A stretch of 64,000 nt of DNA from Sphingobacterium oryzagri. GTDB lineage: Bacteria; Bacteroidota; Bacteroidia; Sphingobacteriales; Sphingobacteriaceae. Position 1 is the stretch's first letter, and each line of letters starts with the position of its first letter. Shown piece by piece: positions 1 to 64,000 of this stretch. The stretch spans positions 4,526,001 through 4,590,000 of the forward strand of contig NZ_CP117880.1 in assembly GCF_028736175.1 (NCBI RefSeq). Direction: 5' to 3'. The translations under genes and the position numbers were made by a program. A model generated the notes under the pieces. The model searched no databases. It worked only from the letters and a program-made list of their open reading frames with translations, and was not told the DNA's origin.

Positions 1-1320
1 CGCTTCTACTATTGCTCTAAAGATTCGCGGTGCATCTGTACCCAGATGAAGTCCTTGGATAGCACCTTTTAAAGTTTGGTCGGCATCTGGTGTGCGACGG
101 CCGTTAAACCAATCAATTGCCAGTTCTGAAGATAGCGTTACCGGAAGTGCTTCTGCTTTTTTGCTAAGCGCAGGTATTAATTGGCTATCGATCAATGCTG
201 TAATCTTTTCAACATCATCTTCCGCGATGCCCTGCGCTTCTGCCAAAAGATTGGCCACAGGCCACATCAAGATCTGTTTAAACCAGGCATAAGCATCGCC
301 GAAAGCCGATTGTCCGGCTTCCATGCCGATCATGCCCGGAATAATGGAACCATCAACCTGGCCGCAAATTCCTTTTACCAACGTATCTGCTACTTCTTCT
401 TTTGGAGCGACCAGCATATCGCAGGTCGATGTTCCCATAACTTTGCTGAGGTAATATGGCTCAATTTGCCCGCCTACAGCGCCCATATGACAATCAAACG
501 CGCCGACGCCGATCACGACATCGCTGGATAAACCTAAACGCGTAGCCCACTCTTCGGATAGATTCCCTGCGGATTCGGCAGATGTATATGTTTCTGTAAA
601 AAGTCGCTCGGTAATACCATCGAGTAATGGATCTAGCGAACTAAAAAAGTTATTCGGCGGTAAACCGCCTTCAAACGCTGCTGCCCACAAAGATTTATGC
701 CCTGCCGCACAGACGCTCCTTTTGATAGCAGCCGCTCGTGTTCCGCCAGTCAACAAAAATGGAATATAATCACAGTGCTCTACCCAGGTGTACAGCGCAG
801 AACGAACAGACTCATCGGCGCGCAAAACGTGCAGTAATTTTGCCCAAAACCATTCGGACGAATAAATGCCGCCTACGTATTGTAAATAATCGATATCAAA
901 TTGCTTAGCATGATCGTTGATTTCCTGCGCTTCGCCGACAGCGGTATGATCTTTCCACAAGACAAACATCGCATTGGGATTATCCGCAAACTCGTCTAAC
1001 AAAGCCAGAGGAACGCCAGCTTCGTTGACCGCGACAGGCGTAGACCCGGTCGTATCAACCGATATTGCCTTTACATCTTTTGCAATCGAAGCGCCGCCAG
1101 CTTTGGCTATACATTCCGTTATCGTAGACTCCAGGCCTTCGATATAATCCAGCGGATGCTGGCGAAATTGGCTGGCCGAAGCATCGCAGAAGGCGCCTTT
1201 TTTCCATCTCGGATAATAAAATACCGATGAAGAAACTTCTTCGCCACTATTTGCGTCTACCAGAACCGATCGAACGGAGTCACTCCCATAATCTACGCCG
1301 ATCACATACGATTTATTCAT
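1..1320 (-). CDS. araB: L-ribulokinase AraB, 3' end cut by window edge
   Basis: This would be the cytoplasmic kinase that phosphorylates L-ribulose to L-ribulose 5-phosphate in L-arabinose catabolism. The reading frame is open from an ATG at 1320 to the window edge, giving the first 440 residues of a protein that is usually about 550-570 long. The N-terminus IGVDYGSDSVRSVLVD is the FGGY-kinase phosphate-binding segment typical of AraB, and GVGAFDCHMGAVGGQIEP and KVMGTSTCDMLVA match the AraB middle region. The gene is divergent from an AraR-type regulator, which supports the assignment over other FGGY kinases (xylulokinase, rhamnulokinase). Confidence is high for the family. No stop codon is visible because the window ends. 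Confidence 0.93.
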   Translation of the reverse strand, partial: MNKSYVIGVDYGSDSVRSVLVDANSGEEVSSSVFYYPRWKKGAFCDASASQFRQHPLDYIEGLESTITECIAKAGGASIAKDVKAISVDTTGSTPVAVNEAGVPLALLDEFADNPNAMFVLWKDHTAVGEAQEINDHAKQFDIDYLQYVGGIYSSEWFWAKLLHVLRADESVRSALYTWVEHCDYIPFLLTGGTRAAAIKRSVCAAGHKSLWAAAFEGGLPPNNFFSSLDPLLDGITERLFTETYTSAESAGNLSEEWATRLGLSSDVVIGVGAFDCHMGAVGGQIEPYYLSKVMGTSTCDMLVAPKEEVADTLVKGICGQVDGSIIPGMIGMEAGQSAFGDAYAWFKQILMWPVANLLAEAQGIAEDDVEKITALIDSQLIPALSKKAEALPVTLSSELAIDWFNGRRTPDADQTLKGAIQGLHLGTDAPRIFRAIVEA

Positions 1321-1692
1321 TATTTAATACCTTTTGCTTTTGAACACTGATTTATAATACGTTTCTAAATCTAAGCTTCACCTGCTAACTAAAAGAGCTG
1401 AAAAAGTGTATGCTTACGATTATTAGTGTCAAATTAACATTTATTTATTAACAAAACGAAATTTTTGTTTATTTTTTCAGCAAAATCTAATTAGCATGAT
1501 CTTTTAACATTGTTTACGGCTGTTTAGCGTCAGCAGGGATCGAGAGGTAACTAATGGCTAACCCGACGAAATATAGGGCTAGACAACCTTAGTAAACAGA
1601 AAATTTATAAATTTTAAGAACTATTTTATAGATTTGAAAATCTGCAACAGCAGTGCCCGTGCAAAAAAATTAATAATGAAGAGAACTCTACT
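1321..1692. promoter_or_regulatory. araB-araR divergent intergenic region
   Basis: This 372-bp AT-rich region separates the divergent araB and araR genes and should hold both promoters. An inverted repeat lies at 1450-1469 (AACAAAA, 6-bp spacer, TTTTGTT). That is a plausible AraR operator, but I cannot match it to a documented AraR consensus from memory. I found no clear TAnnTTTG box for either gene and no ORF. Confidence 0.45.
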
Positions 1693-2394
1693 ATGAACTT
1701 CTACACAAGTGAACCCGGTATACTCTTAGCGGTAGACTGTATAATATTTGGATTTAATGGCGAATCCTTAGAAATTCTATTGATAAAACGGGGCTTCGAA
1801 CCCGAACGAAATAAGTGGAGTTTAATGGGGGGCTTTGTACAACCGGATGAAAGCCCGGAAGGTGCGGCGTCACGCGTGCTTACCCAATTGACAGGATTGG
1901 AAGATCTCTATATGGAAAATTGCGGCATCTTTGGTGATCCTAAACGGGAAAGTCAAGGACGCGTGGTAAGTATTACCTATTTTGCCTTGATTGATACCCA
2001 TAAATATGAGCATATCATCAGCGATCATTACGAAGCAAAATGGTTTCCGCTAGATCAACATCCAAATCTGATTTTTGATCATGAGCAAATGATTGCCGCT
2101 GCAAAAAAAGAATTGCGAACTAAAGCGGCGCTCTACCCTATATTGTTTGAACTTTTACCAGAGAAGTTTACCATCCCACAAATTGCTTCACTCTATGAAT
2201 GTGTGTACAACATCGAGCTGGATAAACGTAATTTTAGTCGTAAACTGCTGGCATCTGATCTTATTATCAAACTGAAAGAGAAGGATAAAGAAAATTCCAA
2301 AAAAGGCGCTTTCTATTACCGGCTTAACACGGATATCTACAAAGAAAAGATCATGTCCTTTTTGCGTTATTTACCAAGCTGGTCGGTTGATTAA
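1693..2394 (+). CDS. araR: AraR-type Nudix-domain transcriptional regulator
   Basis: This is a 233-residue regulator with an N-terminal Nudix fold (about residues 8-140) and a C-terminal winged-helix DNA-binding domain (about 145-230). This arrangement is the NrtR/AraR family; in Bacteroides, AraR controls L-arabinose genes and senses arabinose. The Nudix box is degenerate: G47 and E53 are kept, but the R-E-U-x-E-E part reads R61-V-L-T-Q-L, so the metal-binding glutamates are gone. The domain should therefore bind a ligand rather than hydrolyse one. The gene is divergent from araB, which fits local control of arabinose use. The start follows a purine-rich stretch (AAGAGAACTCTACT). Family confidence is high; the ligand is inferred from context. 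Confidence 0.85.
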   Translation: MNFYTSEPGILLAVDCIIFGFNGESLEILLIKRGFEPERNKWSLMGGFVQPDESPEGAASRVLTQLTGLEDLYMENCGIFGDPKRESQGRVVSITYFALIDTHKYEHIISDHYEAKWFPLDQHPNLIFDHEQMIAAAKKELRTKAALYPILFELLPEKFTIPQIASLYECVYNIELDKRNFSRKLLASDLIIKLKEKDKENSKKGAFYYRLNTDIYKEKIMSFLRYLPSWSVD

Positions 2395-2412
2395 CCGCTC
2401 TTTAAAAACAAA

Positions 2413-2564
2413 GAGGCTGTCCAAAAAGCTAATCGATTAACTTCAAAATGCGTCGTGGCGAGGAAGTATGACGAAGCAATCTGCATTGTTATTTGATAAG
2501 ATTGCTTCGTCGTCGTTCCTTCGTTCTCGCAATGAAATTTAATCACTTTTTAGACACCTTCCTC
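2413..2564. repeat. Palindromic intergenic repeat (REP/MITE-like)
   Basis: This is an element of about 150 bp with nested inverted repeats between the convergent ends of araR and the susD gene. The inner arms are perfect: GACGAAGCAATCT at 2470-2482 and its complement at 2499-2511. The outer ends also pair imperfectly (GAGGCTGTCCAAAAAG at 2413-2428 with the complement of 2546-2564). It has no ORF, so it could be a non-autonomous mobile repeat, a REP-type palindrome or simply a strong two-way terminator. I saw no second copy in this window. Confidence 0.6.
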
Positions 2565-2578
2565 GTTATAAAAAACCA

Positions 2579-4288
2579 TTATTTCGGATAGCCCGGGTTT
2601 TGTACCAAGGCATTTCCTTCTTTATTATTCAATTGAATTTCGCTCAGCGGAATGGGTAGCAAGGTATTAAAATCCTGGAAACCGCTTGTAATCTTATTGG
2701 CCGGGCCTTGATCGGTGTTTAGCACCATACGCTCTTTTAGCTTCCCGGTACGCACTAAAGTCATCCGTCTATTTTCTTCTGCAATCAGCTCGCGTGCGCG
2801 CTCGTCCAGAATAAAGTCTAGCGTAATTTGCGCGGCTGTCACGGCTCCCAATGTGCTATTGCCAGAACTTGTACGTGCATTTTTAAAGGCGCGATTTCGC
2901 AAGACATTGATATCTGCGGCTGCGCCCGCAGTATTATTTTGACGTAAGCGTGCTTCGGCGCGTAGCAGGTAAGTTTCACCAAAACGCATCACAGGCCAAT
3001 CTTTCACCAAGGCGTATCCAAAATCATCAAGCGGATCATAGCCACCCCATTTTGTAGGGAAAGGATACCACACTTCCAAACTATCGGCGCGGAAAGGCAC
3101 CACCTTATCGCCCGTGCGGATCGTCACGTTACGAACACCCGCATCTTTTGCCACGCGAAAACCAGCAGCATCGATACCGATTTCTGTGCTGAAGTTAGGA
3201 CGATTGTAATTTGTGGTTCGGCGAATATTGTAATTACTGTTCCGAATATCACCCGCCAAGCCACGCCATACCGTATACTTCATAAAATTACTCAAGCGTA
3301 GCCGCCCATTTCCACGTCCGCCAAGCGAGTCGGCGTTAACCATGCCATCCCATTTGTGGTAGCCCGGTTGCCATATGCGGCGATGTTGCGGATTATCGAT
3401 CGTTCCACCGTTTACTTCCCGGTTTAATTCGACTTCAAACGTCCAGATCGCTTCGGTATTTCCTTCTGATCTGCGCATATTGCCTTGCCGAAACATATCG
3501 CGGTAATAGTCGCCGCCTTCGGCAAGATAATCACCATAGCGTGTTTCAATCAACTTATATTTAGCGCCGTCAATAATGGCGGTCGACATGGCCTCGGACT
3601 TTGCGAAGAAACTGGCATCACGCACGCCGATGCGCAAGAACGCTTCGGCGGCAAGCTGACGTGCCATATCTTTATTGATCCGACTTTCTGTAGCTGCACT
3701 GCCTACCTCGGGCAAGTTGCTAACCGCAAAGTTCAGATCTTCTTCGATAACCGCATCAATACTCGCTACAGCCGTTCTACTGTAATTAAATGTTGGAACG
3801 GTGATAGATTCTGTCAACAAAGGCACATCTCCCCATAGCGTTACCAAGGTATTGTAGGCGTATGCGCGGAAGAAACGTGCCTCGGCCGCGGCTTTCGGAT
3901 TTTCTTCGCCTGCCGATTTTATGATGGTATTCGCATTGTTGATCAGCTCATAACTTTTTGTCCAGAGGTAGCTTACGCCGCCATTTTCAGAGTTTAAATC
4001 TGCATACTGGTAAAATGGGTTTTCAACACCTTGTGTTGATCCGGCACTGGTAATATCCATACCGATTTGCCAACAGGACAGAAAACCTTGCTGACCACTC
4101 ATTCCCCATAATTGAGCGTAAATATAATGCAGACCAATCAACTGGTTTTCAATAGTCGAAGGATCATTCGCTCCTGCATCGTAATTGGAATAGGGTTTTT
4201 CATCGAGGTAGCTATCGCTGCACGAGCTTGCGCCCAGAGATAACAAAGCAAGAAGCGAAAATATTTTTGTGTGTTTATATATCGTCAT
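2579..4288 (-). CDS. SusD/RagB-family glycan-binding lipoprotein
   Basis: This is a 569-residue outer-surface lipoprotein that would capture oligosaccharide and lid the SusC channel encoded just upstream. The signal peptide ends in a lipobox (LGASSC, Cys at about 23). The SusD fold is shown by the TPR-like N-terminal part (LGLHYIYAQLWG region, ARFFRAYAYNTLVTLWGDVPLL) and by the C-terminal ERARELIAEENRRM motif followed by the family ending LNNKEGNALVQNPGYPK. The gene starts 9 bp after the susC stop, so the two are surely cotranscribed. It belongs to the left SusCD pair of the RG-I locus. The ligand cannot be read from sequence. Confidence 0.93.
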   Translation of the reverse strand: MTIYKHTKIFSLLALLSLGASSCSDSYLDEKPYSNYDAGANDPSTIENQLIGLHYIYAQLWGMSGQQGFLSCWQIGMDITSAGSTQGVENPFYQYADLNSENGGVSYLWTKSYELINNANTIIKSAGEENPKAAAEARFFRAYAYNTLVTLWGDVPLLTESITVPTFNYSRTAVASIDAVIEEDLNFAVSNLPEVGSAATESRINKDMARQLAAEAFLRIGVRDASFFAKSEAMSTAIIDGAKYKLIETRYGDYLAEGGDYYRDMFRQGNMRRSEGNTEAIWTFEVELNREVNGGTIDNPQHRRIWQPGYHKWDGMVNADSLGGRGNGRLRLSNFMKYTVWRGLAGDIRNSNYNIRRTTNYNRPNFSTEIGIDAAGFRVAKDAGVRNVTIRTGDKVVPFRADSLEVWYPFPTKWGGYDPLDDFGYALVKDWPVMRFGETYLLRAEARLRQNNTAGAAADINVLRNRAFKNARTSSGNSTLGAVTAAQITLDFILDERARELIAEENRRMTLVRTGKLKERMVLNTDQGPANKITSGFQDFNTLLPIPLSEIQLNNKEGNALVQNPGYPK

Positions 4289-4297
4289 GACTGTATA

Positions 4298-7200
4298 TTA
4301 AAAAGTAAGGTTTAAACCAACAACATAGGTGCGCACCATCGGGTAATTTAAGGCGTCGCCAACACCATCTACGCTGTTTCCGCGCGGCACATCGCGCGCT
4401 TCCGGATCCCAGCCCAACCAATTGGTCCAGGTGTATAAGTTACGACCGCTCACGTAAGCAGTAACTCCGCCGATGCCGATCTTACTAGCCGCTGCCACGG
4501 GCAAATTGTAACTAAATGTCACATCTTTCAACCGTGTGAAACTCGCATTGGACGGAAAGCCATAACCGTAGATATTTGACCGATTGCTCAACGAGCGCCA
4601 CTCATTACTTTGGTTTTCTGGTGTCCAATAACCCAGTTCGGCTGGTGTGCTACGTCTACCCATTTCATCAGAAGCACCACCGATCTGTGGATTATTGCGA
4701 AGCGTACCTTGCACCGTGCTGATAAAAATATTCAGACTAAAATCTTTGTAGGTAAAGGTATTGGTTAAACCACCCGTCCATTTTGGCGCCCGTTGGCCCA
4801 ATATTGAGCGATCATCGTTATTAATGATACCGTCTCCATTTAAATCGGCCAATTTAACGGCTCCAGCCTCAGCTTGCTCATCCCAACCTTTATTCGCACC
4901 AGCAGCGATCTCTGCCTCTTGCCAAATGCCGACTTTCGTGTAATCGTAAATTACGCCAACGGGATGCCCAATAAACCAGCGGTTACCCAAATCATCTTTA
5001 CCATCGCCGTAGATATCCACAATTTTATTTTTATTGTGCGCAAAAACGAGCGTTGTAGACCAGGTGAAGTTTTCTTTAACGACGTTTTTAGAGGTTAAGG
5101 TTACATCGATACCGGTATTTTCTAATTTTCCTAGATTGCTCCATACTTGTGAGAAACCGGTTAGCCTTGGCAAACTTTGTTGCAGAAGCATATCCTGCGT
5201 ATGCGTTTTATAGAACTCTACCGTACCGCTTAAGCGGTTATTCCAAAGTCCAAAATCAACACCGGTATTGAAACCTGCTGTCTTTTCCCATCGCAAATCG
5301 CCATTCCCCATTTGTGTCCGAAGTCGTATAGCCGCATTTGACAAACCGCCCATGGCTAATGGGTTGGAATCCATTAACGAAAGTGTTTGGTAGATGCCAA
5401 TCGCTTCATTACCCGAAACGCCGTAAGATATACGCCATTTTAAGTTGTTAATTACATCTTTGGTATTGGCCATAAACGATTCGTTGTGGATATTCCAAGC
5501 AAAGGCCGCCGAAGGAAACGTCCCAAATTTGTTGTTGCTACCGAAAACGGAGGCTCCGTCGCGGCGAACCGTTAACGTAGCCATATAGCGACTATCGTAT
5601 CCATAGTTCAAGCGCGCCATCTGCGAGAGCGACCGGTAAAGGTCGGCTACGGATGAAACTTTCTGCGTAGATGCACTACCCAAATTTCCCCAACCTAACG
5701 CATCATTCGGAAAAACTTCGCCTATAGCAATAGCTTGCTGATAATATTTGCTTTTTGATGCATACAATCCTGTAAAGTCCAGATGGTGCACACCGAAATC
5801 TTTGGTATAGGTCAAGATGTTTTCGATGGTGTAGGTTTGTGACTCCTGATTGGTAATGCGCCCCATTCCGGCAAAGTTATATACCGACTCACCTTCGTAT
5901 TCGTTAGTACGTTTGGGCACAAATGTATAACCGCCATTGAACTTGTATTTCAAACCAGCCAGTGGCGACCAAATTTGTCCAAAGTTCATTTCCGCGTAAC
6001 CATTCAATGTGACGTTAAATTCTCTTCTTTCCGGATTTAACGTGGTTGGCAATAATGGGTTTGTCCACAATTGCTCCGAATACATTGGAAATTGTGTCAG
6101 TGTACCATCCTCGTTGTACATGCGTGCGTAAGGACTCATAGCCGCCGCTTGCATTAAGTTGGCACGTCCACCGTCTCTATCGTGAGAAGCAATAAAAGTA
6201 GATGTTCCGACCGCTAAATATTTGGTGGCCGTAAAATCGGTATTTGCGCGAAACGAGTAGCGTTTGTAATTATAGCCTTTCAAGATACCTTTTTGGTTTA
6301 GGTAATCTGTTGATATAAAATAACGCGCATTCTCACTTCCGCCCGATATCCCAACATTGTGGTTTTGGATAACACCGGTTTGCATCACCGCGTCCAACCA
6401 GTCTGTGGTCGTTCCATTGATATAATTATCGTATTCAAATTGATTACGAACCGGACCACCATTATACAATGCCGAATTGTTTATACGTGCATATTCCTGG
6501 TAGCGGTTTAGCAATTCCTCTCCGGAAACAGGCGTTAATATGTGCGCAGCTTCTTCCACCCCGCCATATCCGCTGTAGCGAATGGTCGGCGTACCTGTCG
6601 TTCCGCGTTTTGTCGTAATCAAAATAACACCGTTGGAGCCGTTTACCCCGTAAATAGCTACGGCTGATGGATCTTTCAAGATTTCCACCGATTCAATATC
6701 ATTCGGGTTAATATCGTTTAGCGACCCGTCTGTCCTGGTCAGTGGAATTCCATCGACCACGATATACGGCCCTGTCGATCCACTCATCGAGTTTTGGCCT
6801 CTCACCAGCGTACTGGGCGCGTCTCCCGGAACCGAAGATGCTTGGGAAATATTAACATTGGATACCGCTCCTTGAATGGCCTGCAGCACATTGGTTACGG
6901 GCAGTTTTGATAAGCGCTCTTTGGGCACCGAAGCAACAGAACCGGTGATATCAGAACGCTTTTGAGAGCCGTAGCCCACCACAACAAGCTCTTCCAGCAT
7001 ATTGTCTGACGGACTTAACTGGACATCAAGCGTGTTGCCGCTGCCTACAGTTACTTCTTTTTCAACATAACCTACATAAGTAAAAAGTAGGATAGCGCCA
7101 CGCGTCGCATCGATCGTAAAGTTACCATCTGTGCCGGATTGTGCACGCGCCGCTCCACCTTTAACGGCAACGGTAACGCCGCCGAGCCCTTCGCCGGTTG

Positions 7201-7321
7201 TTGCGTCTTTCACCTGCCCTCTGAGTGAAATTTGTTGCGAAAAACCTTGCGCAGCGCAAAGTACTCCGCATAAAAGCATAACAAAAGCTTTTAAATAAGT
7301 TTTAGTAATTTGTTTAAACAT
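4298..7321 (-). CDS. SusC/RagA-family TonB-linked outer membrane transporter
   Basis: This 1007-residue TonB-dependent receptor would import glycan fragments through the outer membrane. In order it has a signal peptide ending near QGFSQQ (about 28), a carboxypeptidase-regulatory-like domain (about 30-110, GQVKDATTGEGLGGVTVAV), the SusC hallmark EELVVVGYGSQKRSDITG leading to the plug domain, a plug with PYIVVDGIPL and ESVEILKDPSAVAIYG, and a beta-barrel ending in the aromatic-terminated strand VVGLNLTF. Length and motifs are full. It precedes its SusD partner by 9 bp. A 522-bp leader region lies upstream. Confidence 0.95.
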   Translation of the reverse strand: MFKQITKTYLKAFVMLLCGVLCAAQGFSQQISLRGQVKDATTGEGLGGVTVAVKGGAARAQSGTDGNFTIDATRGAILLFTYVGYVEKEVTVGSGNTLDVQLSPSDNMLEELVVVGYGSQKRSDITGSVASVPKERLSKLPVTNVLQAIQGAVSNVNISQASSVPGDAPSTLVRGQNSMSGSTGPYIVVDGIPLTRTDGSLNDINPNDIESVEILKDPSAVAIYGVNGSNGVILITTKRGTTGTPTIRYSGYGGVEEAAHILTPVSGEELLNRYQEYARINNSALYNGGPVRNQFEYDNYINGTTTDWLDAVMQTGVIQNHNVGISGGSENARYFISTDYLNQKGILKGYNYKRYSFRANTDFTATKYLAVGTSTFIASHDRDGGRANLMQAAAMSPYARMYNEDGTLTQFPMYSEQLWTNPLLPTTLNPERREFNVTLNGYAEMNFGQIWSPLAGLKYKFNGGYTFVPKRTNEYEGESVYNFAGMGRITNQESQTYTIENILTYTKDFGVHHLDFTGLYASKSKYYQQAIAIGEVFPNDALGWGNLGSASTQKVSSVADLYRSLSQMARLNYGYDSRYMATLTVRRDGASVFGSNNKFGTFPSAAFAWNIHNESFMANTKDVINNLKWRISYGVSGNEAIGIYQTLSLMDSNPLAMGGLSNAAIRLRTQMGNGDLRWEKTAGFNTGVDFGLWNNRLSGTVEFYKTHTQDMLLQQSLPRLTGFSQVWSNLGKLENTGIDVTLTSKNVVKENFTWSTTLVFAHNKNKIVDIYGDGKDDLGNRWFIGHPVGVIYDYTKVGIWQEAEIAAGANKGWDEQAEAGAVKLADLNGDGIINNDDRSILGQRAPKWTGGLTNTFTYKDFSLNIFISTVQGTLRNNPQIGGASDEMGRRSTPAELGYWTPENQSNEWRSLSNRSNIYGYGFPSNASFTRLKDVTFSYNLPVAAASKIGIGGVTAYVSGRNLYTWTNWLGWDPEARDVPRGNSVDGVGDALNYPMVRTYVVGLNLTF

Positions 7322-7365
7322 AGTTTTATTGGTTGTTATTTCTTGGTTAACATCGTTTTCTACCT

Positions 7366-7385
7366 TATTATCAATTTTGATAATA
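7366..7385. promoter_or_regulatory. 20-bp inverted repeat before susC
   Basis: The sequence TATTATCAATTTTGATAATA has perfect 9-bp arms around a TT centre, 45 bp upstream of the susC ATG. It could be an operator, for example for one of the GntR-type regulators, or a hairpin in the susC mRNA leader. No second copy was found in the window, so its partner is unknown. Confidence 0.45.
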
Positions 7386-7770
7386 CGACGTAGACATCTC
7401 CTTCCCTGCTAGTGGTGTGTTCAAATCGGTATCATATTCATGCGGTTTTCGTTCAAAAATGGTCAGCAGCACTTAAGCTCGACATATCATAATATACCCC
7501 TGTATTTCTATTCGACCTGCTGTCAAATCAGATTTTACGTAATGGTGTTTGCTTTCGGTTTATAGCTACCACAGTCGGCCGTGATGGTCCTCACTGCGGT
7601 ATAGCGATAAGACAAATATAGTTCTGGGCGGCAACGTTAATGTCTAATTTTGGTTCAAAATAGTCTAAAATAGCTTCAGGAACAGCTTATAGCTAGCTTT
7701 TCGCCGCCAAAAGTAATTTTAATAACTTTTGATCGGATCGCCAGCCTGTACAAATGACTGGCATGGTCAG

Positions 7771-7804
7771 CAATAAAAAAGGGGATTGCCCATCAGCAAT
7801 CCCC
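7771..7804 (-). terminator. Rho-independent terminator of the right susCD pair
   Basis: A GC-rich stem (GGGGATTGC at 7781-7789 pairing with GCAATCCCC at 7796-7804) with a 6-nt loop is followed in minus sense by a T-run (TTTTTTATTG). It sits 40 bp after the stop of the susD gene at 7844 and should end that transcript. Confidence 0.8.
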
Positions 7805-7843
7805 CATACATGGACGACAAAATTATTGATTCGTCGTTATCCT

Positions 7844-9925
7844 TTAATAGCCTGGATTTTGAAGAGCCTGCTTTTCTGCCGGTGTTAACGATGCGCCACC
7901 TTGATTGGTAATGGCATCTAAGAAAGATTGCGGAATTGGCCGGTAATAGTGCGTATTTGCATTAAACACGGTATTTCCCCGTACGTATCCATCGTTAAAC
8001 GCTTTCCAGCGTGCTTCCAGCGTTTTTGTACGGGCCAGATCTTCCCAACGATACAGCTCACCACACAATTCGCGGGTACGCTCATTTAACAAAAAGCAGA
8101 GCATCTTTTGTGCATTAGCGCTGGCGCCTAGCTTTGCATATATAGGCCCATCGATCGCCGAGTTGTATACATCATCTACAGAATTGATCAGTATAGACGT
8201 TGCTGCAGTCGTTTGTGCCATGTCACCATTGGATTCGTAATAGGAATTTCCTTCCCAATAAATTGCGCCATTGGCTGAAAAACCACCGCCTTTGCCTAAA
8301 GCATAGCTGTTATTTTTATAGGCTTGCCCACCATCCACATTTTTTGCACGGTTTTCGCCTTCTTTGTAGGCTGCGCGCGCGCGCAATCTATTTATCCAGG
8401 CGATGGCGTTTGCATATTCGCCCTCGCCTTTTCGGATGTAGGCTTCGGCGATCATCAACACGTCTTCGGCAGAGCGCGCCATGATGACGTCGCGCGTTCC
8501 GAACTGCGAAGCGATACTTACCCGATAACCATCTCTAAACTTCGACAAGGCAACTGAGCGTGATTGGACGCCGAAATAACCATTGTTGCCATGTTGCCCA
8601 ACCCAAGCTTGCGGCTCGCCCTCAAAATAACGTACAAACGTATGTGTGTTTTGCATCACGCCATTTTTCAATACGCCGGTGTTATCGCCAGCAACCCGCC
8701 GGTAACGGCTGTCGCCCGCATTGTTTACCACATATTTAATCGCTAATTGTCCGCCGGTAAATCGCTTTGTTCCGGCCACAGTGCCTGCCGGGCCTAAAGC
8801 CGCATTTGTTGCATTCCATGTGGGCGCTGTTGCGGTATTGTTACTACCATACATCGTGATAAACGACTTCCAAAAGCGCGAATCGTTTCTTCGGTCAAAC
8901 ACGTCCATCGTATAGTTCGTTGCACGAGCGTACGAAAACTCTCTGCCGCCCGAGATGTCCCGGCTTGTTCCGGCAAGATCTTGGTAAACCGATGGATAAT
9001 ACAAATGAATCTGATTGCCATAGCGACCCCAAGTGGCCTGATCATCAGAAAACTGTGCAGCCAACACCACTTCGGATACTTTCTCATTTGCTCCGTTTGC
9101 GCGCTGGTAATCCCAGAGTTGCGTATAATCGCTCACTAGCGGATGCGCATTAACGACCTCTGTTCCGTATTTGATGACCGCATCAAGATCGGCATTGATA
9201 TAATTTGCATTCCAGGAAGCATACAGCTCGCTTGCTCTGGTTAACTGTGCTTTGGCCAAATAGTGTGCAGCAGCCCATTTGGTAACTCGTCCAAATTCTG
9301 ACACCGTAGCAGGCAAGAGATCATAAGCCTGTTTCAGATCTGTCACTACTTGCGCGAAGATTTCTTCTTCCGAAGCCCGTGTGAAATATGTTTCTACACC
9401 GTTTGATGGTGTCAATTTTAGCGGAACGCCGCCAAATTGCACCAGCAATTGCAAGTAAAAATAGCCGCGCATAAAATGTCCTTCGCCTAACCGCGTGTTG
9501 TAACTGCTGCTCGCTTTATCGTAATACAACGGTACATACTGTATCAAGCTATTGGCCGATTCGATACCGCTGTACATGTTGTCAAATAGCGGCGCAAGGT
9601 TACTCCCTCCGTAAGTCGATTCTGACGCATTCAAATCGGTGCTATAGCTATTGAAACTCGGTGACGGATTATTGGCGTCGGTAAACTCGTCGACACCTAA
9701 GTTAAAGAGTGCCATTCCCCAGGTGTAGTTATATTTGAATTTCAATTTGGAATATACGCCTGTTGCTAAATCGTCCAGACCGGCTTGTGTTTTAAGATAT
9801 TCGGTATCTGGGATGGTAATCTGCTCTTCTTTCAAAAAATCTTTGCTACAGGCGTTCATACTCAACAAACCTATGGTCCCTAAAACAGAGAACATTAACC
9901 TGCAATTTCTTTTGTTCATCTTCAT
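7844..9925 (-). CDS. SusD/RagB-family glycan-binding lipoprotein
   Basis: This 693-residue SusD homologue is long for the family (usually 500-650). The signal peptide ends in a lipobox (LLSMNACSK, Cys near 26). SusD features are the N-terminal YLKTQAGLDDLATGVYSKL, the TPR region with GHFMRGYFYLQLLVQFGGVPL, the ERTRELCGELYRWEDLART segment near the C-terminus and the final LTPAEKQALQNPGY. It follows its SusC partner by 21 bp and is closed by the terminator at 7771-7804. It would present RG-I oligosaccharide to the SusC pore on the cell surface. An ATG two codons in (MNKRNC) could also be the start. Confidence 0.93.
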   Translation of the reverse strand: MKMNKRNCRLMFSVLGTIGLLSMNACSKDFLKEEQITIPDTEYLKTQAGLDDLATGVYSKLKFKYNYTWGMALFNLGVDEFTDANNPSPSFNSYSTDLNASESTYGGSNLAPLFDNMYSGIESANSLIQYVPLYYDKASSSYNTRLGEGHFMRGYFYLQLLVQFGGVPLKLTPSNGVETYFTRASEEEIFAQVVTDLKQAYDLLPATVSEFGRVTKWAAAHYLAKAQLTRASELYASWNANYINADLDAVIKYGTEVVNAHPLVSDYTQLWDYQRANGANEKVSEVVLAAQFSDDQATWGRYGNQIHLYYPSVYQDLAGTSRDISGGREFSYARATNYTMDVFDRRNDSRFWKSFITMYGSNNTATAPTWNATNAALGPAGTVAGTKRFTGGQLAIKYVVNNAGDSRYRRVAGDNTGVLKNGVMQNTHTFVRYFEGEPQAWVGQHGNNGYFGVQSRSVALSKFRDGYRVSIASQFGTRDVIMARSAEDVLMIAEAYIRKGEGEYANAIAWINRLRARAAYKEGENRAKNVDGGQAYKNNSYALGKGGGFSANGAIYWEGNSYYESNGDMAQTTAATSILINSVDDVYNSAIDGPIYAKLGASANAQKMLCFLLNERTRELCGELYRWEDLARTKTLEARWKAFNDGYVRGNTVFNANTHYYRPIPQSFLDAITNQGGASLTPAEKQALQNPGY

Positions 9926-9946
9926 CAGTATATATTATGCCTATGA

Positions 9947-12900
9947 TTAAAAACCAACACTTAAACCAAGTACAGCGCCACGTATAGTAATAGCAGAACC
10001 GGCCTGTGTGGTATTGTTATTATAACTGGATAAATCGGTATCCAAAAAGTCAACCTTGGAATACAGCATGGCCGGATTCATCAATTGTCCGTAGAGCTTT
10101 AGATTGCTAATGCCTAGGCGCTGTAATTTGGCCGCCGGCACATTGTAGCCAAAGCTTACATTGCGCAATTTGATAAAAGAGCCATCGCGGTAGTTCATCG
10201 AGGAAGCATAGGTATCAGCCGCTTCGCCGTTTGATCCGGGAAGATAATATTCAGCATCTTCATTTTCACCCGGAATAAAGTAATCCAGCTCACGCTGCAT
10301 ATACCGGCCATCCAATGTCGCTGCTCCGGCATTTACAGTAAAACCCCAACGCGAATAAATAAAGAAGGAAAGCTCAAAATTTTTGTAGTTAAAGGTATTG
10401 GTGATTCCGCCAGACCAATCTGGACGATAAGAGCCTACAATCTGCCTATCGAAACTACCATCAATGACGCCATCAGGCACACCATCGGGGCCACTGATAT
10501 CTTTTACGCGTATTTGTCCAGGTTTGCGACCGTAAGTTGCCGCTTCTTCTGCTTCAGATGTTTTCCAAATACCGTCATACACAAAATCGTAGGGCACCGC
10601 TATCTCCTGACCAACAAACCAACGGTTGTTCACATCTTCGGTACGGCCATTGTTGAGTTGTACTATCTCTCCACGATCTTTAGACCAAGTTAAGGTCGTT
10701 GCCCATTGAAAATGCTCACGTTCGATATTGACGGTATTCAGTTGTAGATCAATACCCCAACCTTTGGTTTTACCGACATTTGCTAATGTAGATGGAAAAC
10801 CCAGAACAGATGGTAGACTCATGGTCATGATAAGATCATCGGTATAGGTTTTATAGAAATCAACAGCTCCGTTTATCCGGTTGTTAAAAAAGCCGTAATC
10901 TAAACCAAAGTTATATTGTGTGGTACGTTCCCATCCCAATTCCGGATTAGCCATTTTTTGTGGATTGGCGGCCGACGGATCGGACGCGACATAACCGGGA
11001 AGCGACGTTGTTCCGCTCCAGTTGTAAAAGTTTTGGGTTAAAAGTCCTTTCGTTTGGTAAGGCGAAACGCCTGCATTACCCACAACCCCGGCACCAAAGC
11101 GAAGTTTTAGATTATTAACATTACGCACTTCTTTCATAAAGTCTTCCTGATCGATCCGCCAGCCGATAGATGCAGACGGAAAGGACGCCCATTGATGGCC
11201 TGGTGCCAACACCGATGCACCATCCCAACGCACAAACGCCGCGATCAAATACCGATCTTTGTAGGCGTAATTAACGCGAGCCATGTATGATTCCATCTGC
11301 TCTTCGCTTAATCCGGTTCCGTAGCTGCCTACAAAGCCACCGGAAGCAATGTTATACCACAACTCATTTGCGCTATAGACATCGGTAGCGCGCATCGTTG
11401 CCGTTTCTGTGTTTCGGGCCGACGCCGACTGGAGCAAGGTCAAGCCGAAGCGATGATCTTTTCCAAAATCACGATCGTAATAGATCAAATTGTCTAGCGT
11501 CCAGGCCAAGGTGCGATCCGGACTGTACGTAACGGCATTGTTTCCGTCGCCGTTAATACCTGCTGCTGCATTCGCAATACCTAAACGGAAATGGCGGTAT
11601 TCCGGACCAAACTGCAGCCGATAGCGCAATCCTTTCAGCGGTTTGAATATTTCTCCCAGATCAAATTGTCCGTAGAAACTGCCGTTTGCTACAAAAGCTT
11701 GCCGCTGATTGGTATTGTATTCCAATTCGCGTATCGGATTAATGATATTAATATCTCCCGCTGCCGGATTCCGAATATAATTCCCATTTTCGTCGTATGG
11801 CACCGTCCAAGGTAGCATTGCGCGCAATGCACTGTAGTAATCGCCCGCCCCGGTTACCGATCGCGAATAGTTATATCCATAATCTTGATCGCTGTAAGCC
11901 AGATTGATGGAAGTTCCCATTTTAAACCACTTCGTGGGCGACCCTTCAAAACTTACTTTACTGGTAAATCGTTCATAAAGCTGCCCAGGTTGTGTGGCGT
12001 CCTGCTTGATATAACCAAACGAACCGTAACCTTGTGAACTTTCTCCGCCACCGGATAAACTGAGCGTATGCTCGGTAGATAAGGCATCTTTACGACCTTC
12101 AGCGCCCCAATCAAAATTGCCTACAGCACTAGGATCCCAAACCGTGTTATTTTGTGTCCAGCCTTTGGCAATATTTGCCCAAGAAGCCGCCACCGATCCC
12201 CAACGCGCAAAATCGCTATCGTAGTTTGGCGTTGTACTGCCCGTTTTAGCCAATCGCGCATAATCCAGCCAGGCCGCAGCATCCATGTATTCCGTGACGT
12301 CATACATTTTCTCTGCCGTTGCGGTACCGGCATAGTTTAACAAGAGGCGACCACTCTTTCCTTTTTTTGTCGTCACGAGGATAACACCATTGGCACCACG
12401 CGCGCCATAAATCGCTGTTGCCGAAGCATCTTTCAGGATATCGATGGATTCGATATCGCTGGGATTAATATTATCAATACCGGTAGATTGCAATACCATG
12501 CCGTCTACCACATACAGCGGCGCATTGTTTGCACTCAACGAGCGTAAACCCCGTATTTGTATAGATCCTGTGGTTCCCGGGCGTTGGTTTGATGTGATAT
12601 CTACCCCAGCCACTTTTCCCTGCATGGCTTGCAACGCATCTTTCACGGGCATGGCCTTTAATTCTTTGGTTCCGATACTCGCGACAGAACCTGTCACATC
12701 GGTTTTCTTGACCACGTTGTAGCCGATAACAACAACTTCTTCCACCAACTCGCTATCCGTGGTTAATGTGACGGAAAGCGTCGTTCGGTTAGCAACAGCT
12801 TGTTCAACAGGCGCAAAACCCACCATCGTAAATACGAGTGTACCAGCAGCAGGTGCGCTGATTTCAAACGTACCATTAGTGTTGGTGGTATTGGCCACTG

Positions 12901-13075
12901 TACTACCTTTGACCTGTACGGTAACGCCCGACAGCGGATTTCCTTCCGGATCTTTGACCACGCCCGTTACCTTAGTTTGCGCCCAGGTAGGTAAGTTCAA
13001 CAGCAGCAGCGAGCAAAGCAAGAGCAGCTGTTTCCAAGGCCTTCCGATTCGGCATGCATTCGTCATTTTTTTCAT
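9947..13075 (-). CDS. SusC/RagA-family TonB-linked outer membrane transporter
   Basis: This 1042-residue outer membrane importer is the partner of the SusD protein that follows. Order of parts: signal peptide ending NLPTWAQ (about 33), carboxypeptidase-regulatory-like domain (GVVKDPEGNPLSGVTVQVKG, about 36-115), SusC hallmark EEVVVIGYNVVKKTDVTGS, plug with APLYVVDGMVLQ and IDILKDASATAIYGARGANG, and a barrel ending LGLSVGF. A copy of the 19-bp direct repeat proposed as the HTCS operator lies 313 bp upstream (13388-13406), so the pair is probably induced by the HTCS at 25311. Full length. Confidence 0.95.
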   Translation of the reverse strand: MKKMTNACRIGRPWKQLLLLCSLLLLNLPTWAQTKVTGVVKDPEGNPLSGVTVQVKGSTVANTTNTNGTFEISAPAAGTLVFTMVGFAPVEQAVANRTTLSVTLTTDSELVEEVVVIGYNVVKKTDVTGSVASIGTKELKAMPVKDALQAMQGKVAGVDITSNQRPGTTGSIQIRGLRSLSANNAPLYVVDGMVLQSTGIDNINPSDIESIDILKDASATAIYGARGANGVILVTTKKGKSGRLLLNYAGTATAEKMYDVTEYMDAAAWLDYARLAKTGSTTPNYDSDFARWGSVAASWANIAKGWTQNNTVWDPSAVGNFDWGAEGRKDALSTEHTLSLSGGGESSQGYGSFGYIKQDATQPGQLYERFTSKVSFEGSPTKWFKMGTSINLAYSDQDYGYNYSRSVTGAGDYYSALRAMLPWTVPYDENGNYIRNPAAGDINIINPIRELEYNTNQRQAFVANGSFYGQFDLGEIFKPLKGLRYRLQFGPEYRHFRLGIANAAAGINGDGNNAVTYSPDRTLAWTLDNLIYYDRDFGKDHRFGLTLLQSASARNTETATMRATDVYSANELWYNIASGGFVGSYGTGLSEEQMESYMARVNYAYKDRYLIAAFVRWDGASVLAPGHQWASFPSASIGWRIDQEDFMKEVRNVNNLKLRFGAGVVGNAGVSPYQTKGLLTQNFYNWSGTTSLPGYVASDPSAANPQKMANPELGWERTTQYNFGLDYGFFNNRINGAVDFYKTYTDDLIMTMSLPSVLGFPSTLANVGKTKGWGIDLQLNTVNIEREHFQWATTLTWSKDRGEIVQLNNGRTEDVNNRWFVGQEIAVPYDFVYDGIWKTSEAEEAATYGRKPGQIRVKDISGPDGVPDGVIDGSFDRQIVGSYRPDWSGGITNTFNYKNFELSFFIYSRWGFTVNAGAATLDGRYMQRELDYFIPGENEDAEYYLPGSNGEAADTYASSMNYRDGSFIKLRNVSFGYNVPAAKLQRLGISNLKLYGQLMNPAMLYSKVDFLDTDLSSYNNNTTQAGSAITIRGAVLGLSVGF

Positions 13076-13455
13076 CTTTGTTTCGTTTTCTAGATACGTC
13101 TAAACCATACAATTTCTTTATTTTGAAGGCCGATAATTGACCAAAAAAGGCGAAAAAAGCTCCACTTCCGTTCCTTTGGAAAACAGGCAGGTGTGCCCGG
13201 CCGATCCATAGAACAGTGTTTATAGCAGAGAAAGTGGCAACGCAGCGAGTGCCACGGTTGACCGGTCGATCTCATTAACCAATAAGTAGTGAAGGTGATG
13301 GTGGTTTATCTTTCTTCCCCAGTATCTTCTTAGCAAAATACCTTCTTCAAAATTTACAATAGCAAGGTAGAGAAAGCATCTAATGGCGGCAACCTGCCGT
13401 ATCCTGCATCAAAAGAGACAGATAAGGTGTTGCGTATGATGCGACGGAAAGCCGC
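13076..13455 (-). promoter_or_regulatory. Leader and promoter region of the right susCD pair
   Basis: This 380-bp gap carries the direct-repeat operator at 13388-13406 and so implies a 5' leader of about 250-300 nt before susC. Candidate -7 boxes are weak (TACCTTG at 13363-13369 in minus sense). Other details are unremarkable; short ORFs here have no coding character. Confidence 0.4.
13388..13406 (-). promoter_or_regulatory. HTCS-type direct-repeat operator, susCD copy
   Basis: In gene sense the site reads CAGGATACGGCAGGTTGCC. Two CAGG half-sites start 10 bp apart, one helical turn, as expected for an AraC-type domain that contacts two successive major grooves. It is one of five copies in the locus and lies 313 bp upstream of susC. 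Confidence 0.65.
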
Positions 13456-14487
13456 TTATATAGAGGAGCGGATATTGATATAAAACGGCACTTCTAGTTG
13501 TTTGGCGGCTTTATTTTTAATAATTTGAGCAGCATACTTCCCCATGAGTTCGAAATCTGTCGATATTGTCGTAATACCGTTTAAAATGAATTTTTTCAAA
13601 GGGGTTTCGTTGTAGGATATTATACCAATATCACGCCCTACTTTATACTCTTTTGCAATGCATTTTTCTAAAATCAACACCAGATCTTTCTCGGCGAGAT
13701 TGATATAACAGGCTCCTTTTTTAAGGGCTGTATTTTCCAAATCGCCGACCAGGAGATGGTCGAAAGCATATTGTTGACAAAATTTATAAAAACCTTTGAT
13801 GATCGCTTTGGGGTAATCGCTATTATCTGGAAAAACGAGCTTCAGCATGCGGTAGCGTGATAACGGTGTTAGCGCTTTTTCCAATGCATCGTAAATATCT
13901 TTTTCATAGTTTTCGTAAACCGCATCAACCGGCCCATCCATACCATCCGGTATTTTTCCGAGCAACAGTAACTTTTCTGTCGGAATCAACGCCAGGACTT
14001 CGGCAGCCTGATCACGTCCTTCTTTAAAGTGTGGAAAAATTACATAACGATCGTACTGCTTGGTGAGATTCAACAGTAAAGTACGCAAATGCGAAATATT
14101 GCTATTGTAAACAAAAAGATCTAACGATGCTTCATTGCCCAGTTCACGCGCAAAAGCATCATAAACAATCTTTTTATGGGCACTTAGTTTATTAAGAAAA
14201 AAAGCGATTTTTTGCTTGCTGGCCACATTCGATTTGACAACAAAATAGCCTTTGCCAGGCGTTGATGAGATAATACCAGCGGTCTTTAAGTGTTTGTAAC
14301 CTTTTTCCACCGTATCTCGGGAGATGTCTAGATGTACGCTCAGCTCATTGATCGAAGGCAGCATATCGTTCTGTTTCAAATAGCTGCTTTTTACGCCCTC
14401 CATCACCGCATCGGCCAGTTGTATATATTTAGGCGTCGACGAGAAATCACTAATTTGAATGCTTTTAATAAAATCCTGATTGTTCAT
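13456..14487 (-). CDS. GntR-family regulator with periplasmic-binding-like effector domain (copy 1)
   Basis: This is a 343-residue cytoplasmic transcription factor. Residues about 12-80 form a GntR winged helix (YIQLADAVMEGVKSSYLKQ, LPSINELSVHLDISRDTVEKGYKHL, GKGYFV). Residues about 90-335 resemble a LacI/periplasmic-binding sensor domain (VGRDIGIISYNETPLKKFI), so it probably senses a sugar. It is a close paralogue of the gene at 29287, with long identical stretches in the sensor domain. I start it at the ATG at 14487, preceded by AGGGAG; the longer frame would need a TTG. It lies between the susCD pair and the rhamnosidase and is probably a repressor of locus or rhamnose genes. The ligand is not known from sequence. 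Confidence 0.85.
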   Translation of the reverse strand: MNNQDFIKSIQISDFSSTPKYIQLADAVMEGVKSSYLKQNDMLPSINELSVHLDISRDTVEKGYKHLKTAGIISSTPGKGYFVVKSNVASKQKIAFFLNKLSAHKKIVYDAFARELGNEASLDLFVYNSNISHLRTLLLNLTKQYDRYVIFPHFKEGRDQAAEVLALIPTEKLLLLGKIPDGMDGPVDAVYENYEKDIYDALEKALTPLSRYRMLKLVFPDNSDYPKAIIKGFYKFCQQYAFDHLLVGDLENTALKKGACYINLAEKDLVLILEKCIAKEYKVGRDIGIISYNETPLKKFILNGITTISTDFELMGKYAAQIIKNKAAKQLEVPFYINIRSSI

Positions 14488-14669
14488 GGCAGCTCCCTCT
14501 ACGGTAGGCCTAAAGAAACACTTTTTTGCGAACAAATGCAACGTTAATACGCCGGTAATTTTCGTTCACTGGCTGTTCGTAAACAAAAAGCACACGCTAC
14601 TTTCGCTCATATTTACCGCACAAAATATGCGAAAACAAAAGGTAACAAGCTTAGGTTCGTCAAAAGCTA

Positions 14670-17408
14670 CTAATAGACAAATAGCTGCACAGGCCCTTTT
14701 AAACCACTATCTTGCAGCGGCCATTGGCTTGCGTCAAAGGGCTTATAATCGATATTGACAAAATTTATTTCATGATAGTTGCGCCAGGGCACGTGCTGCC
14801 TGTCCAACTCGCGAACACGATTAGCCATCAGGTTAGCGACTTCTATGCGGATGGTATTTTTCCCGTTGCGAAGCAACTGGCCAATCTCGATTTGAAAAGG
14901 GTAAGACCATACCATACCAGCCTCTTGTCCATTCACCAAAACGCGTGCGCTTTCAGCCAGCTGGCCTAAAGTTAGGAGGTAAGCCTTGCTTTGCTGCTTT
15001 TGCAGCTCAATCTCGGTTTCGTAGCTGGCTGTACCGCCAAATTTATCGGCCGTAGTATCGTGCCAATCCGTCCAAAAGCTCAATTCTTTTAGCCGTCGAC
15101 TTTTCGGCAAGACAGGTCCGCCCGTCGTGAAGGAAACTCGCCAGGCGGCTGTAAAAACGGTTTGCTCTTGTAGGTTATCCATATAAGCATACGTTGGTAA
15201 AGAAGCCTCTTGATTCGCTACTTGTACAATCCAGGCGTAGCCGCTTGGTAATTGCAAGCGAATTTTGCCTTTATCGCTTAGCAATGTAAAGGCCTGCCCG
15301 GTTTGTGGATCTAGCAGCGTGTAGTGAAGACCAACCCTATTCAACCGAACCGATTCGTCAATCATTTTTTCACTGTGGTTTACCATATAATAATAGGTGG
15401 AGCCATTTGCCACCCGACGGCTGAACTTGAGTCCCGATTGTACAAGCCGCTCGGCAAAGATTTCTTCGGTTTCCAAGGCCGATAGCATATCTTTTGTGAT
15501 GTAAATCTTTCCTTTACCGTAACGACAGTATTGATTTTCTGCATCATGCAGAATAGGTAATTGCGCTAGCAATTGCCGAAAGACGGCGCGCCTTGGCTCT
15601 AATTGATTTAAGCCCGCCACATCTTTGGGAAGCGCTTCAAAAATAATCGTTGCACCAGCATTGGCAAGTTCTAACAATTTACGAAAGGTCTCTTCGGAAA
15701 AGAAATGACTGGCCGGCACGTACAATGTTTTGTAGGGCTGGGCATGCTCGGCCGTGACGATCTTTCCTGATTTTACGGTGGATTGTGCTAAAATAGCGTC
15801 CGAAACAAAATCAAAACTATATCCCGCCCGCTGCAAGCGTACACTTTGCTTATAGCATGTGCTGGGGTGCAACCACTGGTCAACATGATGCACACCCAAC
15901 GTCTTAAAAGGCGCTTCTGTGTCGTGCCACACATCGTAAATGGGCCAATAAACCAGCAGTTCATTATCTGCCTGTGTCGTTTGCAAAATAGACTGCACCC
16001 TGGTTACGTAGCTGTTTAACCCTGATAGATGTGGCCAAAAAGAATTATTTGCCGTAAAATTTACAGATGCATAGAATAGCCAGCCTGGAAAATCGATGTC
16101 TTTTGGTGAATATGTGCTTCCGTGATAAAAGACATGGTTAACGCCTGCTAAAAACAATTGCTCTACCTCAGGCTTTGCTTGTGACAGCGAGGTTTTGAAA
16201 TGATCGGTCAACCAGGTGAAGGTTTCTGCTGATGTATACTTTTTTCCGAGCGTATGTGTGGCCGAGGAAGCAAACTTAAACATCATCGGATCGGGATCCA
16301 CGTTACGAACATCAGCAGGGTCGCGACGCAAGCCGGGAATGGCAAAACTGCTGGATCCAAACGTTTCACATTCTGCGATATCGGTGCTGCCATACAGATC
16401 AATTAAATTGCCTGGCGAACCGTGTGCCTGATTTTTGGAAACAGCGCCATAGCGGTGTGAAAAGGTTGTAAAAGGCCGTAGAAAATTATCCTGTAAAATC
16501 GCACTTACCACTTCTCTGTAATCTGACTTTACGCGCGCTTCCTTTTCCTTATCAGAACCGTTGCCTGAAAAATCCAACAGGTAGTCTTCTAGCTTGTATC
16601 CTTTTCTACGGTTAAATTCCGTTAAGAACAGATCGGTCCAATTTGCACCATACACTTCATAGCTGTCGTTAAAAAAAGCGCGCAGGTTGACGTTTCTCTT
16701 TGCAAAGGCTTGCCTGAACGTATCAAAATAGTGCTGCACCGCGCTCGCGCCTAAATGGTCGAGCGTAAAGCCTTCGCCTCCCGGCGCTGCGCGCTTGACG
16801 CGCTGCCCGGTTTTTCCGGAAAATAACGCGATTATGCGAACATCTTCCGGAGCGATCCATGGCCGACTGTTGTCAGCAATGTACGCTTCTAGATTAATGG
16901 ATTTCCCTGTCGCGGTATACGCGCGTAGCGCTTGTAATTTCGCAGACGATTGCTGGCCGTCTTTCGCAACCCATGGGAAAGACAGTGTGCTGCCCTTTTC
17001 GAGCGTGCTATCCTCGACCAAAAATTTCGTGGCAGCGTCCATCAGCTGAACTGTCGGCCCGCCAAATGGCCAACCTGTACCTAAATTCATATCGACGCCC
17101 AAGCCTAAATCTGTTGCCGCTGTGGTCGTAAAATTTAGCATATCCAACCAGCGTTCGGAAAGGTAAGGAATATATCGAGACTCGTAGCCCTTCGCTCCGT
17201 AGATGGGCGTTACCTCGACACCGCCAAATCCCGCCGCATCAAACTGTTGCAGTTCGCGCTGCAGATTAGGCCGGTCTACTGCTGAACCCATCCACCACCA
17301 GCGCGTCCATGGTTTCATTTCTTTGGTCACGGTTGGCCAACTCGGCTGCGCGTAACTAAAAGATAGGTTAAACCAAAAAACAAGAAAAGGCATCCATCTC
17401 CATCTCAT
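14670..17408 (-). CDS. GH106 alpha-L-rhamnosidase
   Basis: This 912-residue secreted enzyme should remove terminal alpha-L-rhamnose from RG-I oligosaccharides. It has a signal peptide (FWFNLSFSYAQ, cleavage near 21), then the GH106 N-terminal signature TKEMKPWTRWWWMGSAVDR and FDAAGFGGVEVTPIYG, the barrel segment LGLGVDMNLGTGWPFGGP, and a C-terminal jelly-roll with ARVLVNGQEAGMVWSYPF and NTIRIEVANLMANRVRELD. The length suits the family. It is the third gene of an apparent operon: GH105 (18934-17771), mutarotase (17726-17415), then this gene after only 6 bp. The operator at 19086 is upstream of the group. Confidence 0.92.
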   Translation of the reverse strand: MRWRWMPFLVFWFNLSFSYAQPSWPTVTKEMKPWTRWWWMGSAVDRPNLQRELQQFDAAGFGGVEVTPIYGAKGYESRYIPYLSERWLDMLNFTTTAATDLGLGVDMNLGTGWPFGGPTVQLMDAATKFLVEDSTLEKGSTLSFPWVAKDGQQSSAKLQALRAYTATGKSINLEAYIADNSRPWIAPEDVRIIALFSGKTGQRVKRAAPGGEGFTLDHLGASAVQHYFDTFRQAFAKRNVNLRAFFNDSYEVYGANWTDLFLTEFNRRKGYKLEDYLLDFSGNGSDKEKEARVKSDYREVVSAILQDNFLRPFTTFSHRYGAVSKNQAHGSPGNLIDLYGSTDIAECETFGSSSFAIPGLRRDPADVRNVDPDPMMFKFASSATHTLGKKYTSAETFTWLTDHFKTSLSQAKPEVEQLFLAGVNHVFYHGSTYSPKDIDFPGWLFYASVNFTANNSFWPHLSGLNSYVTRVQSILQTTQADNELLVYWPIYDVWHDTEAPFKTLGVHHVDQWLHPSTCYKQSVRLQRAGYSFDFVSDAILAQSTVKSGKIVTAEHAQPYKTLYVPASHFFSEETFRKLLELANAGATIIFEALPKDVAGLNQLEPRRAVFRQLLAQLPILHDAENQYCRYGKGKIYITKDMLSALETEEIFAERLVQSGLKFSRRVANGSTYYYMVNHSEKMIDESVRLNRVGLHYTLLDPQTGQAFTLLSDKGKIRLQLPSGYAWIVQVANQEASLPTYAYMDNLQEQTVFTAAWRVSFTTGGPVLPKSRRLKELSFWTDWHDTTADKFGGTASYETEIELQKQQSKAYLLTLGQLAESARVLVNGQEAGMVWSYPFQIEIGQLLRNGKNTIRIEVANLMANRVRELDRQHVPWRNYHEINFVNIDYKPFDASQWPLQDSGLKGPVQLFVY

Positions 17409-17414
17409 CGCAGC

Positions 17415-17726
17415 TTAATCTAAATGGAAGACATTTGTCAACGGTGTCGAAACGGGCGAAAAATCGGCATTCGTTTCCATAATATCGGCCATATATTGCC
17501 ACCAGCGTTGTACAATAGCGGTTTTTCCTAACTCTTGCGACGAATTGCCGGTGAGGCGCTGCACAGCAAAAAGCGTGTCGCTCTCTTCATCTAAAAAAAT
17601 GCTGTAGTCTGAAATACCACTATCCTTTAAAAGCGCTACAAGCTCTGGCCAGATAGCCTCATGCCTTTTTTTATACTCCGCTTTCATGCCGGGTTTTAAC
17701 TTCATCTTAAAAGCAACTTTTTGCAT
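17415..17726 (-). CDS. rhaM: L-rhamnose mutarotase
   Basis: This 103-residue cytoplasmic protein interconverts the anomers of L-rhamnose, so that sugar released by the rhamnosidase can enter catabolism quickly. The family's key residues are at the expected places: His22 (KKRHEAIWPEL), Tyr41 (ISDYSIFLD) and the Trp-Trp pair at 75-76 (VQRWWQYMADIM). Length matches the family (about 104). It sits 6 bp before the GH106 gene and 44 bp after the GH105 gene, which ties the transcript to rhamnose release. No rhaA, rhaB or rhaD is in the window. Confidence 0.95.
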   Translation of the reverse strand: MQKVAFKMKLKPGMKAEYKKRHEAIWPELVALLKDSGISDYSIFLDEESDTLFAVQRLTGNSSQELGKTAIVQRWWQYMADIMETNADFSPVSTPLTNVFHLD

Positions 17727-17770
17727 ATTGTTTTTATCTGTTAAATGCTTAATGTATAGCTATAAATATA

Positions 17771-18934
17771 CTATTTCCCCCTTGCAATTAATTTATACAT
17801 TTCGGCACCGGCGAGCAGGAAACAGCCTAAACCATAGTCTTCAAAATCGGGTACACTCGAAAAACTTACCGGTTGGCCATCTTTCGGTTCTTTTCCTGTG
17901 CCCTGTACATAGCCCAGGAAACCAGATGGGTGAACAGCCTCACGCGCCATTGCTCGCCACGCCTTATCGACCGCAGGACGATAGATTTCTGCATCTAAAA
18001 AACCTTGCTGTATACCCCAGGCCATACCATAAACGAATAGTGCCGTTCCGGAAGTTTCCCGACCGCCAAAATTGCTCGCATCATGTAAACTTACATTCCA
18101 AAACCCATCGGCGCGCTGCGCCTTAAGCACGGCAGCCATCAAATCTTTGTAATCCTGCATGTACACGTTCCGGTGTGCTTCATCTTCCGGAAGCAGGCTT
18201 AACACCCGCACCAGTGCAGCGACTACCCAGCCGTTTCCTCGCGACCAATAGCAATCTTCGCCATTGGGTTCTTTGTACGGTGGAACAAAATCTTTATCTC
18301 GCCACCACAATTTATCTTGCGTATTGTATAAACCTCCACCTTCTTTTTCTTTGGTATAGGCATACATGGCATACATATAATCAAAATAGGATTTATCTTT
18401 AAACATCACACCCATCTTAGCGAATACGGGCATGGCCATTTGAATAGCATCAATCCAGGTCCAATCGTCTACTTGCTCTGATTGCATAACGTAGTCGATA
18501 TTTTTCTTAATAGCTGCGATGCGTTCGGGCTGCGGATCGATTTCATAAAGATCTAAATAAATCTGTCCGCAGGCTTGATCATCGGCATTACGTGTTGCTG
18601 TGCCGTTGCGTAAACCCCACTGATGCTTCATTCCCCAATCCACGGCATAATCATAATAACGCTCATCAGGATCTATAGCGTACAGCGCCATCAACCCTTC
18701 ATAATATACTGCTCGCGTCCAGATATTGCTGGGACGCCAGCGCGTGGTAAATATAGGCTTACCTGTATCGGGCCATTTCTGCATAAAGTATGCATTGGTC
18801 GATTGCAGCACCTGCAACACTTCTTCTTTCGACACCGAGGCACGTTGTACGACATCTTTTTTTGTCGTACACCCCGACAGGAATATGGTAAATAACAAGA
18901 GTAGACTGACGCTGATTTCTTTCACGCTATACAT
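17771..18934 (-). CDS. GH105 unsaturated rhamnogalacturonyl hydrolase, lipoprotein
   Basis: This 387-residue (alpha/alpha)6-barrel enzyme of the YteR/YesR type would remove the 4,5-unsaturated galacturonosyl residue left by RG lyase. The signal peptide has a lipobox (FLSGCTTKK, Cys at about 22), so the protein should be membrane anchored. Family segments are YYEGLMALYAIDPDERYYDYA, ADDQACGQIYLDLYEIDPQPERI, WTWIDAIQMAMPVFAKMG, CYWSRGNGWVVAALVRVL and ETSGTALFVYGMAWGIQQG. It is the first gene of the unit that ends with the GH106 gene; the direct-repeat operator is 152 bp upstream at 19086. Its partner at 34384 is a distant relative with the same predicted reaction. Confidence 0.9.
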   Translation of the reverse strand: MYSVKEISVSLLLLFTIFLSGCTTKKDVVQRASVSKEEVLQVLQSTNAYFMQKWPDTGKPIFTTRWRPSNIWTRAVYYEGLMALYAIDPDERYYDYAVDWGMKHQWGLRNGTATRNADDQACGQIYLDLYEIDPQPERIAAIKKNIDYVMQSEQVDDWTWIDAIQMAMPVFAKMGVMFKDKSYFDYMYAMYAYTKEKEGGGLYNTQDKLWWRDKDFVPPYKEPNGEDCYWSRGNGWVVAALVRVLSLLPEDEAHRNVYMQDYKDLMAAVLKAQRADGFWNVSLHDASNFGGRETSGTALFVYGMAWGIQQGFLDAEIYRPAVDKAWRAMAREAVHPSGFLGYVQGTGKEPKDGQPVSFSSVPDFEDYGLGCFLLAGAEMYKLIARGK

Positions 18935-19085
18935 ATGGTTTTTGATTTTAATACTTTAGGCAATTTTCGGTTATCTCTGCTACGATGAGCTTAACTAAAG
19001 CTGACTGTCTGCTTTAAGCCCAAATCGCGCATGAAGATTTCCGTTTATTTTCCCTATCACGATAATAAGACTTCTATGCGCGCCA

Positions 19086-19104
19086 GGCAACCCGTAGCAT
19101 CCTG
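19086..19104 (-). promoter_or_regulatory. HTCS-type direct-repeat operator, GH105-rhaM-GH106 copy
   Basis: In gene sense it reads CAGGATGCTACGGGTTGCC, the same 10-bp-spaced repeat as at 13388, 25007, 30379 and 37225. It lies in the 242-bp gap between the acetylesterase stop at 19177 and the GH105 start at 18934. This suggests that the gap holds a separate promoter rather than being read through. Confidence 0.65.
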
Positions 19105-19176
19105 CCTCGCTAATGATTTGCATGAAGCATGGTTAGCTTTTATGCGCATATTTTATGAACAGGCGATTGCTATGCA

Positions 19177-19971
19177 TTATTTTTTGACGTAACGCTGCAA
19201 ACCAATTTCTTTATGGTCTCGCAGATACGCTGCCACGATGGACGCATGGAGTTCTGCCCCTTCCTTGATGGTATGGGTTGCATCTTTCGACGTAAAATAG
19301 GTGGAATCTACAAAAGCTTGACCCGATTTTTCGTAGCTAGCGATCACGAGATCTTGTAACGGAATGAAAAACGCCCCTGCCTGCTGTGCTGCTTGTCTAG
19401 CCCAGGTTGCGTAGTCCGATCGGCGTACCTGCCCATCTAACCAAGCATTGCGCGGAATGGGCGAACAGATAATGGCCAAGGCACCTTTATCGTGTATATT
19501 TTTTACAAACTGGCGCAAATAAAAGCCGTAGCTATACACCATCTCTTTTTGTTTTAACAGCGGATTATAGACTTCTTCAAAACTATCGCCGTTGCCTTTG
19601 ATAGAGCCGCGCGCACGCAGGCTGTCAACGATTGGACTGGCATCGTTATGCCCGAACTGCATAATGACCACATCGCCAGCCTGAATACTATCCAATACGT
19701 GTTGCCATAGTTTAGGATTGTTGTAATAGGTGCGTGTACTCGTGCCGCCCATGGCGTGATTGCTAACTTTGATTTTTTCTTGATCAATATACGTTGCCAA
19801 AAAGCTGCCCCAGCCCCATTGCCCATTAGAGCCATCTCCTTTACCGTTCTTCACCGTAGAATCGCCAATGATAAACAATGTAGGGCGTGGCTTTCCGTTG
19901 ATGAAGGCGCAACAAAAACCTAAGATCAAGACAAAAACGAGCTTCATTACAGGCGAATATTTTCTTTTCAT
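19177..19971 (-). CDS. CE12-type rhamnogalacturonan acetylesterase (SGNH hydrolase)
   Basis: This 264-residue secreted esterase should remove acetyl groups from the galacturonic acid of RG-I, which opens the backbone to lyase and hydrolase. It has a signal peptide (VLILGFCCAFING), block I IIGDSTVKNGKGDG with the nucleophile Ser, WGWGSFLATYI, block III MQFGHNDASP and block V KDATHTIKEGAELHA. It overlaps the upstream acetylesterase gene by 4 bp (ATGA), so translation is probably coupled. The two neighbours are related but clearly diverged, so they may act on different acetyl positions; that is inference. Confidence 0.88.
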   Translation of the reverse strand: MKRKYSPVMKLVFVLILGFCCAFINGKPRPTLFIIGDSTVKNGKGDGSNGQWGWGSFLATYIDQEKIKVSNHAMGGTSTRTYYNNPKLWQHVLDSIQAGDVVIMQFGHNDASPIVDSLRARGSIKGNGDSFEEVYNPLLKQKEMVYSYGFYLRQFVKNIHDKGALAIICSPIPRNAWLDGQVRRSDYATWARQAAQQAGAFFIPLQDLVIASYEKSGQAFVDSTYFTSKDATHTIKEGAELHASIVAAYLRDHKEIGLQRYVKK

Positions 19972-20726
19972 GGCTTAATATACTTTTTTAGCGGACTATT
20001 GGTTACAATGATGCCTTCAGCCACGGAGGCTGCGTTTTCCCTTGCGCCTTCATAGTTGGTATGCGTATGGTCGCCCGGAAAATACGTTTTCTTGACGAGC
20101 GCCGGCCCTAAACGATCATATTTTGCTGCCGTGATTTCATTCAGGTTAATAAAACCTACCTGCTCTTGTTCTGCAATCTGTTTGGCCCATAATCCGAAAT
20201 CTTGATCCGCACGTTTTACCCTTCCTGATTCATCCCATTGGTTACGCGGAATCATGGAGAGGATAATGGGTGTTACGCCTTTTTGTTTTGCTTCACGCAC
20301 AAATCGTCTGATATTCTCGCCATAGGTACGCACGACTTCCTGCTGCCCATCTGCCCAATGCAGCACGACGGAATCTTGCCCAATACCACGCAATACACCA
20401 CGATAACCCTGTCTGCTTGTATCTGGCGTGCTACCTTCGTTATGACCAAATTGTATCAAGAGGTAGTCGCCCGGTTTCATTAACGAATCGACTCGATGCC
20501 AACGACCTTCTTTTCGAAACGTACGTGTACTTCTTCCGGCCATAGCATGGTTTTCGATGGAAATAGCAGCGGTATCAAGAAATTCGGATAGCAAGCTTCC
20601 CCAACCCCAAAACTGTTCGTTACTATTGCGCACCGTAGAATCGCCAATAATATAAATACGCGGTTTCTGTTGCTGTGCAAACGATAGCAACCCTAAACAG
20701 CAAACTAAAATTAATGTCTTTATCAT
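19968..20726 (-). CDS. CE12-type rhamnogalacturonan acetylesterase (SGNH hydrolase)
   Basis: This 252-residue secreted deacetylase has a short signal peptide (LILVCCLGLLSFAQQ), block I IIGDSTVRNSNEQFWGWGS, block III IQFGHNEGSTPDTSR and block V GDHTHTNYEGARENA. Block III carries Glu where most relatives have Asp (GHNE), a modest change. It is in the operon GH28, PL11-GH43, CE12, CE12: 29 bp after the lyase-fusion stop and overlapping the next esterase by 4 bp. Substrate is inferred from neighbours and family. Confidence 0.87.
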   Translation of the reverse strand: MIKTLILVCCLGLLSFAQQQKPRIYIIGDSTVRNSNEQFWGWGSLLSEFLDTAAISIENHAMAGRSTRTFRKEGRWHRVDSLMKPGDYLLIQFGHNEGSTPDTSRQGYRGVLRGIGQDSVVLHWADGQQEVVRTYGENIRRFVREAKQKGVTPIILSMIPRNQWDESGRVKRADQDFGLWAKQIAEQEQVGFINLNEITAAKYDRLGPALVKKTYFPGDHTHTNYEGARENAASVAEGIIVTNSPLKKYIKP

Positions 20727-20755
20727 AGATTATTTACGCTACTATTTTTTCCGCT

Positions 20756-23563
20756 TTAACGTTCGAGATCGGCAAATAAAGCCGCATCTCGAACGCAGGA
20801 TAACTTTCCATCGGCAAAGTGTAATTCAGCCAATTGCACACTGCTTCGACGTTGTTCATAATCGTCTTTGCCCTTGTTTTGAGACGTTCGCCCGGGATGG
20901 GTGAAATAATAAATATAAGCGCGATCTTTTTCTACGATGACGTCGGCATGCCCACCGACAACAGCATCATCGATAGAAATACCGGGTTTATCCAAAATCA
21001 GTTCAGGCTGTTTATTCCACTGCAACAGATCAGTTGAGCGATATATGGCCAGCCCCTTCCAGGTATCTACAACCATCCAGTACTGTTCTTTCCAGGCAAA
21101 CACTTTGGGACCCTCACCTCGCGTAGCCAACGCTTTCCCTTTGTCAGTCCATGTATAGAGATCGTCGCTATCGGCATAATATACCGATTTCCCATCCTTT
21201 TCATTATTGTACCACATCCGAAATCCGCCTTGTGGCAATGCAAGCACACAAGCGTCAATAACTTTGTCTGACGACAGGTTCAACGTGGATTGATACGTCC
21301 AGCGCCGCAGGTCTTTGCTGGTAAAATGTTCGATGGATCGTGGGTGTTGCCAATGCTCAAAAACACCGGGCACCACCGTTAAATACATGTGGTAAGTTCC
21401 TTGATGATAAAAAACATCAGGCGCCCACAGTGTTGCTGTGCTCTTTGGCGAATCAAAACGCGCTGTATCCAGGTATTGCCAATGCACAGCATCTTTTGAT
21501 GTTGCGATGCCAATGGCTGTTCCATGCACCCAGCTTACGCCTGATAGTCCGGCAGACTTCGCTCTTCTATTGGTATACAGCATGTACCAACATTTCTTTG
21601 CAGCATGCCAGACAACAGCTGGATCTGCGGCTCCATCTTCGATAGGATCACGATACAGTGGCTTGGGCACCTTTGCTTGCTGTTGTCTTTCCGGTTTTAC
21701 CAATTGGATATTGGGTTTGACCGGTTTATCCATACCTGTGCCAAGGTAGTAGCTCGTATGCGGCGGCTGATTATAGGCTACATTTTGCCAGGCAATACTT
21801 AAACGATATTGCGGATCTTGCATGAGCGTATACAGTCGGTGATCGGTTGGGATCGTCGTGCTGTAAATACGCAATGTTTGGTTATCTTCCGAGCGAAGGA
21901 TCAGCTCCTCTCGCCAATCGCCGAGGATATCAGCATTTAAATTGGGCGTATTTTTTGTTCCATTAATAGATAAAGCGCCCTTTGCTTCGAAGATTTCCCC
22001 TTGCTGATACTTCTCAATACGGTTGCTATTCAACAATTCTCGGCTTAGGTCTGCATCCCACCAGATCAAAAAGTTGACAGATTTTGGCGCCGGCCCCACG
22101 GCCTTACCTTGCATATCATAAGCCGATTCTGCGCCAAGCCACCACATGTAAGCACCTTTTTGTTTCGGATCGATATTAGCCGCGACACCGCGCGGCACAT
22201 CTTGATCGATGGCTCCTTTGTACAGTATTTTGCCCGTTTTAGCATCACGCAACGCGGCGCCCACACCTTGGCGACCTCCTTTAAGTTCATGAATGCTAAA
22301 AATCTCCAGTCCGGGTCGATCGGGATCCAGATCGCTCACGTGCAAAGCATCTCCATGACCTAATCCTGTGCTGTATAAGCCGATGCCATCATCATCAATA
22401 GTCATGGCTCCAAAAACAATTTCGTCTTTACCGTCCTGATCGACATCTGCAACAGCAAGGTTGTGAAAACCCTGACCTGAATATGGGTGTTTACGCTGTT
22501 GCGTATCGAAAACCCAACGACTTACCAACTTTTTATCTTTAAAATCCCAAGCGGCAAGTGCCGTTCTTTCGTAATAACCGCGAGTCATCACCACCGAAGG
22601 ATGCGTGCCGTCAAGATACGCCACGCAGGCCAGAAAACGATCGGATCGATTGGCATTTTTGTCGCCCCAACTTTGCAAATCTCCACGCGCAGGCAAATAA
22701 TCCACCGTACTCAGCGCTTCTCCTGTCAACCCATCAAATACGGTTAAGTATTCAGGACCTGTTAAAATTCTTCCGAAAAACGACGAGTTTTTCATCGTGT
22801 CGCGCCAATCTGCGCTTGCCTGACCAATTATGTCTCCTTTCCCATCACGCGTGCCATCGGCCGTTTTACAAACGAGCTCGGCCCGACCGTCGCTATCCAG
22901 ATCATAGAGCATAAACTGTGTATAATGTGCGCCTTCACGCACATTTTTACCTAGATTGATTTCCCACAGAAATGTGCCATCTAATTTGTACGCCTGAAAA
23001 ATCGGTTCATCCGTCAACCCATTATGAGCGTTATCATGCGCTTTACCAGTCTGGTGTACCACAATTTCATAACTCCCGTCGCCATCGAGATCAGCAACAG
23101 ACACATCACCGGGCACATAGCCGGCCGGTGTGCGCAACGGTATTTCCAAATATGTCCGAACCGGATCTGTGCCTTTAACTACAACAAAAGCCTCTTCTTT
23201 TTCCTTCTTTCCAACGAGCGTGGCTACAGTATAATGCACGTCTCGTGTGTTATCAACCGCATCATCCAAAAAGTTAGTTCCTTTTGTTAACGGATACTTA
23301 TTGAGCTTCGTTTTTTTCTGACCGTCGTATTGCCTATAGATGTTGAATGCTTGCGCGTAATCATCTGTAGCCAATAATCGCCAACTGATGTAGTTGCTGT
23401 GTTCGCTGGTTTTCAAAACCAACAACCCGCGATCAAGGTATTCCAGGAGACGCTGTGCTTGCCCATCCAACGAACCGAATAATACCAGTAATAACAGCAG
23501 TAAACGCATGGCAACTAGCTTTCTGTGCTGTGACCACACAGCTATAGCGCTACTTCCTTTCAT
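20756..23563 (-). CDS. PL11 rhamnogalacturonan lyase fused to a GH43-like beta-propeller
   Basis: This is a 935-residue secreted two-enzyme protein. Residues about 37-620 match the PL11 (YesW/YesX) eight-bladed propeller: RLLEYLDRGLLVLKT at the start and Ca-binding DxDGDG-like loops (VADLDGDGSYEIVVHQTGKA, LYDLDSDGRAELVCKTADG, VADVDQDGKDEIVFGAMTID). PL11 enzymes cut RG-I by beta-elimination. After a linker near 622-633, residues about 634-935 resemble a GH43-type five-bladed propeller (EDGAADPAVVWHAAKKCWYM, TLWAPDVFYHQGTYHMYLTV). The start ATG overlaps the stop of the GH28 gene (TAATG), which supports 23563 over the inner Met at 23509. Which bond the second domain cuts is unknown. Confidence 0.88.
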   Translation of the reverse strand: MKGSSAIAVWSQHRKLVAMRLLLLLLVLFGSLDGQAQRLLEYLDRGLLVLKTSEHSNYISWRLLATDDYAQAFNIYRQYDGQKKTKLNKYPLTKGTNFLDDAVDNTRDVHYTVATLVGKKEKEEAFVVVKGTDPVRTYLEIPLRTPAGYVPGDVSVADLDGDGSYEIVVHQTGKAHDNAHNGLTDEPIFQAYKLDGTFLWEINLGKNVREGAHYTQFMLYDLDSDGRAELVCKTADGTRDGKGDIIGQASADWRDTMKNSSFFGRILTGPEYLTVFDGLTGEALSTVDYLPARGDLQSWGDKNANRSDRFLACVAYLDGTHPSVVMTRGYYERTALAAWDFKDKKLVSRWVFDTQQRKHPYSGQGFHNLAVADVDQDGKDEIVFGAMTIDDDGIGLYSTGLGHGDALHVSDLDPDRPGLEIFSIHELKGGRQGVGAALRDAKTGKILYKGAIDQDVPRGVAANIDPKQKGAYMWWLGAESAYDMQGKAVGPAPKSVNFLIWWDADLSRELLNSNRIEKYQQGEIFEAKGALSINGTKNTPNLNADILGDWREELILRSEDNQTLRIYSTTIPTDHRLYTLMQDPQYRLSIAWQNVAYNQPPHTSYYLGTGMDKPVKPNIQLVKPERQQQAKVPKPLYRDPIEDGAADPAVVWHAAKKCWYMLYTNRRAKSAGLSGVSWVHGTAIGIATSKDAVHWQYLDTARFDSPKSTATLWAPDVFYHQGTYHMYLTVVPGVFEHWQHPRSIEHFTSKDLRRWTYQSTLNLSSDKVIDACVLALPQGGFRMWYNNEKDGKSVYYADSDDLYTWTDKGKALATRGEGPKVFAWKEQYWMVVDTWKGLAIYRSTDLLQWNKQPELILDKPGISIDDAVVGGHADVIVEKDRAYIYYFTHPGRTSQNKGKDDYEQRRSSVQLAELHFADGKLSCVRDAALFADLER

Positions 23564-24897
23564 TATTTTTTTATTACGGGTTTACCATTGACCAGCACAT
23601 CGGTTAATTTGAAATTGTCAACATAGGCTTGCGCGATGTAAGATTTCTTGGAGGCCTGGATATTCATCTGTTCGAAGTTGAAATCAGCGAGTTTGTATTG
23701 GTCCGAATTGTTTACATCAAACAGAATTTCGCAATCCATCTCGATATTACGTAAGGTAATGTTACGCGCATACGACAGTTTGATAGCTTTCTCGCCCTGA
23801 AGATCGAAAAATTGCGTCCAGGGTTTGATAAACACGAGGCTGACCACGTTGCCCTTGATATTTTCTATACGGATGTTTTCATAGGTTTGTGGCGTATCAG
23901 GACGCATTTTGAGCTGAAGCAACTTTCTTGCTTTATTTAACGTATTGTTGCGGAAGATGACGTTGTAACTGTGTATCGATTCGCTCCCACAGGTTAACGC
24001 ACTGTGGCAAAACCCAAATGCACAATCTTCAATGATAATGTTGGCGTTGGCGCCATTATTAGGGTCTTTGTCTGCCTGCGGCCCCTTGCCGCCTTTTAAT
24101 GCGATCGCATCATCATTGACAGAAAGATAACAGTCTTTGATCAACACATTTTTGCAAACATCGAGATCGATGGCGTCGGAGCTTGGTGCTTTTATGGGCT
24201 TTTCTGGCGCTGTGATACGAAGACCAATAAGCTTTAAATTTTCCACTTTGTAGTAGTGTGAAGTCCAAAAGGGCGAATTTTTCATATGTATGCCAGAAAC
24301 CTGCACGTTTTTACTATTAGACACATACAAAATGCGTGGTCGCATTTCATCCATATTGGTGCAATTAGGGTTAAATGCCCTGCGCAGCCAAAAAGATTTC
24401 CAGTAACGCAGTCCATTGCCATCCAACGTGCCTTTCCCGGAAACGGTAAACCCATCAACCCTATCTGCATTGATTAAAGCTGCAAAATAATCGACCGTTT
24501 GTCCTTCCATACGCGTTTTTATTAAAGCAAAATCGCCCACGAAATCGCTTCCTTTGAGCACTGCCCCTTCTTCCAGGTGCAGATGTGTATTGGCCTTAAA
24601 AAATAATGATCCACTTAGAAAAGTACCCTTGGGCACTACCAATACACCTCCGCCGGATTTCGACGCTTTATCAATGACCGCCTGTATCTTTGCCGTTTGC
24701 ACAAGCGTACTATCGGCTACGATATCAAAATCTGTTATGCGGTAAAGCTTTCCTAAGGTTTCGATTTTTGTAGGGTTCACCTCTTTAAACCACGCTGAGA
24801 TTGGCGTACCGTCTGGAAAAGATGCTTGTGCCTGCAATGATAAGCAGGCACTGCATGTAACAATACTCAAAATTATGCGGTGTAGTATTCTTTTCAT
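23563..24897 (-). CDS. GH28 polygalacturonase-like rhamnogalacturonan hydrolase
   Basis: This 444-residue secreted right-handed beta-helix enzyme should hydrolyse galacturonic acid linkages in pectin, here probably RG-I. It has a signal peptide ending SLQAQA (about 25), the GGGVLVVPKGTFLSGSLFF start of the helix, and the GH28 acidic core SSDAIDLDVCKNV with VNDDAIALKGGKGPQ (the Asp-Asp pair). The polygalacturonase Gly-His-Gly motif is replaced by GFCHSALTCGSES, as in relatives that are not simple polygalacturonases. It is the first gene of its operon, with the direct-repeat operator at 25007, about 110 bp upstream. Confidence 0.88.
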   Translation of the reverse strand: MKRILHRIILSIVTCSACLSLQAQASFPDGTPISAWFKEVNPTKIETLGKLYRITDFDIVADSTLVQTAKIQAVIDKASKSGGGVLVVPKGTFLSGSLFFKANTHLHLEEGAVLKGSDFVGDFALIKTRMEGQTVDYFAALINADRVDGFTVSGKGTLDGNGLRYWKSFWLRRAFNPNCTNMDEMRPRILYVSNSKNVQVSGIHMKNSPFWTSHYYKVENLKLIGLRITAPEKPIKAPSSDAIDLDVCKNVLIKDCYLSVNDDAIALKGGKGPQADKDPNNGANANIIIEDCAFGFCHSALTCGSESIHSYNVIFRNNTLNKARKLLQLKMRPDTPQTYENIRIENIKGNVVSLVFIKPWTQFFDLQGEKAIKLSYARNITLRNIEMDCEILFDVNNSDQYKLADFNFEQMNIQASKKSYIAQAYVDNFKLTDVLVNGKPVIKK

Positions 24898-25310
24898 TTT
24901 CGTTTACTCCTATTGCTGTATAAAAATCAATGTTGCTTTAATAAGCCTTCGGGTTAGCACAAAGGATAGCTTGATTTCTTCTAAGCTATTAAGTAGCTCC
25001 AGCACAGGCAACCTGTAGTGTCCTGTATGCCGCGATTGCCGGAATGAAAATGTGCTTTTAGGTATGCTAATGGGTATATCGTTGTGGCGTACCGTTTTGT
25101 AAAAACTTTGTTATTGCGACTATTGAACATTTTTTTTGCCGGGTTTTATGCCAGCCAAGCGGGCCGCTGTATTATCGCGTGCAACGCCATTGAGTTTCTA
25201 CGCTCTGCGAACGAGTTTCTTTATCATACTTCTCAGGAGGTACATGAAGGTAATGATGGCTGCTGGCAGGAAAACAAAACCAAGGTAAAAAAGTTTAATT
25301 CAATACAACG
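24898..25310 (-). promoter_or_regulatory. Intergenic region between HTCS and GH28 genes
   Basis: This 413-bp gap holds the direct-repeat operator (25007-25025) and the promoter of the GH28 operon; a weak -7-like box in minus sense is at 24960-24968 (TATCCTTTG, spacer one base longer than usual). An open frame on the plus strand from 25084 runs into the HTCS gene and looks spurious. I see no clear terminator for the HTCS transcript. Confidence 0.4.
25007..25025 (-). promoter_or_regulatory. HTCS-type direct-repeat operator, GH28 operon copy
   Basis: In gene sense it reads CAGGACACTACAGGTTGCC, with the two CAGG half-sites 10 bp apart. It lies 110 bp upstream of the GH28 start. Confidence 0.68.
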
Positions 25311-28300
25311 CTATGAAGGCCGGTATACGCTAGGTGGATCTCCAAACTTATGTTTGAAACTTTTTCTAAAATATTCCGGATCGGTAAAGCCAACCATATA
25401 GGCCACTTCGCTCACGTTAAATTTTCCCTCTCTGAGTAATTTTTGCGCGTGTTTGAGCCGCACCTCACGTATAAGATCGGCCATACTATATCCGGTTAAT
25501 GCTTTCATCTTGCGGTACAATTGCGCTCGACTTACGCCAATAGACTGACAAATGACATCAATTTTCAATTCCGGATCTGCAATATGCTCTTCCACATAGG
25601 CCATCACCTTGGCCAGTAAATTTTCATCGGGCGAACGTAGATCAGTCGTGGCAGACTCGGCTTCAATAAGTTGCTTAAATCGATCTTGCATACGAAACAA
25701 GCCCAACAACAGGTTACGTACTTTCAGCGCTAAGATGGGCAAGTGAAATGGCTTCACCAAGTAGTCATCAGCGCCCGTTTCTAAGCCTTCTACTTCAAAT
25801 TCCAATAGCGTACGCGCGGTGAGTAGGATAACTGGGATATGACGAAGTAGCAAATCTGTTTTCACTTGCCTGGTAAATGCGATGCCGTCTACTTTGGGCA
25901 TCATCACATCACTCAGGATAAGGTCTGGAATATGCTTTCGCGCCATATGAAGCCCATCGTGGCCATTGGCCGCCTGCAAAACAACGTAATCTTTCCTAAA
26001 GAAATCGGCCAAATATGCCCGCATCTCCTCGTTATCTTCCACCAACAATAACGTACATGTTCTTGGCAATAGCATGGCTGTCGTATCAGGTGCCGTGGTT
26101 TGCGTGACCGAAATTTCATCTTGTTGCCGCTCCGTAACTTGATCTTCATGTACAGAAACTCGTTCGGCCGGAGAGCTATAGGCTTCTTTAGGTAGCAAAA
26201 CACGAAACACCGTCAATCGAAACCTTTCGGTGTTTGCGCGACTTTCTGCCATTAGCGTACCGCCATGCATTTCAATCAGCGATTTACTATACGTTAGCCC
26301 CAGCCCTGTGCCGCCGGGCACGGTCGTCTTGCCTTGCAAAAACGGCTTAAATATTCTCTCCAAATCTTCAGCAGATATACCGGTGCCATTATCAATCACA
26401 TCGATAAAAACAGCATTTGGTAAGCTCCCTACCTTCACTTTGATCATACCGCCGGCGTTGGTAAACTTCCACGCGTTCGACAGTAAATTGTACAGTATTT
26501 TCTCCAGTTTATCCGTATCGCCCCAAACCAGATCGGGCACAGCTAAGAATGTTGTCTTTAGTCGAATCCGCTTTTGTCGGGCGGCACTTGCAAACGAATC
26601 TAACACTTTATGAACGAGCACCTTAATATCCAACTGCTCTAAATGCAGTCGCTCATGGCCCGTTTCAAAACGGCGGATATCCAACAATTGGTTCACCGTT
26701 TTCAATAAACGGTTTCCATTTTTATCCATCGTGCGCAATTGTTCTTCCATCTTGCTATTCCCTTTGCTCCAGCTTTTCAGCTGCTGTATGGGCGAGAGAA
26801 TCAAGGATAGCGGTGTTTTGATTTCGTGAGAAATATGTGTAAAAAACTGCACTTTACGCTCGTGCAATTCCTTTTCTTTTTTATATAAAATGGCCTCATA
26901 GGCCATTTTTGATTTTAGCCTTGCATAACGAACGCTGTAGTAATAAAAGAGATAAAGTAAGGCCAGAAAAAGCAGTGTGTAGACCACATAAGCCGCTGTA
27001 CTCGCCCAGATGGCTGGTGCTACGACAACCTGCAGCTCTGTAGGCGTTTCGTTCCACACACCGTCGCTGTTGGCCGCTTTCACCCGAAAGAGATAGTTGC
27101 CGGCATTTAAGTTAGCATAGGTTGCAACACGTTTATCCGCGTCGGTATATATCCAGTCTTTATCAAAGCCAACCAACATGTACGCATATTTGTTTCCCGC
27201 TGGATTGGCGTAATGCAGCGCCGAAAACTCGATGCTGATGCTTTTATCCTCGTGTTCCAGTGCAAGTGTCGAAGTTAAGTACAAGGGTTTTTCCAACACT
27301 ACTCGATCATGTACCACTTGGTTTACCTCCACTTTTTGGTTGAGTATGCGAAGCGTTGTTAGACGCACGCTGGGCGCCTGTTTATTTGTATGAATACTAT
27401 CTGGCGAAAAGAAACTTACGCCTTTATTTCCGCCAAAGTAAAGGCGGTTTGATCGCTTACTATTAAAAATTGCGCCTTCGGCAAACTCATTATTCTGTAA
27501 GCCGTCCTGTTTGGAAAAGGTGCGTATAGCTAAGCTAGTCTTGTTTATCCTGGAAATCCCTTTTTTGTGGCTCACCCATATATAGCCATTGGCGTCTTCG
27601 GTAATTCCTGCAATAGTGCCCTTTGGCCAACGGTCGTCTTGTTGTGAAAGGTGTCTAATCGTTCCGTTTGCAGGATCATACAGATCTAACCCGTTTCCTG
27701 TGCCGATCCAAAACTGTTGACGACTATCTTCATAAATACTGTAAATACGACTATCGCTTAATGCCGTCGAGTCGGCCTCCTGATGTTGCAGCTGCATGAC
27801 CTGATGTAAGCCGCCCACACCATTTTCTTTTAGCACCGCAATACCGCCACCTTCGGTGCCCGCCCAGATTTGGCCACGACTATCGTAAAAAATATACCAT
27901 ACGTGCTCATGAGGCAGCAATCCTTTTGACGCAAAATGGATGAACGTGTCGTGCTTGCGATCGTATTTGTACAGTCCATTCCATGTAGCCATCCAAACAT
28001 TTCCTTGTTGATCTTCGGTAAAGGAAAATACCGCAATATCTACTAACGTGGGGATGGAAATTGCGGTGACACGGTCGGTTTCAGGATCATAACGGTCTAG
28101 CCCTTTTTGTGTACCAATCCAGACGAATCCTTTTGAATCACAAAATATACGCTTCACATAATTGCTGCGTATCGTATTTTTTGTGCCAACAGCATCTGTA
28201 AGATGGCGGTAGACGCCTGTTGGCGAAACCACCGTGATACCTTTACTCCGTGTGCCAACCCATAAATTTCCTTGTTGATCTTCCGCTATGGATCGAATCG

Positions 28301-29045
28301 TATTTTCAATGAGCGAGTTTTTGCGCTCAGGATGGTGATAAAGGTAGTGGAAGGGCGTCGCATCCAGATAGCTTCTGTTGATACCGTTGCTGTAGGTTCC
28401 TACCCATAAAACGTGGTCGTCATCTAGAAATATATCGCTCACATAGGCATCGTTTAGCGACCAGGGATCTGCAGAGTCTACCGTAAAATCTTTTTGCTGA
28501 CCGGTGGGAAGATAAGTTTCTACCAACGCTGTCTTATCGTTATCCAGCGACCAACGTGTATTCTGGTAGCGATAGTTTACCTGCAAGCGATGATCTCTTC
28601 TGTTGATTTTTGCGGCAATATCCATTGGTATATCGGCATTGGCAACGCGATCAAAATTATCATGCGCATAGTTATAGCGACACACATGATGCTCATCAAA
28701 CGTAGAAATCCACAGATCACCTTTCTTATCCCGAACGATATTGTGAATACGGTTGTTCAATAAGCTTTTCGGTTGATGCGGATCATAGCGGTAGACACGC
28801 AGCTCATAACCATCGTAGCGACATAGGCCAGACCAGGTGCCAAACCACATAAAACCATATTTATCTTTTACGATACCATGGATAGTGCTATGCGGGAGTC
28901 CATTTTCGGAGGTGATATGATCAAATTTTAACGGCAAAAACTGCGCTTTACAGAAAAAGCACAGCAGCTGCAGTGTAAGATAAAGGCCGACGATACGGAG
29001 GCAGTTATTTTTTGTTTTTCCCGCGGTTAGCATAAACTCGGTCAT
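25311..29045 (-). CDS. Hybrid two-component system regulator (HTCS) of the RG-I locus
   Basis: This 1244-residue inner membrane one-protein signalling system senses an oligosaccharide in the periplasm and binds DNA in the cytoplasm. Order: signal/TM segment (about 15-34), two-component propeller repeats (about 38-555, with repeated LWVGT-like strands), Y_Y_Y domain (about 605-675), TM helix (about 680-704), HisKA with His740 in SHEIKTPL, HATPase with DNGTGIS (about 885) and GGTGLGLTYS (about 911), receiver with phospho-acceptor Asp1046 (ILSDVMMPKVDG), and an AraC-type HTH (about 1145-1240). I chose ATG at 29045; the longer frame starts at a TTG, and ATG 29033 is also possible. It is the best candidate to bind the 19-bp direct repeats in this locus. 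Confidence 0.93.
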   Translation of the reverse strand: MTEFMLTAGKTKNNCLRIVGLYLTLQLLCFFCKAQFLPLKFDHITSENGLPHSTIHGIVKDKYGFMWFGTWSGLCRYDGYELRVYRYDPHQPKSLLNNRIHNIVRDKKGDLWISTFDEHHVCRYNYAHDNFDRVANADIPMDIAAKINRRDHRLQVNYRYQNTRWSLDNDKTALVETYLPTGQQKDFTVDSADPWSLNDAYVSDIFLDDDHVLWVGTYSNGINRSYLDATPFHYLYHHPERKNSLIENTIRSIAEDQQGNLWVGTRSKGITVVSPTGVYRHLTDAVGTKNTIRSNYVKRIFCDSKGFVWIGTQKGLDRYDPETDRVTAISIPTLVDIAVFSFTEDQQGNVWMATWNGLYKYDRKHDTFIHFASKGLLPHEHVWYIFYDSRGQIWAGTEGGGIAVLKENGVGGLHQVMQLQHQEADSTALSDSRIYSIYEDSRQQFWIGTGNGLDLYDPANGTIRHLSQQDDRWPKGTIAGITEDANGYIWVSHKKGISRINKTSLAIRTFSKQDGLQNNEFAEGAIFNSKRSNRLYFGGNKGVSFFSPDSIHTNKQAPSVRLTTLRILNQKVEVNQVVHDRVVLEKPLYLTSTLALEHEDKSISIEFSALHYANPAGNKYAYMLVGFDKDWIYTDADKRVATYANLNAGNYLFRVKAANSDGVWNETPTELQVVVAPAIWASTAAYVVYTLLFLALLYLFYYYSVRYARLKSKMAYEAILYKKEKELHERKVQFFTHISHEIKTPLSLILSPIQQLKSWSKGNSKMEEQLRTMDKNGNRLLKTVNQLLDIRRFETGHERLHLEQLDIKVLVHKVLDSFASAARQKRIRLKTTFLAVPDLVWGDTDKLEKILYNLLSNAWKFTNAGGMIKVKVGSLPNAVFIDVIDNGTGISAEDLERIFKPFLQGKTTVPGGTGLGLTYSKSLIEMHGGTLMAESRANTERFRLTVFRVLLPKEAYSSPAERVSVHEDQVTERQQDEISVTQTTAPDTTAMLLPRTCTLLLVEDNEEMRAYLADFFRKDYVVLQAANGHDGLHMARKHIPDLILSDVMMPKVDGIAFTRQVKTDLLLRHIPVILLTARTLLEFEVEGLETGADDYLVKPFHLPILALKVRNLLLGLFRMQDRFKQLIEAESATTDLRSPDENLLAKVMAYVEEHIADPELKIDVICQSIGVSRAQLYRKMKALTGYSMADLIREVRLKHAQKLLREGKFNVSEVAYMVGFTDPEYFRKSFKHKFGDPPSVYRPS

Positions 29046-29286
29046 TGATCGTGCTAAATGTAGAAAAAAACAGCAGTATCCGCAAACCGCCAGGGGAAGG
29101 CAGATGCTTTGGTAAAAAAGCCATAGAATCAATTTTACGGGCAAGATGAACCAATTTTACGGGGTGGCGAAGCCACAAAGCGCATAGCTTTGACCTATGC
29201 TACTGTGGTAAACCGCTGGGCACCTTCGGTCACTTCCGAAAAAAGGAGCTAGTCAAAACACCTTCGATAAACCTATTTTGTATTGT

Positions 29287-30351
29287 ATGGAAACATTATT
29301 CTTTACACCTAACACACGTACTGCCAACACGGCAGATCTCATTAAATCGATAAAGATCAACGATCTTTCCTCGACCCCGAAATATATTCAGCTTGCCGAT
29401 GCGATCGTGGAAGCGATCAAAAATAAAATTGTAGCCGTGGGTGACGCTTTGCCCTCCATCAATGATTTAAGTTATTATCTACAAATCGCGCGAGATACTG
29501 TTGAAAAAGGCTACCGAAAATTGCGTAAAGAAGAGGTTATCGCCTCTTCACCAGGCAAAGGGTATTTCGTAGCCAAAGAGCAGGCTTTCCGCCTGCGCAT
29601 TGCCGTGTTTTTAAACAAATTAAGCGCACATAAAAAAATTGTCTATGATGCGCTGGCTAAAGAGCTGGGTGATCAAGCCTCGCTTGACCTGTTTGTATAC
29701 AATAGCGACATAACGCACCTACGTAACTTGTTGCAAGGACTCACACAGTCTTACGATCACTACGTCGTTTTTCCTTATTTCAAAGAAGGTCGGGATAAAG
29801 CGCCTGAAGTGCTGTCAATCATTCCAACGGATAAACTTTTACTGCTAGGCCGCGATGTAGAAGGATTGACAGGAGACTTCCCGGTGGTATGCGAAAATTA
29901 CGAAAAAGATATTTTTGAAGCGTTAGAAAGCATACGGGAGACTTTATCGAAATACCAGGTATTGAAACTTGTTTTTCCAGACAACAGCGATTACCCCAAA
30001 GCCATTATCAAAGGTTTTTATAAGTTTTGCCAGGAATATGCCTTCGAGCATATCCTGGTCGATAACGCACGCCGGGAAAGCATAAAAAAAGGAAGTTGCT
30101 ACATCAATCTGGCCGAGGACGACTTGGTGTTTTTGCTCGACAAAATTAGCGCAAAGGGTATTCAGATCGGGCAAGATGTGGGCATTATCTCTTACAATGA
30201 AACACCTTTGAAAAAATTTATCTTGAACGGTATCACGACCTTATCTACGGATTTTAAGTTGATGGGCGAGTATGCGGCAGCTTGCATAACAAACAAGTTG
30301 AAAAGTCGCCTCGAGGTGCCTTTCTACACCGTAGTTCGGGCTTCTATATAA
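29287..30351 (+). CDS. GntR-family regulator with periplasmic-binding-like effector domain (copy 2)
   Basis: This 354-residue transcription factor has a GntR winged helix (about 20-95: STPKYIQLADAIVEAIKNK, LPSINDLSYYLQIARDTVEK) and a LacI-like sensor domain (about 105-350). It shares most residues with the product of 13456-14487, including LKLVFPDNSDYPKAIIKGFY and GIISYNETPLKKFILNGITT, so the two arose by duplication. The start is the ATG at 29287; a TTG three codons earlier is less likely. It stands between the HTCS gene (divergent) and the GH2 gene (same strand, 101 bp downstream). Role as repressor or activator and the ligand cannot be told from sequence. Confidence 0.85.
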   Translation: METLFFTPNTRTANTADLIKSIKINDLSSTPKYIQLADAIVEAIKNKIVAVGDALPSINDLSYYLQIARDTVEKGYRKLRKEEVIASSPGKGYFVAKEQAFRLRIAVFLNKLSAHKKIVYDALAKELGDQASLDLFVYNSDITHLRNLLQGLTQSYDHYVVFPYFKEGRDKAPEVLSIIPTDKLLLLGRDVEGLTGDFPVVCENYEKDIFEALESIRETLSKYQVLKLVFPDNSDYPKAIIKGFYKFCQEYAFEHILVDNARRESIKKGSCYINLAEDDLVFLLDKISAKGIQIGQDVGIISYNETPLKKFILNGITTLSTDFKLMGEYAAACITNKLKSRLEVPFYTVVRASI

Positions 30352-30378
30352 CGGCTTAATATCTTAAAAACGACTATA

Positions 30379-30397
30379 CAGGATACATCAGGATACC
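30379..30397 (+). promoter_or_regulatory. HTCS-type direct-repeat operator, GH2 copy
   Basis: The plus strand reads CAGGATACATCAGGATACC, the most regular copy, since CAGGATAC occurs twice 10 bp apart. It is the only copy on the plus strand and the only one in front of a plus-strand enzyme gene, so orientation relative to the gene is kept. A -7-like TAGTTTAG is at 30416-30423. Confidence 0.7.
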
Positions 30398-30452
30398 CCA
30401 TATATGGTTTATGGTTAGTTTAGCTAACGAATATGAATACGATCAAAAACCT

Positions 30453-33314
30453 ATGAACAGCATACGCACCTGCTTACTAATGCTCGGCTTGTTATGGAAC
30501 GCCTTGCATGGACAAACACAAACGGTAAAAGAAAAATATTACCTATCCGGCACAGACAATGAGCACACGGTGGACTGGGATTTTTGGGTAACCGGCGGGC
30601 GGAAAGCGGGTCGTTGGGAAAAAATTGCCGTGCCCAGCCATTGGGAGCAGCAGGGTTTTGGCGCCTACAACTACGGAAGAGATTACGTAACGTATGGAAA
30701 GAATTTTCGATTTCATGACGAAAAAGGTCTTTATAAACATCGCTTTCAGGTGCCAAAAGCATGGAAAGGAAAAAAGATAACTATCGTATTTGAAGGGTCG
30801 ATGACTGATACCGAGGTTAAAATAAACAACCAAACGGTAGGTGCAGTGCACCAGGGTGCTTTCTACCGCTTTCAATATGATATTAGCGAGCACCTGCTAT
30901 TTGATCGGGAAAACCTTTTGGAAGTTACTGTTTCAAAAATGTCGGCAAATCCAAGTGTGAATAACGCAGAACGACTGGCCGACTACTGGATATTGAGCGG
31001 CATTTATCGCCCCGTATACCTCGAAGCGACGCCAGCAACACACATCAGCTGGACAGCGATAGATGCGAAAGCCGACGGCACGTTTGCCAGCAACGTTTAT
31101 CTTGCTGGTATAGTCGAGGAAGCGATGTTGCAAGTGGACATAAAAGATAACTCGGGCAAGATCGTAGCCACGACATCCGTGCCTGTACAAGCCAACGATT
31201 CCTTAAAAAACGTCGCGCTAAAGATGGATAATCCGCAATGCTGGACAGCAGAAACGCCCCATTTATACCACGCTGTCTTTTCCCTAACGCGTAAGCGCCG
31301 CACAGTCTACCAGACGAAGGAGCGCTTTGGTTTTCGCACGGTTGAAGTAAGGAAGGGCGATGGTATTTATGTTAATGGTGCCAAAATTAAAATGAAAGGC
31401 GTAAACAGGCATGTTTGGTGGCCCGAAACGGGACGATCCGTCAATAGTAAGTTAGACCTGCAGGATGTCAAGCTGATCAAGGAGATGAATATGAATGCTG
31501 TCCGGTGTTCGCATTATCCACCAGACAAATCATTTTTGGAAATATGTGATTCTTTAGGCTTATACGTACTCGATGAGCTGGCCGGTTGGCAAAAAGCTTA
31601 CGCCACACCTGTCGGCAAAAAACTAGTCAAAGAGATGGTCATCCGCGATGTCAACCATCCATCGATTATTTTGTGGAGCAACGGTAATGAAGGCGGACAC
31701 AACAAAGAGTTGATCGCAGAATATAGCCGATACGATCTTTCTGCTCGCACCGTTATCCACGCACATCATCGCCCGGGAAATGCGATCAATGGTATAGACT
31801 GCAACCATTATGAAGATTACTATTCGACTAAAAAAATATTGGAAGGCCCGCTGATCTATATGCCCACTGAGTTTCTACACGCGCAAGATGATGGCGGAGC
31901 TGCCGCTGGACTGTCCGATATTTGGGAATTGCACTGGAATGCAAAACTGGGAGCGGGCGGATTTATCTGGGATTTTGCGGATGAAGGGATTGTGCGTACA
32001 GATTTTAATGGTGTAATCGATGTGAATAAAGTGAATGCACCGGATGGTATATTGGGCCCGCACCGGGAGAAAGAAGGTAGCTTTTACGCCATTCGCGAAA
32101 TATTCTCGCCCGTGCATATTGCGATGAAAAAGCTGCCGGAAGAATTTGATGGAAAAATTGCGGTTGAAAACCGGTATCATCACAGCGATCTCAAAAATTG
32201 CCGTTTTTATTACAAACTGGTTAACTACAAACGTCCTTACGACCAGCAAACAGGTTTGGACAGTGCATTTACAGCCGATGTAAAAAGTCCAAATCTGGCC
32301 CCTACAGCAAAAGGCTTTTTAGATTTGCAGCTTCCGGCAACCTGGAAGAGCTATGATGCGCTGCTGCTAACGGCCGTTGACCAACACGGACTGGAAATTT
32401 ACACCTGGTCTTGGCGAATAAAAAACAATGCAGCCATTTTGCAAGCTATTTTACCGGTCAAAACGGCGAGCAAAGTCCTCTTCGACGAAGACACGGCAAA
32501 CTACAACCTGTCTGCCAATGGCATCAAGGCTTCTTTCGCGAAGCAAACCGGGCTTCTTGCAGATTTGAGCAATGATTATAGCATGAAACTGGCTTTTAAC
32601 AATGGGCCGGTACTGGTCAATGGCCAGTCGCAACTGCTATCTGCAAAACCTTTCAGCGACGGCGATAAGCGGGGTGTTACCTTTGTTTATGCCGGAAATT
32701 TACACGAAATCCGTTGGACAATGCATCCTGACGGTTGGTTACAATTAGATTACAGCTATGCGCATCCCGATACGGTTGCTTTTGCTGGGGTAAGTTTCGA
32801 TTTTCCAGAAAACTATGCCATCACAGCAAAATGGCTAGGCAATGGTCCTTATCGCGTTTGGAAGAACAGGCTGCAAGGTGTTACGCTCAATACCTGGGAA
32901 AATATGTATAACGACTCCAAAGCGGGTATCGGCCCTTGGACATTCCCGGAGTTTAAAGGCTATTTTGCCGATGTGAGCTGGATGCAGTTTAACACCACGC
33001 AAGGCAAATTTCTGGTCGCAACAGCGCAAGATGATCTATATATACGGTTATTTGATTTTTACGGCATATCCGGACCAAAAGGATATCCGGCATTGCCGAC
33101 GGGTAATATTTCATTTCTAGACGCTATTCCGCCTATTGGAACCAAGCTGGCCATGGGCATCAATAGCAAGGCTGCTGTCAATGGTCCTGCTGGCGAACTA
33201 AACCTCCCACAGCAAGCGGTCAACAGAACCTTATTTTTCTATTTCGGATTACCAAAGGAAGAGCAGGAGAATACACAATTTATCATGCCCAAAGAAAATA
33301 TCCTGACGGATTAG
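30453..33314 (+). CDS. GH2 family beta-galactosidase-like enzyme
   Basis: This 953-residue secreted glycosidase has GH2 domains in order: signal peptide (LLMLGLLWNALHGQTQ), sugar-binding jelly-roll (about 45-210), immunoglobulin-like domain (about 215-315), TIM barrel (about 316-600) and a long C-terminal beta region. Barrel motifs are MKGVNRHVWWPETGR, the acid/base Glu in ILWSNGNEGGH and a probable nucleophile Glu in IYMPTEFLHAQDD. In an RG-I locus it likely removes beta-linked galactose side chains. I start at ATG 30453, because a signal peptide begins there and the upstream ATG at 30411 would overlap the predicted -7 box; the longer version adds 14 residues. Confidence 0.87.
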   Translation: MNSIRTCLLMLGLLWNALHGQTQTVKEKYYLSGTDNEHTVDWDFWVTGGRKAGRWEKIAVPSHWEQQGFGAYNYGRDYVTYGKNFRFHDEKGLYKHRFQVPKAWKGKKITIVFEGSMTDTEVKINNQTVGAVHQGAFYRFQYDISEHLLFDRENLLEVTVSKMSANPSVNNAERLADYWILSGIYRPVYLEATPATHISWTAIDAKADGTFASNVYLAGIVEEAMLQVDIKDNSGKIVATTSVPVQANDSLKNVALKMDNPQCWTAETPHLYHAVFSLTRKRRTVYQTKERFGFRTVEVRKGDGIYVNGAKIKMKGVNRHVWWPETGRSVNSKLDLQDVKLIKEMNMNAVRCSHYPPDKSFLEICDSLGLYVLDELAGWQKAYATPVGKKLVKEMVIRDVNHPSIILWSNGNEGGHNKELIAEYSRYDLSARTVIHAHHRPGNAINGIDCNHYEDYYSTKKILEGPLIYMPTEFLHAQDDGGAAAGLSDIWELHWNAKLGAGGFIWDFADEGIVRTDFNGVIDVNKVNAPDGILGPHREKEGSFYAIREIFSPVHIAMKKLPEEFDGKIAVENRYHHSDLKNCRFYYKLVNYKRPYDQQTGLDSAFTADVKSPNLAPTAKGFLDLQLPATWKSYDALLLTAVDQHGLEIYTWSWRIKNNAAILQAILPVKTASKVLFDEDTANYNLSANGIKASFAKQTGLLADLSNDYSMKLAFNNGPVLVNGQSQLLSAKPFSDGDKRGVTFVYAGNLHEIRWTMHPDGWLQLDYSYAHPDTVAFAGVSFDFPENYAITAKWLGNGPYRVWKNRLQGVTLNTWENMYNDSKAGIGPWTFPEFKGYFADVSWMQFNTTQGKFLVATAQDDLYIRLFDFYGISGPKGYPALPTGNISFLDAIPPIGTKLAMGINSKAAVNGPAGELNLPQQAVNRTLFFYFGLPKEEQENTQFIMPKENILTD

Positions 33315-33350
33315 CCCGAAAAAGATTCTTTAGTCTAGTTAGTTTATATT

Positions 33351-33389
33351 AAAAAAGCTGTTGAGCGCCATGTGCTCAACAGCTTTTTA
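33351..33389. terminator. Bidirectional rho-independent terminator
   Basis: A perfect 15-bp stem (AAAAAGCTGTTGAGC at 33352-33366 and its complement at 33374-33388) with a 7-nt loop and A/T tracts on both sides lies between the convergent GH2 and dienelactone-hydrolase genes. It should end transcripts from both strands. Confidence 0.9.
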
Positions 33390-33410
33390 TTTACAGCATG
33401 TATCAGCAGG

Positions 33411-34154
33411 CTATTTCAAAACTTCAGCCAAAAACAGCCGTGTATGATTCCACGCCCGTGTTGCCATCAGCGCATTGTATTCCGGCGACTTCGGATTCGT
33501 AAACGTGTGCCCCGTATGCGCATACGTGATCAGTTGCCAATCTGCTTTTGCATCGTTAAGCTCTTTCGTAATCGCTTTTAAACTCGCTTCTGTTACGGAT
33601 TTATCTTCGGCTGGATTTTCGATCAGCACTTTCGTGGTTATCGCAGCGTTTGGACGGGAAGCATCTTTGTCTAACCCACCGTGAATGCATACCACACCCT
33701 GAACGGGTAAATTAGCCCTTGCGGCTTCCAACGCACCTGTTCCGCCAAAGCAGTAGCCAATTATCGCTATTTTATCTGCCCTTGCTCCCGATTTTTTCAG
33801 CGCATCAAGCGCCAAGGTGATACGATGCTGATAAGCTTTATAATCGGCTTTATAACGGCCTGCGATTTTTCCAGCAGCAGCATGATCTGATGGTACATTA
33901 CCTTCGCCATAGATATCAGCAATAAAAACCAAATATCCTTCTTTTTCCAAGGCTAGTGCTGCATCTTTTGCCTCTTGATCAATACCTTGCCAAGCCGGAA
34001 GGATAAGTACAGCGGGCTTTTCTGTACCGGCATTGCTCGTCACCAATCCATTTAGTCGCTGCGCACCATCCATGTAGGTTACGTTTTTCAGTTCTTGCGC
34101 ATACAAGCTTGTACCTGCAAAAAAAGTCGTCATTAGTATCAAAAATTGGCTCAT
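33411..34154 (-). CDS. Dienelactone hydrolase family protein
   Basis: This is a 247-residue alpha/beta hydrolase with a signal peptide (FLILMTTFFAGTSLYAQ, cleavage near 20), so it is probably periplasmic. The nucleophile elbow is IGYCFGGTGALEAA, with Cys as in dienelactone hydrolases rather than Ser, and a late His is in YAHTGHTFTNPKSPEYN. Substrate is unknown; in this setting an ester in pectin (acetyl, feruloyl or methyl) is conceivable but unproven. It lies 229 bp after the GH105 gene with no obvious promoter in between, so it may be the last gene of that unit. Confidence 0.82.
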   Translation of the reverse strand: MSQFLILMTTFFAGTSLYAQELKNVTYMDGAQRLNGLVTSNAGTEKPAVLILPAWQGIDQEAKDAALALEKEGYLVFIADIYGEGNVPSDHAAAGKIAGRYKADYKAYQHRITLALDALKKSGARADKIAIIGYCFGGTGALEAARANLPVQGVVCIHGGLDKDASRPNAAITTKVLIENPAEDKSVTEASLKAITKELNDAKADWQLITYAHTGHTFTNPKSPEYNALMATRAWNHTRLFLAEVLK

Positions 34155-34383
34155 ATTAAAAATTTAACTGTTTCAATGCTTGTATACTTTGCGGATATCG
34201 GTAGGCTGTAATGCCTTGACTAAATCGCTTCTCCACGATTGTTTTGCATGCCTGCTCATCCTGATGGCTGACAGCAATTTTGCGATAGCGAAAACCTCCC
34301 CTCCTTGCCTGTCAAGTAACCACCCGTCGTTTTTCAAACGATCTCAGCCTGGCATGATCTACAAATACAAGATAAATGTACTG

Positions 34384-35733
34384 TTAAAATTGAACGGAGC
34401 TATCATTAATTACAAATTTGTTGTTTTGCAACAGCGCATACACTTCTGCCGCAGCGAGTAAAACTGGTCCGTAGCCATGTGCCGCATATTTGTTTACCGG
34501 GCGGTAATAATAAAACGCCGGGTCAAAGCCCATTCCTGTGCCCACACAAGTGCCTTCTACCTGGCCGTCAACGTTAATTTTGGTATGCACAGCATTCCAA
34601 GCTTGCAAAACCATCGGCCCGTAGGCTGTTGCATCCAGCCAGCCCGCATTGATGCCGTGCGCGATGCAATAAGCATAAATAGCCGTCGCAGAAGTTTCCA
34701 GATACGAATCATTCCGATCTAACAATTGATGCCAAAAGCCAGTTCCGTGTTGCAACGGTGCTAAACCAGCCACATGTTTTTTAAATTGCTGTAATAGGGC
34801 TTCTCGTGCCGGATGGTCTTCAGGCATGACGTGCAAAAGCTCTACTTTAGTAAGCAATGCCCATCCATTTGCCCGGGCCCAGTGAAAAGCAGGATGTGGA
34901 TCCATTCCTTCTACCCAACCGTGGCGATACAATCCTTTTTCGGGCACGAACATCTTATCGGAAAAAAGCCAAAACTGCTTGATCGCTTCTGCTAAGTAAT
35001 CGGCATTGCCCGTTAGTTTGCTCATTTGTGCCAAAGCCGGAAGACTCATATACAAATCATCCAGCCACAAGGTATTGGGTTGTGGCCTATTTCGGGCAAG
35101 TGTGCCGTCGCGCAGCCTAAACTCTTTGTGCTGTATATAATTGATATAATTTGCTGCCATGCTATGCATATCGGTTTGCAATCCGCCATACTGTTGCGTT
35201 TTGATCATAGCTGCGCACATCGCGCCCGCATCATCCAATGCCCCGGGACGAATAACCGAATGCACTGGCGACCGGTATCCCGGATGTTCGGCTTCTAAAC
35301 TGTTGAACGCGGGTAAAACGCGCGCAATAAAATCCAAACGCTTTTGGGTGTAAGCGGCATACTTTTCATCTTGTGTTACTTCTGATACACGAAGCATGGC
35401 TCCGTAAGTCACGCCCCACTCGTAACTCACCAGCCGAAAATCTCCCTTTTTGAAAACGGTGGACGTATCTATTTTTTCCAGGTCAATTATAACATCTTGC
35501 TTATTCTTTTGTACCAGCTCTGCCGGTGTAACGCGGTCCAGATAATTCAAGATACGATCCATATCGGCTTTCAGACTATCGGTCGTGGTCTCCCCGTAAC
35601 GCACCGGATACGCGGGTTGCAATAAATGTAGCGGCGTGTTGGCATCAGTCGTTTCGACTGTTTTCTGCTGCCTACCAGACTGACAGCCCAATAGTGCGAG
35701 CAATGCCCAAGACAAAATAAAGTTTCTTTTCAT
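34384..35733 (-). CDS. GH105/GH88-type unsaturated glycuronyl hydrolase, lipoprotein
   Basis: This 449-residue (alpha/alpha)6-barrel protein is related to unsaturated rhamnogalacturonyl hydrolases. The signal peptide has a lipobox (LLALLGCQSG, Cys at about 17). Typical segments are VSYEWGVTYGAMLRVSEVT, PGALDDAGAMCAAMIKTQQYG, LWLDDLYMSLPALAQMSKL, AFHWARANGWALLTKVELLHVMPE and YLETSATAIYAYCIAHGIN. The conserved Asp of the unsaturated-uronide hydrolases probably lies in the PGALDDAG or TLWLDDLY segment. It follows the CE12 gene at 35839 by 105 bp. It would act on unsaturated products of the PL11 lyase, as the gene at 17771 does; the two are diverged enough to suggest different chain lengths or neighbouring sugars. 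Confidence 0.87.
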   Translation of the reverse strand: MKRNFILSWALLALLGCQSGRQQKTVETTDANTPLHLLQPAYPVRYGETTTDSLKADMDRILNYLDRVTPAELVQKNKQDVIIDLEKIDTSTVFKKGDFRLVSYEWGVTYGAMLRVSEVTQDEKYAAYTQKRLDFIARVLPAFNSLEAEHPGYRSPVHSVIRPGALDDAGAMCAAMIKTQQYGGLQTDMHSMAANYINYIQHKEFRLRDGTLARNRPQPNTLWLDDLYMSLPALAQMSKLTGNADYLAEAIKQFWLFSDKMFVPEKGLYRHGWVEGMDPHPAFHWARANGWALLTKVELLHVMPEDHPAREALLQQFKKHVAGLAPLQHGTGFWHQLLDRNDSYLETSATAIYAYCIAHGINAGWLDATAYGPMVLQAWNAVHTKINVDGQVEGTCVGTGMGFDPAFYYYRPVNKYAAHGYGPVLLAAAEVYALLQNNKFVINDSSVQF

Positions 35734-35838
35734 ATTTTAATTCGTTTACTTCCTGCTTTACTGCTGGACAGGGGTTAGCAAAAAACAAGATACCATCTCT
35801 ATCCACATGGACCGTTATGTGCCATCATGCCTTTATAC

Positions 35839-37182
35839 TCAATTGCCGTCGGGTTTGCGCTCGCTCTGCTTGATGCTCGGCGGCCAATAGTATGAGGCAA
35901 ATGCATCTGGATAACTAGGATCGTAAGCGGTAAAATCAACCATATGATCCTGAAGCTTTAGGGATGCATCTTGAATGCCCTGCAGCACCATTTTGGCAAT
36001 TTGATAAGCGCCATACGTATTAAAGTGCGTATTGTCCTGCAACGGCTCGGGTTGACCGGGAAAGGTATTTGCCGGATAATGTACAAATGCTTTCTTCGAA
36101 TTTTCTACGCCCAAAGCAGTATAGAACGTGCGCGTCATCTTATTTAAATCAATCAACGGGACGTGAAGTTCTTTTGCGACTTGGCGGACGGCAGCTGGAT
36201 AGTCGCCTAACGTATAGTTTAACACGCCGTTTTCATCAAAAAATCGCCTTTCTGTGGAGGTAACGAGTACCGGAATGCCTCCTTTTGAGCGAAACGCTTC
36301 GACAAATAGACGTAAGCGATCACTATATCCCTGGTAAGCGCCCGATTTTTCACCGGTCTCTTTCTGATCGTTGTGTCCAAACTCAATAAAAAGATAATCA
36401 CCAGGCTGCGCTACCGAAAGAATTTTTTGAAGTCTGTTGGACGTCAAAAAAGAGGAAAGTGCCAATCCGGATTCCGCGTGGTTGGCTACAACAACCGCCT
36501 GATCAAAAAAACGAGGAATCATTTGTCCCCACGATGCCCAAGGTTCGTCCTCTTGGTTGACCACTGTCGAGTTACCGGCTAAAAAAACACAGGTTACATT
36601 GGGTATTGTTTCGATCTGGATAGCAGCGATAGCGTTCGTTTGCTGAAATTCAAGGGTAAGCTTATCATCCCAATCCAACTTCTCCACTTCGCGTGGTTTT
36701 TTAAGCGCTACACGTGTTCCATCGTTGATTATCGGACTTTTTATGTGCACGTTAAAACTTTGCTTCGTTTGCGGTTTATCCGGAATGCGCACCTGCTCCA
36801 GTTGCAGCCTACGCGATTCGGCTCGCACCGTACTCTGGTAGGTTTGCCCAGGCAAACCCCGATAATGGATCGTTACTTTATAATTGCCTTCTGGCACTTT
36901 AACCGAAAAATAAAACGGTTTAACGGCAGAAAGCCATCTATCTTCGCCTTCTTGTCTTATCGTAACTTGTTTTTCTGATCCAAATTCAAAACCGTAACCC
37001 ACATCATCTGTAAACGGCGCAAGTTGTGCTTGCTTATCACGCCAATGTATAGTGAAGTCGATTTGCTCAACGGCAGATTGCGCAAGCAGCAGCTTTGCGT
37101 TGACAAGCAGCAAAGCGACAACAGCAATATGGTATTTAAAACGCTTAAATTTTTCTTTACGATACACGACAGGTTTATTCAT
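35839..37182 (-). CDS. Two-domain CE12-type rhamnogalacturonan acetylesterase
   Basis: This 447-residue secreted esterase differs from the two short ones by an extra N-terminal beta-sandwich (about residues 38-195, IDFTIHWRDKQAQLAPFTDD to AIAAIQIETIPNVT) before the SGNH domain (about 200-430). The layout matches YxiM-like enzymes. Block I is LAGNSTVVNQEDEPWASWG, with Asn in place of the usual Asp but the nucleophile Ser kept; block III is IEFGHNDQKETG and block V DNTHFNTYGAYQIA. The signal peptide ends NAKLLLAQ (about 35). The direct-repeat operator at 37225 is 43 bp upstream of the ATG. Confidence 0.87.
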   Translation of the reverse strand: MNKPVVYRKEKFKRFKYHIAVVALLLVNAKLLLAQSAVEQIDFTIHWRDKQAQLAPFTDDVGYGFEFGSEKQVTIRQEGEDRWLSAVKPFYFSVKVPEGNYKVTIHYRGLPGQTYQSTVRAESRRLQLEQVRIPDKPQTKQSFNVHIKSPIINDGTRVALKKPREVEKLDWDDKLTLEFQQTNAIAAIQIETIPNVTCVFLAGNSTVVNQEDEPWASWGQMIPRFFDQAVVVANHAESGLALSSFLTSNRLQKILSVAQPGDYLFIEFGHNDQKETGEKSGAYQGYSDRLRLFVEAFRSKGGIPVLVTSTERRFFDENGVLNYTLGDYPAAVRQVAKELHVPLIDLNKMTRTFYTALGVENSKKAFVHYPANTFPGQPEPLQDNTHFNTYGAYQIAKMVLQGIQDASLKLQDHMVDFTAYDPSYPDAFASYYWPPSIKQSERKPDGN

Positions 37183-37224
37183 AGGATGCTAACTGGAAGA
37201 AAGTTAAAACTTTCGAGCGCGCTT

Positions 37225-37243
37225 GGCAACCCGTACTTTCCTG
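37225..37243 (-). promoter_or_regulatory. HTCS-type direct-repeat operator, CE12-GH105 copy
   Basis: In gene sense it reads CAGGAAAGTACGGGTTGCC. It is unusually close to the start codon (43 bp), so either the mRNA has a very short leader or the true start of the esterase is misplaced. The divergent ndk gene starts 93 bp away but is a housekeeping gene and probably not a target. Confidence 0.6.
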
Positions 37244-37310
37244 TGCGACGCACGAGACAAATCGCTGCTATTTTCCTTTTCATTTGTAACGTAAACCACG
37301 ATGAAATTGT

Positions 37311-37318
37311 TAACTTTG
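37311..37318 (+). promoter_or_regulatory. ndk -7 promoter box
   Basis: TAACTTTG fits the Bacteroidota TAnnTTTG box, 18 bp before the ndk ATG. A TTTG at 37283-37286 is a possible -33 element, although the 24-bp spacing is longer than the usual 19-21. Confidence 0.5.
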
Positions 37319-37336
37319 TGAAAAATTATCAATATA

Positions 37337-37756
37337 ATGGCAACAAACAGAACATTTACTATGATTAAGCCTGATGCAGTAGCAAACGGCCATATCGGAG
37401 GAATTTTGAACGATATTATTGCGGGCGGTTTTAAACTAGTCGCTATGAAATATATCCACTTAACAGCGGAAACTGCTGGTAATTTTTATGCGGTACACAA
37501 AGAGCGTCCATTTTATGGAGATTTGGTGAGCTTCATGACTTCTGGACCTATCGTTGCTGCGATCTTAGAGAAAGAAAATGCGGTTGAAGATTTCCGTACG
37601 TTAATTGGCGCGACCGATCCGAAAAAAGCAGATGAAGGAACGATCCGTAACAAATATGCAGAATCTATCGAGGCGAATGCCGTTCACGGATCAGATTCTG
37701 ATGAGAATGCAGCAATCGAAGGAAATTTCTTCTTCTCCCAATTCGAAAGATTTTAA
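37337..37756 (+). CDS. ndk: Nucleoside diphosphate kinase
   Basis: This 139-residue cytoplasmic enzyme transfers the terminal phosphate between nucleoside triphosphates and diphosphates through a phospho-histidine. The active-site motif is ANAVHGSDS with His117, and the N-terminal [16 protein letters not shown] is the family signature. Length is normal. It is a single-gene unit with its own -7 box and a strong terminator shared with the convergent DUF2490 gene. It marks the border between the RG-I locus and housekeeping DNA. Confidence 0.98.
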
Positions 37757-37767
37757 TCAAATACCAT

Positions 37768-37793
37768 AAAAAAGAGGCTAACGCCTCTTTTTT
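37768..37793. terminator. Bidirectional rho-independent terminator
   Basis: AAAAAAGAGGC (37768-37778) pairs with GCCTCTTTTTT (37783-37793) around a 4-nt loop. It lies between the convergent ndk and DUF2490 genes and just overlaps the stop end of the latter. Confidence 0.9.
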
Positions 37794-38469
37794 ATAACTT
37801 GAGTTGATGATGAAATGATAGTAGCACATGGTTAGTTCCCGGAAGCGCACCAACATGCTGACGCATATAACCAAGCTGCACACCTAAATTATCCCGTACT
37901 TTTAGTCCCAACCCGCCATATAATCGATTCCGATCAAAAAGGCTTGTTTGTGGCGCCAATACATTAACAAATAACTCATCGTAAGCTGCGAAATATAGAC
38001 CGCCCTGCTGCATTTGCCTGGCAGTAAGCGGAACATCGACAAACAAACAGTATCGCGCGCGACCTCTAAAACCATTTCCCGTAAAGCGTTCTTCCGTCCG
38101 AAAACGATGTCTAATACGCAGGATGTTCCAACTGTGGCGAATTAGCGCTTCCTGATAAATTCTATTTTCTGAAAAAGGGTTATTGGGCGTATCCTCCCAT
38201 TCGTTATAGATATATCCGTAACCGAGGGTGAAGCTTACCGAAGACGTCGCTTGATATTGTAAGCCTAAGCGCAATAAGGTTTGTTGATGATCGCCAACGA
38301 GCTTATAGTCTCTTAATTGAAGTTCATGCTGCAAAGAAAACCGACGGTCTTTCAACGTCGTGCTACCGAAATAAATTCCCCAACCTTGCAGATGCTGCGC
38401 TCGGCTCTTCAGCGCAAATAAAACGATTATCAGTGTAACAATAAGGCGAACACGATAAAACATAGGCAC
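37792..38469 (-). CDS. DUF2490 domain protein, probable outer membrane barrel
   Basis: This 225-residue exported protein matches the DUF2490 family: signal peptide (LIVTLIIVLFALKSRAQ, cleavage near 24), then alternating beta strands with aromatic residues (GWGIYFGSTTL, FTLGYGYIYNEW, NPFSENRIYQEALI, RFRTEERFTGNGFRGRARY) and a terminal strand ending SFHHQLKL. That pattern suggests a small beta-barrel in the outer membrane. Function is unknown. It is the last gene of a unit with ruvX and ybeY (9-bp gap). Confidence 0.85.
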   Translation of the reverse strand: MPMFYRVRLIVTLIIVLFALKSRAQHLQGWGIYFGSTTLKDRRFSLQHELQLRDYKLVGDHQQTLLRLGLQYQATSSVSFTLGYGYIYNEWEDTPNNPFSENRIYQEALIRHSWNILRIRHRFRTEERFTGNGFRGRARYCLFVDVPLTARQMQQGGLYFAAYDELFVNVLAPQTSLFDRNRLYGGLGLKVRDNLGVQLGYMRQHVGALPGTNHVLLSFHHQLKL

Positions 38470-38478
38470 ATCAGCTTT

Positions 38479-38913
38479 TTAGAATGTTCGCTTGGAAAGG
38501 TACTCGTTTTCTTTGGCGGTCATCTGTTGTTTGTCGTCTTTATTTTTATCGTGAAAACCGCATAGATGCAACACACCGTGGATGATGACCCGGTGTAGTT
38601 CATCGCGCTCTGAAACGTTGAATTTTTTAGCGTTTTCGTCCGTACGCTCCACCGATATAAAGATATCGCCCGCAATCATATCTGGATCTTCCGAAGAATC
38701 AAAGGTCACGATATCCGTATATGTATCGTGATCGAGGTACTGCTTATTGATTTCTAAAAGGTACGCATCTGAACAGAAAATAAGATTCAGTTCGCCGATA
38801 CGCTTAAAGCCTTCCGATTTAACGGTATCAGCAATCCATTGCCTAATCTTCTGCTTTTCCTTTACGGTGTATGTAATATCTTCGTTGAAGAATAAAATAT
38901 CTTTTAATGCCAT
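38479..38913 (-). CDS. ybeY: Endoribonuclease YbeY (16S rRNA maturation)
   Basis: This 144-residue zinc metalloprotein acts in the cytoplasm on 16S rRNA 3' maturation and ribosome quality control. The zinc-binding motif H-x3-H-x5-H is present in HGVLHLCGFHDKNKDD, and LFCSDAYLLEINKQYLDHDTYTDIVTF spans the family's other conserved stretch. Length is typical. It lies 2 bp after ruvX and 9 bp before the DUF2490 gene. Confidence 0.96.
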   Translation of the reverse strand: MALKDILFFNEDITYTVKEKQKIRQWIADTVKSEGFKRIGELNLIFCSDAYLLEINKQYLDHDTYTDIVTFDSSEDPDMIAGDIFISVERTDENAKKFNVSERDELHRVIIHGVLHLCGFHDKNKDDKQQMTAKENEYLSKRTF

Positions 38914-38915
38914 AA

Positions 38916-39326
38916 TTAATGCCTGGAATCCATATAAGTTTGTAAAATAATCGTGGCCGATACGGTATCTATCAGTCCTTTATCCTGACGCTTGCTTTTA
39001 TTTTTGCCACTTTGTGCAATTACTGCAGACGCCATTTTAGAAGTAAAGCGTTCGTCAATCTCTGCAACAGCAATTGACGGATAGGTTTTTTTTAGCTTTC
39101 TGACGAAGCCAACAACATACTGTGCCGACGCCGACGCTGTACCATCCAGTTGCATGGGTTTGCCGACCACGAAGGTGGCGACTTGCTCTTCCGATAAATA
39201 TTTCGCTAGAAAGCTCCAGATATCTTCAGGATGCACGGTCGTTAACGACGTTGCGATAATTTGCATCGGATCTGTAACCGCAATACCGATGCGTTTCGTC
39301 CCGTAATCAAATGCCATAATACGCAT
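38916..39326 (-). CDS. ruvX: Holliday junction resolvase-like RuvX (YqgF)
   Basis: This 136-residue cytoplasmic RNase H-fold nuclease belongs to the YqgF/RuvX family, linked to pre-16S rRNA 5' processing and recombination. The N-terminal FDYGTKRIGIAVTDP holds the first catalytic Asp (Asp6). ATFVVGKPMQLDGTASASAQ, AEIDERFTSKMAS and the closing DTVSATIILQTYMDS carry the remaining conserved acidic residues. It heads the ruvX-ybeY-DUF2490 unit. Confidence 0.96.
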   Translation of the reverse strand: MRIMAFDYGTKRIGIAVTDPMQIIATSLTTVHPEDIWSFLAKYLSEEQVATFVVGKPMQLDGTASASAQYVVGFVRKLKKTYPSIAVAEIDERFTSKMASAVIAQSGKNKSKRQDKGLIDTVSATIILQTYMDSRH

Positions 39327-39468
39327 AACTCTTTCTTTTGTTACAAAAATACAATTCCCGATCGAGCATATATAATAGCCGCACGAAATTAAAAGCCTCA
39401 GCCAGGTGAAAAGGTCATTTGCAGTACGTTTTTCATAGACAGGCTAACGTCATATATGCCGTCTGCCC

Positions 39469-39500
39469 ATTGCTTATCAAGCCAAATTTGGCTAAGTTTG
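39469..39500 (+). promoter_or_regulatory. Promoter of the DUF1684-deformylase gene with embedded palindrome
   Basis: TAAGTTTG (39493-39500) is a good -7 box with ATTG at 39469-39472 as a likely -33 element. A perfect 14-bp palindrome AGCCAAATTTGGCT (39480-39493) fills the spacer and touches the -7 box. A protein bound there would block RNA polymerase. The ATG is 20 bp downstream of the -7 box, so the leader is short. Confidence 0.6.
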
Positions 39501-39519
39501 AAAAATCAACGGACAAACA

Positions 39520-40746
39520 ATGAAACAGTTCTTTATAATCTTCTTTGTCATCATCGGCTTACAAACCGGCTTTGCACAAAACTATAACCAGGAAATCGAA
39601 AACTTTAGGCAGCAGCAGTTTCAATCTTTAAGTCAAGAAGCAAATGGGCCTATTGCTAAGCAAAACCTGGCTTTTTTACAATATTTCGAAGCGGATGAAA
39701 CATTCAAGGTGATGGCCGATGTGGAGTACCTGCTCAACGAGCCTACTTTTCGCATGCCGACGTCGGATGGTACCAGCAAAGAATTTAAACGATATGGATT
39801 ACTTACCTTTACGCTAAAAGGACAGAAATTTACGCTTCCATTATATGAGAATGTAAGTCGCTTTCAAAGCAGCGTGCAATCGTCCTACCTTTTTTTGCCT
39901 ATATTAGATCGCACAACGGGAGAATCTACGTATGAAAGCGGCCGATATATCGATGTCAAAAAGCAAGATATAAAGGATGGAAAATTAATTGTCGATTTTA
40001 ACAAAGCTTATAATCCTTATTGTGCATACAGCTCGGGCTACAGATGCCCGCAGCCGCCAAAAGCAAATTATTTGGATATCGACATAGCGGCTGGCGAAAA
40101 AAAGTATACAGGACCAAAAAATCAACGAGAACAAGATAGCAATATGGCTAAAAATTTCACAGAAAAGGAAAAGAAACTCATCACAGCAGGCAGCCCAACA
40201 GAAAAAATGTATGTATTGCAGACGCCTATTGAAAAAGATTCCCTGATTTTGCGAACACAATCTGACGACATAAAGTATGATGATGCCTTGCTAACTGCCC
40301 TTTCGACCAGAATGTTGGCAACGGTGCAAGATCCCGCGCATCCTGGTGTAGGTATTGCAGCGCCGCAGGTAGGTATCAACAAAAATTTGATCTGGGTGCA
40401 GCGCTTCGATAAGCCCAACCAGCCTTTTGAGTTTTATGTAAACCCTAAAATTATTTGGCGCTCACAACTATTACGCCAGGGAGCGGAAGGCTGCTTGTCT
40501 ATTCCCGACAGAAAAGAGGATGTAATCCGAAATTACAGCATTAAGCTACAGTACATCGACAGAAAAACGGGCAAGCATACCGAAGAACTGATAGAAGGCT
40601 TTACCGCCGTTATATTCCAGCATGAAGTAGATCATCTTTACGGTATTCTATATCCTGACCGTTTGGAAGAGCAGGCTGCAAAAGAGATGGTTCCGCTCCA
40701 TGAAAACATGCAATTCTTCATTGGCAAAGGAACCATCGTACCTTAA
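39520..40746 (+). CDS. Exported DUF1684-peptide deformylase fusion
   Basis: This 408-residue protein joins two families. Residues 1-20 form a Sec signal peptide (FIIFFVIIGLQTGFAQ). Residues about 22-200 are DUF1684, shown by the signature FNKAYNPYCAYSSGYRCPQP and IDIAAGEKKY. Residues about 230-405 are a peptide deformylase with all three metal-site motifs: GVGIAAPQ (276-283), EGCLS (323-327, Cys325 ligand) and QHEVDH (367-372, His368, Glu369, His372). Deformylases normally act on nascent chains in the cytoplasm, so an exported copy with an intact active site is odd. Substrate and role are unknown. It has its own promoter and stands alone between the ruvX unit and a convergent glutaminyl cyclase. 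Confidence 0.9.
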   Translation: MKQFFIIFFVIIGLQTGFAQNYNQEIENFRQQQFQSLSQEANGPIAKQNLAFLQYFEADETFKVMADVEYLLNEPTFRMPTSDGTSKEFKRYGLLTFTLKGQKFTLPLYENVSRFQSSVQSSYLFLPILDRTTGESTYESGRYIDVKKQDIKDGKLIVDFNKAYNPYCAYSSGYRCPQPPKANYLDIDIAAGEKKYTGPKNQREQDSNMAKNFTEKEKKLITAGSPTEKMYVLQTPIEKDSLILRTQSDDIKYDDALLTALSTRMLATVQDPAHPGVGIAAPQVGINKNLIWVQRFDKPNQPFEFYVNPKIIWRSQLLRQGAEGCLSIPDRKEDVIRNYSIKLQYIDRKTGKHTEELIEGFTAVIFQHEVDHLYGILYPDRLEEQAAKEMVPLHENMQFFIGKGTIVP

Positions 40747-40748
40747 AA

Positions 40749-41807
40749 TTATCGCGGCAGAACCTTTATTTCATAGAGTTTGTCCCATTGTTTTCCAGTG
40801 ACAAAAAGATGTTTGGTTGCTTTGTTGTAAGCAATTCCGTTAAGCTCTTTATCGGTCTGTGAAGCATGGGTATGCAGCCCCATTAGATTAATTTGTCCTT
40901 CAATAGCGCCTGTATTCGGGTCGATAATCACGATAATATCTTTGCCATACACATTAGCATAGACTTTCCCGTCGACATACTCTAGCTCGTTAAGCGCATC
41001 TTGTGGTCCTTCACTACCATATACTGCCAGCATGCCGGTTTCCTGATAAGTGTTTGGGTCTATAAAATATAGTTTATTGGATCCGTCAGATTTTATCAAA
41101 CGCGTGCCGTCATAGCAAAGTCCCCAGCCTTCTTTGCTATTTTGATAACTGAAAGACGACACTTGCTCAAAAGTCTTCTTATCAAGTACGAAACCTTCAT
41201 TATTTAACCAAGTAAGCATAATGATATGGTTGCCGATGAGTGTCATTCCTTCGCCAAAATAATCTTGCCCATTGGCGCTCTTGCCTGTAAACTCTTTCTT
41301 TTGCAGTACTTTTCCTGTCGCGAGTTCTACGCGTCTTATCGAAGAAATCAGTTGGTTACCAGCACCCGTAGATTCATACAACACGCCGTTATCAAATTCT
41401 AGTCCCTGCGTAAACGCCTGTGTATCGTGTGGATATTCGTTAACCTTTTCAAAAGTTAATTGTGCTGCCGATTCCGGCACTATCGTGACGTTACTGTAAG
41501 CAACGTCTTCCTTTCCGGCTTTATACACCTTGGCAATCAGGTTTCGCGCACCCAAGCCAATTTCTTTGGTATCTAGTGTAACAGCGGAGGTATCCTGCTT
41601 TCTGTCCAAAATCTCGCCGTCAACGGTGTAAACGACCGAGTCGATGGTCGTATCCGGAAATTGCATCCGGATACTCACTTTTTGTCCCAATACAATGGTT
41701 TCGCCCGATTTAGGCGACAAAAATTCAAACTTACCTTGTTGCGACTTACACCCTGCGATAAACAAGGTTCCTAAAAACAATATCCCTACAATGTGATTTA
41801 TCTTCAT
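40749..41807 (-). CDS. Glutaminyl-peptide cyclotransferase, lipoprotein
   Basis: This 352-residue protein would cyclise N-terminal glutamine to pyroglutamate on exported proteins. The signal peptide has a lipobox (GTLFIAGCKSQ, Cys at about 20). Residues about 27-110 look like an immunoglobulin-like domain; residues about 115-350 form the five-bladed propeller of the plant/bacterial-type cyclase, with HDTQAFTQGLEFDNGVLYES, FGEGMTLIGNHIIMLTWLN, GWGLCYDGTRLIKSDGSNKL and ELNGIAYNKATKHLFVTGKQW. I start at the ATG at 41807 because the lipobox then falls where expected; a longer frame overlaps yraN. It is the last gene of the dnaG-yraN unit. Confidence 0.88.
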   Translation of the reverse strand: MKINHIVGILFLGTLFIAGCKSQQGKFEFLSPKSGETIVLGQKVSIRMQFPDTTIDSVVYTVDGEILDRKQDTSAVTLDTKEIGLGARNLIAKVYKAGKEDVAYSNVTIVPESAAQLTFEKVNEYPHDTQAFTQGLEFDNGVLYESTGAGNQLISSIRRVELATGKVLQKKEFTGKSANGQDYFGEGMTLIGNHIIMLTWLNNEGFVLDKKTFEQVSSFSYQNSKEGWGLCYDGTRLIKSDGSNKLYFIDPNTYQETGMLAVYGSEGPQDALNELEYVDGKVYANVYGKDIIVIIDPNTGAIEGQINLMGLHTHASQTDKELNGIAYNKATKHLFVTGKQWDKLYEIKVLPR

Positions 41808-41814
41808 TTTTAAT

Positions 41815-42171
41815 TTAATTACTCCAAAAAGCATCTTTAATTAGTTCAATATGATCATTTTTATGCAAATAAACAGCAACTATATCAAATCTTATTTCGC
41901 CCTCATAACCTGATATGTCCAGATATGCATCGGCTGCGCGTATCAACAGCGCTTGCTTACGGCTGTCTACGAAAGAATCAGGCTCACCAAAACTGGAAGA
42001 CGAACGTGCCTTGACCTCGATAAAGACAAGAGTATCTTTATCTCGTGCAATGATATCAATCTCACCATATTTATGGCGCCAGTTTAACGTAATGATATCG
42101 TAACCCCGCTGTGCTAAAAACTTGACAGCTAGCTGTTCGCCGCGTTTGCCGCTATCTAGGTGCTTTGCCAT
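41815..42171 (-). CDS. yraN: YraN family endonuclease-fold protein (UPF0102)
   Basis: This 118-residue cytoplasmic protein has the restriction-endonuclease-like core GEIDIIARDKDTLVFIEVKAR, with the acidic and Glu-x-Lys residues of that fold, and the N-terminal GKRGEQLAVKFLAQRGYDII signature of the UPF0102 family. The role is poorly defined; nuclease activity is suspected. It lies 11 bp after dnaG and 7 bp before the cyclase gene. Confidence 0.93.
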   Translation of the reverse strand: MAKHLDSGKRGEQLAVKFLAQRGYDIITLNWRHKYGEIDIIARDKDTLVFIEVKARSSSSFGEPDSFVDSRKQALLIRAADAYLDISGYEGEIRFDIVAVYLHKNDHIELIKDAFWSN

Positions 42172-42182
42172 ATGCTGTAGGC

Positions 42183-44171
42183 TTATTTCACGATGATGTT
42201 GCCCAGAAAAGATCCCAAAAGCTTCTCCGCTTCTTTAAGTTTTTGGTATTTGGACAACAGAATTTCCATATCCACATCAGGCGCACCTGATTTTAGCTCT
42301 TCCCGGATCTTAAACATTTCGCGCTCAATTTTACGCTTTTTAATACGATACACCGCTTGAATGGTCAATGTTTTTAAGTGCGCACGTTCCTCCTTCACAA
42401 AAATTTTTCGCTTATCATCATTCCAGTTCGGACTGAGTTCGTAGGGGCTCGACACACAGGTAATAGCTAAGTCTTGCACTTCTTTATCCTCATGTGAAAA
42501 GAAAAATTTAGCTTCCGGAATTTCAAAATCCTCGGCTTTCTTTCGGAAAACATCAATGATGAAAGCGCTAGGCCGATCTTCAAAAACGATATCATCCATA
42601 GCATGCAGCAGCAGAGGCGCCACCGGGATATCACCGTCGCCTTCCCAAGTCGCTAAATCGGCACCGTAATTTAGTAGAATGCGAACAATTTCACGCTCTT
42701 GCAAAATCTCCGACGTAATGACTAAAGGCGCTTCCGCTGGCGGAAGGCCAATGTCCGAACGCTCTGCATCGGTCAAAAAGAAATCGGCGGGTGGCATATC
42801 TGGCGATGGCATATCCATGCTCATCGGTCGACTAGCAGCCGCATCTTTTTTATCCTGCGCTTTTGCTCTTTGCAAACGCATCTTGTTTAGTTCCGTAAGC
42901 AGTACGCGCTCTTCAATATCAAGAAGCCGCGAACATTGCTGGAGAAAAACAGATACTTTGATCTCATCAGGTATCAAGGCAATACTTTGAACCACTTCGC
43001 GAATAACGTCAGCACGCTTTATCGGATCGCCGCCTGTATCTTTTAATAAGATGTTGGTTTTATAAAAAATAAAATCTTCTTGATGTGCATCGATATACTC
43101 CTTAAAGGCGCTAGAGCCATAACGCTGCACATACGAATCCGGATCGTTACCATCCGGAAAGAGCAAGACTTTGACGTTCAGCCCTTCTTCCAGCAACATA
43201 TCCGTACCACGAAGGGAAGCTTTGATTCCGGCCGCATCGCCATCGTACAGGATGACCACATTTTTGGTAAACCGCGCAATCAAACGTATTTGTCCGCTGG
43301 TTAACGAAGTACCTGATGAGGAAACTACATTTTCAACACCGGCCTGATGCATGGAGATTACATCGGCATAACCTTCCACCAAATAGCAGGTGTCTTTGTC
43401 CATTATCGCTTTTTTCGCGAAATTTAAACCATACAACACGTCTGATTTATGGTAAATTTCACTCTCGGGCGAGTTCACATACTTTGGCACCGACTTTTCG
43501 GTCTTCAGTGTACGGCCGCCGAAACCGATGATTCTTCCGGTTAAATTATGAATAGGAAAGATAACCCGCCCGCGAAATCGGTCATATATACTCGCATCAT
43601 CACGCTCTATCGATAAGCCGACTTCCTTAAGGTAATCTTTATGAAAACCCGACGCGATAGCGGCATCAGACAATGCCGTCCACTGATCTGGGGAATACCC
43701 CAAATCGAATTTTTTGATGATATCTTCCCGATAGCCACGCTCTTTAAAATAAGACAAGCCGATAGCTTGTCCACCCGGCGTATCCCAAAGCTGTTCCTTG
43801 AAAAACTTACCTGCCCATGCGCTCAACACATACAGACTTTCTCGTTTATCTTGCGCCGCTAATTGAGCTGGAGAACGTTGTACCTCTTCAATACCAATGC
43901 TATATTTATCAGCCAGGTAACGAATGGCCTCTGGATAAGAGTATTTTTCCAGTTCCATTACAAACTTCAGCGAATCACCGCCGGCGCCGCATCCAAAACA
44001 TTTATAGATACCCTTCGCAACAGACACATGGAAGGATGGTGTTTTCTCGTTATGAAAAGGACAGTTGCCAATAAGCGAAGTTCCGCGTTTTTTCAAGTCC
44101 ACAAAATCACCAACAACCTCTTCTATCCGAGCTGCATCTAGTACCTTCTCTATCGTTTCCTTTGTAATCAT
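42183..44171 (-). CDS. dnaG: DNA primase
   Basis: This 662-residue replication primase makes RNA primers at the fork with the DnaB helicase. The N-terminal zinc finger has Cys37, His40, Cys58 and Cys61 (NCPFHNEKTPSFHVS, YKCFGCGAGG). The TOPRIM core shows the catalytic Glu in YLVEGYADVISM and the metal-binding Asp pair in VVILYDGDAAGIKAS. The C-terminal third (from about 440) is the variable helicase-binding region. Length fits Bacteroidota DnaG. It begins the unit dnaG-yraN-glutaminyl cyclase. Confidence 0.98.
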   Translation of the reverse strand: MITKETIEKVLDAARIEEVVGDFVDLKKRGTSLIGNCPFHNEKTPSFHVSVAKGIYKCFGCGAGGDSLKFVMELEKYSYPEAIRYLADKYSIGIEEVQRSPAQLAAQDKRESLYVLSAWAGKFFKEQLWDTPGGQAIGLSYFKERGYREDIIKKFDLGYSPDQWTALSDAAIASGFHKDYLKEVGLSIERDDASIYDRFRGRVIFPIHNLTGRIIGFGGRTLKTEKSVPKYVNSPESEIYHKSDVLYGLNFAKKAIMDKDTCYLVEGYADVISMHQAGVENVVSSSGTSLTSGQIRLIARFTKNVVILYDGDAAGIKASLRGTDMLLEEGLNVKVLLFPDGNDPDSYVQRYGSSAFKEYIDAHQEDFIFYKTNILLKDTGGDPIKRADVIREVVQSIALIPDEIKVSVFLQQCSRLLDIEERVLLTELNKMRLQRAKAQDKKDAAASRPMSMDMPSPDMPPADFFLTDAERSDIGLPPAEAPLVITSEILQEREIVRILLNYGADLATWEGDGDIPVAPLLLHAMDDIVFEDRPSAFIIDVFRKKAEDFEIPEAKFFFSHEDKEVQDLAITCVSSPYELSPNWNDDKRKIFVKEERAHLKTLTIQAVYRIKKRKIEREMFKIREELKSGAPDVDMEILLSKYQKLKEAEKLLGSFLGNIIVK

Positions 44172-44272
44172 GGATGACTCTTTTTATTAACCGGCTTTTT
44201 CCTGAAGGAAAAGCCGTTGACAAATTATTAAGCAAGTTACATAGATGACCAGTAAAATGCAACAATGATCAT

Positions 44273-44821
44273 TTAGTCTGTAATGTGCGTATGGGGTGGA
44301 ATAATGCAAAACGCTGGGATAGTAACTTCATTATCAATCACGCTATTCGCTCCAATTTCTACACCCTCGCCTACCAATACGTTGGATCCAATGCTTACGT
44401 TAGCACCGATATTAACAAAATCTTCAATAATGCTATTACTATGACTAACAGCACCAGCATCAATTAACACCTGTTGCCCTATTTGAACATCAGGCATGAC
44501 CACCGCCTTTGCAAAAATTACCGTTCCAGCTTCTATCTCAGCATGTGCTGAAATATAGGCCGTGGGATGCGTTAAGGTCACGTAATTATCTACGGCGAGG
44601 TCCTCAAAGGTACGCTTCCTTAGACCAGCATTGCGTATTGCCAGAAAATAGTGATTTGTTTGCGCTATCTGATGATTTAAAGCCACTGGGTAACCTAGCA
44701 CCGTATCCAACAAAAGGGATTTATCAATACAACCTGCAATAGATAATCCCAATTGTTCCATCAAATCTATTGTCATTTTTGCTTGTGCCGTAGCACCATA
44801 AACATAAATAGCCATAGCCAC
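44273..44821 (-). CDS. NeuD/PglD-family sugar O-acyltransferase
   Basis: This 182-residue protein has the NeuD layout: an N-terminal Rossmann-like domain (IYVYGATAQAKMTIDLMEQLG, about 1-75) and a C-terminal left-handed beta-helix of hexapeptide repeats (about 85-180, GTVIFAKAVVMPDVQIGQ, NIGANVSIGSNVLVGEGVEI). Such enzymes acetylate an amino sugar used in surface glycans. The usual active-site His lies in the GAVSHSNSI segment. No glycan biosynthesis neighbours are present, so the substrate is open. A -7-like box (TATTTTTG in minus sense) is at 44932-44939. Confidence 0.85.
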   Translation of the reverse strand: MAMAIYVYGATAQAKMTIDLMEQLGLSIAGCIDKSLLLDTVLGYPVALNHQIAQTNHYFLAIRNAGLRKRTFEDLAVDNYVTLTHPTAYISAHAEIEAGTVIFAKAVVMPDVQIGQQVLIDAGAVSHSNSIIEDFVNIGANVSIGSNVLVGEGVEIGANSVIDNEVTIPAFCIIPPHTHITD

Positions 44822-45206
44822 AAAGTTACTAAAAGGAAAGAAGTCAAACAGGGATAACTTTCATCTCTTCGTGAGATCAGTTAAATTATTCTATACGGCT
44901 ATATAAACCTCATTGGAAACCTTTATGACAACAAAAATATAGCAAAGCACTGCAATCAGCTTTGTAAAGATTTTCCTACAAACTATAAAATACTTCATGT
45001 TTTTTCAAAAGAGTGATACATAAAAAATCGAAATATCCATACAATTTAATAGTTTAAACTAAAAATTAACATAATCATGTATGCTCTATAAATTTTACAG
45101 TTTAAACACATATAATTAGTTTGTTCAATCTGTGCTTAGGACATTTCTATGTGTAATCTTTATGCTTATTCAGAACCTGTTTTAAAATTTAACGCGCCTA
45201 CTTATT
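44822..45206. promoter_or_regulatory. Divergent intergenic region, AT-rich
   Basis: This 385-bp region separates the acyltransferase and the LuxR-type regulator. It contains two GTTTAAAC boxes 48 bp apart, the first inside the perfect palindrome TAGTTTAAACTA (45050-45061), the second at 45100-45107. It also has a -7-like box for the minus-strand gene at 44932-44939. I see no clear TAnnTTTG box for the plus-strand regulator and no ORF. Confidence 0.4.
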
Positions 45207-45827
45207 ATGAATATCTTAATCGCAGATCAAAGTGAGGTAACAAGATTTGGGGTAAAGCTTGTTATTAAACAGGTGAAAAAAATATTTCAGATATTCGAGG
45301 CCTCAACGTACACCGAGGTTGTCGACACGATACGGCGAGAAGATATATCCTCGCTGTTCGTCAATTATTCAATACTCGATACACAGCTCAATCAGGCCGT
45401 CCACACCTTAATGGTTATCTCACCAAATCTAAAAGTATTGTTATTGTATCCTTACAGGGAAGATCATCTCGTGCCTCATGTTTTAAATTCGGGCGTTCAC
45501 GGGTATCTAAGTTTTAACGCATCATTGTCAGATTCTGTCAGTGCTATCAGTTCCTTCTTACGAATGGGTAAACATTTCTCTGCGGATATTTTGCAAAACA
45601 AGAAAATTATGAGTGATACGCCGCTGAGTAGGGAGGTGCTCTTATCGCTACTTTCACCCAAAGAAAAAGAGATATTATCCCATTTTTTGGATGGTAAGGA
45701 AACACATACCATAGCCGAGGCACTCAATATCAAATCCTCAACGGTATATACTTACAAATTTAGGATATTTTCCAAGCTAGGCGTAAGAAATTTGGTGCAG
45801 TTAAGCGAGGTTATTCAGATAATGTGA
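45207..45827 (+). CDS. LuxR/NarL-type regulator with degenerate receiver
   Basis: This 206-residue cytoplasmic DNA-binding protein has a receiver-like domain (about 1-125) and a LuxR-type HTH (about 145-205, LSPKEKEILSHFLDGKETH, EALNIKSSTVYTYKFRIFSKL). The receiver lacks the phosphorylation site: the expected acceptor Asp is Asn53 (SLFVNYSIL), the switch Ser/Thr region reads LLLYPYRED, and the conserved Lys near 103 is Phe (GYLSFN). It should not be controlled by ordinary phosphotransfer. No histidine kinase is adjacent. A 7-bp tandem repeat begins inside its stop codon. Targets are unknown; the GTTTAAAC boxes upstream are candidates for self-binding. Confidence 0.85.
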   Translation: MNILIADQSEVTRFGVKLVIKQVKKIFQIFEASTYTEVVDTIRREDISSLFVNYSILDTQLNQAVHTLMVISPNLKVLLLYPYREDHLVPHVLNSGVHGYLSFNASLSDSVSAISSFLRMGKHFSADILQNKKIMSDTPLSREVLLSLLSPKEKEILSHFLDGKETHTIAEALNIKSSTVYTYKFRIFSKLGVRNLVQLSEVIQIM

Positions 45828-45895
45828 GTGTTGAGTAGTGAGTAGTGGGTAGTGGGTATTGAGTAGTGGGTAGTGCGTATTGAGTATTGCGTATT
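45826..45895. repeat. Heptanucleotide tandem repeat, ten units
   Basis: Ten consecutive 7-bp units of the form G(A/G/C)GT(A/G)(T/G)T occur, most often GAGTAGT, GGGTAGT and GCGTATT. The first unit overlaps the TGA stop of the LuxR-type gene. The array ends just before the rRNA operon terminator region. Units are diverged, so it is either old or built from two or three alternating variants. Confidence 0.85.
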
Positions 45896-45968
45896 GAGCA
45901 CGGCTTTGTAGTTTGACGTTGGCTTGTAGCCGATAGCATTGCTTACTTATATACATACCTATGTGCTA

Positions 45969-46009
45969 TAAACAACAAAAGCTCGTCATCTTTCGATAAC
46001 GAGCTTCGT
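45969..46009 (-). terminator. rRNA operon terminator
   Basis: AAGCTCGT (45979-45986) pairs with ACGAGCTT (45999-46006). In minus sense the stem is followed by TTTTGTTGTTT. It lies just after the 5S gene and should end the rRNA transcript; the plus-strand side also has a short T-run. Confidence 0.8.
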
Positions 46010-46017
46010 TTTAAATT

Positions 46018-46127
46018 AGGCGCCGACCTACTCTCCCACCTGTTACGGCAATACCATCGGCTCTGGCGGGCTTGACTTCTCTGTTCGGAATGGGAAGAGG
46101 TAGACACCGCCGATATAGGCACCTGAA
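46018..46127 (-). rRNA. rrf: 5S ribosomal RNA
   Basis: The minus strand reads from CAGGTGCCTATATCGGCGG to GAGAGTAGGTCGGCGCC, with the 5' and 3' ends complementary (GGTGCC with GGCGCC) and the conserved inner segment CCATTCCGAACAGAGAAGT. Length near 110 nt is normal. Ends are placed by base pairing and may be off by a few bases. Confidence 0.95.
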
Positions 46128-46132
46128 GATCT

Positions 46133-46205
46133 TTAGTTAGATCGTAGTACTTAGATAATAGTACTTAGACTAATCTAAATACTAACTACTACATACTACC
46201 ATACT
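46133..46205. repeat. Spacer hairpin between 23S and 5S genes
   Basis: TAGTTAGATCGTAGTACTTA and following bases pair imperfectly with the later TACTACATACTACCATACTA. It resembles the three hairpin units in the 16S-23S spacer but lacks their CTGGCGAACCAG tip. Confidence 0.5.
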
Positions 46206-46258
46206 AAATATGACATGCATTGAAAGAAAGAAAAAGAAGGAAGACAACAACAATCTAC

Positions 46259-49145
<2,887 letters not shown>

Positions 49146-49365
49146 CGCTCATATACTCCTTTTGCTAAGTATATGGCTGCCTTTGTCCTAATAATTACCA
49201 AATATCTCTATCTGATAACACTCGGACTGCTGTTGTCTTCTCTTGTGTTTTCTTTCTTTCAATATGTCAAAGAACTCTTTTTTCAAAGTAAAAAGTCAAA
49301 ATTCAAAAGTCTAAAACCTTACAGGTCTTTTTATTTTTTACTTTTTAATTTTTACTTCGAAGATG

Positions 49366-49439
49366 TGGAGAATAACGGATTCGAACCGTTGACCCCCTGC
49401 GTGCAAGGCAGGTGCTCTAGCCAGCTGAGCTAATTCCCC
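49366..49439 (-). tRNA. tRNA-Ala (anticodon TGC)
   Basis: The 74-nt minus-strand gene folds as a cloverleaf: acceptor GGGGAAT with ATTCTCC, D arm TAGCTCAGCTGG, anticodon loop CTTGCAC with TGC, and T arm ACGGTTCGAATCCGT. CCA is not encoded. It is in the usual place after tRNA-Ile in the rRNA spacer. Confidence 0.97.
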
Positions 49440-49447
49440 TCTTTTTT

Positions 49448-49533
49448 TAGTAGTGAGTAATTAGATCGTAGTACCTAGATCCTGCTGGCGAACCAGGCTA
49501 ATCTATATACGACATACTATCTACTAAGTACTA
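49448..49533. repeat. 16S-23S spacer hairpin unit A
   Basis: This copy of an approximately 88-bp hairpin lies between the two tRNA genes. Its centre is CTGGCGAACCAG (49485-49496), a 4-bp stem on a CGAA loop, and the outer arms pair imperfectly (TAGTAGTGAGTAATTAGAT with TATACGACATACTATCTAC and following bases). It is the most diverged of three copies. Confidence 0.7.
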
Positions 49534-49537
49534 TCCG

Positions 49538-49611
49538 TAGTCCCGAGCAGATTTGAACTGCTGACCCCTACATTATCAGTGTAGTGCTCTAACCAACTGA
49601 GCTACGGGACT
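49538..49611 (-). tRNA. tRNA-Ile (anticodon GAT)
   Basis: The 74-nt minus-strand gene has acceptor AGTCCCG pairing perfectly with CGGGACT, D arm TAGCTCAGTTGG, anticodon loop CTGATAA with GAT, and T arm CAGTTCAAATCTG. CCA is not encoded. It lies after the 16S gene in transcription order. Confidence 0.97.
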
Positions 49612-49666
49612 AGCTTATCTTTATCTCTCGGTAACCACAGCCCTTAAGGGGTGGGTACTTTCTTCT

Positions 49667-49846
49667 TAGATATTAGTAGTTAGATAATAGTACTTAGAAT
49701 CTTTCTGGCGAACCAGTCTGATCTATATACTACATACTATCTACTAAATACTCTACTAGATATTAGTAGTTAGATAACCGTACTTAGAATCTTTCTGGCG
49801 AACCAGTATGATCTATATACTACATACTATCTACTAAATACTTTTT
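49667..49846. repeat. 16S-23S spacer hairpin units B and C (90-bp tandem duplication)
   Basis: Two nearly identical 90-bp units start at 49667 and 49757 with TAGATATTAGTAGTTAGATA. Each has the CTGGCGAACCAG tip (49705-49716 and 49795-49806) and long imperfect arms. They lie between 16S and tRNA-Ile and may act in rRNA precursor folding or processing. Confidence 0.85.
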
Positions 49847-49892
49847 CTTAACGATCATGATGTGGCGCAACGAGTGTCAATAAGGACACTCT

Positions 49893-51423
<1,531 letters not shown>

Positions 51424-51677
51424 ATAATGAATTGTTCGATACCAGACTATTTACTAATAAATAACCGGAATCGTTTTTTGTTATATCTTACGATCCGAAT
51501 TGACAGGTTGATTTCTTGTTATTGTATAACTTTCATCTTCCGACTACTCGTTACGCTACATGATCATCTTTCTTAAAGAACTTTCATCGCCGCCGCGTCG
51601 CGCTTTGGCTGTTTATATGTCTTACCACTTGCGCGGCTTGAGCTATCTTATTGTTTCCCTCCGTTTCGTTGGGACTG

Positions 51678-51708
51678 CAAAGGTAGAAGATTTTTTCGGT
51701 ATCGCAAA
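51678..51708 (-). promoter_or_regulatory. rRNA promoter P2
   Basis: In minus sense a TTTG (51705-51708), a 19-bp spacer and TACCTTTG (51678-51685) make a textbook Bacteroidota promoter. It would start about 250 nt before the 16S gene. Confidence 0.85.
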
Positions 51709-51833
51709 ATAAAGTTAAACTTTTTTTTTTGCTGCTCTTTGCAGAGCTTGCTACCGTGGAAACACCCTTCAATAAAGGCTTTTTCCTTCTTCCAATATGC
51801 GCTTTTCAATCGTCCCTCCCTTGCGGAGTGGTG

Positions 51834-51866
51834 CAAAGATAGAAACTTTGACGTATTACTTCCAAG
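51834..51866 (-). promoter_or_regulatory. rRNA promoter P1
   Basis: In minus sense CTTG (51863-51866), a 21-bp spacer and TATCTTTG (51834-51841) form a second, slightly weaker promoter 156 bp upstream of P2. Confidence 0.7.
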
Positions 51867-52062
51867 AAATACGTGCGTATTTATTCCCGAAACAACGCAA
51901 GACACTGGAAGACTGCAAGATATTTTTGCTAAAACGCATAAGCAAACATGTCAGCGCTCAAGGACGAGGGTATTTTTGTCGTATAAAGACTGCGAAATAA
52001 CACTTGGTTACAACTATCGATAACCCTCCTTCAGACTATTGGAAAAAAGCAATTGAATCCAT

Positions 52063-53274
52063 TTATCTGTCTTTAATGTTTGGCAGAAAACCGGTGACGA
52101 TACCTATCAACGGAAGAAAAGCGCAAACGTGAAACACATAATTTATGCTGGTATGATCGGCTAGCCAACCTAGCAATGCCGAACCTATTCCACCCATACC
52201 AAAGGCAAAGCCAAAAAACAGGCCTGCAATGGTGCCTACTTTTCCAGGCATAAGATCGGTAGCATAGACCAAAATGGCCGAAAATGCAGAAGATATAATC
52301 AGCCCGATGATCATCGCTAAACCTATCGTCGCAGCCAAACCAACATGCGGCAGCAATAAAGTAAATGGCGCAGCTCCTAAAATGGAAATCCAAATAATCA
52401 ATTTACGGCCGTAACGATCTCCCAAAGGACCACCCAATATAGTGCCTGCGGCCACCGAAGCAAGGAATGCAAACAAATAGATTTGCGATTGTTGTACGGG
52501 AAGATTGAATTTATCGATCAAATAAAAGGTAAAATAGCTGGTCATCGACGCCATATAAAAATATTTAGAGAAGATAAGAACCAACAAAATGATGATAGAC
52601 ACTATCACCCTGCGCTTACTTAAGCCAGGAGCATACACCGGCACGTCAATAACGACACGACGAGTTTGTCTTTCGGTAAGATGCGCTTTGTACCAACGCC
52701 CCACGACAGACAAGACAACGATACCTAGAATGGCGAAGAGGGCAAACCAGCGAATATAGCTTTGCCCATGCGGAATGACGATGAGCGCGGCCATCAACGG
52801 TCCGATAGCACTACCAGCATTACCACCCACCTGAAAAATAGATTGCGCTAATCCTTTTCTACCGCCAGAAGCCAATTGAGCCACACGCGAAGCTTCGGGA
52901 TGAAAGACAGATGAGCCCACCCCAATGAGCGCAACAGAAACCAAAATAAAGAAAAAGCTACTCGCCATAGAAAGCGAGATCAGTCCCAATAACGTGAAAC
53001 CCATACCAATGGCTAACGATTGCGGATTTGGCTTTCGATCGGTATAATGCCCCACAAAAGGCTGTAAAATAGATGCAGCAAGCTGAAAAACAAGGGTAAT
53101 CAATCCAATTTGGCTAAAACTTAGCTTAAAATTAACTTTCAGCATGGGGTAAATCGAAGGAATAACAGATTGCAGTAAATCATTCAGCAGGTGTCCAAAG
53201 CTAATAGCAAATAGAATACTGTATACGGTACTTTTTACCAAAGGGCTGGCCGCCGGGCCTACGGTTGTTTTCAT
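52063..53274 (-). CDS. MFS transporter, fosmidomycin-resistance (Fsr) type
   Basis: This 403-residue inner membrane protein has about 12 hydrophobic helices and the major-facilitator loop motif FVGHYTDRKPNPQ after helix 2, with a related GGPLGDRYGRKLII after helix 8. VFHPEASRVAQLASGGRKG and SIFQVGGNAGSAIGPL are typical of the Fsr family of efflux pumps. The natural substrate is not predictable. It lies 9 bp after the FadR-type regulator gene, so the two form one unit and the regulator probably controls the pump. Confidence 0.88.
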   Translation of the reverse strand: MKTTVGPAASPLVKSTVYSILFAISFGHLLNDLLQSVIPSIYPMLKVNFKLSFSQIGLITLVFQLAASILQPFVGHYTDRKPNPQSLAIGMGFTLLGLISLSMASSFFFILVSVALIGVGSSVFHPEASRVAQLASGGRKGLAQSIFQVGGNAGSAIGPLMAALIVIPHGQSYIRWFALFAILGIVVLSVVGRWYKAHLTERQTRRVVIDVPVYAPGLSKRRVIVSIIILLVLIFSKYFYMASMTSYFTFYLIDKFNLPVQQSQIYLFAFLASVAAGTILGGPLGDRYGRKLIIWISILGAAPFTLLLPHVGLAATIGLAMIIGLIISSAFSAILVYATDLMPGKVGTIAGLFFGFAFGMGGIGSALLGWLADHTSINYVFHVCAFLPLIGIVTGFLPNIKDR

Positions 53275-53283
53275 GATAATAAA

Positions 53284-53931
53284 CTAGACAGCTTCAATAA
53301 TTTCGTTTAAAAATTCGTGCGCGCGCAACGCATCACGCTGCTTAATCGCCGTAAACAATTTTACATGTGCCTCCTGGGTATCCAAAAAAACCTGAGTATG
53401 TTGATAAATTTGTTTGAACGCTAAACTAACATGTTTCGAAGAGGCACTATACAATTCTGTGAGCATCGGATTCCCGCAAGCGTCCGCGATAGCTTGATGG
53501 AATAAAATATCAGCTTCAATGCAAGCGATTAATTCACCACTTTCTGCCTTCGCTTTGCGATCATCCAGCAATAAAGACATCTTATGCAAATCTTTATCTG
53601 TTCTATTTAACGCAGCTTTCTCTGCGATCCGTATTTCAAGCAGCTGGCGAACTTCTAACAAATCAGCTAATGATGCTCTTTCAAAAGCTTGCCCCAAAGT
53701 CTCATTTCCTTCTTTCTCTGCGACAAATGTGCCGACCCCCTGTTGCACGCGCAAATAGCCTAAATTGGATAAAATACGGATGGCTTCCCGAATACTCGAC
53801 CGCCCAACCCCAAAAGTTTTCATCAATGCTGGCTCTGTTGGCAGCTTGGTATCCAGTGGATATACCCCCGATCTAATTTGTTCTTTAAGTCGCTCCGCAA
53901 CCTCTTCTGCTAAAGAAATTCTTTTTATCAT
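53284..53931 (-). CDS. FadR-type GntR regulator (FCD domain)
   Basis: This 215-residue cytoplasmic regulator has an N-terminal GntR winged helix (about 5-72: EEVAERLKEQIRSGVYPLD, LPTEPALMKTFGVGRSSIREAIRILSNLG, RVQQGVGTFV) and a C-terminal all-helical FCD ligand domain (about 90-210) with DILFHQAIADACGNPMLTEL, where Asp and His residues usually bind a metal. It is the first gene of a two-gene unit with the Fsr-like pump. An inverted repeat directly upstream overlaps its probable promoter, which suggests autorepression. Confidence 0.88.
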   Translation of the reverse strand: MIKRISLAEEVAERLKEQIRSGVYPLDTKLPTEPALMKTFGVGRSSIREAIRILSNLGYLRVQQGVGTFVAEKEGNETLGQAFERASLADLLEVRQLLEIRIAEKAALNRTDKDLHKMSLLLDDRKAKAESGELIACIEADILFHQAIADACGNPMLTELYSASSKHVSLAFKQIYQHTQVFLDTQEAHVKLFTAIKQRDALRAHEFLNEIIEAV

Positions 53932-53933
53932 AT

Positions 53934-53969
53934 GTAATTCATCTGATGATATGATGAGTTACAAAACTA
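53934..53969 (-). promoter_or_regulatory. Promoter and candidate operator of the FadR-type regulator
   Basis: GTAATTCATC (53934-53943) and GATGAGTTAC (53953-53962) are inverted 10-bp arms with one mismatch. In minus sense the -7 box TAGTTTTG (53962-53969) abuts them, so a bound regulator would cover the transcription start. No good -33 element is seen. Confidence 0.55.
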
Positions 53970-54021
53970 TATTTTTTTATGTAAAATTTGAATGGGTTTT
54001 CTGAAAAAATATATGCGCAGA

Positions 54022-54510
54022 CTATAACAGCTGGTGAGATTCCTTAATGGTATTCATGACGAAGATACTTTTCGTTTGTCCGATGCCCGCAATTTCGGAT
54101 AGCCTATTCACGAAGAAATCGTGAAAATCATCCATATCGGCGGCAACGATCTTGAGCACAAAATCAAAATCGCCACTGATATTGTGAAACTCAATAACTT
54201 CCGGAAGTTGAGCTACTTCGGCAATAAACTTTCCGGCCGACTGTTTATTGTGCACACGCAAAGCAACCATACAAAGCACCAACAACCCTTTATCAATTTT
54301 CTTCCTATCCAGCACCGCTACATACTCCTTGATAATCCCGGCTTGCTCCAAGCGCTTGATACGTTCATGCGTTGGGGTCGGACTTAAGTGTATTTTTGAT
54401 GCAATTTCCCGAACACTCAATTTCGCATCTTGCTCCAACAATCGTAGTATTTCCAGATCTTTCGTATCTGGTGTGAACGTTCCTTTTCCCTGCTGTTCTC
54501 TTACATTCAT
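54022..54510 (-). CDS. Lrp/AsnC-family transcriptional regulator
   Basis: This 162-residue DNA-binding protein has an N-terminal HTH (about 18-65: LRLLEQDAKLSVREIASKIHLSPTP, THERIKRLEQAGII) and a C-terminal RAM ligand-binding domain (about 80-155, LPEVIEFHNISGDFDFVLKI with the GDFD turn). It likely responds to an amino acid or small effector. It is divergent from the DHA2 transporter across 123 bp containing repeated AACAAAT boxes. Confidence 0.92.
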   Translation of the reverse strand: MNVREQQGKGTFTPDTKDLEILRLLEQDAKLSVREIASKIHLSPTPTHERIKRLEQAGIIKEYVAVLDRKKIDKGLLVLCMVALRVHNKQSAGKFIAEVAQLPEVIEFHNISGDFDFVLKIVAADMDDFHDFFVNRLSEIAGIGQTKSIFVMNTIKESHQLL

Positions 54511-54633
54511 AAGAAATCTTTATTAACAGAACAAATTAACATAAAAATGTATTATAAAATTACATTTGTTCCAAATATTTATTAATAACAAATCACATGT
54601 ATTACAATATTAGCTTTGCAGCAAATTTTACGC
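54511..54633. promoter_or_regulatory. Lrp-MFS divergent promoter region
   Basis: The -7 box TACATTTG (54561-54568) points toward the transporter. Three AACAAAT heptamers are present: forward at 54530-54536, inverted at 54564-54570 over the -7 box, and forward at 54587-54593. They are candidate Lrp contact sites. Confidence 0.45.
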
Positions 54634-56028
54634 ATGCACAAGTCAAAAAACACCATACTAATGCTGGCTTCTATAGGCACGTTTGTAGAAGCATTGGATA
54701 TTGCCATCATCAACTTAACAATTCCGGCTATTCAGGCTCAATTCGCCATTGATTACGACACCGTGCAATGGCTACAAACATTGTATGTCCTTTTTTTTGG
54801 TGGTTTTTTAATTATCGGTGGAAAATTAGCCGATAAAGTTGGCCGCAGGCCCATGTTCTTGTGGGGCGGAGCGATCTTTCTTTTAGCTTCATTAGGCGCG
54901 GGCGTTGCGCCTAGCTTTTTGAGTTTGGCTATTTTCCGGGCGATACAAGGTTTTGGAGCGGCCATTTTGATGCCTGCATCACTCGCTATCGTTACCAACA
55001 CCTTTCAAGAACCACAAGAACGAAGCCGCGCGATAGGCATTTTTAGTTCTTTCGCCGCCATCGGTTCCGGTAGCGGACTGTCGCTTGGCGGTATGATCAG
55101 TACTTACTGGAGCTGGCATTGGGTATTTCTAATAAACGTACCCATTCTAGCGATCACGCTTATCCTCGCTTTATCTTATTTACCGAAAGGCCAACAAGAA
55201 AAACAACAGGGCAGCAACGATTTTCTATCAGGCATATTGCTCGTGCTCGGTTTGTTATTTCTTACCTTCGGCATACACGACCTCGGAAATTTTAACGAAC
55301 GCCCTTATCTTATCGGCGGATGCTTCACCATGACCGCATTGCTGATCAGCTTGTTTGTAAAGCGCCTGTTAACATCGAGCCATCCGTTGATTTCGCCGAC
55401 TCTTTTCCAGAACCGCTCGTTGGTGATTTCCAACCTGGCCTTCTTTATGTTGGGCGCGCTCTTTATTGGTTTCTTATTTTTGATCTCGCTGATGCTACAA
55501 CAGGATATGGGTTATAGCTCGGCATCTGCAGGATTGATGCTCGTGCCTTTCAGTATTTTGTCTGCATTGATAGCCAAGTTTGCGATTCCTTCATTGACAA
55601 AAAAAACATCTCCTGCTCGACTGGGTGTGCTGGGCATGTCATTTATGCTCGTCGGATCTTGCACATTATTGATCGCCATTTACCTCGACCATCCGCTTTT
55701 TCTGGTTTTGTGCGGCGCCGCTTGTATATCAGGCATTGGCATGACCATCTGCTTCACCAGCCTCTCGGTTCTCGGCGTTAAAGATGTATCGATCGATCAA
55801 CACGGCATCGCGTCAAGCTTAACCAGCACCACCTATTTTCTTGGCGCCGGCATCGGGTTATCCTTGCTTACGCTTGTCAGCAAATTTATTCCATCCACAT
55901 TGGCAGTAGGCCCATTAAGCTTAGCCATCGTTATGCTCTATTCCATTCTCGGCATTTTTCTGCTTTTATACTTAAGTTATGCAGACAAACGTAGTGTGGC
56001 AAAAAGATTACAGACGGCACAAGCTTAA
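54634..56028 (+). CDS. MFS transporter, DHA2 (EmrB/QacA) type
   Basis: This 464-residue inner membrane drug/proton antiporter-like protein has about 14 hydrophobic segments. FVEALDIAIINLTIPAIQ (motif D1 region), GGKLADKVGRRPMFLWGG (motif A) and IFSSFAAIGSGSGLSLGGMI (motif C region) are typical of DHA2 efflux pumps. I start at the ATG at 54634 rather than an upstream TTG. It is followed after 42 bp by an SDR oxidoreductase gene and faces an Lrp-type regulator, a common arrangement for inducible efflux. Substrate unknown. Confidence 0.9.
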   Translation: MHKSKNTILMLASIGTFVEALDIAIINLTIPAIQAQFAIDYDTVQWLQTLYVLFFGGFLIIGGKLADKVGRRPMFLWGGAIFLLASLGAGVAPSFLSLAIFRAIQGFGAAILMPASLAIVTNTFQEPQERSRAIGIFSSFAAIGSGSGLSLGGMISTYWSWHWVFLINVPILAITLILALSYLPKGQQEKQQGSNDFLSGILLVLGLLFLTFGIHDLGNFNERPYLIGGCFTMTALLISLFVKRLLTSSHPLISPTLFQNRSLVISNLAFFMLGALFIGFLFLISLMLQQDMGYSSASAGLMLVPFSILSALIAKFAIPSLTKKTSPARLGVLGMSFMLVGSCTLLIAIYLDHPLFLVLCGAACISGIGMTICFTSLSVLGVKDVSIDQHGIASSLTSTTYFLGAGIGLSLLTLVSKFIPSTLAVGPLSLAIVMLYSILGIFLLLYLSYADKRSVAKRLQTAQA

Positions 56029-56070
56029 TACGGCAAGCATTATCTAATTTTGAGCAAAAACGTATTTCAC

Positions 56071-56790
56071 ATGATTGATTTAAAAGGAAAAACAGCATTT
56101 ATCACCGGTGGCGGACGAGGCTTAGGAAAAGCGACGGCTATAGCTTTGGCAAAAGAAGGCGTAAACATTGCGATTAGCGGCCGCCATGAACAGCACTTGA
56201 AAGACACCGTCAGCGAATTGACCGCTTACGGGGTTAAAGCGACTTATGCGGTATTCAATGTAGGCAACCAAATGGAAGTAAATGACGGTATCGAGCAGCT
56301 TACCGCAACGTTTCCACAGATCGATATTTTAATCAATAATGCCGGTATTGCAGCATTTGGCAGCGTCGAAGAAATGCCCAGCAGCAAATGGGAAGAAATT
56401 ATCCAAATCAACGTATTGGGCGTTTACTATGTCGCGAAAGCAATCGTTCCTATTATGAAAGCACAAGGTAGTGGTGACATCATCAATATCGCTTCTACAG
56501 CCGGACTTAAAGGTAGCGCAAACTCATCCGCCTATAGTGCTTCCAAATCTGCTGTGATCGGATTTTCAGAATCCTTAATGTATGAAATGCGTAAAGAAAA
56601 CATCCGCGTAACTACATTAACGCCCAGTACCATCGCAACCGATATGGCCATGACAGACCTTAAAATTACGGATGGAAATCCTGAAAAAATATTGCAGCCT
56701 GAAGACTTTGCCGAACTCATTACCGACATTTTGAAATTCAATAAGAGAGCACTAATTGCCAGTGCTTCGATTTTCTCGACGAATCCGTAA
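56071..56790 (+). CDS. SDR-family oxidoreductase (FabG-like)
   Basis: This 239-residue NAD(P)H-dependent short-chain dehydrogenase has the cofactor motif ITGGGRGLGKATA, LINNAGIAAFGS, and the catalytic Ser (IASTAG), Tyr and Lys in YSASKSAVIG. FabG/3-ketoacyl reductase family members look like this, but many short-chain dehydrogenases with other substrates do too. The ATG at 56071 gives the usual start MIDLKGKTAFITGG; a TTG seven codons earlier is less likely. It is probably cotranscribed with the transporter upstream. Confidence 0.9.
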   Translation: MIDLKGKTAFITGGGRGLGKATAIALAKEGVNIAISGRHEQHLKDTVSELTAYGVKATYAVFNVGNQMEVNDGIEQLTATFPQIDILINNAGIAAFGSVEEMPSSKWEEIIQINVLGVYYVAKAIVPIMKAQGSGDIINIASTAGLKGSANSSAYSASKSAVIGFSESLMYEMRKENIRVTTLTPSTIATDMAMTDLKITDGNPEKILQPEDFAELITDILKFNKRALIASASIFSTNP

Positions 56791-57228
56791 AAAAACACGA
56801 TACACAACGCGAAAATCAACTTTTTGGCACAAAATTTGATTATTTGTTCGCTCATAATTTAGGTTAATAATTGGTTTGGAAGTCCCAAAGTCGCCCGACT
56901 TTGGGCTTCTTCTTTTTTAAAGCGTTTACGCTTAATATTCATATCTCCTCCAATTATTTCGTTTGATCCACACGGGGAGATGCTATCGTAAAAAGATTGA
57001 TGTCCACTGCTCGTTAACAAAAACATATCCCGAATCAACTACTGCTTTCGTATTCACTGGTATTCGCGCCTTAATTTCAAATCTTCCGTCGTGCAAAAGC
57101 AATTTAACTTTATGTACTACTTTGCTTATTTTTACGGGAAGGTATATGCCAGCAAAGTTGGAAGGTTCAGGCGTACTAGCTAGCATATCAAGCTAATTTT
57201 AAACATGTTGATTATAAAGTAGGAGATA
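56791..57228. other. Intergenic region with terminator and a doubtful small frame
   Basis: This 438-bp stretch holds the terminator at 56882-56918. A 67-codon minus-strand frame at 56983-57186 looks somewhat protein-like (AGIYLPVKISKVVHKVKLLL, VVDSGYVFVNEQW) but has no recognised family, promoter or neighbours; it may be a gene remnant. An AGGAG at 57221-57225 precedes the sulfatase ATG. Confidence 0.4.
56882..56918 (+). terminator. Rho-independent terminator after the SDR gene
   Basis: CCCAAAGTC (56884-56892) pairs with GACTTTGGG (56897-56905) and is followed by a T-rich tail (CTTCTTCTTTTTT). It should end the transporter-SDR transcript. Confidence 0.88.
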
Positions 57229-58590
57229 ATGAATCGATTCTTCAAAACAATACGCATGCTAGTTTTCCTAGGCTATGCTACGTGCGTGAACGCGCAAGAG
57301 CGACCAAATATTATTCTTGTTCTGGCAGATGATTTAGGCTATGCAGACCTGGGCAGCTATGGCAGCCCATCGATCAGCACGCCATTTTTAGACTCCATGG
57401 CCGTTACCGGCATTCGGGCCACGCATTATGTAGTGACTAATCCCACTTGCACGCCTTCGCGAGCCGGATTATTGACAGGCCGCTATCCAACGCGATACGG
57501 ATTGAACGATCCTATTGGTCCTGGTGCCGCAATCGGACTTCCATCCGAAGAAATTACAATTGCCGAAGTATTGCAGGCTCAGGGCTACCAAACAGCCTTG
57601 ATCGGCAAGTGGCATCTGGGCGACAAACCAATGTACCATCCAAATAAGCAAGGTTTTAACTATTTTTATGGTATGCTGTACAGTCATGACTACCGAACAC
57701 CGTATGTAGCGACCGATAGCACGATGAAAATCTTTAAAAACAATACCGTCGCTGTCGAAAAACCAGCCGATTCACTCCTTAGCGAGTATTATCATAACGA
57801 AGCTGTAAAATTTGTTGAGCAGCAGTCAAAGGAACAACCTTTCTTTTTATACTATGCGCATAACATGCCACATCTTCCTGTGGCACAGGCCGCCCGCGGA
57901 AAAAACCACGACCATGCAGCCGGGGCGCTGGGCGCCGTGATGAAAGATTTTGACGCTAGGCTATATGCGCTGTGGACAATAGTAAAAGAAAAAGGAATCG
58001 CAGACAACACCATCTTTATTTTTACAAGTGATAACGGCCCTTGGATCGAATATCCGGCCAGGATGGCCGCGGATGGCAATACCAAAAACTGGCACGTCGG
58101 TACAGCGGGTATGTTTCGCGGATCGAAAGCGCAAACCTATGAAGGCGGAATTCGTGTACCGTTTATTGTGCACGGTAAAAAATGGCTTGGCGAATCAAAA
58201 ACAATTCGCAGTGCAATCAGTAATCTTGACCTATTTCCGACCATTTTGGAGTGGACAAGCATTCGTCAACCGCAGGATCGGCAGCTTGATGGTCAATCTA
58301 TAGCGACCTTACTCAGCAAAGCCAGCCAGGACACTCAATTTGCACATCGCGCAATCTATATCGTTAATCATGGTTATCCAGAGGCGGTGAAACTAGGAAA
58401 TTGGAAATATCGAGAGCTGAAAGCGGGCGTAAATAACAACTCTGGAAAAGCTTATCCCGCTACGATCGAACTTTTTAATGTCGCATTTGACCCTAGTGAG
58501 CGCAGCAATGTCATTAACGAGTTTCCAGAAAAAGCTAAAGAGATGAAAGCACTTTTCGACAGCTTTGATGGCTGGAGCGATCTTCCGTAA
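57229..58590 (+). CDS. Arylsulfatase-type S1 sulfatase
   Basis: This 453-residue exported sulfatase has a signal peptide ([13 protein letters not shown], cleavage near 23), the metal-binding [15 protein letters not shown] and the formylglycine motif [15 protein letters not shown], in which Cys74 is converted by the maturation enzyme. [10 protein letters not shown] and TSDNGPW are further conserved sulfatase segments. It should remove sulfate from a glycan or aryl substrate. It is convergent with the GH2-sulfatase-SusD cluster and shares a terminator with it, so it probably belongs to the same pathway. No maturase gene is in view. Confidence 0.93.
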
Positions 58591-58617
58591 GTCGCAGATC
58601 ATGCAACAAACAGCGTA

Positions 58618-58676
58618 AAAAAAGGGTGTCTCCCACGTATGCTTGCCGTAAACATAAGTAGGAGACAGCCCTTCAC
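58618..58676. terminator. Bidirectional terminator between sulfatase and GH2 genes
   Basis: GGGTGTCTCCCACGTA pairs with the later AAGTAGGAGACAGCCC, with an A-run on the left and TTC on the right. It separates the convergent genes; on the minus strand the stem is followed by a long T-run. Confidence 0.75.
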
Positions 58677-58680
58677 AAAA

Positions 58681-60552
58681 CTACTTTGTTACATCTACAT
58701 TATACAACTTATTGTGTATGCTTTTTAAAGTTGCCTCGGGTATTTTGATCACTTTACGATCATAGGTCATGAGCCCGTTTGTCTCCACCTCCACGTCGGT
58801 CGTTTGCGTATAGACACCTGCAGAAAGCCCTAACGGAATAAGACTAGACAGATTGGTTATTACCTCTTCGTAGCGCCGTTGCAATTCTTCCTTATTTTTA
58901 AATGATTGATAGCCCCAGTTATCTTTTTGCTGCCAGGTATGCCCTTCTACCGGAAGACCTAAGCCTCCAAATTCGCCGAGTGCCAAAACAAACTTATCAC
59001 CGAATATCGCCGGATCGGGCATCGCGGCATCTGGATAATTGTGAATATCTAATATGTGGCCTGTGTACGCAAAATTACCGCCGCTGGCGCTGTTGACTAA
59101 ACGGGAAGGGTCGTATTGCATCGTCCATTCAGTAATTTCTTTTGTTTTAAACTGTCCCCAAGCTTCGTTAAAGGGCACCCAAATTACGATACTCGGAAAG
59201 TTATGCAACACATCCATGATGCTTTTCCACTCTTTCTTATAAATCGCTTCCGATGCGGCACTGCGCTGTTTATCGTGACTACCGTTTGAGATTTTTCCCG
59301 GCTGCATATCCCAGATATTGCCGCCTAAATCACCACTCGGCATATCTTGCCAAACCAAGATCCCCAAACTATCACAATGCCTGTACCAACGCGCCGGCTC
59401 CACTTTGATATGTTTCCTGATCATGTTAAAACCCATTTCCTTGGTTTTTACGATATCAAACTTAAGTGCTTCGTCAGACGGGGCGGTGTGCAAACCATCT
59501 GGCCACCAACCTTGATCCAACGGTCCATAATGAAACACAAATTTGTCGTTTAAAAACATGCGCTGTATACCCTGAGCGTCTTTGCCAACGCTGATTTTAC
59601 GCATCGCAAAATAGCTATCTGCCTGGTCAACTACCTTCCCCTTACGCAACACTTTCACCTGTAAATCGTAGAGCTTTGGACTATCCGGGCTCCATAATTG
59701 TGGATTTGCGATGTTCAGATCAGCTTCCGAACCTACCGCAACAGACGCTGCTGCTATCTGTTTGCCTTGATCGTAGGCCGTTACTTCAAGTAAATCGCCC
59801 GCTTGTGCGGCATCCACCTGTGCCGAAACTTTTAATGACGACGCATCAACGTTTGGCGTTTGTTTGGTAGCTACAATATAAGTTTGCGGGACAGCTTCCA
59901 ACCATACTGTTTGCCAAATACCGGTTACAGGGGTATACCAAATTCCGTGCGGATTATTGATCTGCTTGCCGCGTGGCTGAGGACCATCGCTCGTCGGATC
60001 CCACACCCGTACGGTCAATTGTTGTTTAGCGCCCTTCTTCAAGGCCGCCGTCACATCTATCGAAAACGGATCGAAACCGCCTTCATGCTGACCAACATGT
60101 TTGCCGTTGATATAGACATCACATTGCCAATCTACCGCTCCAAAATGAAGCAGTACGCGGCCTTTTTGCACGCGCTTATCCAAAACAATTTCGCTGTTGT
60201 ACCAGAGCGCTTGGTCCTTGTTTACACTTTTGCCCACACCAGACAATGCCGACTCTACCGCAAACGGAACTAATATATCGCCATCCCAAGCGGTTGGGAT
60301 GGTCGTTTCAGCTTTCGCCGCAATCTTGTACTTCCAGAGTCCGTTTAAGTTCTGCCAATTTCCTTTTCGCTTAAGTTGTGGTCTCGGATATTCAGGATGG
60401 GGCTTTGCGGCATCAAGCTTTTCTCCCCAAGGAGTTAGGATTTTGTCGCCAGCAGGCTTCCACTGCTGTGCAAAACTGACGGATAGTGATGTGGCGATAG
60501 CGCAAGCTACAGCCATGGTTTTTAGAATCATCGTATTGGGTTTTCTCTTCAT
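58681..60552 (-). CDS. GH2 family glycoside hydrolase
   Basis: This 623-residue secreted enzyme is short for GH2 and lacks the long C-terminal part of the enzyme at 30453. It has a signal peptide (VACAIATSLSVSFAQQ), the sugar-binding jelly-roll (about 40-225: LQNLNGLWKYKIAAK-like region, CDVYINGKHVGQHEGGFDPF), an immunoglobulin-like domain (about 225-320) and a TIM barrel with the acid/base Glu in WVPFNEAWGQF and the likely nucleophile Glu in VLALGEFGGLG. Beta-galactosidase, glucuronidase or mannosidase activity cannot be told apart here. It is cotranscribed with the sulfatase upstream (3-bp gap). Confidence 0.88.
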   Translation of the reverse strand: MKRKPNTMILKTMAVACAIATSLSVSFAQQWKPAGDKILTPWGEKLDAAKPHPEYPRPQLKRKGNWQNLNGLWKYKIAAKAETTIPTAWDGDILVPFAVESALSGVGKSVNKDQALWYNSEIVLDKRVQKGRVLLHFGAVDWQCDVYINGKHVGQHEGGFDPFSIDVTAALKKGAKQQLTVRVWDPTSDGPQPRGKQINNPHGIWYTPVTGIWQTVWLEAVPQTYIVATKQTPNVDASSLKVSAQVDAAQAGDLLEVTAYDQGKQIAAASVAVGSEADLNIANPQLWSPDSPKLYDLQVKVLRKGKVVDQADSYFAMRKISVGKDAQGIQRMFLNDKFVFHYGPLDQGWWPDGLHTAPSDEALKFDIVKTKEMGFNMIRKHIKVEPARWYRHCDSLGILVWQDMPSGDLGGNIWDMQPGKISNGSHDKQRSAASEAIYKKEWKSIMDVLHNFPSIVIWVPFNEAWGQFKTKEITEWTMQYDPSRLVNSASGGNFAYTGHILDIHNYPDAAMPDPAIFGDKFVLALGEFGGLGLPVEGHTWQQKDNWGYQSFKNKEELQRRYEEVITNLSSLIPLGLSAGVYTQTTDVEVETNGLMTYDRKVIKIPEATLKSIHNKLYNVDVTK

Positions 60553-60555
60553 ATA

Positions 60556-62046
60556 TTATTGTTCTTTTTGTTTACTTTCTTGTCGGGATGGAGCCGGGTA
60601 AGGCTCTCGATCTAGATAGCCTTTCAGTTTAATAAAAGCCGGATGCGTTGCTGTCCAAATGTTTGCTTGCTCAACAAGCCCGTTTGCATAATCATAAAGC
60701 TCGTACTGCGCGGGAGCACTGGCATCCAGTGGTTGCCAAGCAATAAGCCGATACCTTTCGTCGCGAATAGCCCGCCCTAATTTTCCGTCACGCGGAAAGC
60801 AATGATACACGTAGTCTTTTGTTTTCTTTTCATTATTGTATAAAAATGGGACTAAGCTTTTCCCATCAATCGGCTGTTCGCCCATTATGGCCGGTAAACC
60901 ACAAAGCTCGGTCAGTGTCGGGAAAATATCTACCGTTTCGACAAGTGCTGCCGTATGGCGCTGCCCTGCTAGTCCCGGAATATGCAACATAAGCGGAATA
61001 CGATTGGCCAATTCATGGTTTACATGCTTGGTCCACATCCCCATTTCGCCCAGCAGATAGCCATGGTCGCCCCAAAGCACCACGATCGTATTTTTGTCGA
61101 GCCCTGTTTCCTTTAGCTGTTGCAGCACTTTACCAATTTGCTCATCTACATAACTTACACCAGCATAATATCCGTGGATCAGTTTACGCGTTAAGCTATC
61201 AGGAAAAGGATCTGCTTCTGCCGCCGTGGGAATCTGCTGGTATTGCACAATCTCTCCATCTCGCTTATTTGCAAAAGGCAAGGCGTTCTGCGGGTTGGTC
61301 TGGACTTTAGGCATCGGAATCTGCGACTCCATATACCGATCCCAATATTTTTTCGGCACAGCAAAAGGCAAATGCGGCCGCGCAAAGCCCACCGCCAAAA
61401 AAAAGGGTTGGTTTTCTTTTCTTAATTGTGCCAGGCGCTCTACCGCCGATTGTGCTACACGCCCATCGGCATAGGTCTGATCGTCCACATCCAAACACTC
61501 CCAAGCAGCACCTTTGGCCAATTTATTTGCTTCTGCCCAAGGCACATTAGCAAATAGCGCTTCTTCACGCGTCTGTCCTATTTTAGTTTTATCAGCATAC
61601 TCGATAACCAAGTCGTATACATGCGGAAGTGTCCACGATTGTTCGTCGTTGTAGGTGTTGTGTCCCACGTGAAACACCTTTCCGATAGCCGCCGTAATGT
61701 ATCCATTGTTTTTATAAAACTCCGGCATGGTAACCGCCTTCGGATAATGATCTCGAAAAGCACGCCCGAAGTCGTATAATCCGGTCGAGGTAGATCGCGC
61801 ACCGAGCAGCAGGTTATAGCGCGAAGCCACACATACGGCTTGATTGCTGTAAGCCCGTTCAAAAACAAAGGCATTTTTAGCAAAATCATCCATCCGTGGC
61901 GTGCTCGCAAACTTGTCGCCATAGGCGCCAATCGTAGGGCGCAAATCGTCTACCAATAAAAAAAGCACATTGTACGGTTGTTGCTGCGCACGCAATGGCG
62001 TTGATACAACAATTAAAAAAAACAACCAAAATCCTCTGTTTATCAT
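60556..62046 (-). CDS. Iduronate-2-sulfatase-like S1 sulfatase
   Basis: This 496-residue exported sulfatase has a signal peptide (FFLIVVSTPLRAQ, cleavage near 20), the metal site LFLLVDDLRPTIGAYGD and the formylglycine motif VCVASRYNLLLGAR with Cys72. AIGKVFHVGH, RPHLPFAVPKKYWDRY and WGDHGYLLGEMGMWTKH place it in the iduronate-sulfatase-like branch rather than with the arylsulfatase at 57229. It follows the DUF3823 gene by 70 bp and precedes the GH2 gene by 3 bp. The desulfated sugar is unknown. Confidence 0.92.
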   Translation of the reverse strand: MINRGFWLFFLIVVSTPLRAQQQPYNVLFLLVDDLRPTIGAYGDKFASTPRMDDFAKNAFVFERAYSNQAVCVASRYNLLLGARSTSTGLYDFGRAFRDHYPKAVTMPEFYKNNGYITAAIGKVFHVGHNTYNDEQSWTLPHVYDLVIEYADKTKIGQTREEALFANVPWAEANKLAKGAAWECLDVDDQTYADGRVAQSAVERLAQLRKENQPFFLAVGFARPHLPFAVPKKYWDRYMESQIPMPKVQTNPQNALPFANKRDGEIVQYQQIPTAAEADPFPDSLTRKLIHGYYAGVSYVDEQIGKVLQQLKETGLDKNTIVVLWGDHGYLLGEMGMWTKHVNHELANRIPLMLHIPGLAGQRHTAALVETVDIFPTLTELCGLPAIMGEQPIDGKSLVPFLYNNEKKTKDYVYHCFPRDGKLGRAIRDERYRLIAWQPLDASAPAQYELYDYANGLVEQANIWTATHPAFIKLKGYLDREPYPAPSRQESKQKEQ

Positions 62047-62116
62047 CTATTTTAAGGTAGTTAAAAATAAAATGGATCGTAAAACCGTGAATGAACGAAT
62101 AAGATATGCTTTCTTA

Positions 62117-62791
62117 CTATTTTATTTTTTCGACCCGCGCATCGTAAACGGCCTCCGTTATGCCATTTATCTTGGCGGCGACCCGTGCAAACAGCGCGGT
62201 GGAAGACGCTAAATTCTCGCCCACATCCAAACTCAACGTAACCATACCATCATCCGCATCGCTTACCGTCGCCCGATTTACAAAATGTCCTAAATCAACA
62301 AACTTTGTGTCGTTGACCAACAAACTGATATCATCAAGATTTCGAGCAGCATCCACTTGGCTGATGTTTAATGTCGCACGAAGAACCGAACCTTCCAGTG
62401 TATACGTAACGTCGGAAAGTGCGTAGTATGGTTTTACGGGAAAATCGATGTATGTATCGCCGTTGACATCGATCAGCACGGTATCCGAAGAATGAGCCCA
62501 AGGACCATTTCCGGATACGGTAATCAACTTATATTTGCCATTGAAAAGCGATGAGGAAAAAGAACCATCTTGCGTAACGAAAACATCAATAGCCGTTCTT
62601 AACGGAAAACCGTCTTGCCAGAGTTGCAGGCGCACCGATTCATTTGATCCGCGCACGCCAACGGGCGCACTATTGTACATCACTTTGCCCGTCAATCTTA
62701 CGGATGGGGCATCATAGTTATCCAAACCACAAGCGGCTATCAATGTGCAAAATAAACTCACGATGACGAAATGTATTTTTGTTCTTTTCAT
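62117..62791 (-). CDS. DUF3823 domain lipoprotein
   Basis: This 224-residue protein has a signal peptide with a lipobox (LFCTLIAACGLDN, Cys at about 21), then beta-sandwich domains (about 28-120, VRLTGKVMYNSAPVGVRGSN, and about 125-220). DUF3823 proteins commonly follow SusC/SusD pairs and are thought to sit on the cell surface and bind glycan. I start at the ATG at 62791; a much longer frame runs into the susD gene. It lies 4 bp after the susD stop. Confidence 0.87.
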   Translation of the reverse strand: MKRTKIHFVIVSLFCTLIAACGLDNYDAPSVRLTGKVMYNSAPVGVRGSNESVRLQLWQDGFPLRTAIDVFVTQDGSFSSSLFNGKYKLITVSGNGPWAHSSDTVLIDVNGDTYIDFPVKPYYALSDVTYTLEGSVLRATLNISQVDAARNLDDISLLVNDTKFVDLGHFVNRATVSDADDGMVTLSLDVGENLASSTALFARVAAKINGITEAVYDARVEKIK

Positions 62792-62795
62792 GACT

Positions 62796-64000
62796 TTACT
62801 GATAAGGGTTTCTAACAATTTTTGGATTTCTATTGATCCAGTCCTGATCAATGTAGTTGTAATAATTCTGGTAGCGAAAATACCGTGGGTATAACGAATG
62901 GCTAGCCTTACGCTTTTCAAACACCCATTTATCATGGTTGGCCGCGCCTGGCGCATAAATCTTGTACGGAAATAAAACATAATGCGTGGCTGTTGGCGTA
63001 TCCTGTCCGTCCCAAAGCGTGTGCGCGATGCGCCAGCGCTTCACATCCCAGTAGCGGTGGTTTTCAAAAGCAAATTCTACGCGACGTTCGCGGATAATAT
63101 CCTGAAGGTTAACCTGTGTCAACGGCTGCACGCCTGCCCGCTCCCGGATTTGATTGAGATAACCGGCAACTTCGCTCTGTGCTTTATTTAGTTCCAGCGC
63201 CGCTTCCGCCGCAATCATTAAAAGCTCCGCATAACGAAAGCGGACAAACCACATGTCACTCCCACGACCGCGTGTAGACGCATCTCTGTTCTCTTCTACA
63301 AATTTCCGGATGTTAAAGCCCGTTTTATTGACATACTGGTCGTTGGACGTCGTCGGCCCATCCTGGCTGGTTACTACGCCATAAGGAGCTTCCGATACAC
63401 CTGGCACGCCCGTGCGGTTGCGCCATTGCCCTGCATCCATGTAGCGAATACCGGCTTGATAGGTAATCGTAGATCCGGCAAAGTCGGCGCCAGAATAGAT
63501 CACCGTGCCGTAGAGCCGCGGATCTTTGTTTGCAAAAACATCCGAAGGGTTGTCATAGTAAATAAAATTGCCCGAAGCATCGGTAAGCTTCAGCGCACCG
63601 TTGCGATCGTTGATATATTCAAAATCTTCAACCAGATTTAAAATCGGGGTAACAATATTCGCGTCGATATCACCGCGCACAGATGAAGCGATCACATTGT
63701 TGGTAAAGCCGTGGGTTTGCCCGGGATAGCTGTAGTCCCTTGCCCAAATCACTTCGCCACTACTTTTGCTACTTACTGCTTCGTAAAAGTTTCGGCCTTT
63801 ATCCGGATTCTCATTGTAGAGCGCGTAAGGACTTGTTTGTATAATTTCCAATGCAGCATCATACGCTATTTGGTAAAAACGAGCAGCTTCCGAGCTTGGA
63901 ATGCCCACTTCGCCACCGCTGGTTTGCACATCCGGCGTGTTGCTGTTATACTTCGCAATTGATGCAGCATATAAGGCGGCGCGTGCTTTTAGGGCTAACG
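62796..64000 (-). CDS. SusD/RagB-family lipoprotein, 5' end outside window
   Basis: The frame is open from the window edge at 64000 to a stop at 62796 and gives about 400 C-terminal residues of a SusD homologue. ALKARAALYAASIAKYNS at the edge is the TPR part; RFRYAELLMIAAEAALELNK, ERRVEFAFENHRYWDVKRWR and the closing NRNPKIVRNPYQ are typical SusD segments. An inner GTG at 63929 is not the start. Its SusC partner should lie just beyond the window. It heads the visible part of susD, DUF3823, sulfatase, GH2. Confidence 0.9.
   Translation of the reverse strand, partial: LALKARAALYAASIAKYNSNTPDVQTSGGEVGIPSSEAARFYQIAYDAALEIIQTSPYALYNENPDKGRNFYEAVSSKSSGEVIWARDYSYPGQTHGFTNNVIASSVRGDIDANIVTPILNLVEDFEYINDRNGALKLTDASGNFIYYDNPSDVFANKDPRLYGTVIYSGADFAGSTITYQAGIRYMDAGQWRNRTGVPGVSEAPYGVVTSQDGPTTSNDQYVNKTGFNIRKFVEENRDASTRGRGSDMWFVRFRYAELLMIAAEAALELNKAQSEVAGYLNQIRERAGVQPLTQVNLQDIIRERRVEFAFENHRYWDVKRWRIAHTLWDGQDTPTATHYVLFPYKIYAPGAANHDKWVFEKRKASHSLYPRYFRYQNYYNYIDQDWINRNPKIVRNPYQ

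Follow-up and report, generated by a model that had tools for sequence, protein, structure and literature searches.

The peptide deformylase of bacteria is regarded as a cytoplasmic enzyme associated with the ribosome, and as an antibiotic target. The gene studied here, in a window of 64,000 nucleotides (the whole stretch of DNA that was analysed), places a DUF1684 domain and a deformylase behind a predicted signal peptide, and it raises the question of what a deformylase could do outside the cytoplasm. On the whole we consider it probable, from the sequence comparisons described below, that the gene encodes an extracytoplasmic deformylase for formyl-Met N-termini and peptides missed by the cytoplasmic enzyme. 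The original prediction had highlighted the pairing with DUF1684. This fusion is real, but it is not the key feature, as export belongs to the deformylase clade.

The fusion gene in its genome

The N-terminus of the fusion reads MKQFFIIFFVIIGLQTGFA followed by QNYN, in agreement with the clear Sec signal peptide that had been claimed: it is a standard Sec leader, whose hydrophobic stretch ends in GFA directly before a glutamine. In Bacteroidetes, signal peptidase I is described by a Q-rule, in which cleavage exposes a Gln (PMC5837995), and the putative cleavage site between Ala19 and Gln20 fits this rule. Both predicted domains were recovered as well. The DUF1684 signature NPYCAYSSGYRCPQPP is present and the domain scores 138.5 bits against a gathering score of 25, while the deformylase part has all of GVGIAAPQ, EGCLS and QHEVDH, with the metal ligands and the catalytic Glu intact. 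A frame error or a chance fusion was excluded because full-length orthologues are intact in many genomes and both domains are under strong purifying selection (median dN/dS in close pairs 0.056 for DUF1684 vs 0.024 for the deformylase).

Table 1. Features of the fusion gene and of its two neighbours in the window.
Feature	Position	Strand	Details and basis
DUF1684-peptide deformylase fusion, exported (predicted)	39520..40746	+	408 aa, ATG start, single intact ORF
Predicted Sec signal peptide	39520..39576	+	sequence, heuristic leader classifier, Q-rule (PMC5837995); mature protein from Gln20
DUF1684 domain (PF07920), residues 52-194	39673..40101	+	Pfam E 2.4e-40
CX7C motif of DUF1684, Cys168 and Cys176	40021..40047	+	sequence
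Peptide deformylase domain (PF01327), residues 243-385	40246..40674	+	Pfam E 1.4e-35, model, fold matches
Motif I GVGIAAPQ	40345..40368	+	alignment to E. coli Def
V-Q-R-F-D signature of exported clade, residues 293-297	40396..40410	+	alignment
Motif II EGCLS, metal ligand Cys325	40486..40500	+	alignment to E. coli Def
Motif III QHEVDH, metal ligands His368 and His372, catalytic Glu369	40618..40635	+	alignment
Glutamine cyclotransferase (PF05096), Q-rule enzyme class, lipoprotein-like N-terminus	40749..41834	-	convergent with fusion, 2 bp gap
ruvX/yqgF-like gene	38916..39326	-	divergent from fusion

The fusion, with its export signal, is neither the only nor the main def of its genome (5.17 Mb, single contig), which holds two deformylase genes. 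The canonical one, at C1:91365-91853 in a 207-aa open frame, has no leader and scores 174 bits, compared to 125 bits for the fusion deformylase in the same search. An fmt gene is also found, and formyl-Met is therefore made in the host. The suggested check on coexistence with a cytoplasmic def gave the same picture beyond this genome: a deformylase search detected a canonical-type def in each of the 53 genomes tested, among them the genomes that also carry an exported form.

Both neighbours of the fusion, the ruvX-like gene and the cyclotransferase, recur beside it across Sphingobacterium. The exported glutaminyl cyclase of Bacteroidetes (PMC5837995, PMC10653852), whose gene adjoins the fusion in this genus, is likewise an enzyme that modifies N-termini outside the cytoplasm, although it differs from the exported deformylase in fold and reaction. 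In the neighbourhoods compared, no cyclotransferase was found near clade genes outside Sphingobacterium; a functional link is therefore only suggested.

Deformylases with export signals across Bacteroidota

In a tree built from 114 deformylases, a single branch (SH-aLRT 99, 0.69 changes per column along the stem) sets the exported enzymes apart from canonical Bacteroidota def. Leaders were assigned with a simple classifier (ATG, GTG or TTG start, uncharged hydrophobic core, lipobox search), which detected an export signal in 28/28 fusions, 37/40 stand-alone members and 0/78 canonical deformylases. The DUF1684-deformylase fusions thus all carry a signal peptide, which had been posed as a question. 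With the leader of L096 added by eye (MIKFITYGLLICSSTLFAQ), 38/40 stand-alone members have a signal peptide or lipobox, and L044 and L045 have no leader. This count is not circular because the rows were sorted by sequence motif and not by leader. The fusion belongs to this clade by its separation from canonical def, its export signal and its VQRxD signature. Compared to canonical Def (PF01327, TIGR00079; E. coli Def), it shares the fold, motifs I-III, the metal ligands, the catalytic Glu and the hydrophobic S1' residues. Unlike canonical Def, the exported type has a signal peptide or lipobox, an N-terminal extension, VQRxD and a clade of its own, and it coexists with a canonical def.

It could be argued that the leader is uncleaved or unused in vivo and that the protein is a second cytoplasmic deformylase, the more so as some clade members (L216, L217, L213) are leaderless. 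However, leaders or lipoboxes are kept over several families despite sequence divergence, canonical enzymes lack them throughout, and the DUF1684 relatives are predicted to be exported too in most Bacteroidia. We regard this possibility as highly improbable, and continue with an exported enzyme.

When named genomes were scanned with the deformylase domain, stand-alone relatives turned up in at least Algoriella, Chryseobacterium, Epilithonimonas, Tamlana and Paucihalobacter, and also in at least one Saprospiraceae MAG, Tidjanibacter, Dysgonomonas and many gut Bacteroidales MAGs. The clade ranges over Sphingobacterium, Parapedobacter, Chryseobacterium, Epilithonimonas, Flavobacteriaceae and gut Bacteroidales. 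Most of its lineages are without the DUF1684 fusion, and predicted export is a property of the whole clade. A clade profile separated exported rows outside its training (204 bits or more) from canonical ones (140 bits at most). With this profile, 8 of the 295 sampled Bacteroidia genomes were found to carry the clade (at least 224 bits; next score 142), and the task is therefore not a general one; a narrower profile gave 10/395 genomes at phylum level. In one Bacteroidales MAG (L111, 5820-7149), the exported deformylase reads in frame into a flavin-reductase-like domain, which may be a real fusion or a sequence error.

Exported Bacteroidota deformylases form a separate branch that is apparently undescribed. 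In the open-access literature searched, no exported, secreted or periplasmic peptide deformylase was described. No exported deformylase appears in the passages found in a 2025 survey of accessory deformylases (PMC12690207), and its text does not mention Bacteroidota, Flavobacteria, Sphingobacterium or Chryseobacterium. The accessory enzymes surveyed there, e.g. V. cholerae Def2 and the def-fmt fusion of Exiguobacterium, are also extra to a housekeeping enzyme, and by the same account a fused deformylase can be functional.

Gene neighbourhoods of the clade vary by family and indicate no pathway. A functional operon was rejected, as contexts differ among families and the glutaminyl cyclase adjacency is restricted to Sphingobacterium. 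Several local arrangements could be seen. In three Flavobacteriaceae loci (L099, L104, L105), mreB-mreC-mreD-pbp2-rodA lies directly upstream of the lipoprotein deformylase gene on the same strand. In gut Bacteroidales MAGs L106, L113 and L117, an ispF-like gene precedes the exported deformylase on the same strand, with mutL farther upstream. In the case of the Dysgonomonas MAG L122, the exported deformylase and canonical def (5844-6528 and 8840-9446) are about 2.3 kb apart. The canonical def there follows ruvX, and the fusion in the window also adjoins a ruvX-like gene; together this is possibly the trace of an old tandem duplication.

These contexts, together with the distribution, bear on the idea of nutrient scavenging, in which the enzyme would unblock formyl peptides of lysed environmental bacteria for digestion and the cell's own proteins would not be its target. 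The distribution is patchy over soil, marine and gut Bacteroidota, unlike that of a core function, and both types of leader, signal peptide and lipobox, are predicted to serve export. On the other hand, no recurring peptidase or transporter genes were seen in the neighbourhoods compared, and the three Flavobacteriaceae loci follow the mreBCD-pbp2-rodA genes and not a nutrient locus. We treat scavenging as a serious rival, but an unlikely one, to an enzyme for formyl-Met ends that escape the cytoplasmic deformylase.

The DUF1684 domain and its losses

The exported-type deformylase occurs in 69 of the 301 family genomes compared (60 Sphingobacterium, 8 Parapedobacter and 1 of a third genus). In Sphingobacterium, the deformylase domain is found in 60/68 sampled genomes and the full-length fusion, as an open frame, in 49/68. 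The other 8/68 genomes, without the exported deformylase, are also without DUF1684; here the gene was therefore lost whole. Among the matches listed, the nearest full-length fusion from a named species is that of S. faecium (L094), with 64% across the deformylase domain. Partial losses were also observed. Leader and deformylase are kept and DUF1684 is gone in L204-L210, and in L209 the leader runs almost directly into the linker. P. composti (L095/L214) retains only a remnant of DUF1684 (SSGYRCPVLP...GEKP). In L216/L217 and L213 the leader is lost in addition to DUF1684, and these proteins, predicted to be cytoplasmic again, offer a natural counterpart to the exported forms in localisation. 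Parsimony on the tree gave 7 changes of the DUF1684 label, at least 3 of them forced by well-supported branches (L211 and L212, with interrupted or incomplete frames, were left out of the counts). Altogether, DUF1684 was added later and has been lost repeatedly in Sphingobacterium and Parapedobacter, and signal peptide and deformylase stayed.

The fusion shares its sequence and CX7C motif with the DUF1684 family (PF07920), of which the solved structures 2lnu, 2lok, 4dlh and 4fj4 are stand-alone archaeal proteins of no assigned function; here, by contrast, the domain is joined to an exported deformylase. For the Haloferax homologue HVO_1043, a CX7C thiol relay was proposed (PMC9426492). One paper that mentions DUF1684 was found in the literature searched. 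The host genome has one DUF1684 gene, the fusion itself, and a search of viral contigs gave no DUF1684. A DUF1684 model based on two sequences had low confidence (pLDDT 55), with structural matches within its own family only. The full-fusion model is likewise poor over DUF1684, and therefore gives no information on the relative placement of the domains.

The mature fusion contains the cysteines Cys168, Cys176 and the metal ligand Cys325 and none other, and just three cysteines are found in 26/29 mature fusions. A role of the CX7C motif in keeping the metal-ligand Cys of the deformylase reduced in the periplasm was considered. The pattern of losses does not support such a redox partnership, because Cys-type exported deformylases persist where no DUF1684 remains in the genome (e.g. 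L204-L210) and genomes with an Asp in place of this Cys keep DUF1684: of seven genomes tested from the Weeksellaceae family group, in which the rows read have the Asp form, six carry a separate DUF1684 gene. Given the three-cysteine pattern, a weaker link between the DUF1684 cysteines and the deformylase Cys may exist.

Active site and candidate substrates

The deformylase domain carries the motifs GxGxAAxQ, EGCLS and QHExDH, scores above the curated cut-off of the PF01327 superfamily, and reaches 113.1 in the equivalog model TIGR00079 (cut-off 103.95). Its structural model is confident (pLDDT block means mostly 87-98), and the best fold matches are solved deformylases, one with bound Met-Ala-Ser (TM-score on target up to 0.92). 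Alignment to the E. coli enzyme shows intact catalytic residues (G278, Q283, E323, C325, L326, R337, H368, E369, H372), and the S1' positions compared are all hydrophobic (V277, F361, V364, I365). Across the clade, in E. coli numbering, Gly45, Gln50, Leu91, Arg102, His132, Glu133 and His136 are kept in nearly all members, and so is Glu88, with Asp in three.

Most deformylases depend on an Fe(II) site that oxidises readily, and such a site is a difficulty for an enzyme outside the cytoplasm. The metal ligand Cys90 (E. coli numbering) is Cys in 59 exported rows and Asp in 9; the latter come from Chryseobacterium, Epilithonimonas and others, all in the Weeksellaceae family group. In L016 (1440-2079) and in L100, L102, L109, L110, L115, L179, L180 and L182, EGDLS replaces EGCLS and the other site residues are kept. 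As judged from these alignments, the Cys-to-Asp form is a natural ligand swap at the metal site, and chemistry or metal may therefore differ in the nine rows. The clade also has specific residues where canonical enzymes vary, i.e. Gln294 in 63/68, Arg295 in 67/68 and Asp297 in 68/68 exported rows, frequencies that are partly by construction as part of the signature (VQR.D) was used for sorting the rows. At E. coli position 128, Val is found in the exported clade and Arg in most canonical enzymes.

These features could be read as a fold recruited to another amidase or hydrolase reaction, e.g. with an envelope component or a formamide other than a peptide as substrate, and with VQRxD as an altered substrate site. 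The clade-invariant Arg and Asp, the Val that replaces the usual Arg, the ligand swap in Chryseobacterium and Epilithonimonas and the long stem branch all fit such a change. Against it, every residue for deformylation is retained, as are the hydrophobic S1' positions compared. A changed reaction is a further serious rival that we nevertheless rate as rather improbable. Less likely still is a decoy, in which the exported deformylase would bind actinonin-like inhibitors ahead of the essential enzyme: accessory deformylases are tied to adaptation and resistance in the survey (PMC12690207), and the fold search also matched actinonin complexes of related deformylases, but a stoichiometric sink is a weak defence, and the old vertical conservation with low dN/dS, in the absence of any visible mobile context, makes it very unlikely.

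An extracytoplasmic deformylase for formyl-Met ends is thus the reading that we prefer. The sequences show the export signals, the separate clade, the intact active site, the separate cytoplasmic def, fmt and the purifying selection; its activity, compartment and substrate, as well as the role of DUF1684, are inferred. Being exported, as predicted, and not the housekeeping enzyme, it would need another pool of substrates, as the original prediction had also reasoned. Such a pool can be proposed. SRP-bound nascent chains with signal sequences are not deformylated, and it was proposed that membrane proteins of N-out topology retain their formyl group (PMC5454389); according to the survey, too, deformylation generally misses exported and membrane proteins (PMC12690207). 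Because of this shielding, formyl-Met ends are to be expected in the periplasm, as substrate for an exported deformylase.

In the proposed mechanism, the fusion would be exported by Sec, cleaved between Ala19 and Gln20 and act in the periplasm, and its lipoprotein relatives would be anchored to a membrane facing this compartment. The C-terminal domain would strip the formyl group from N-formyl-methionyl N-termini and peptides left by the cytoplasmic deformylase. Candidate substrates are inner-membrane proteins with their N-terminus out and signal peptides after cleavage, both SRP-shielded during synthesis, and possibly also formyl peptides of lysed neighbours. Deformylation would open these substrates to aminopeptidases or finish N-terminal maturation. 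DUF1684 would be an accessory, dispensable beta-rich domain, joined in the Sphingobacterium/Parapedobacter line.

Overall, the comparisons suggest that proteins or peptides may lose their formyl groups outside the cytoplasm too. More tentatively, and with some doubt, Bacteroidota might possess a second, extracytoplasmic step of N-terminal maturation, in which a dedicated clade deformylates translocated N-termini and signal peptides beside the Q-rule glutaminyl cyclase. The clade also bears on automatic annotation, which labels its proteins plain peptide deformylase. If the proposed function is true, a conserved exported clade would bear on what becomes of membrane proteins and signal peptides with formylated N-termini, and on the amount of formyl peptide that gut and opportunistic Bacteroidota present to host receptors.
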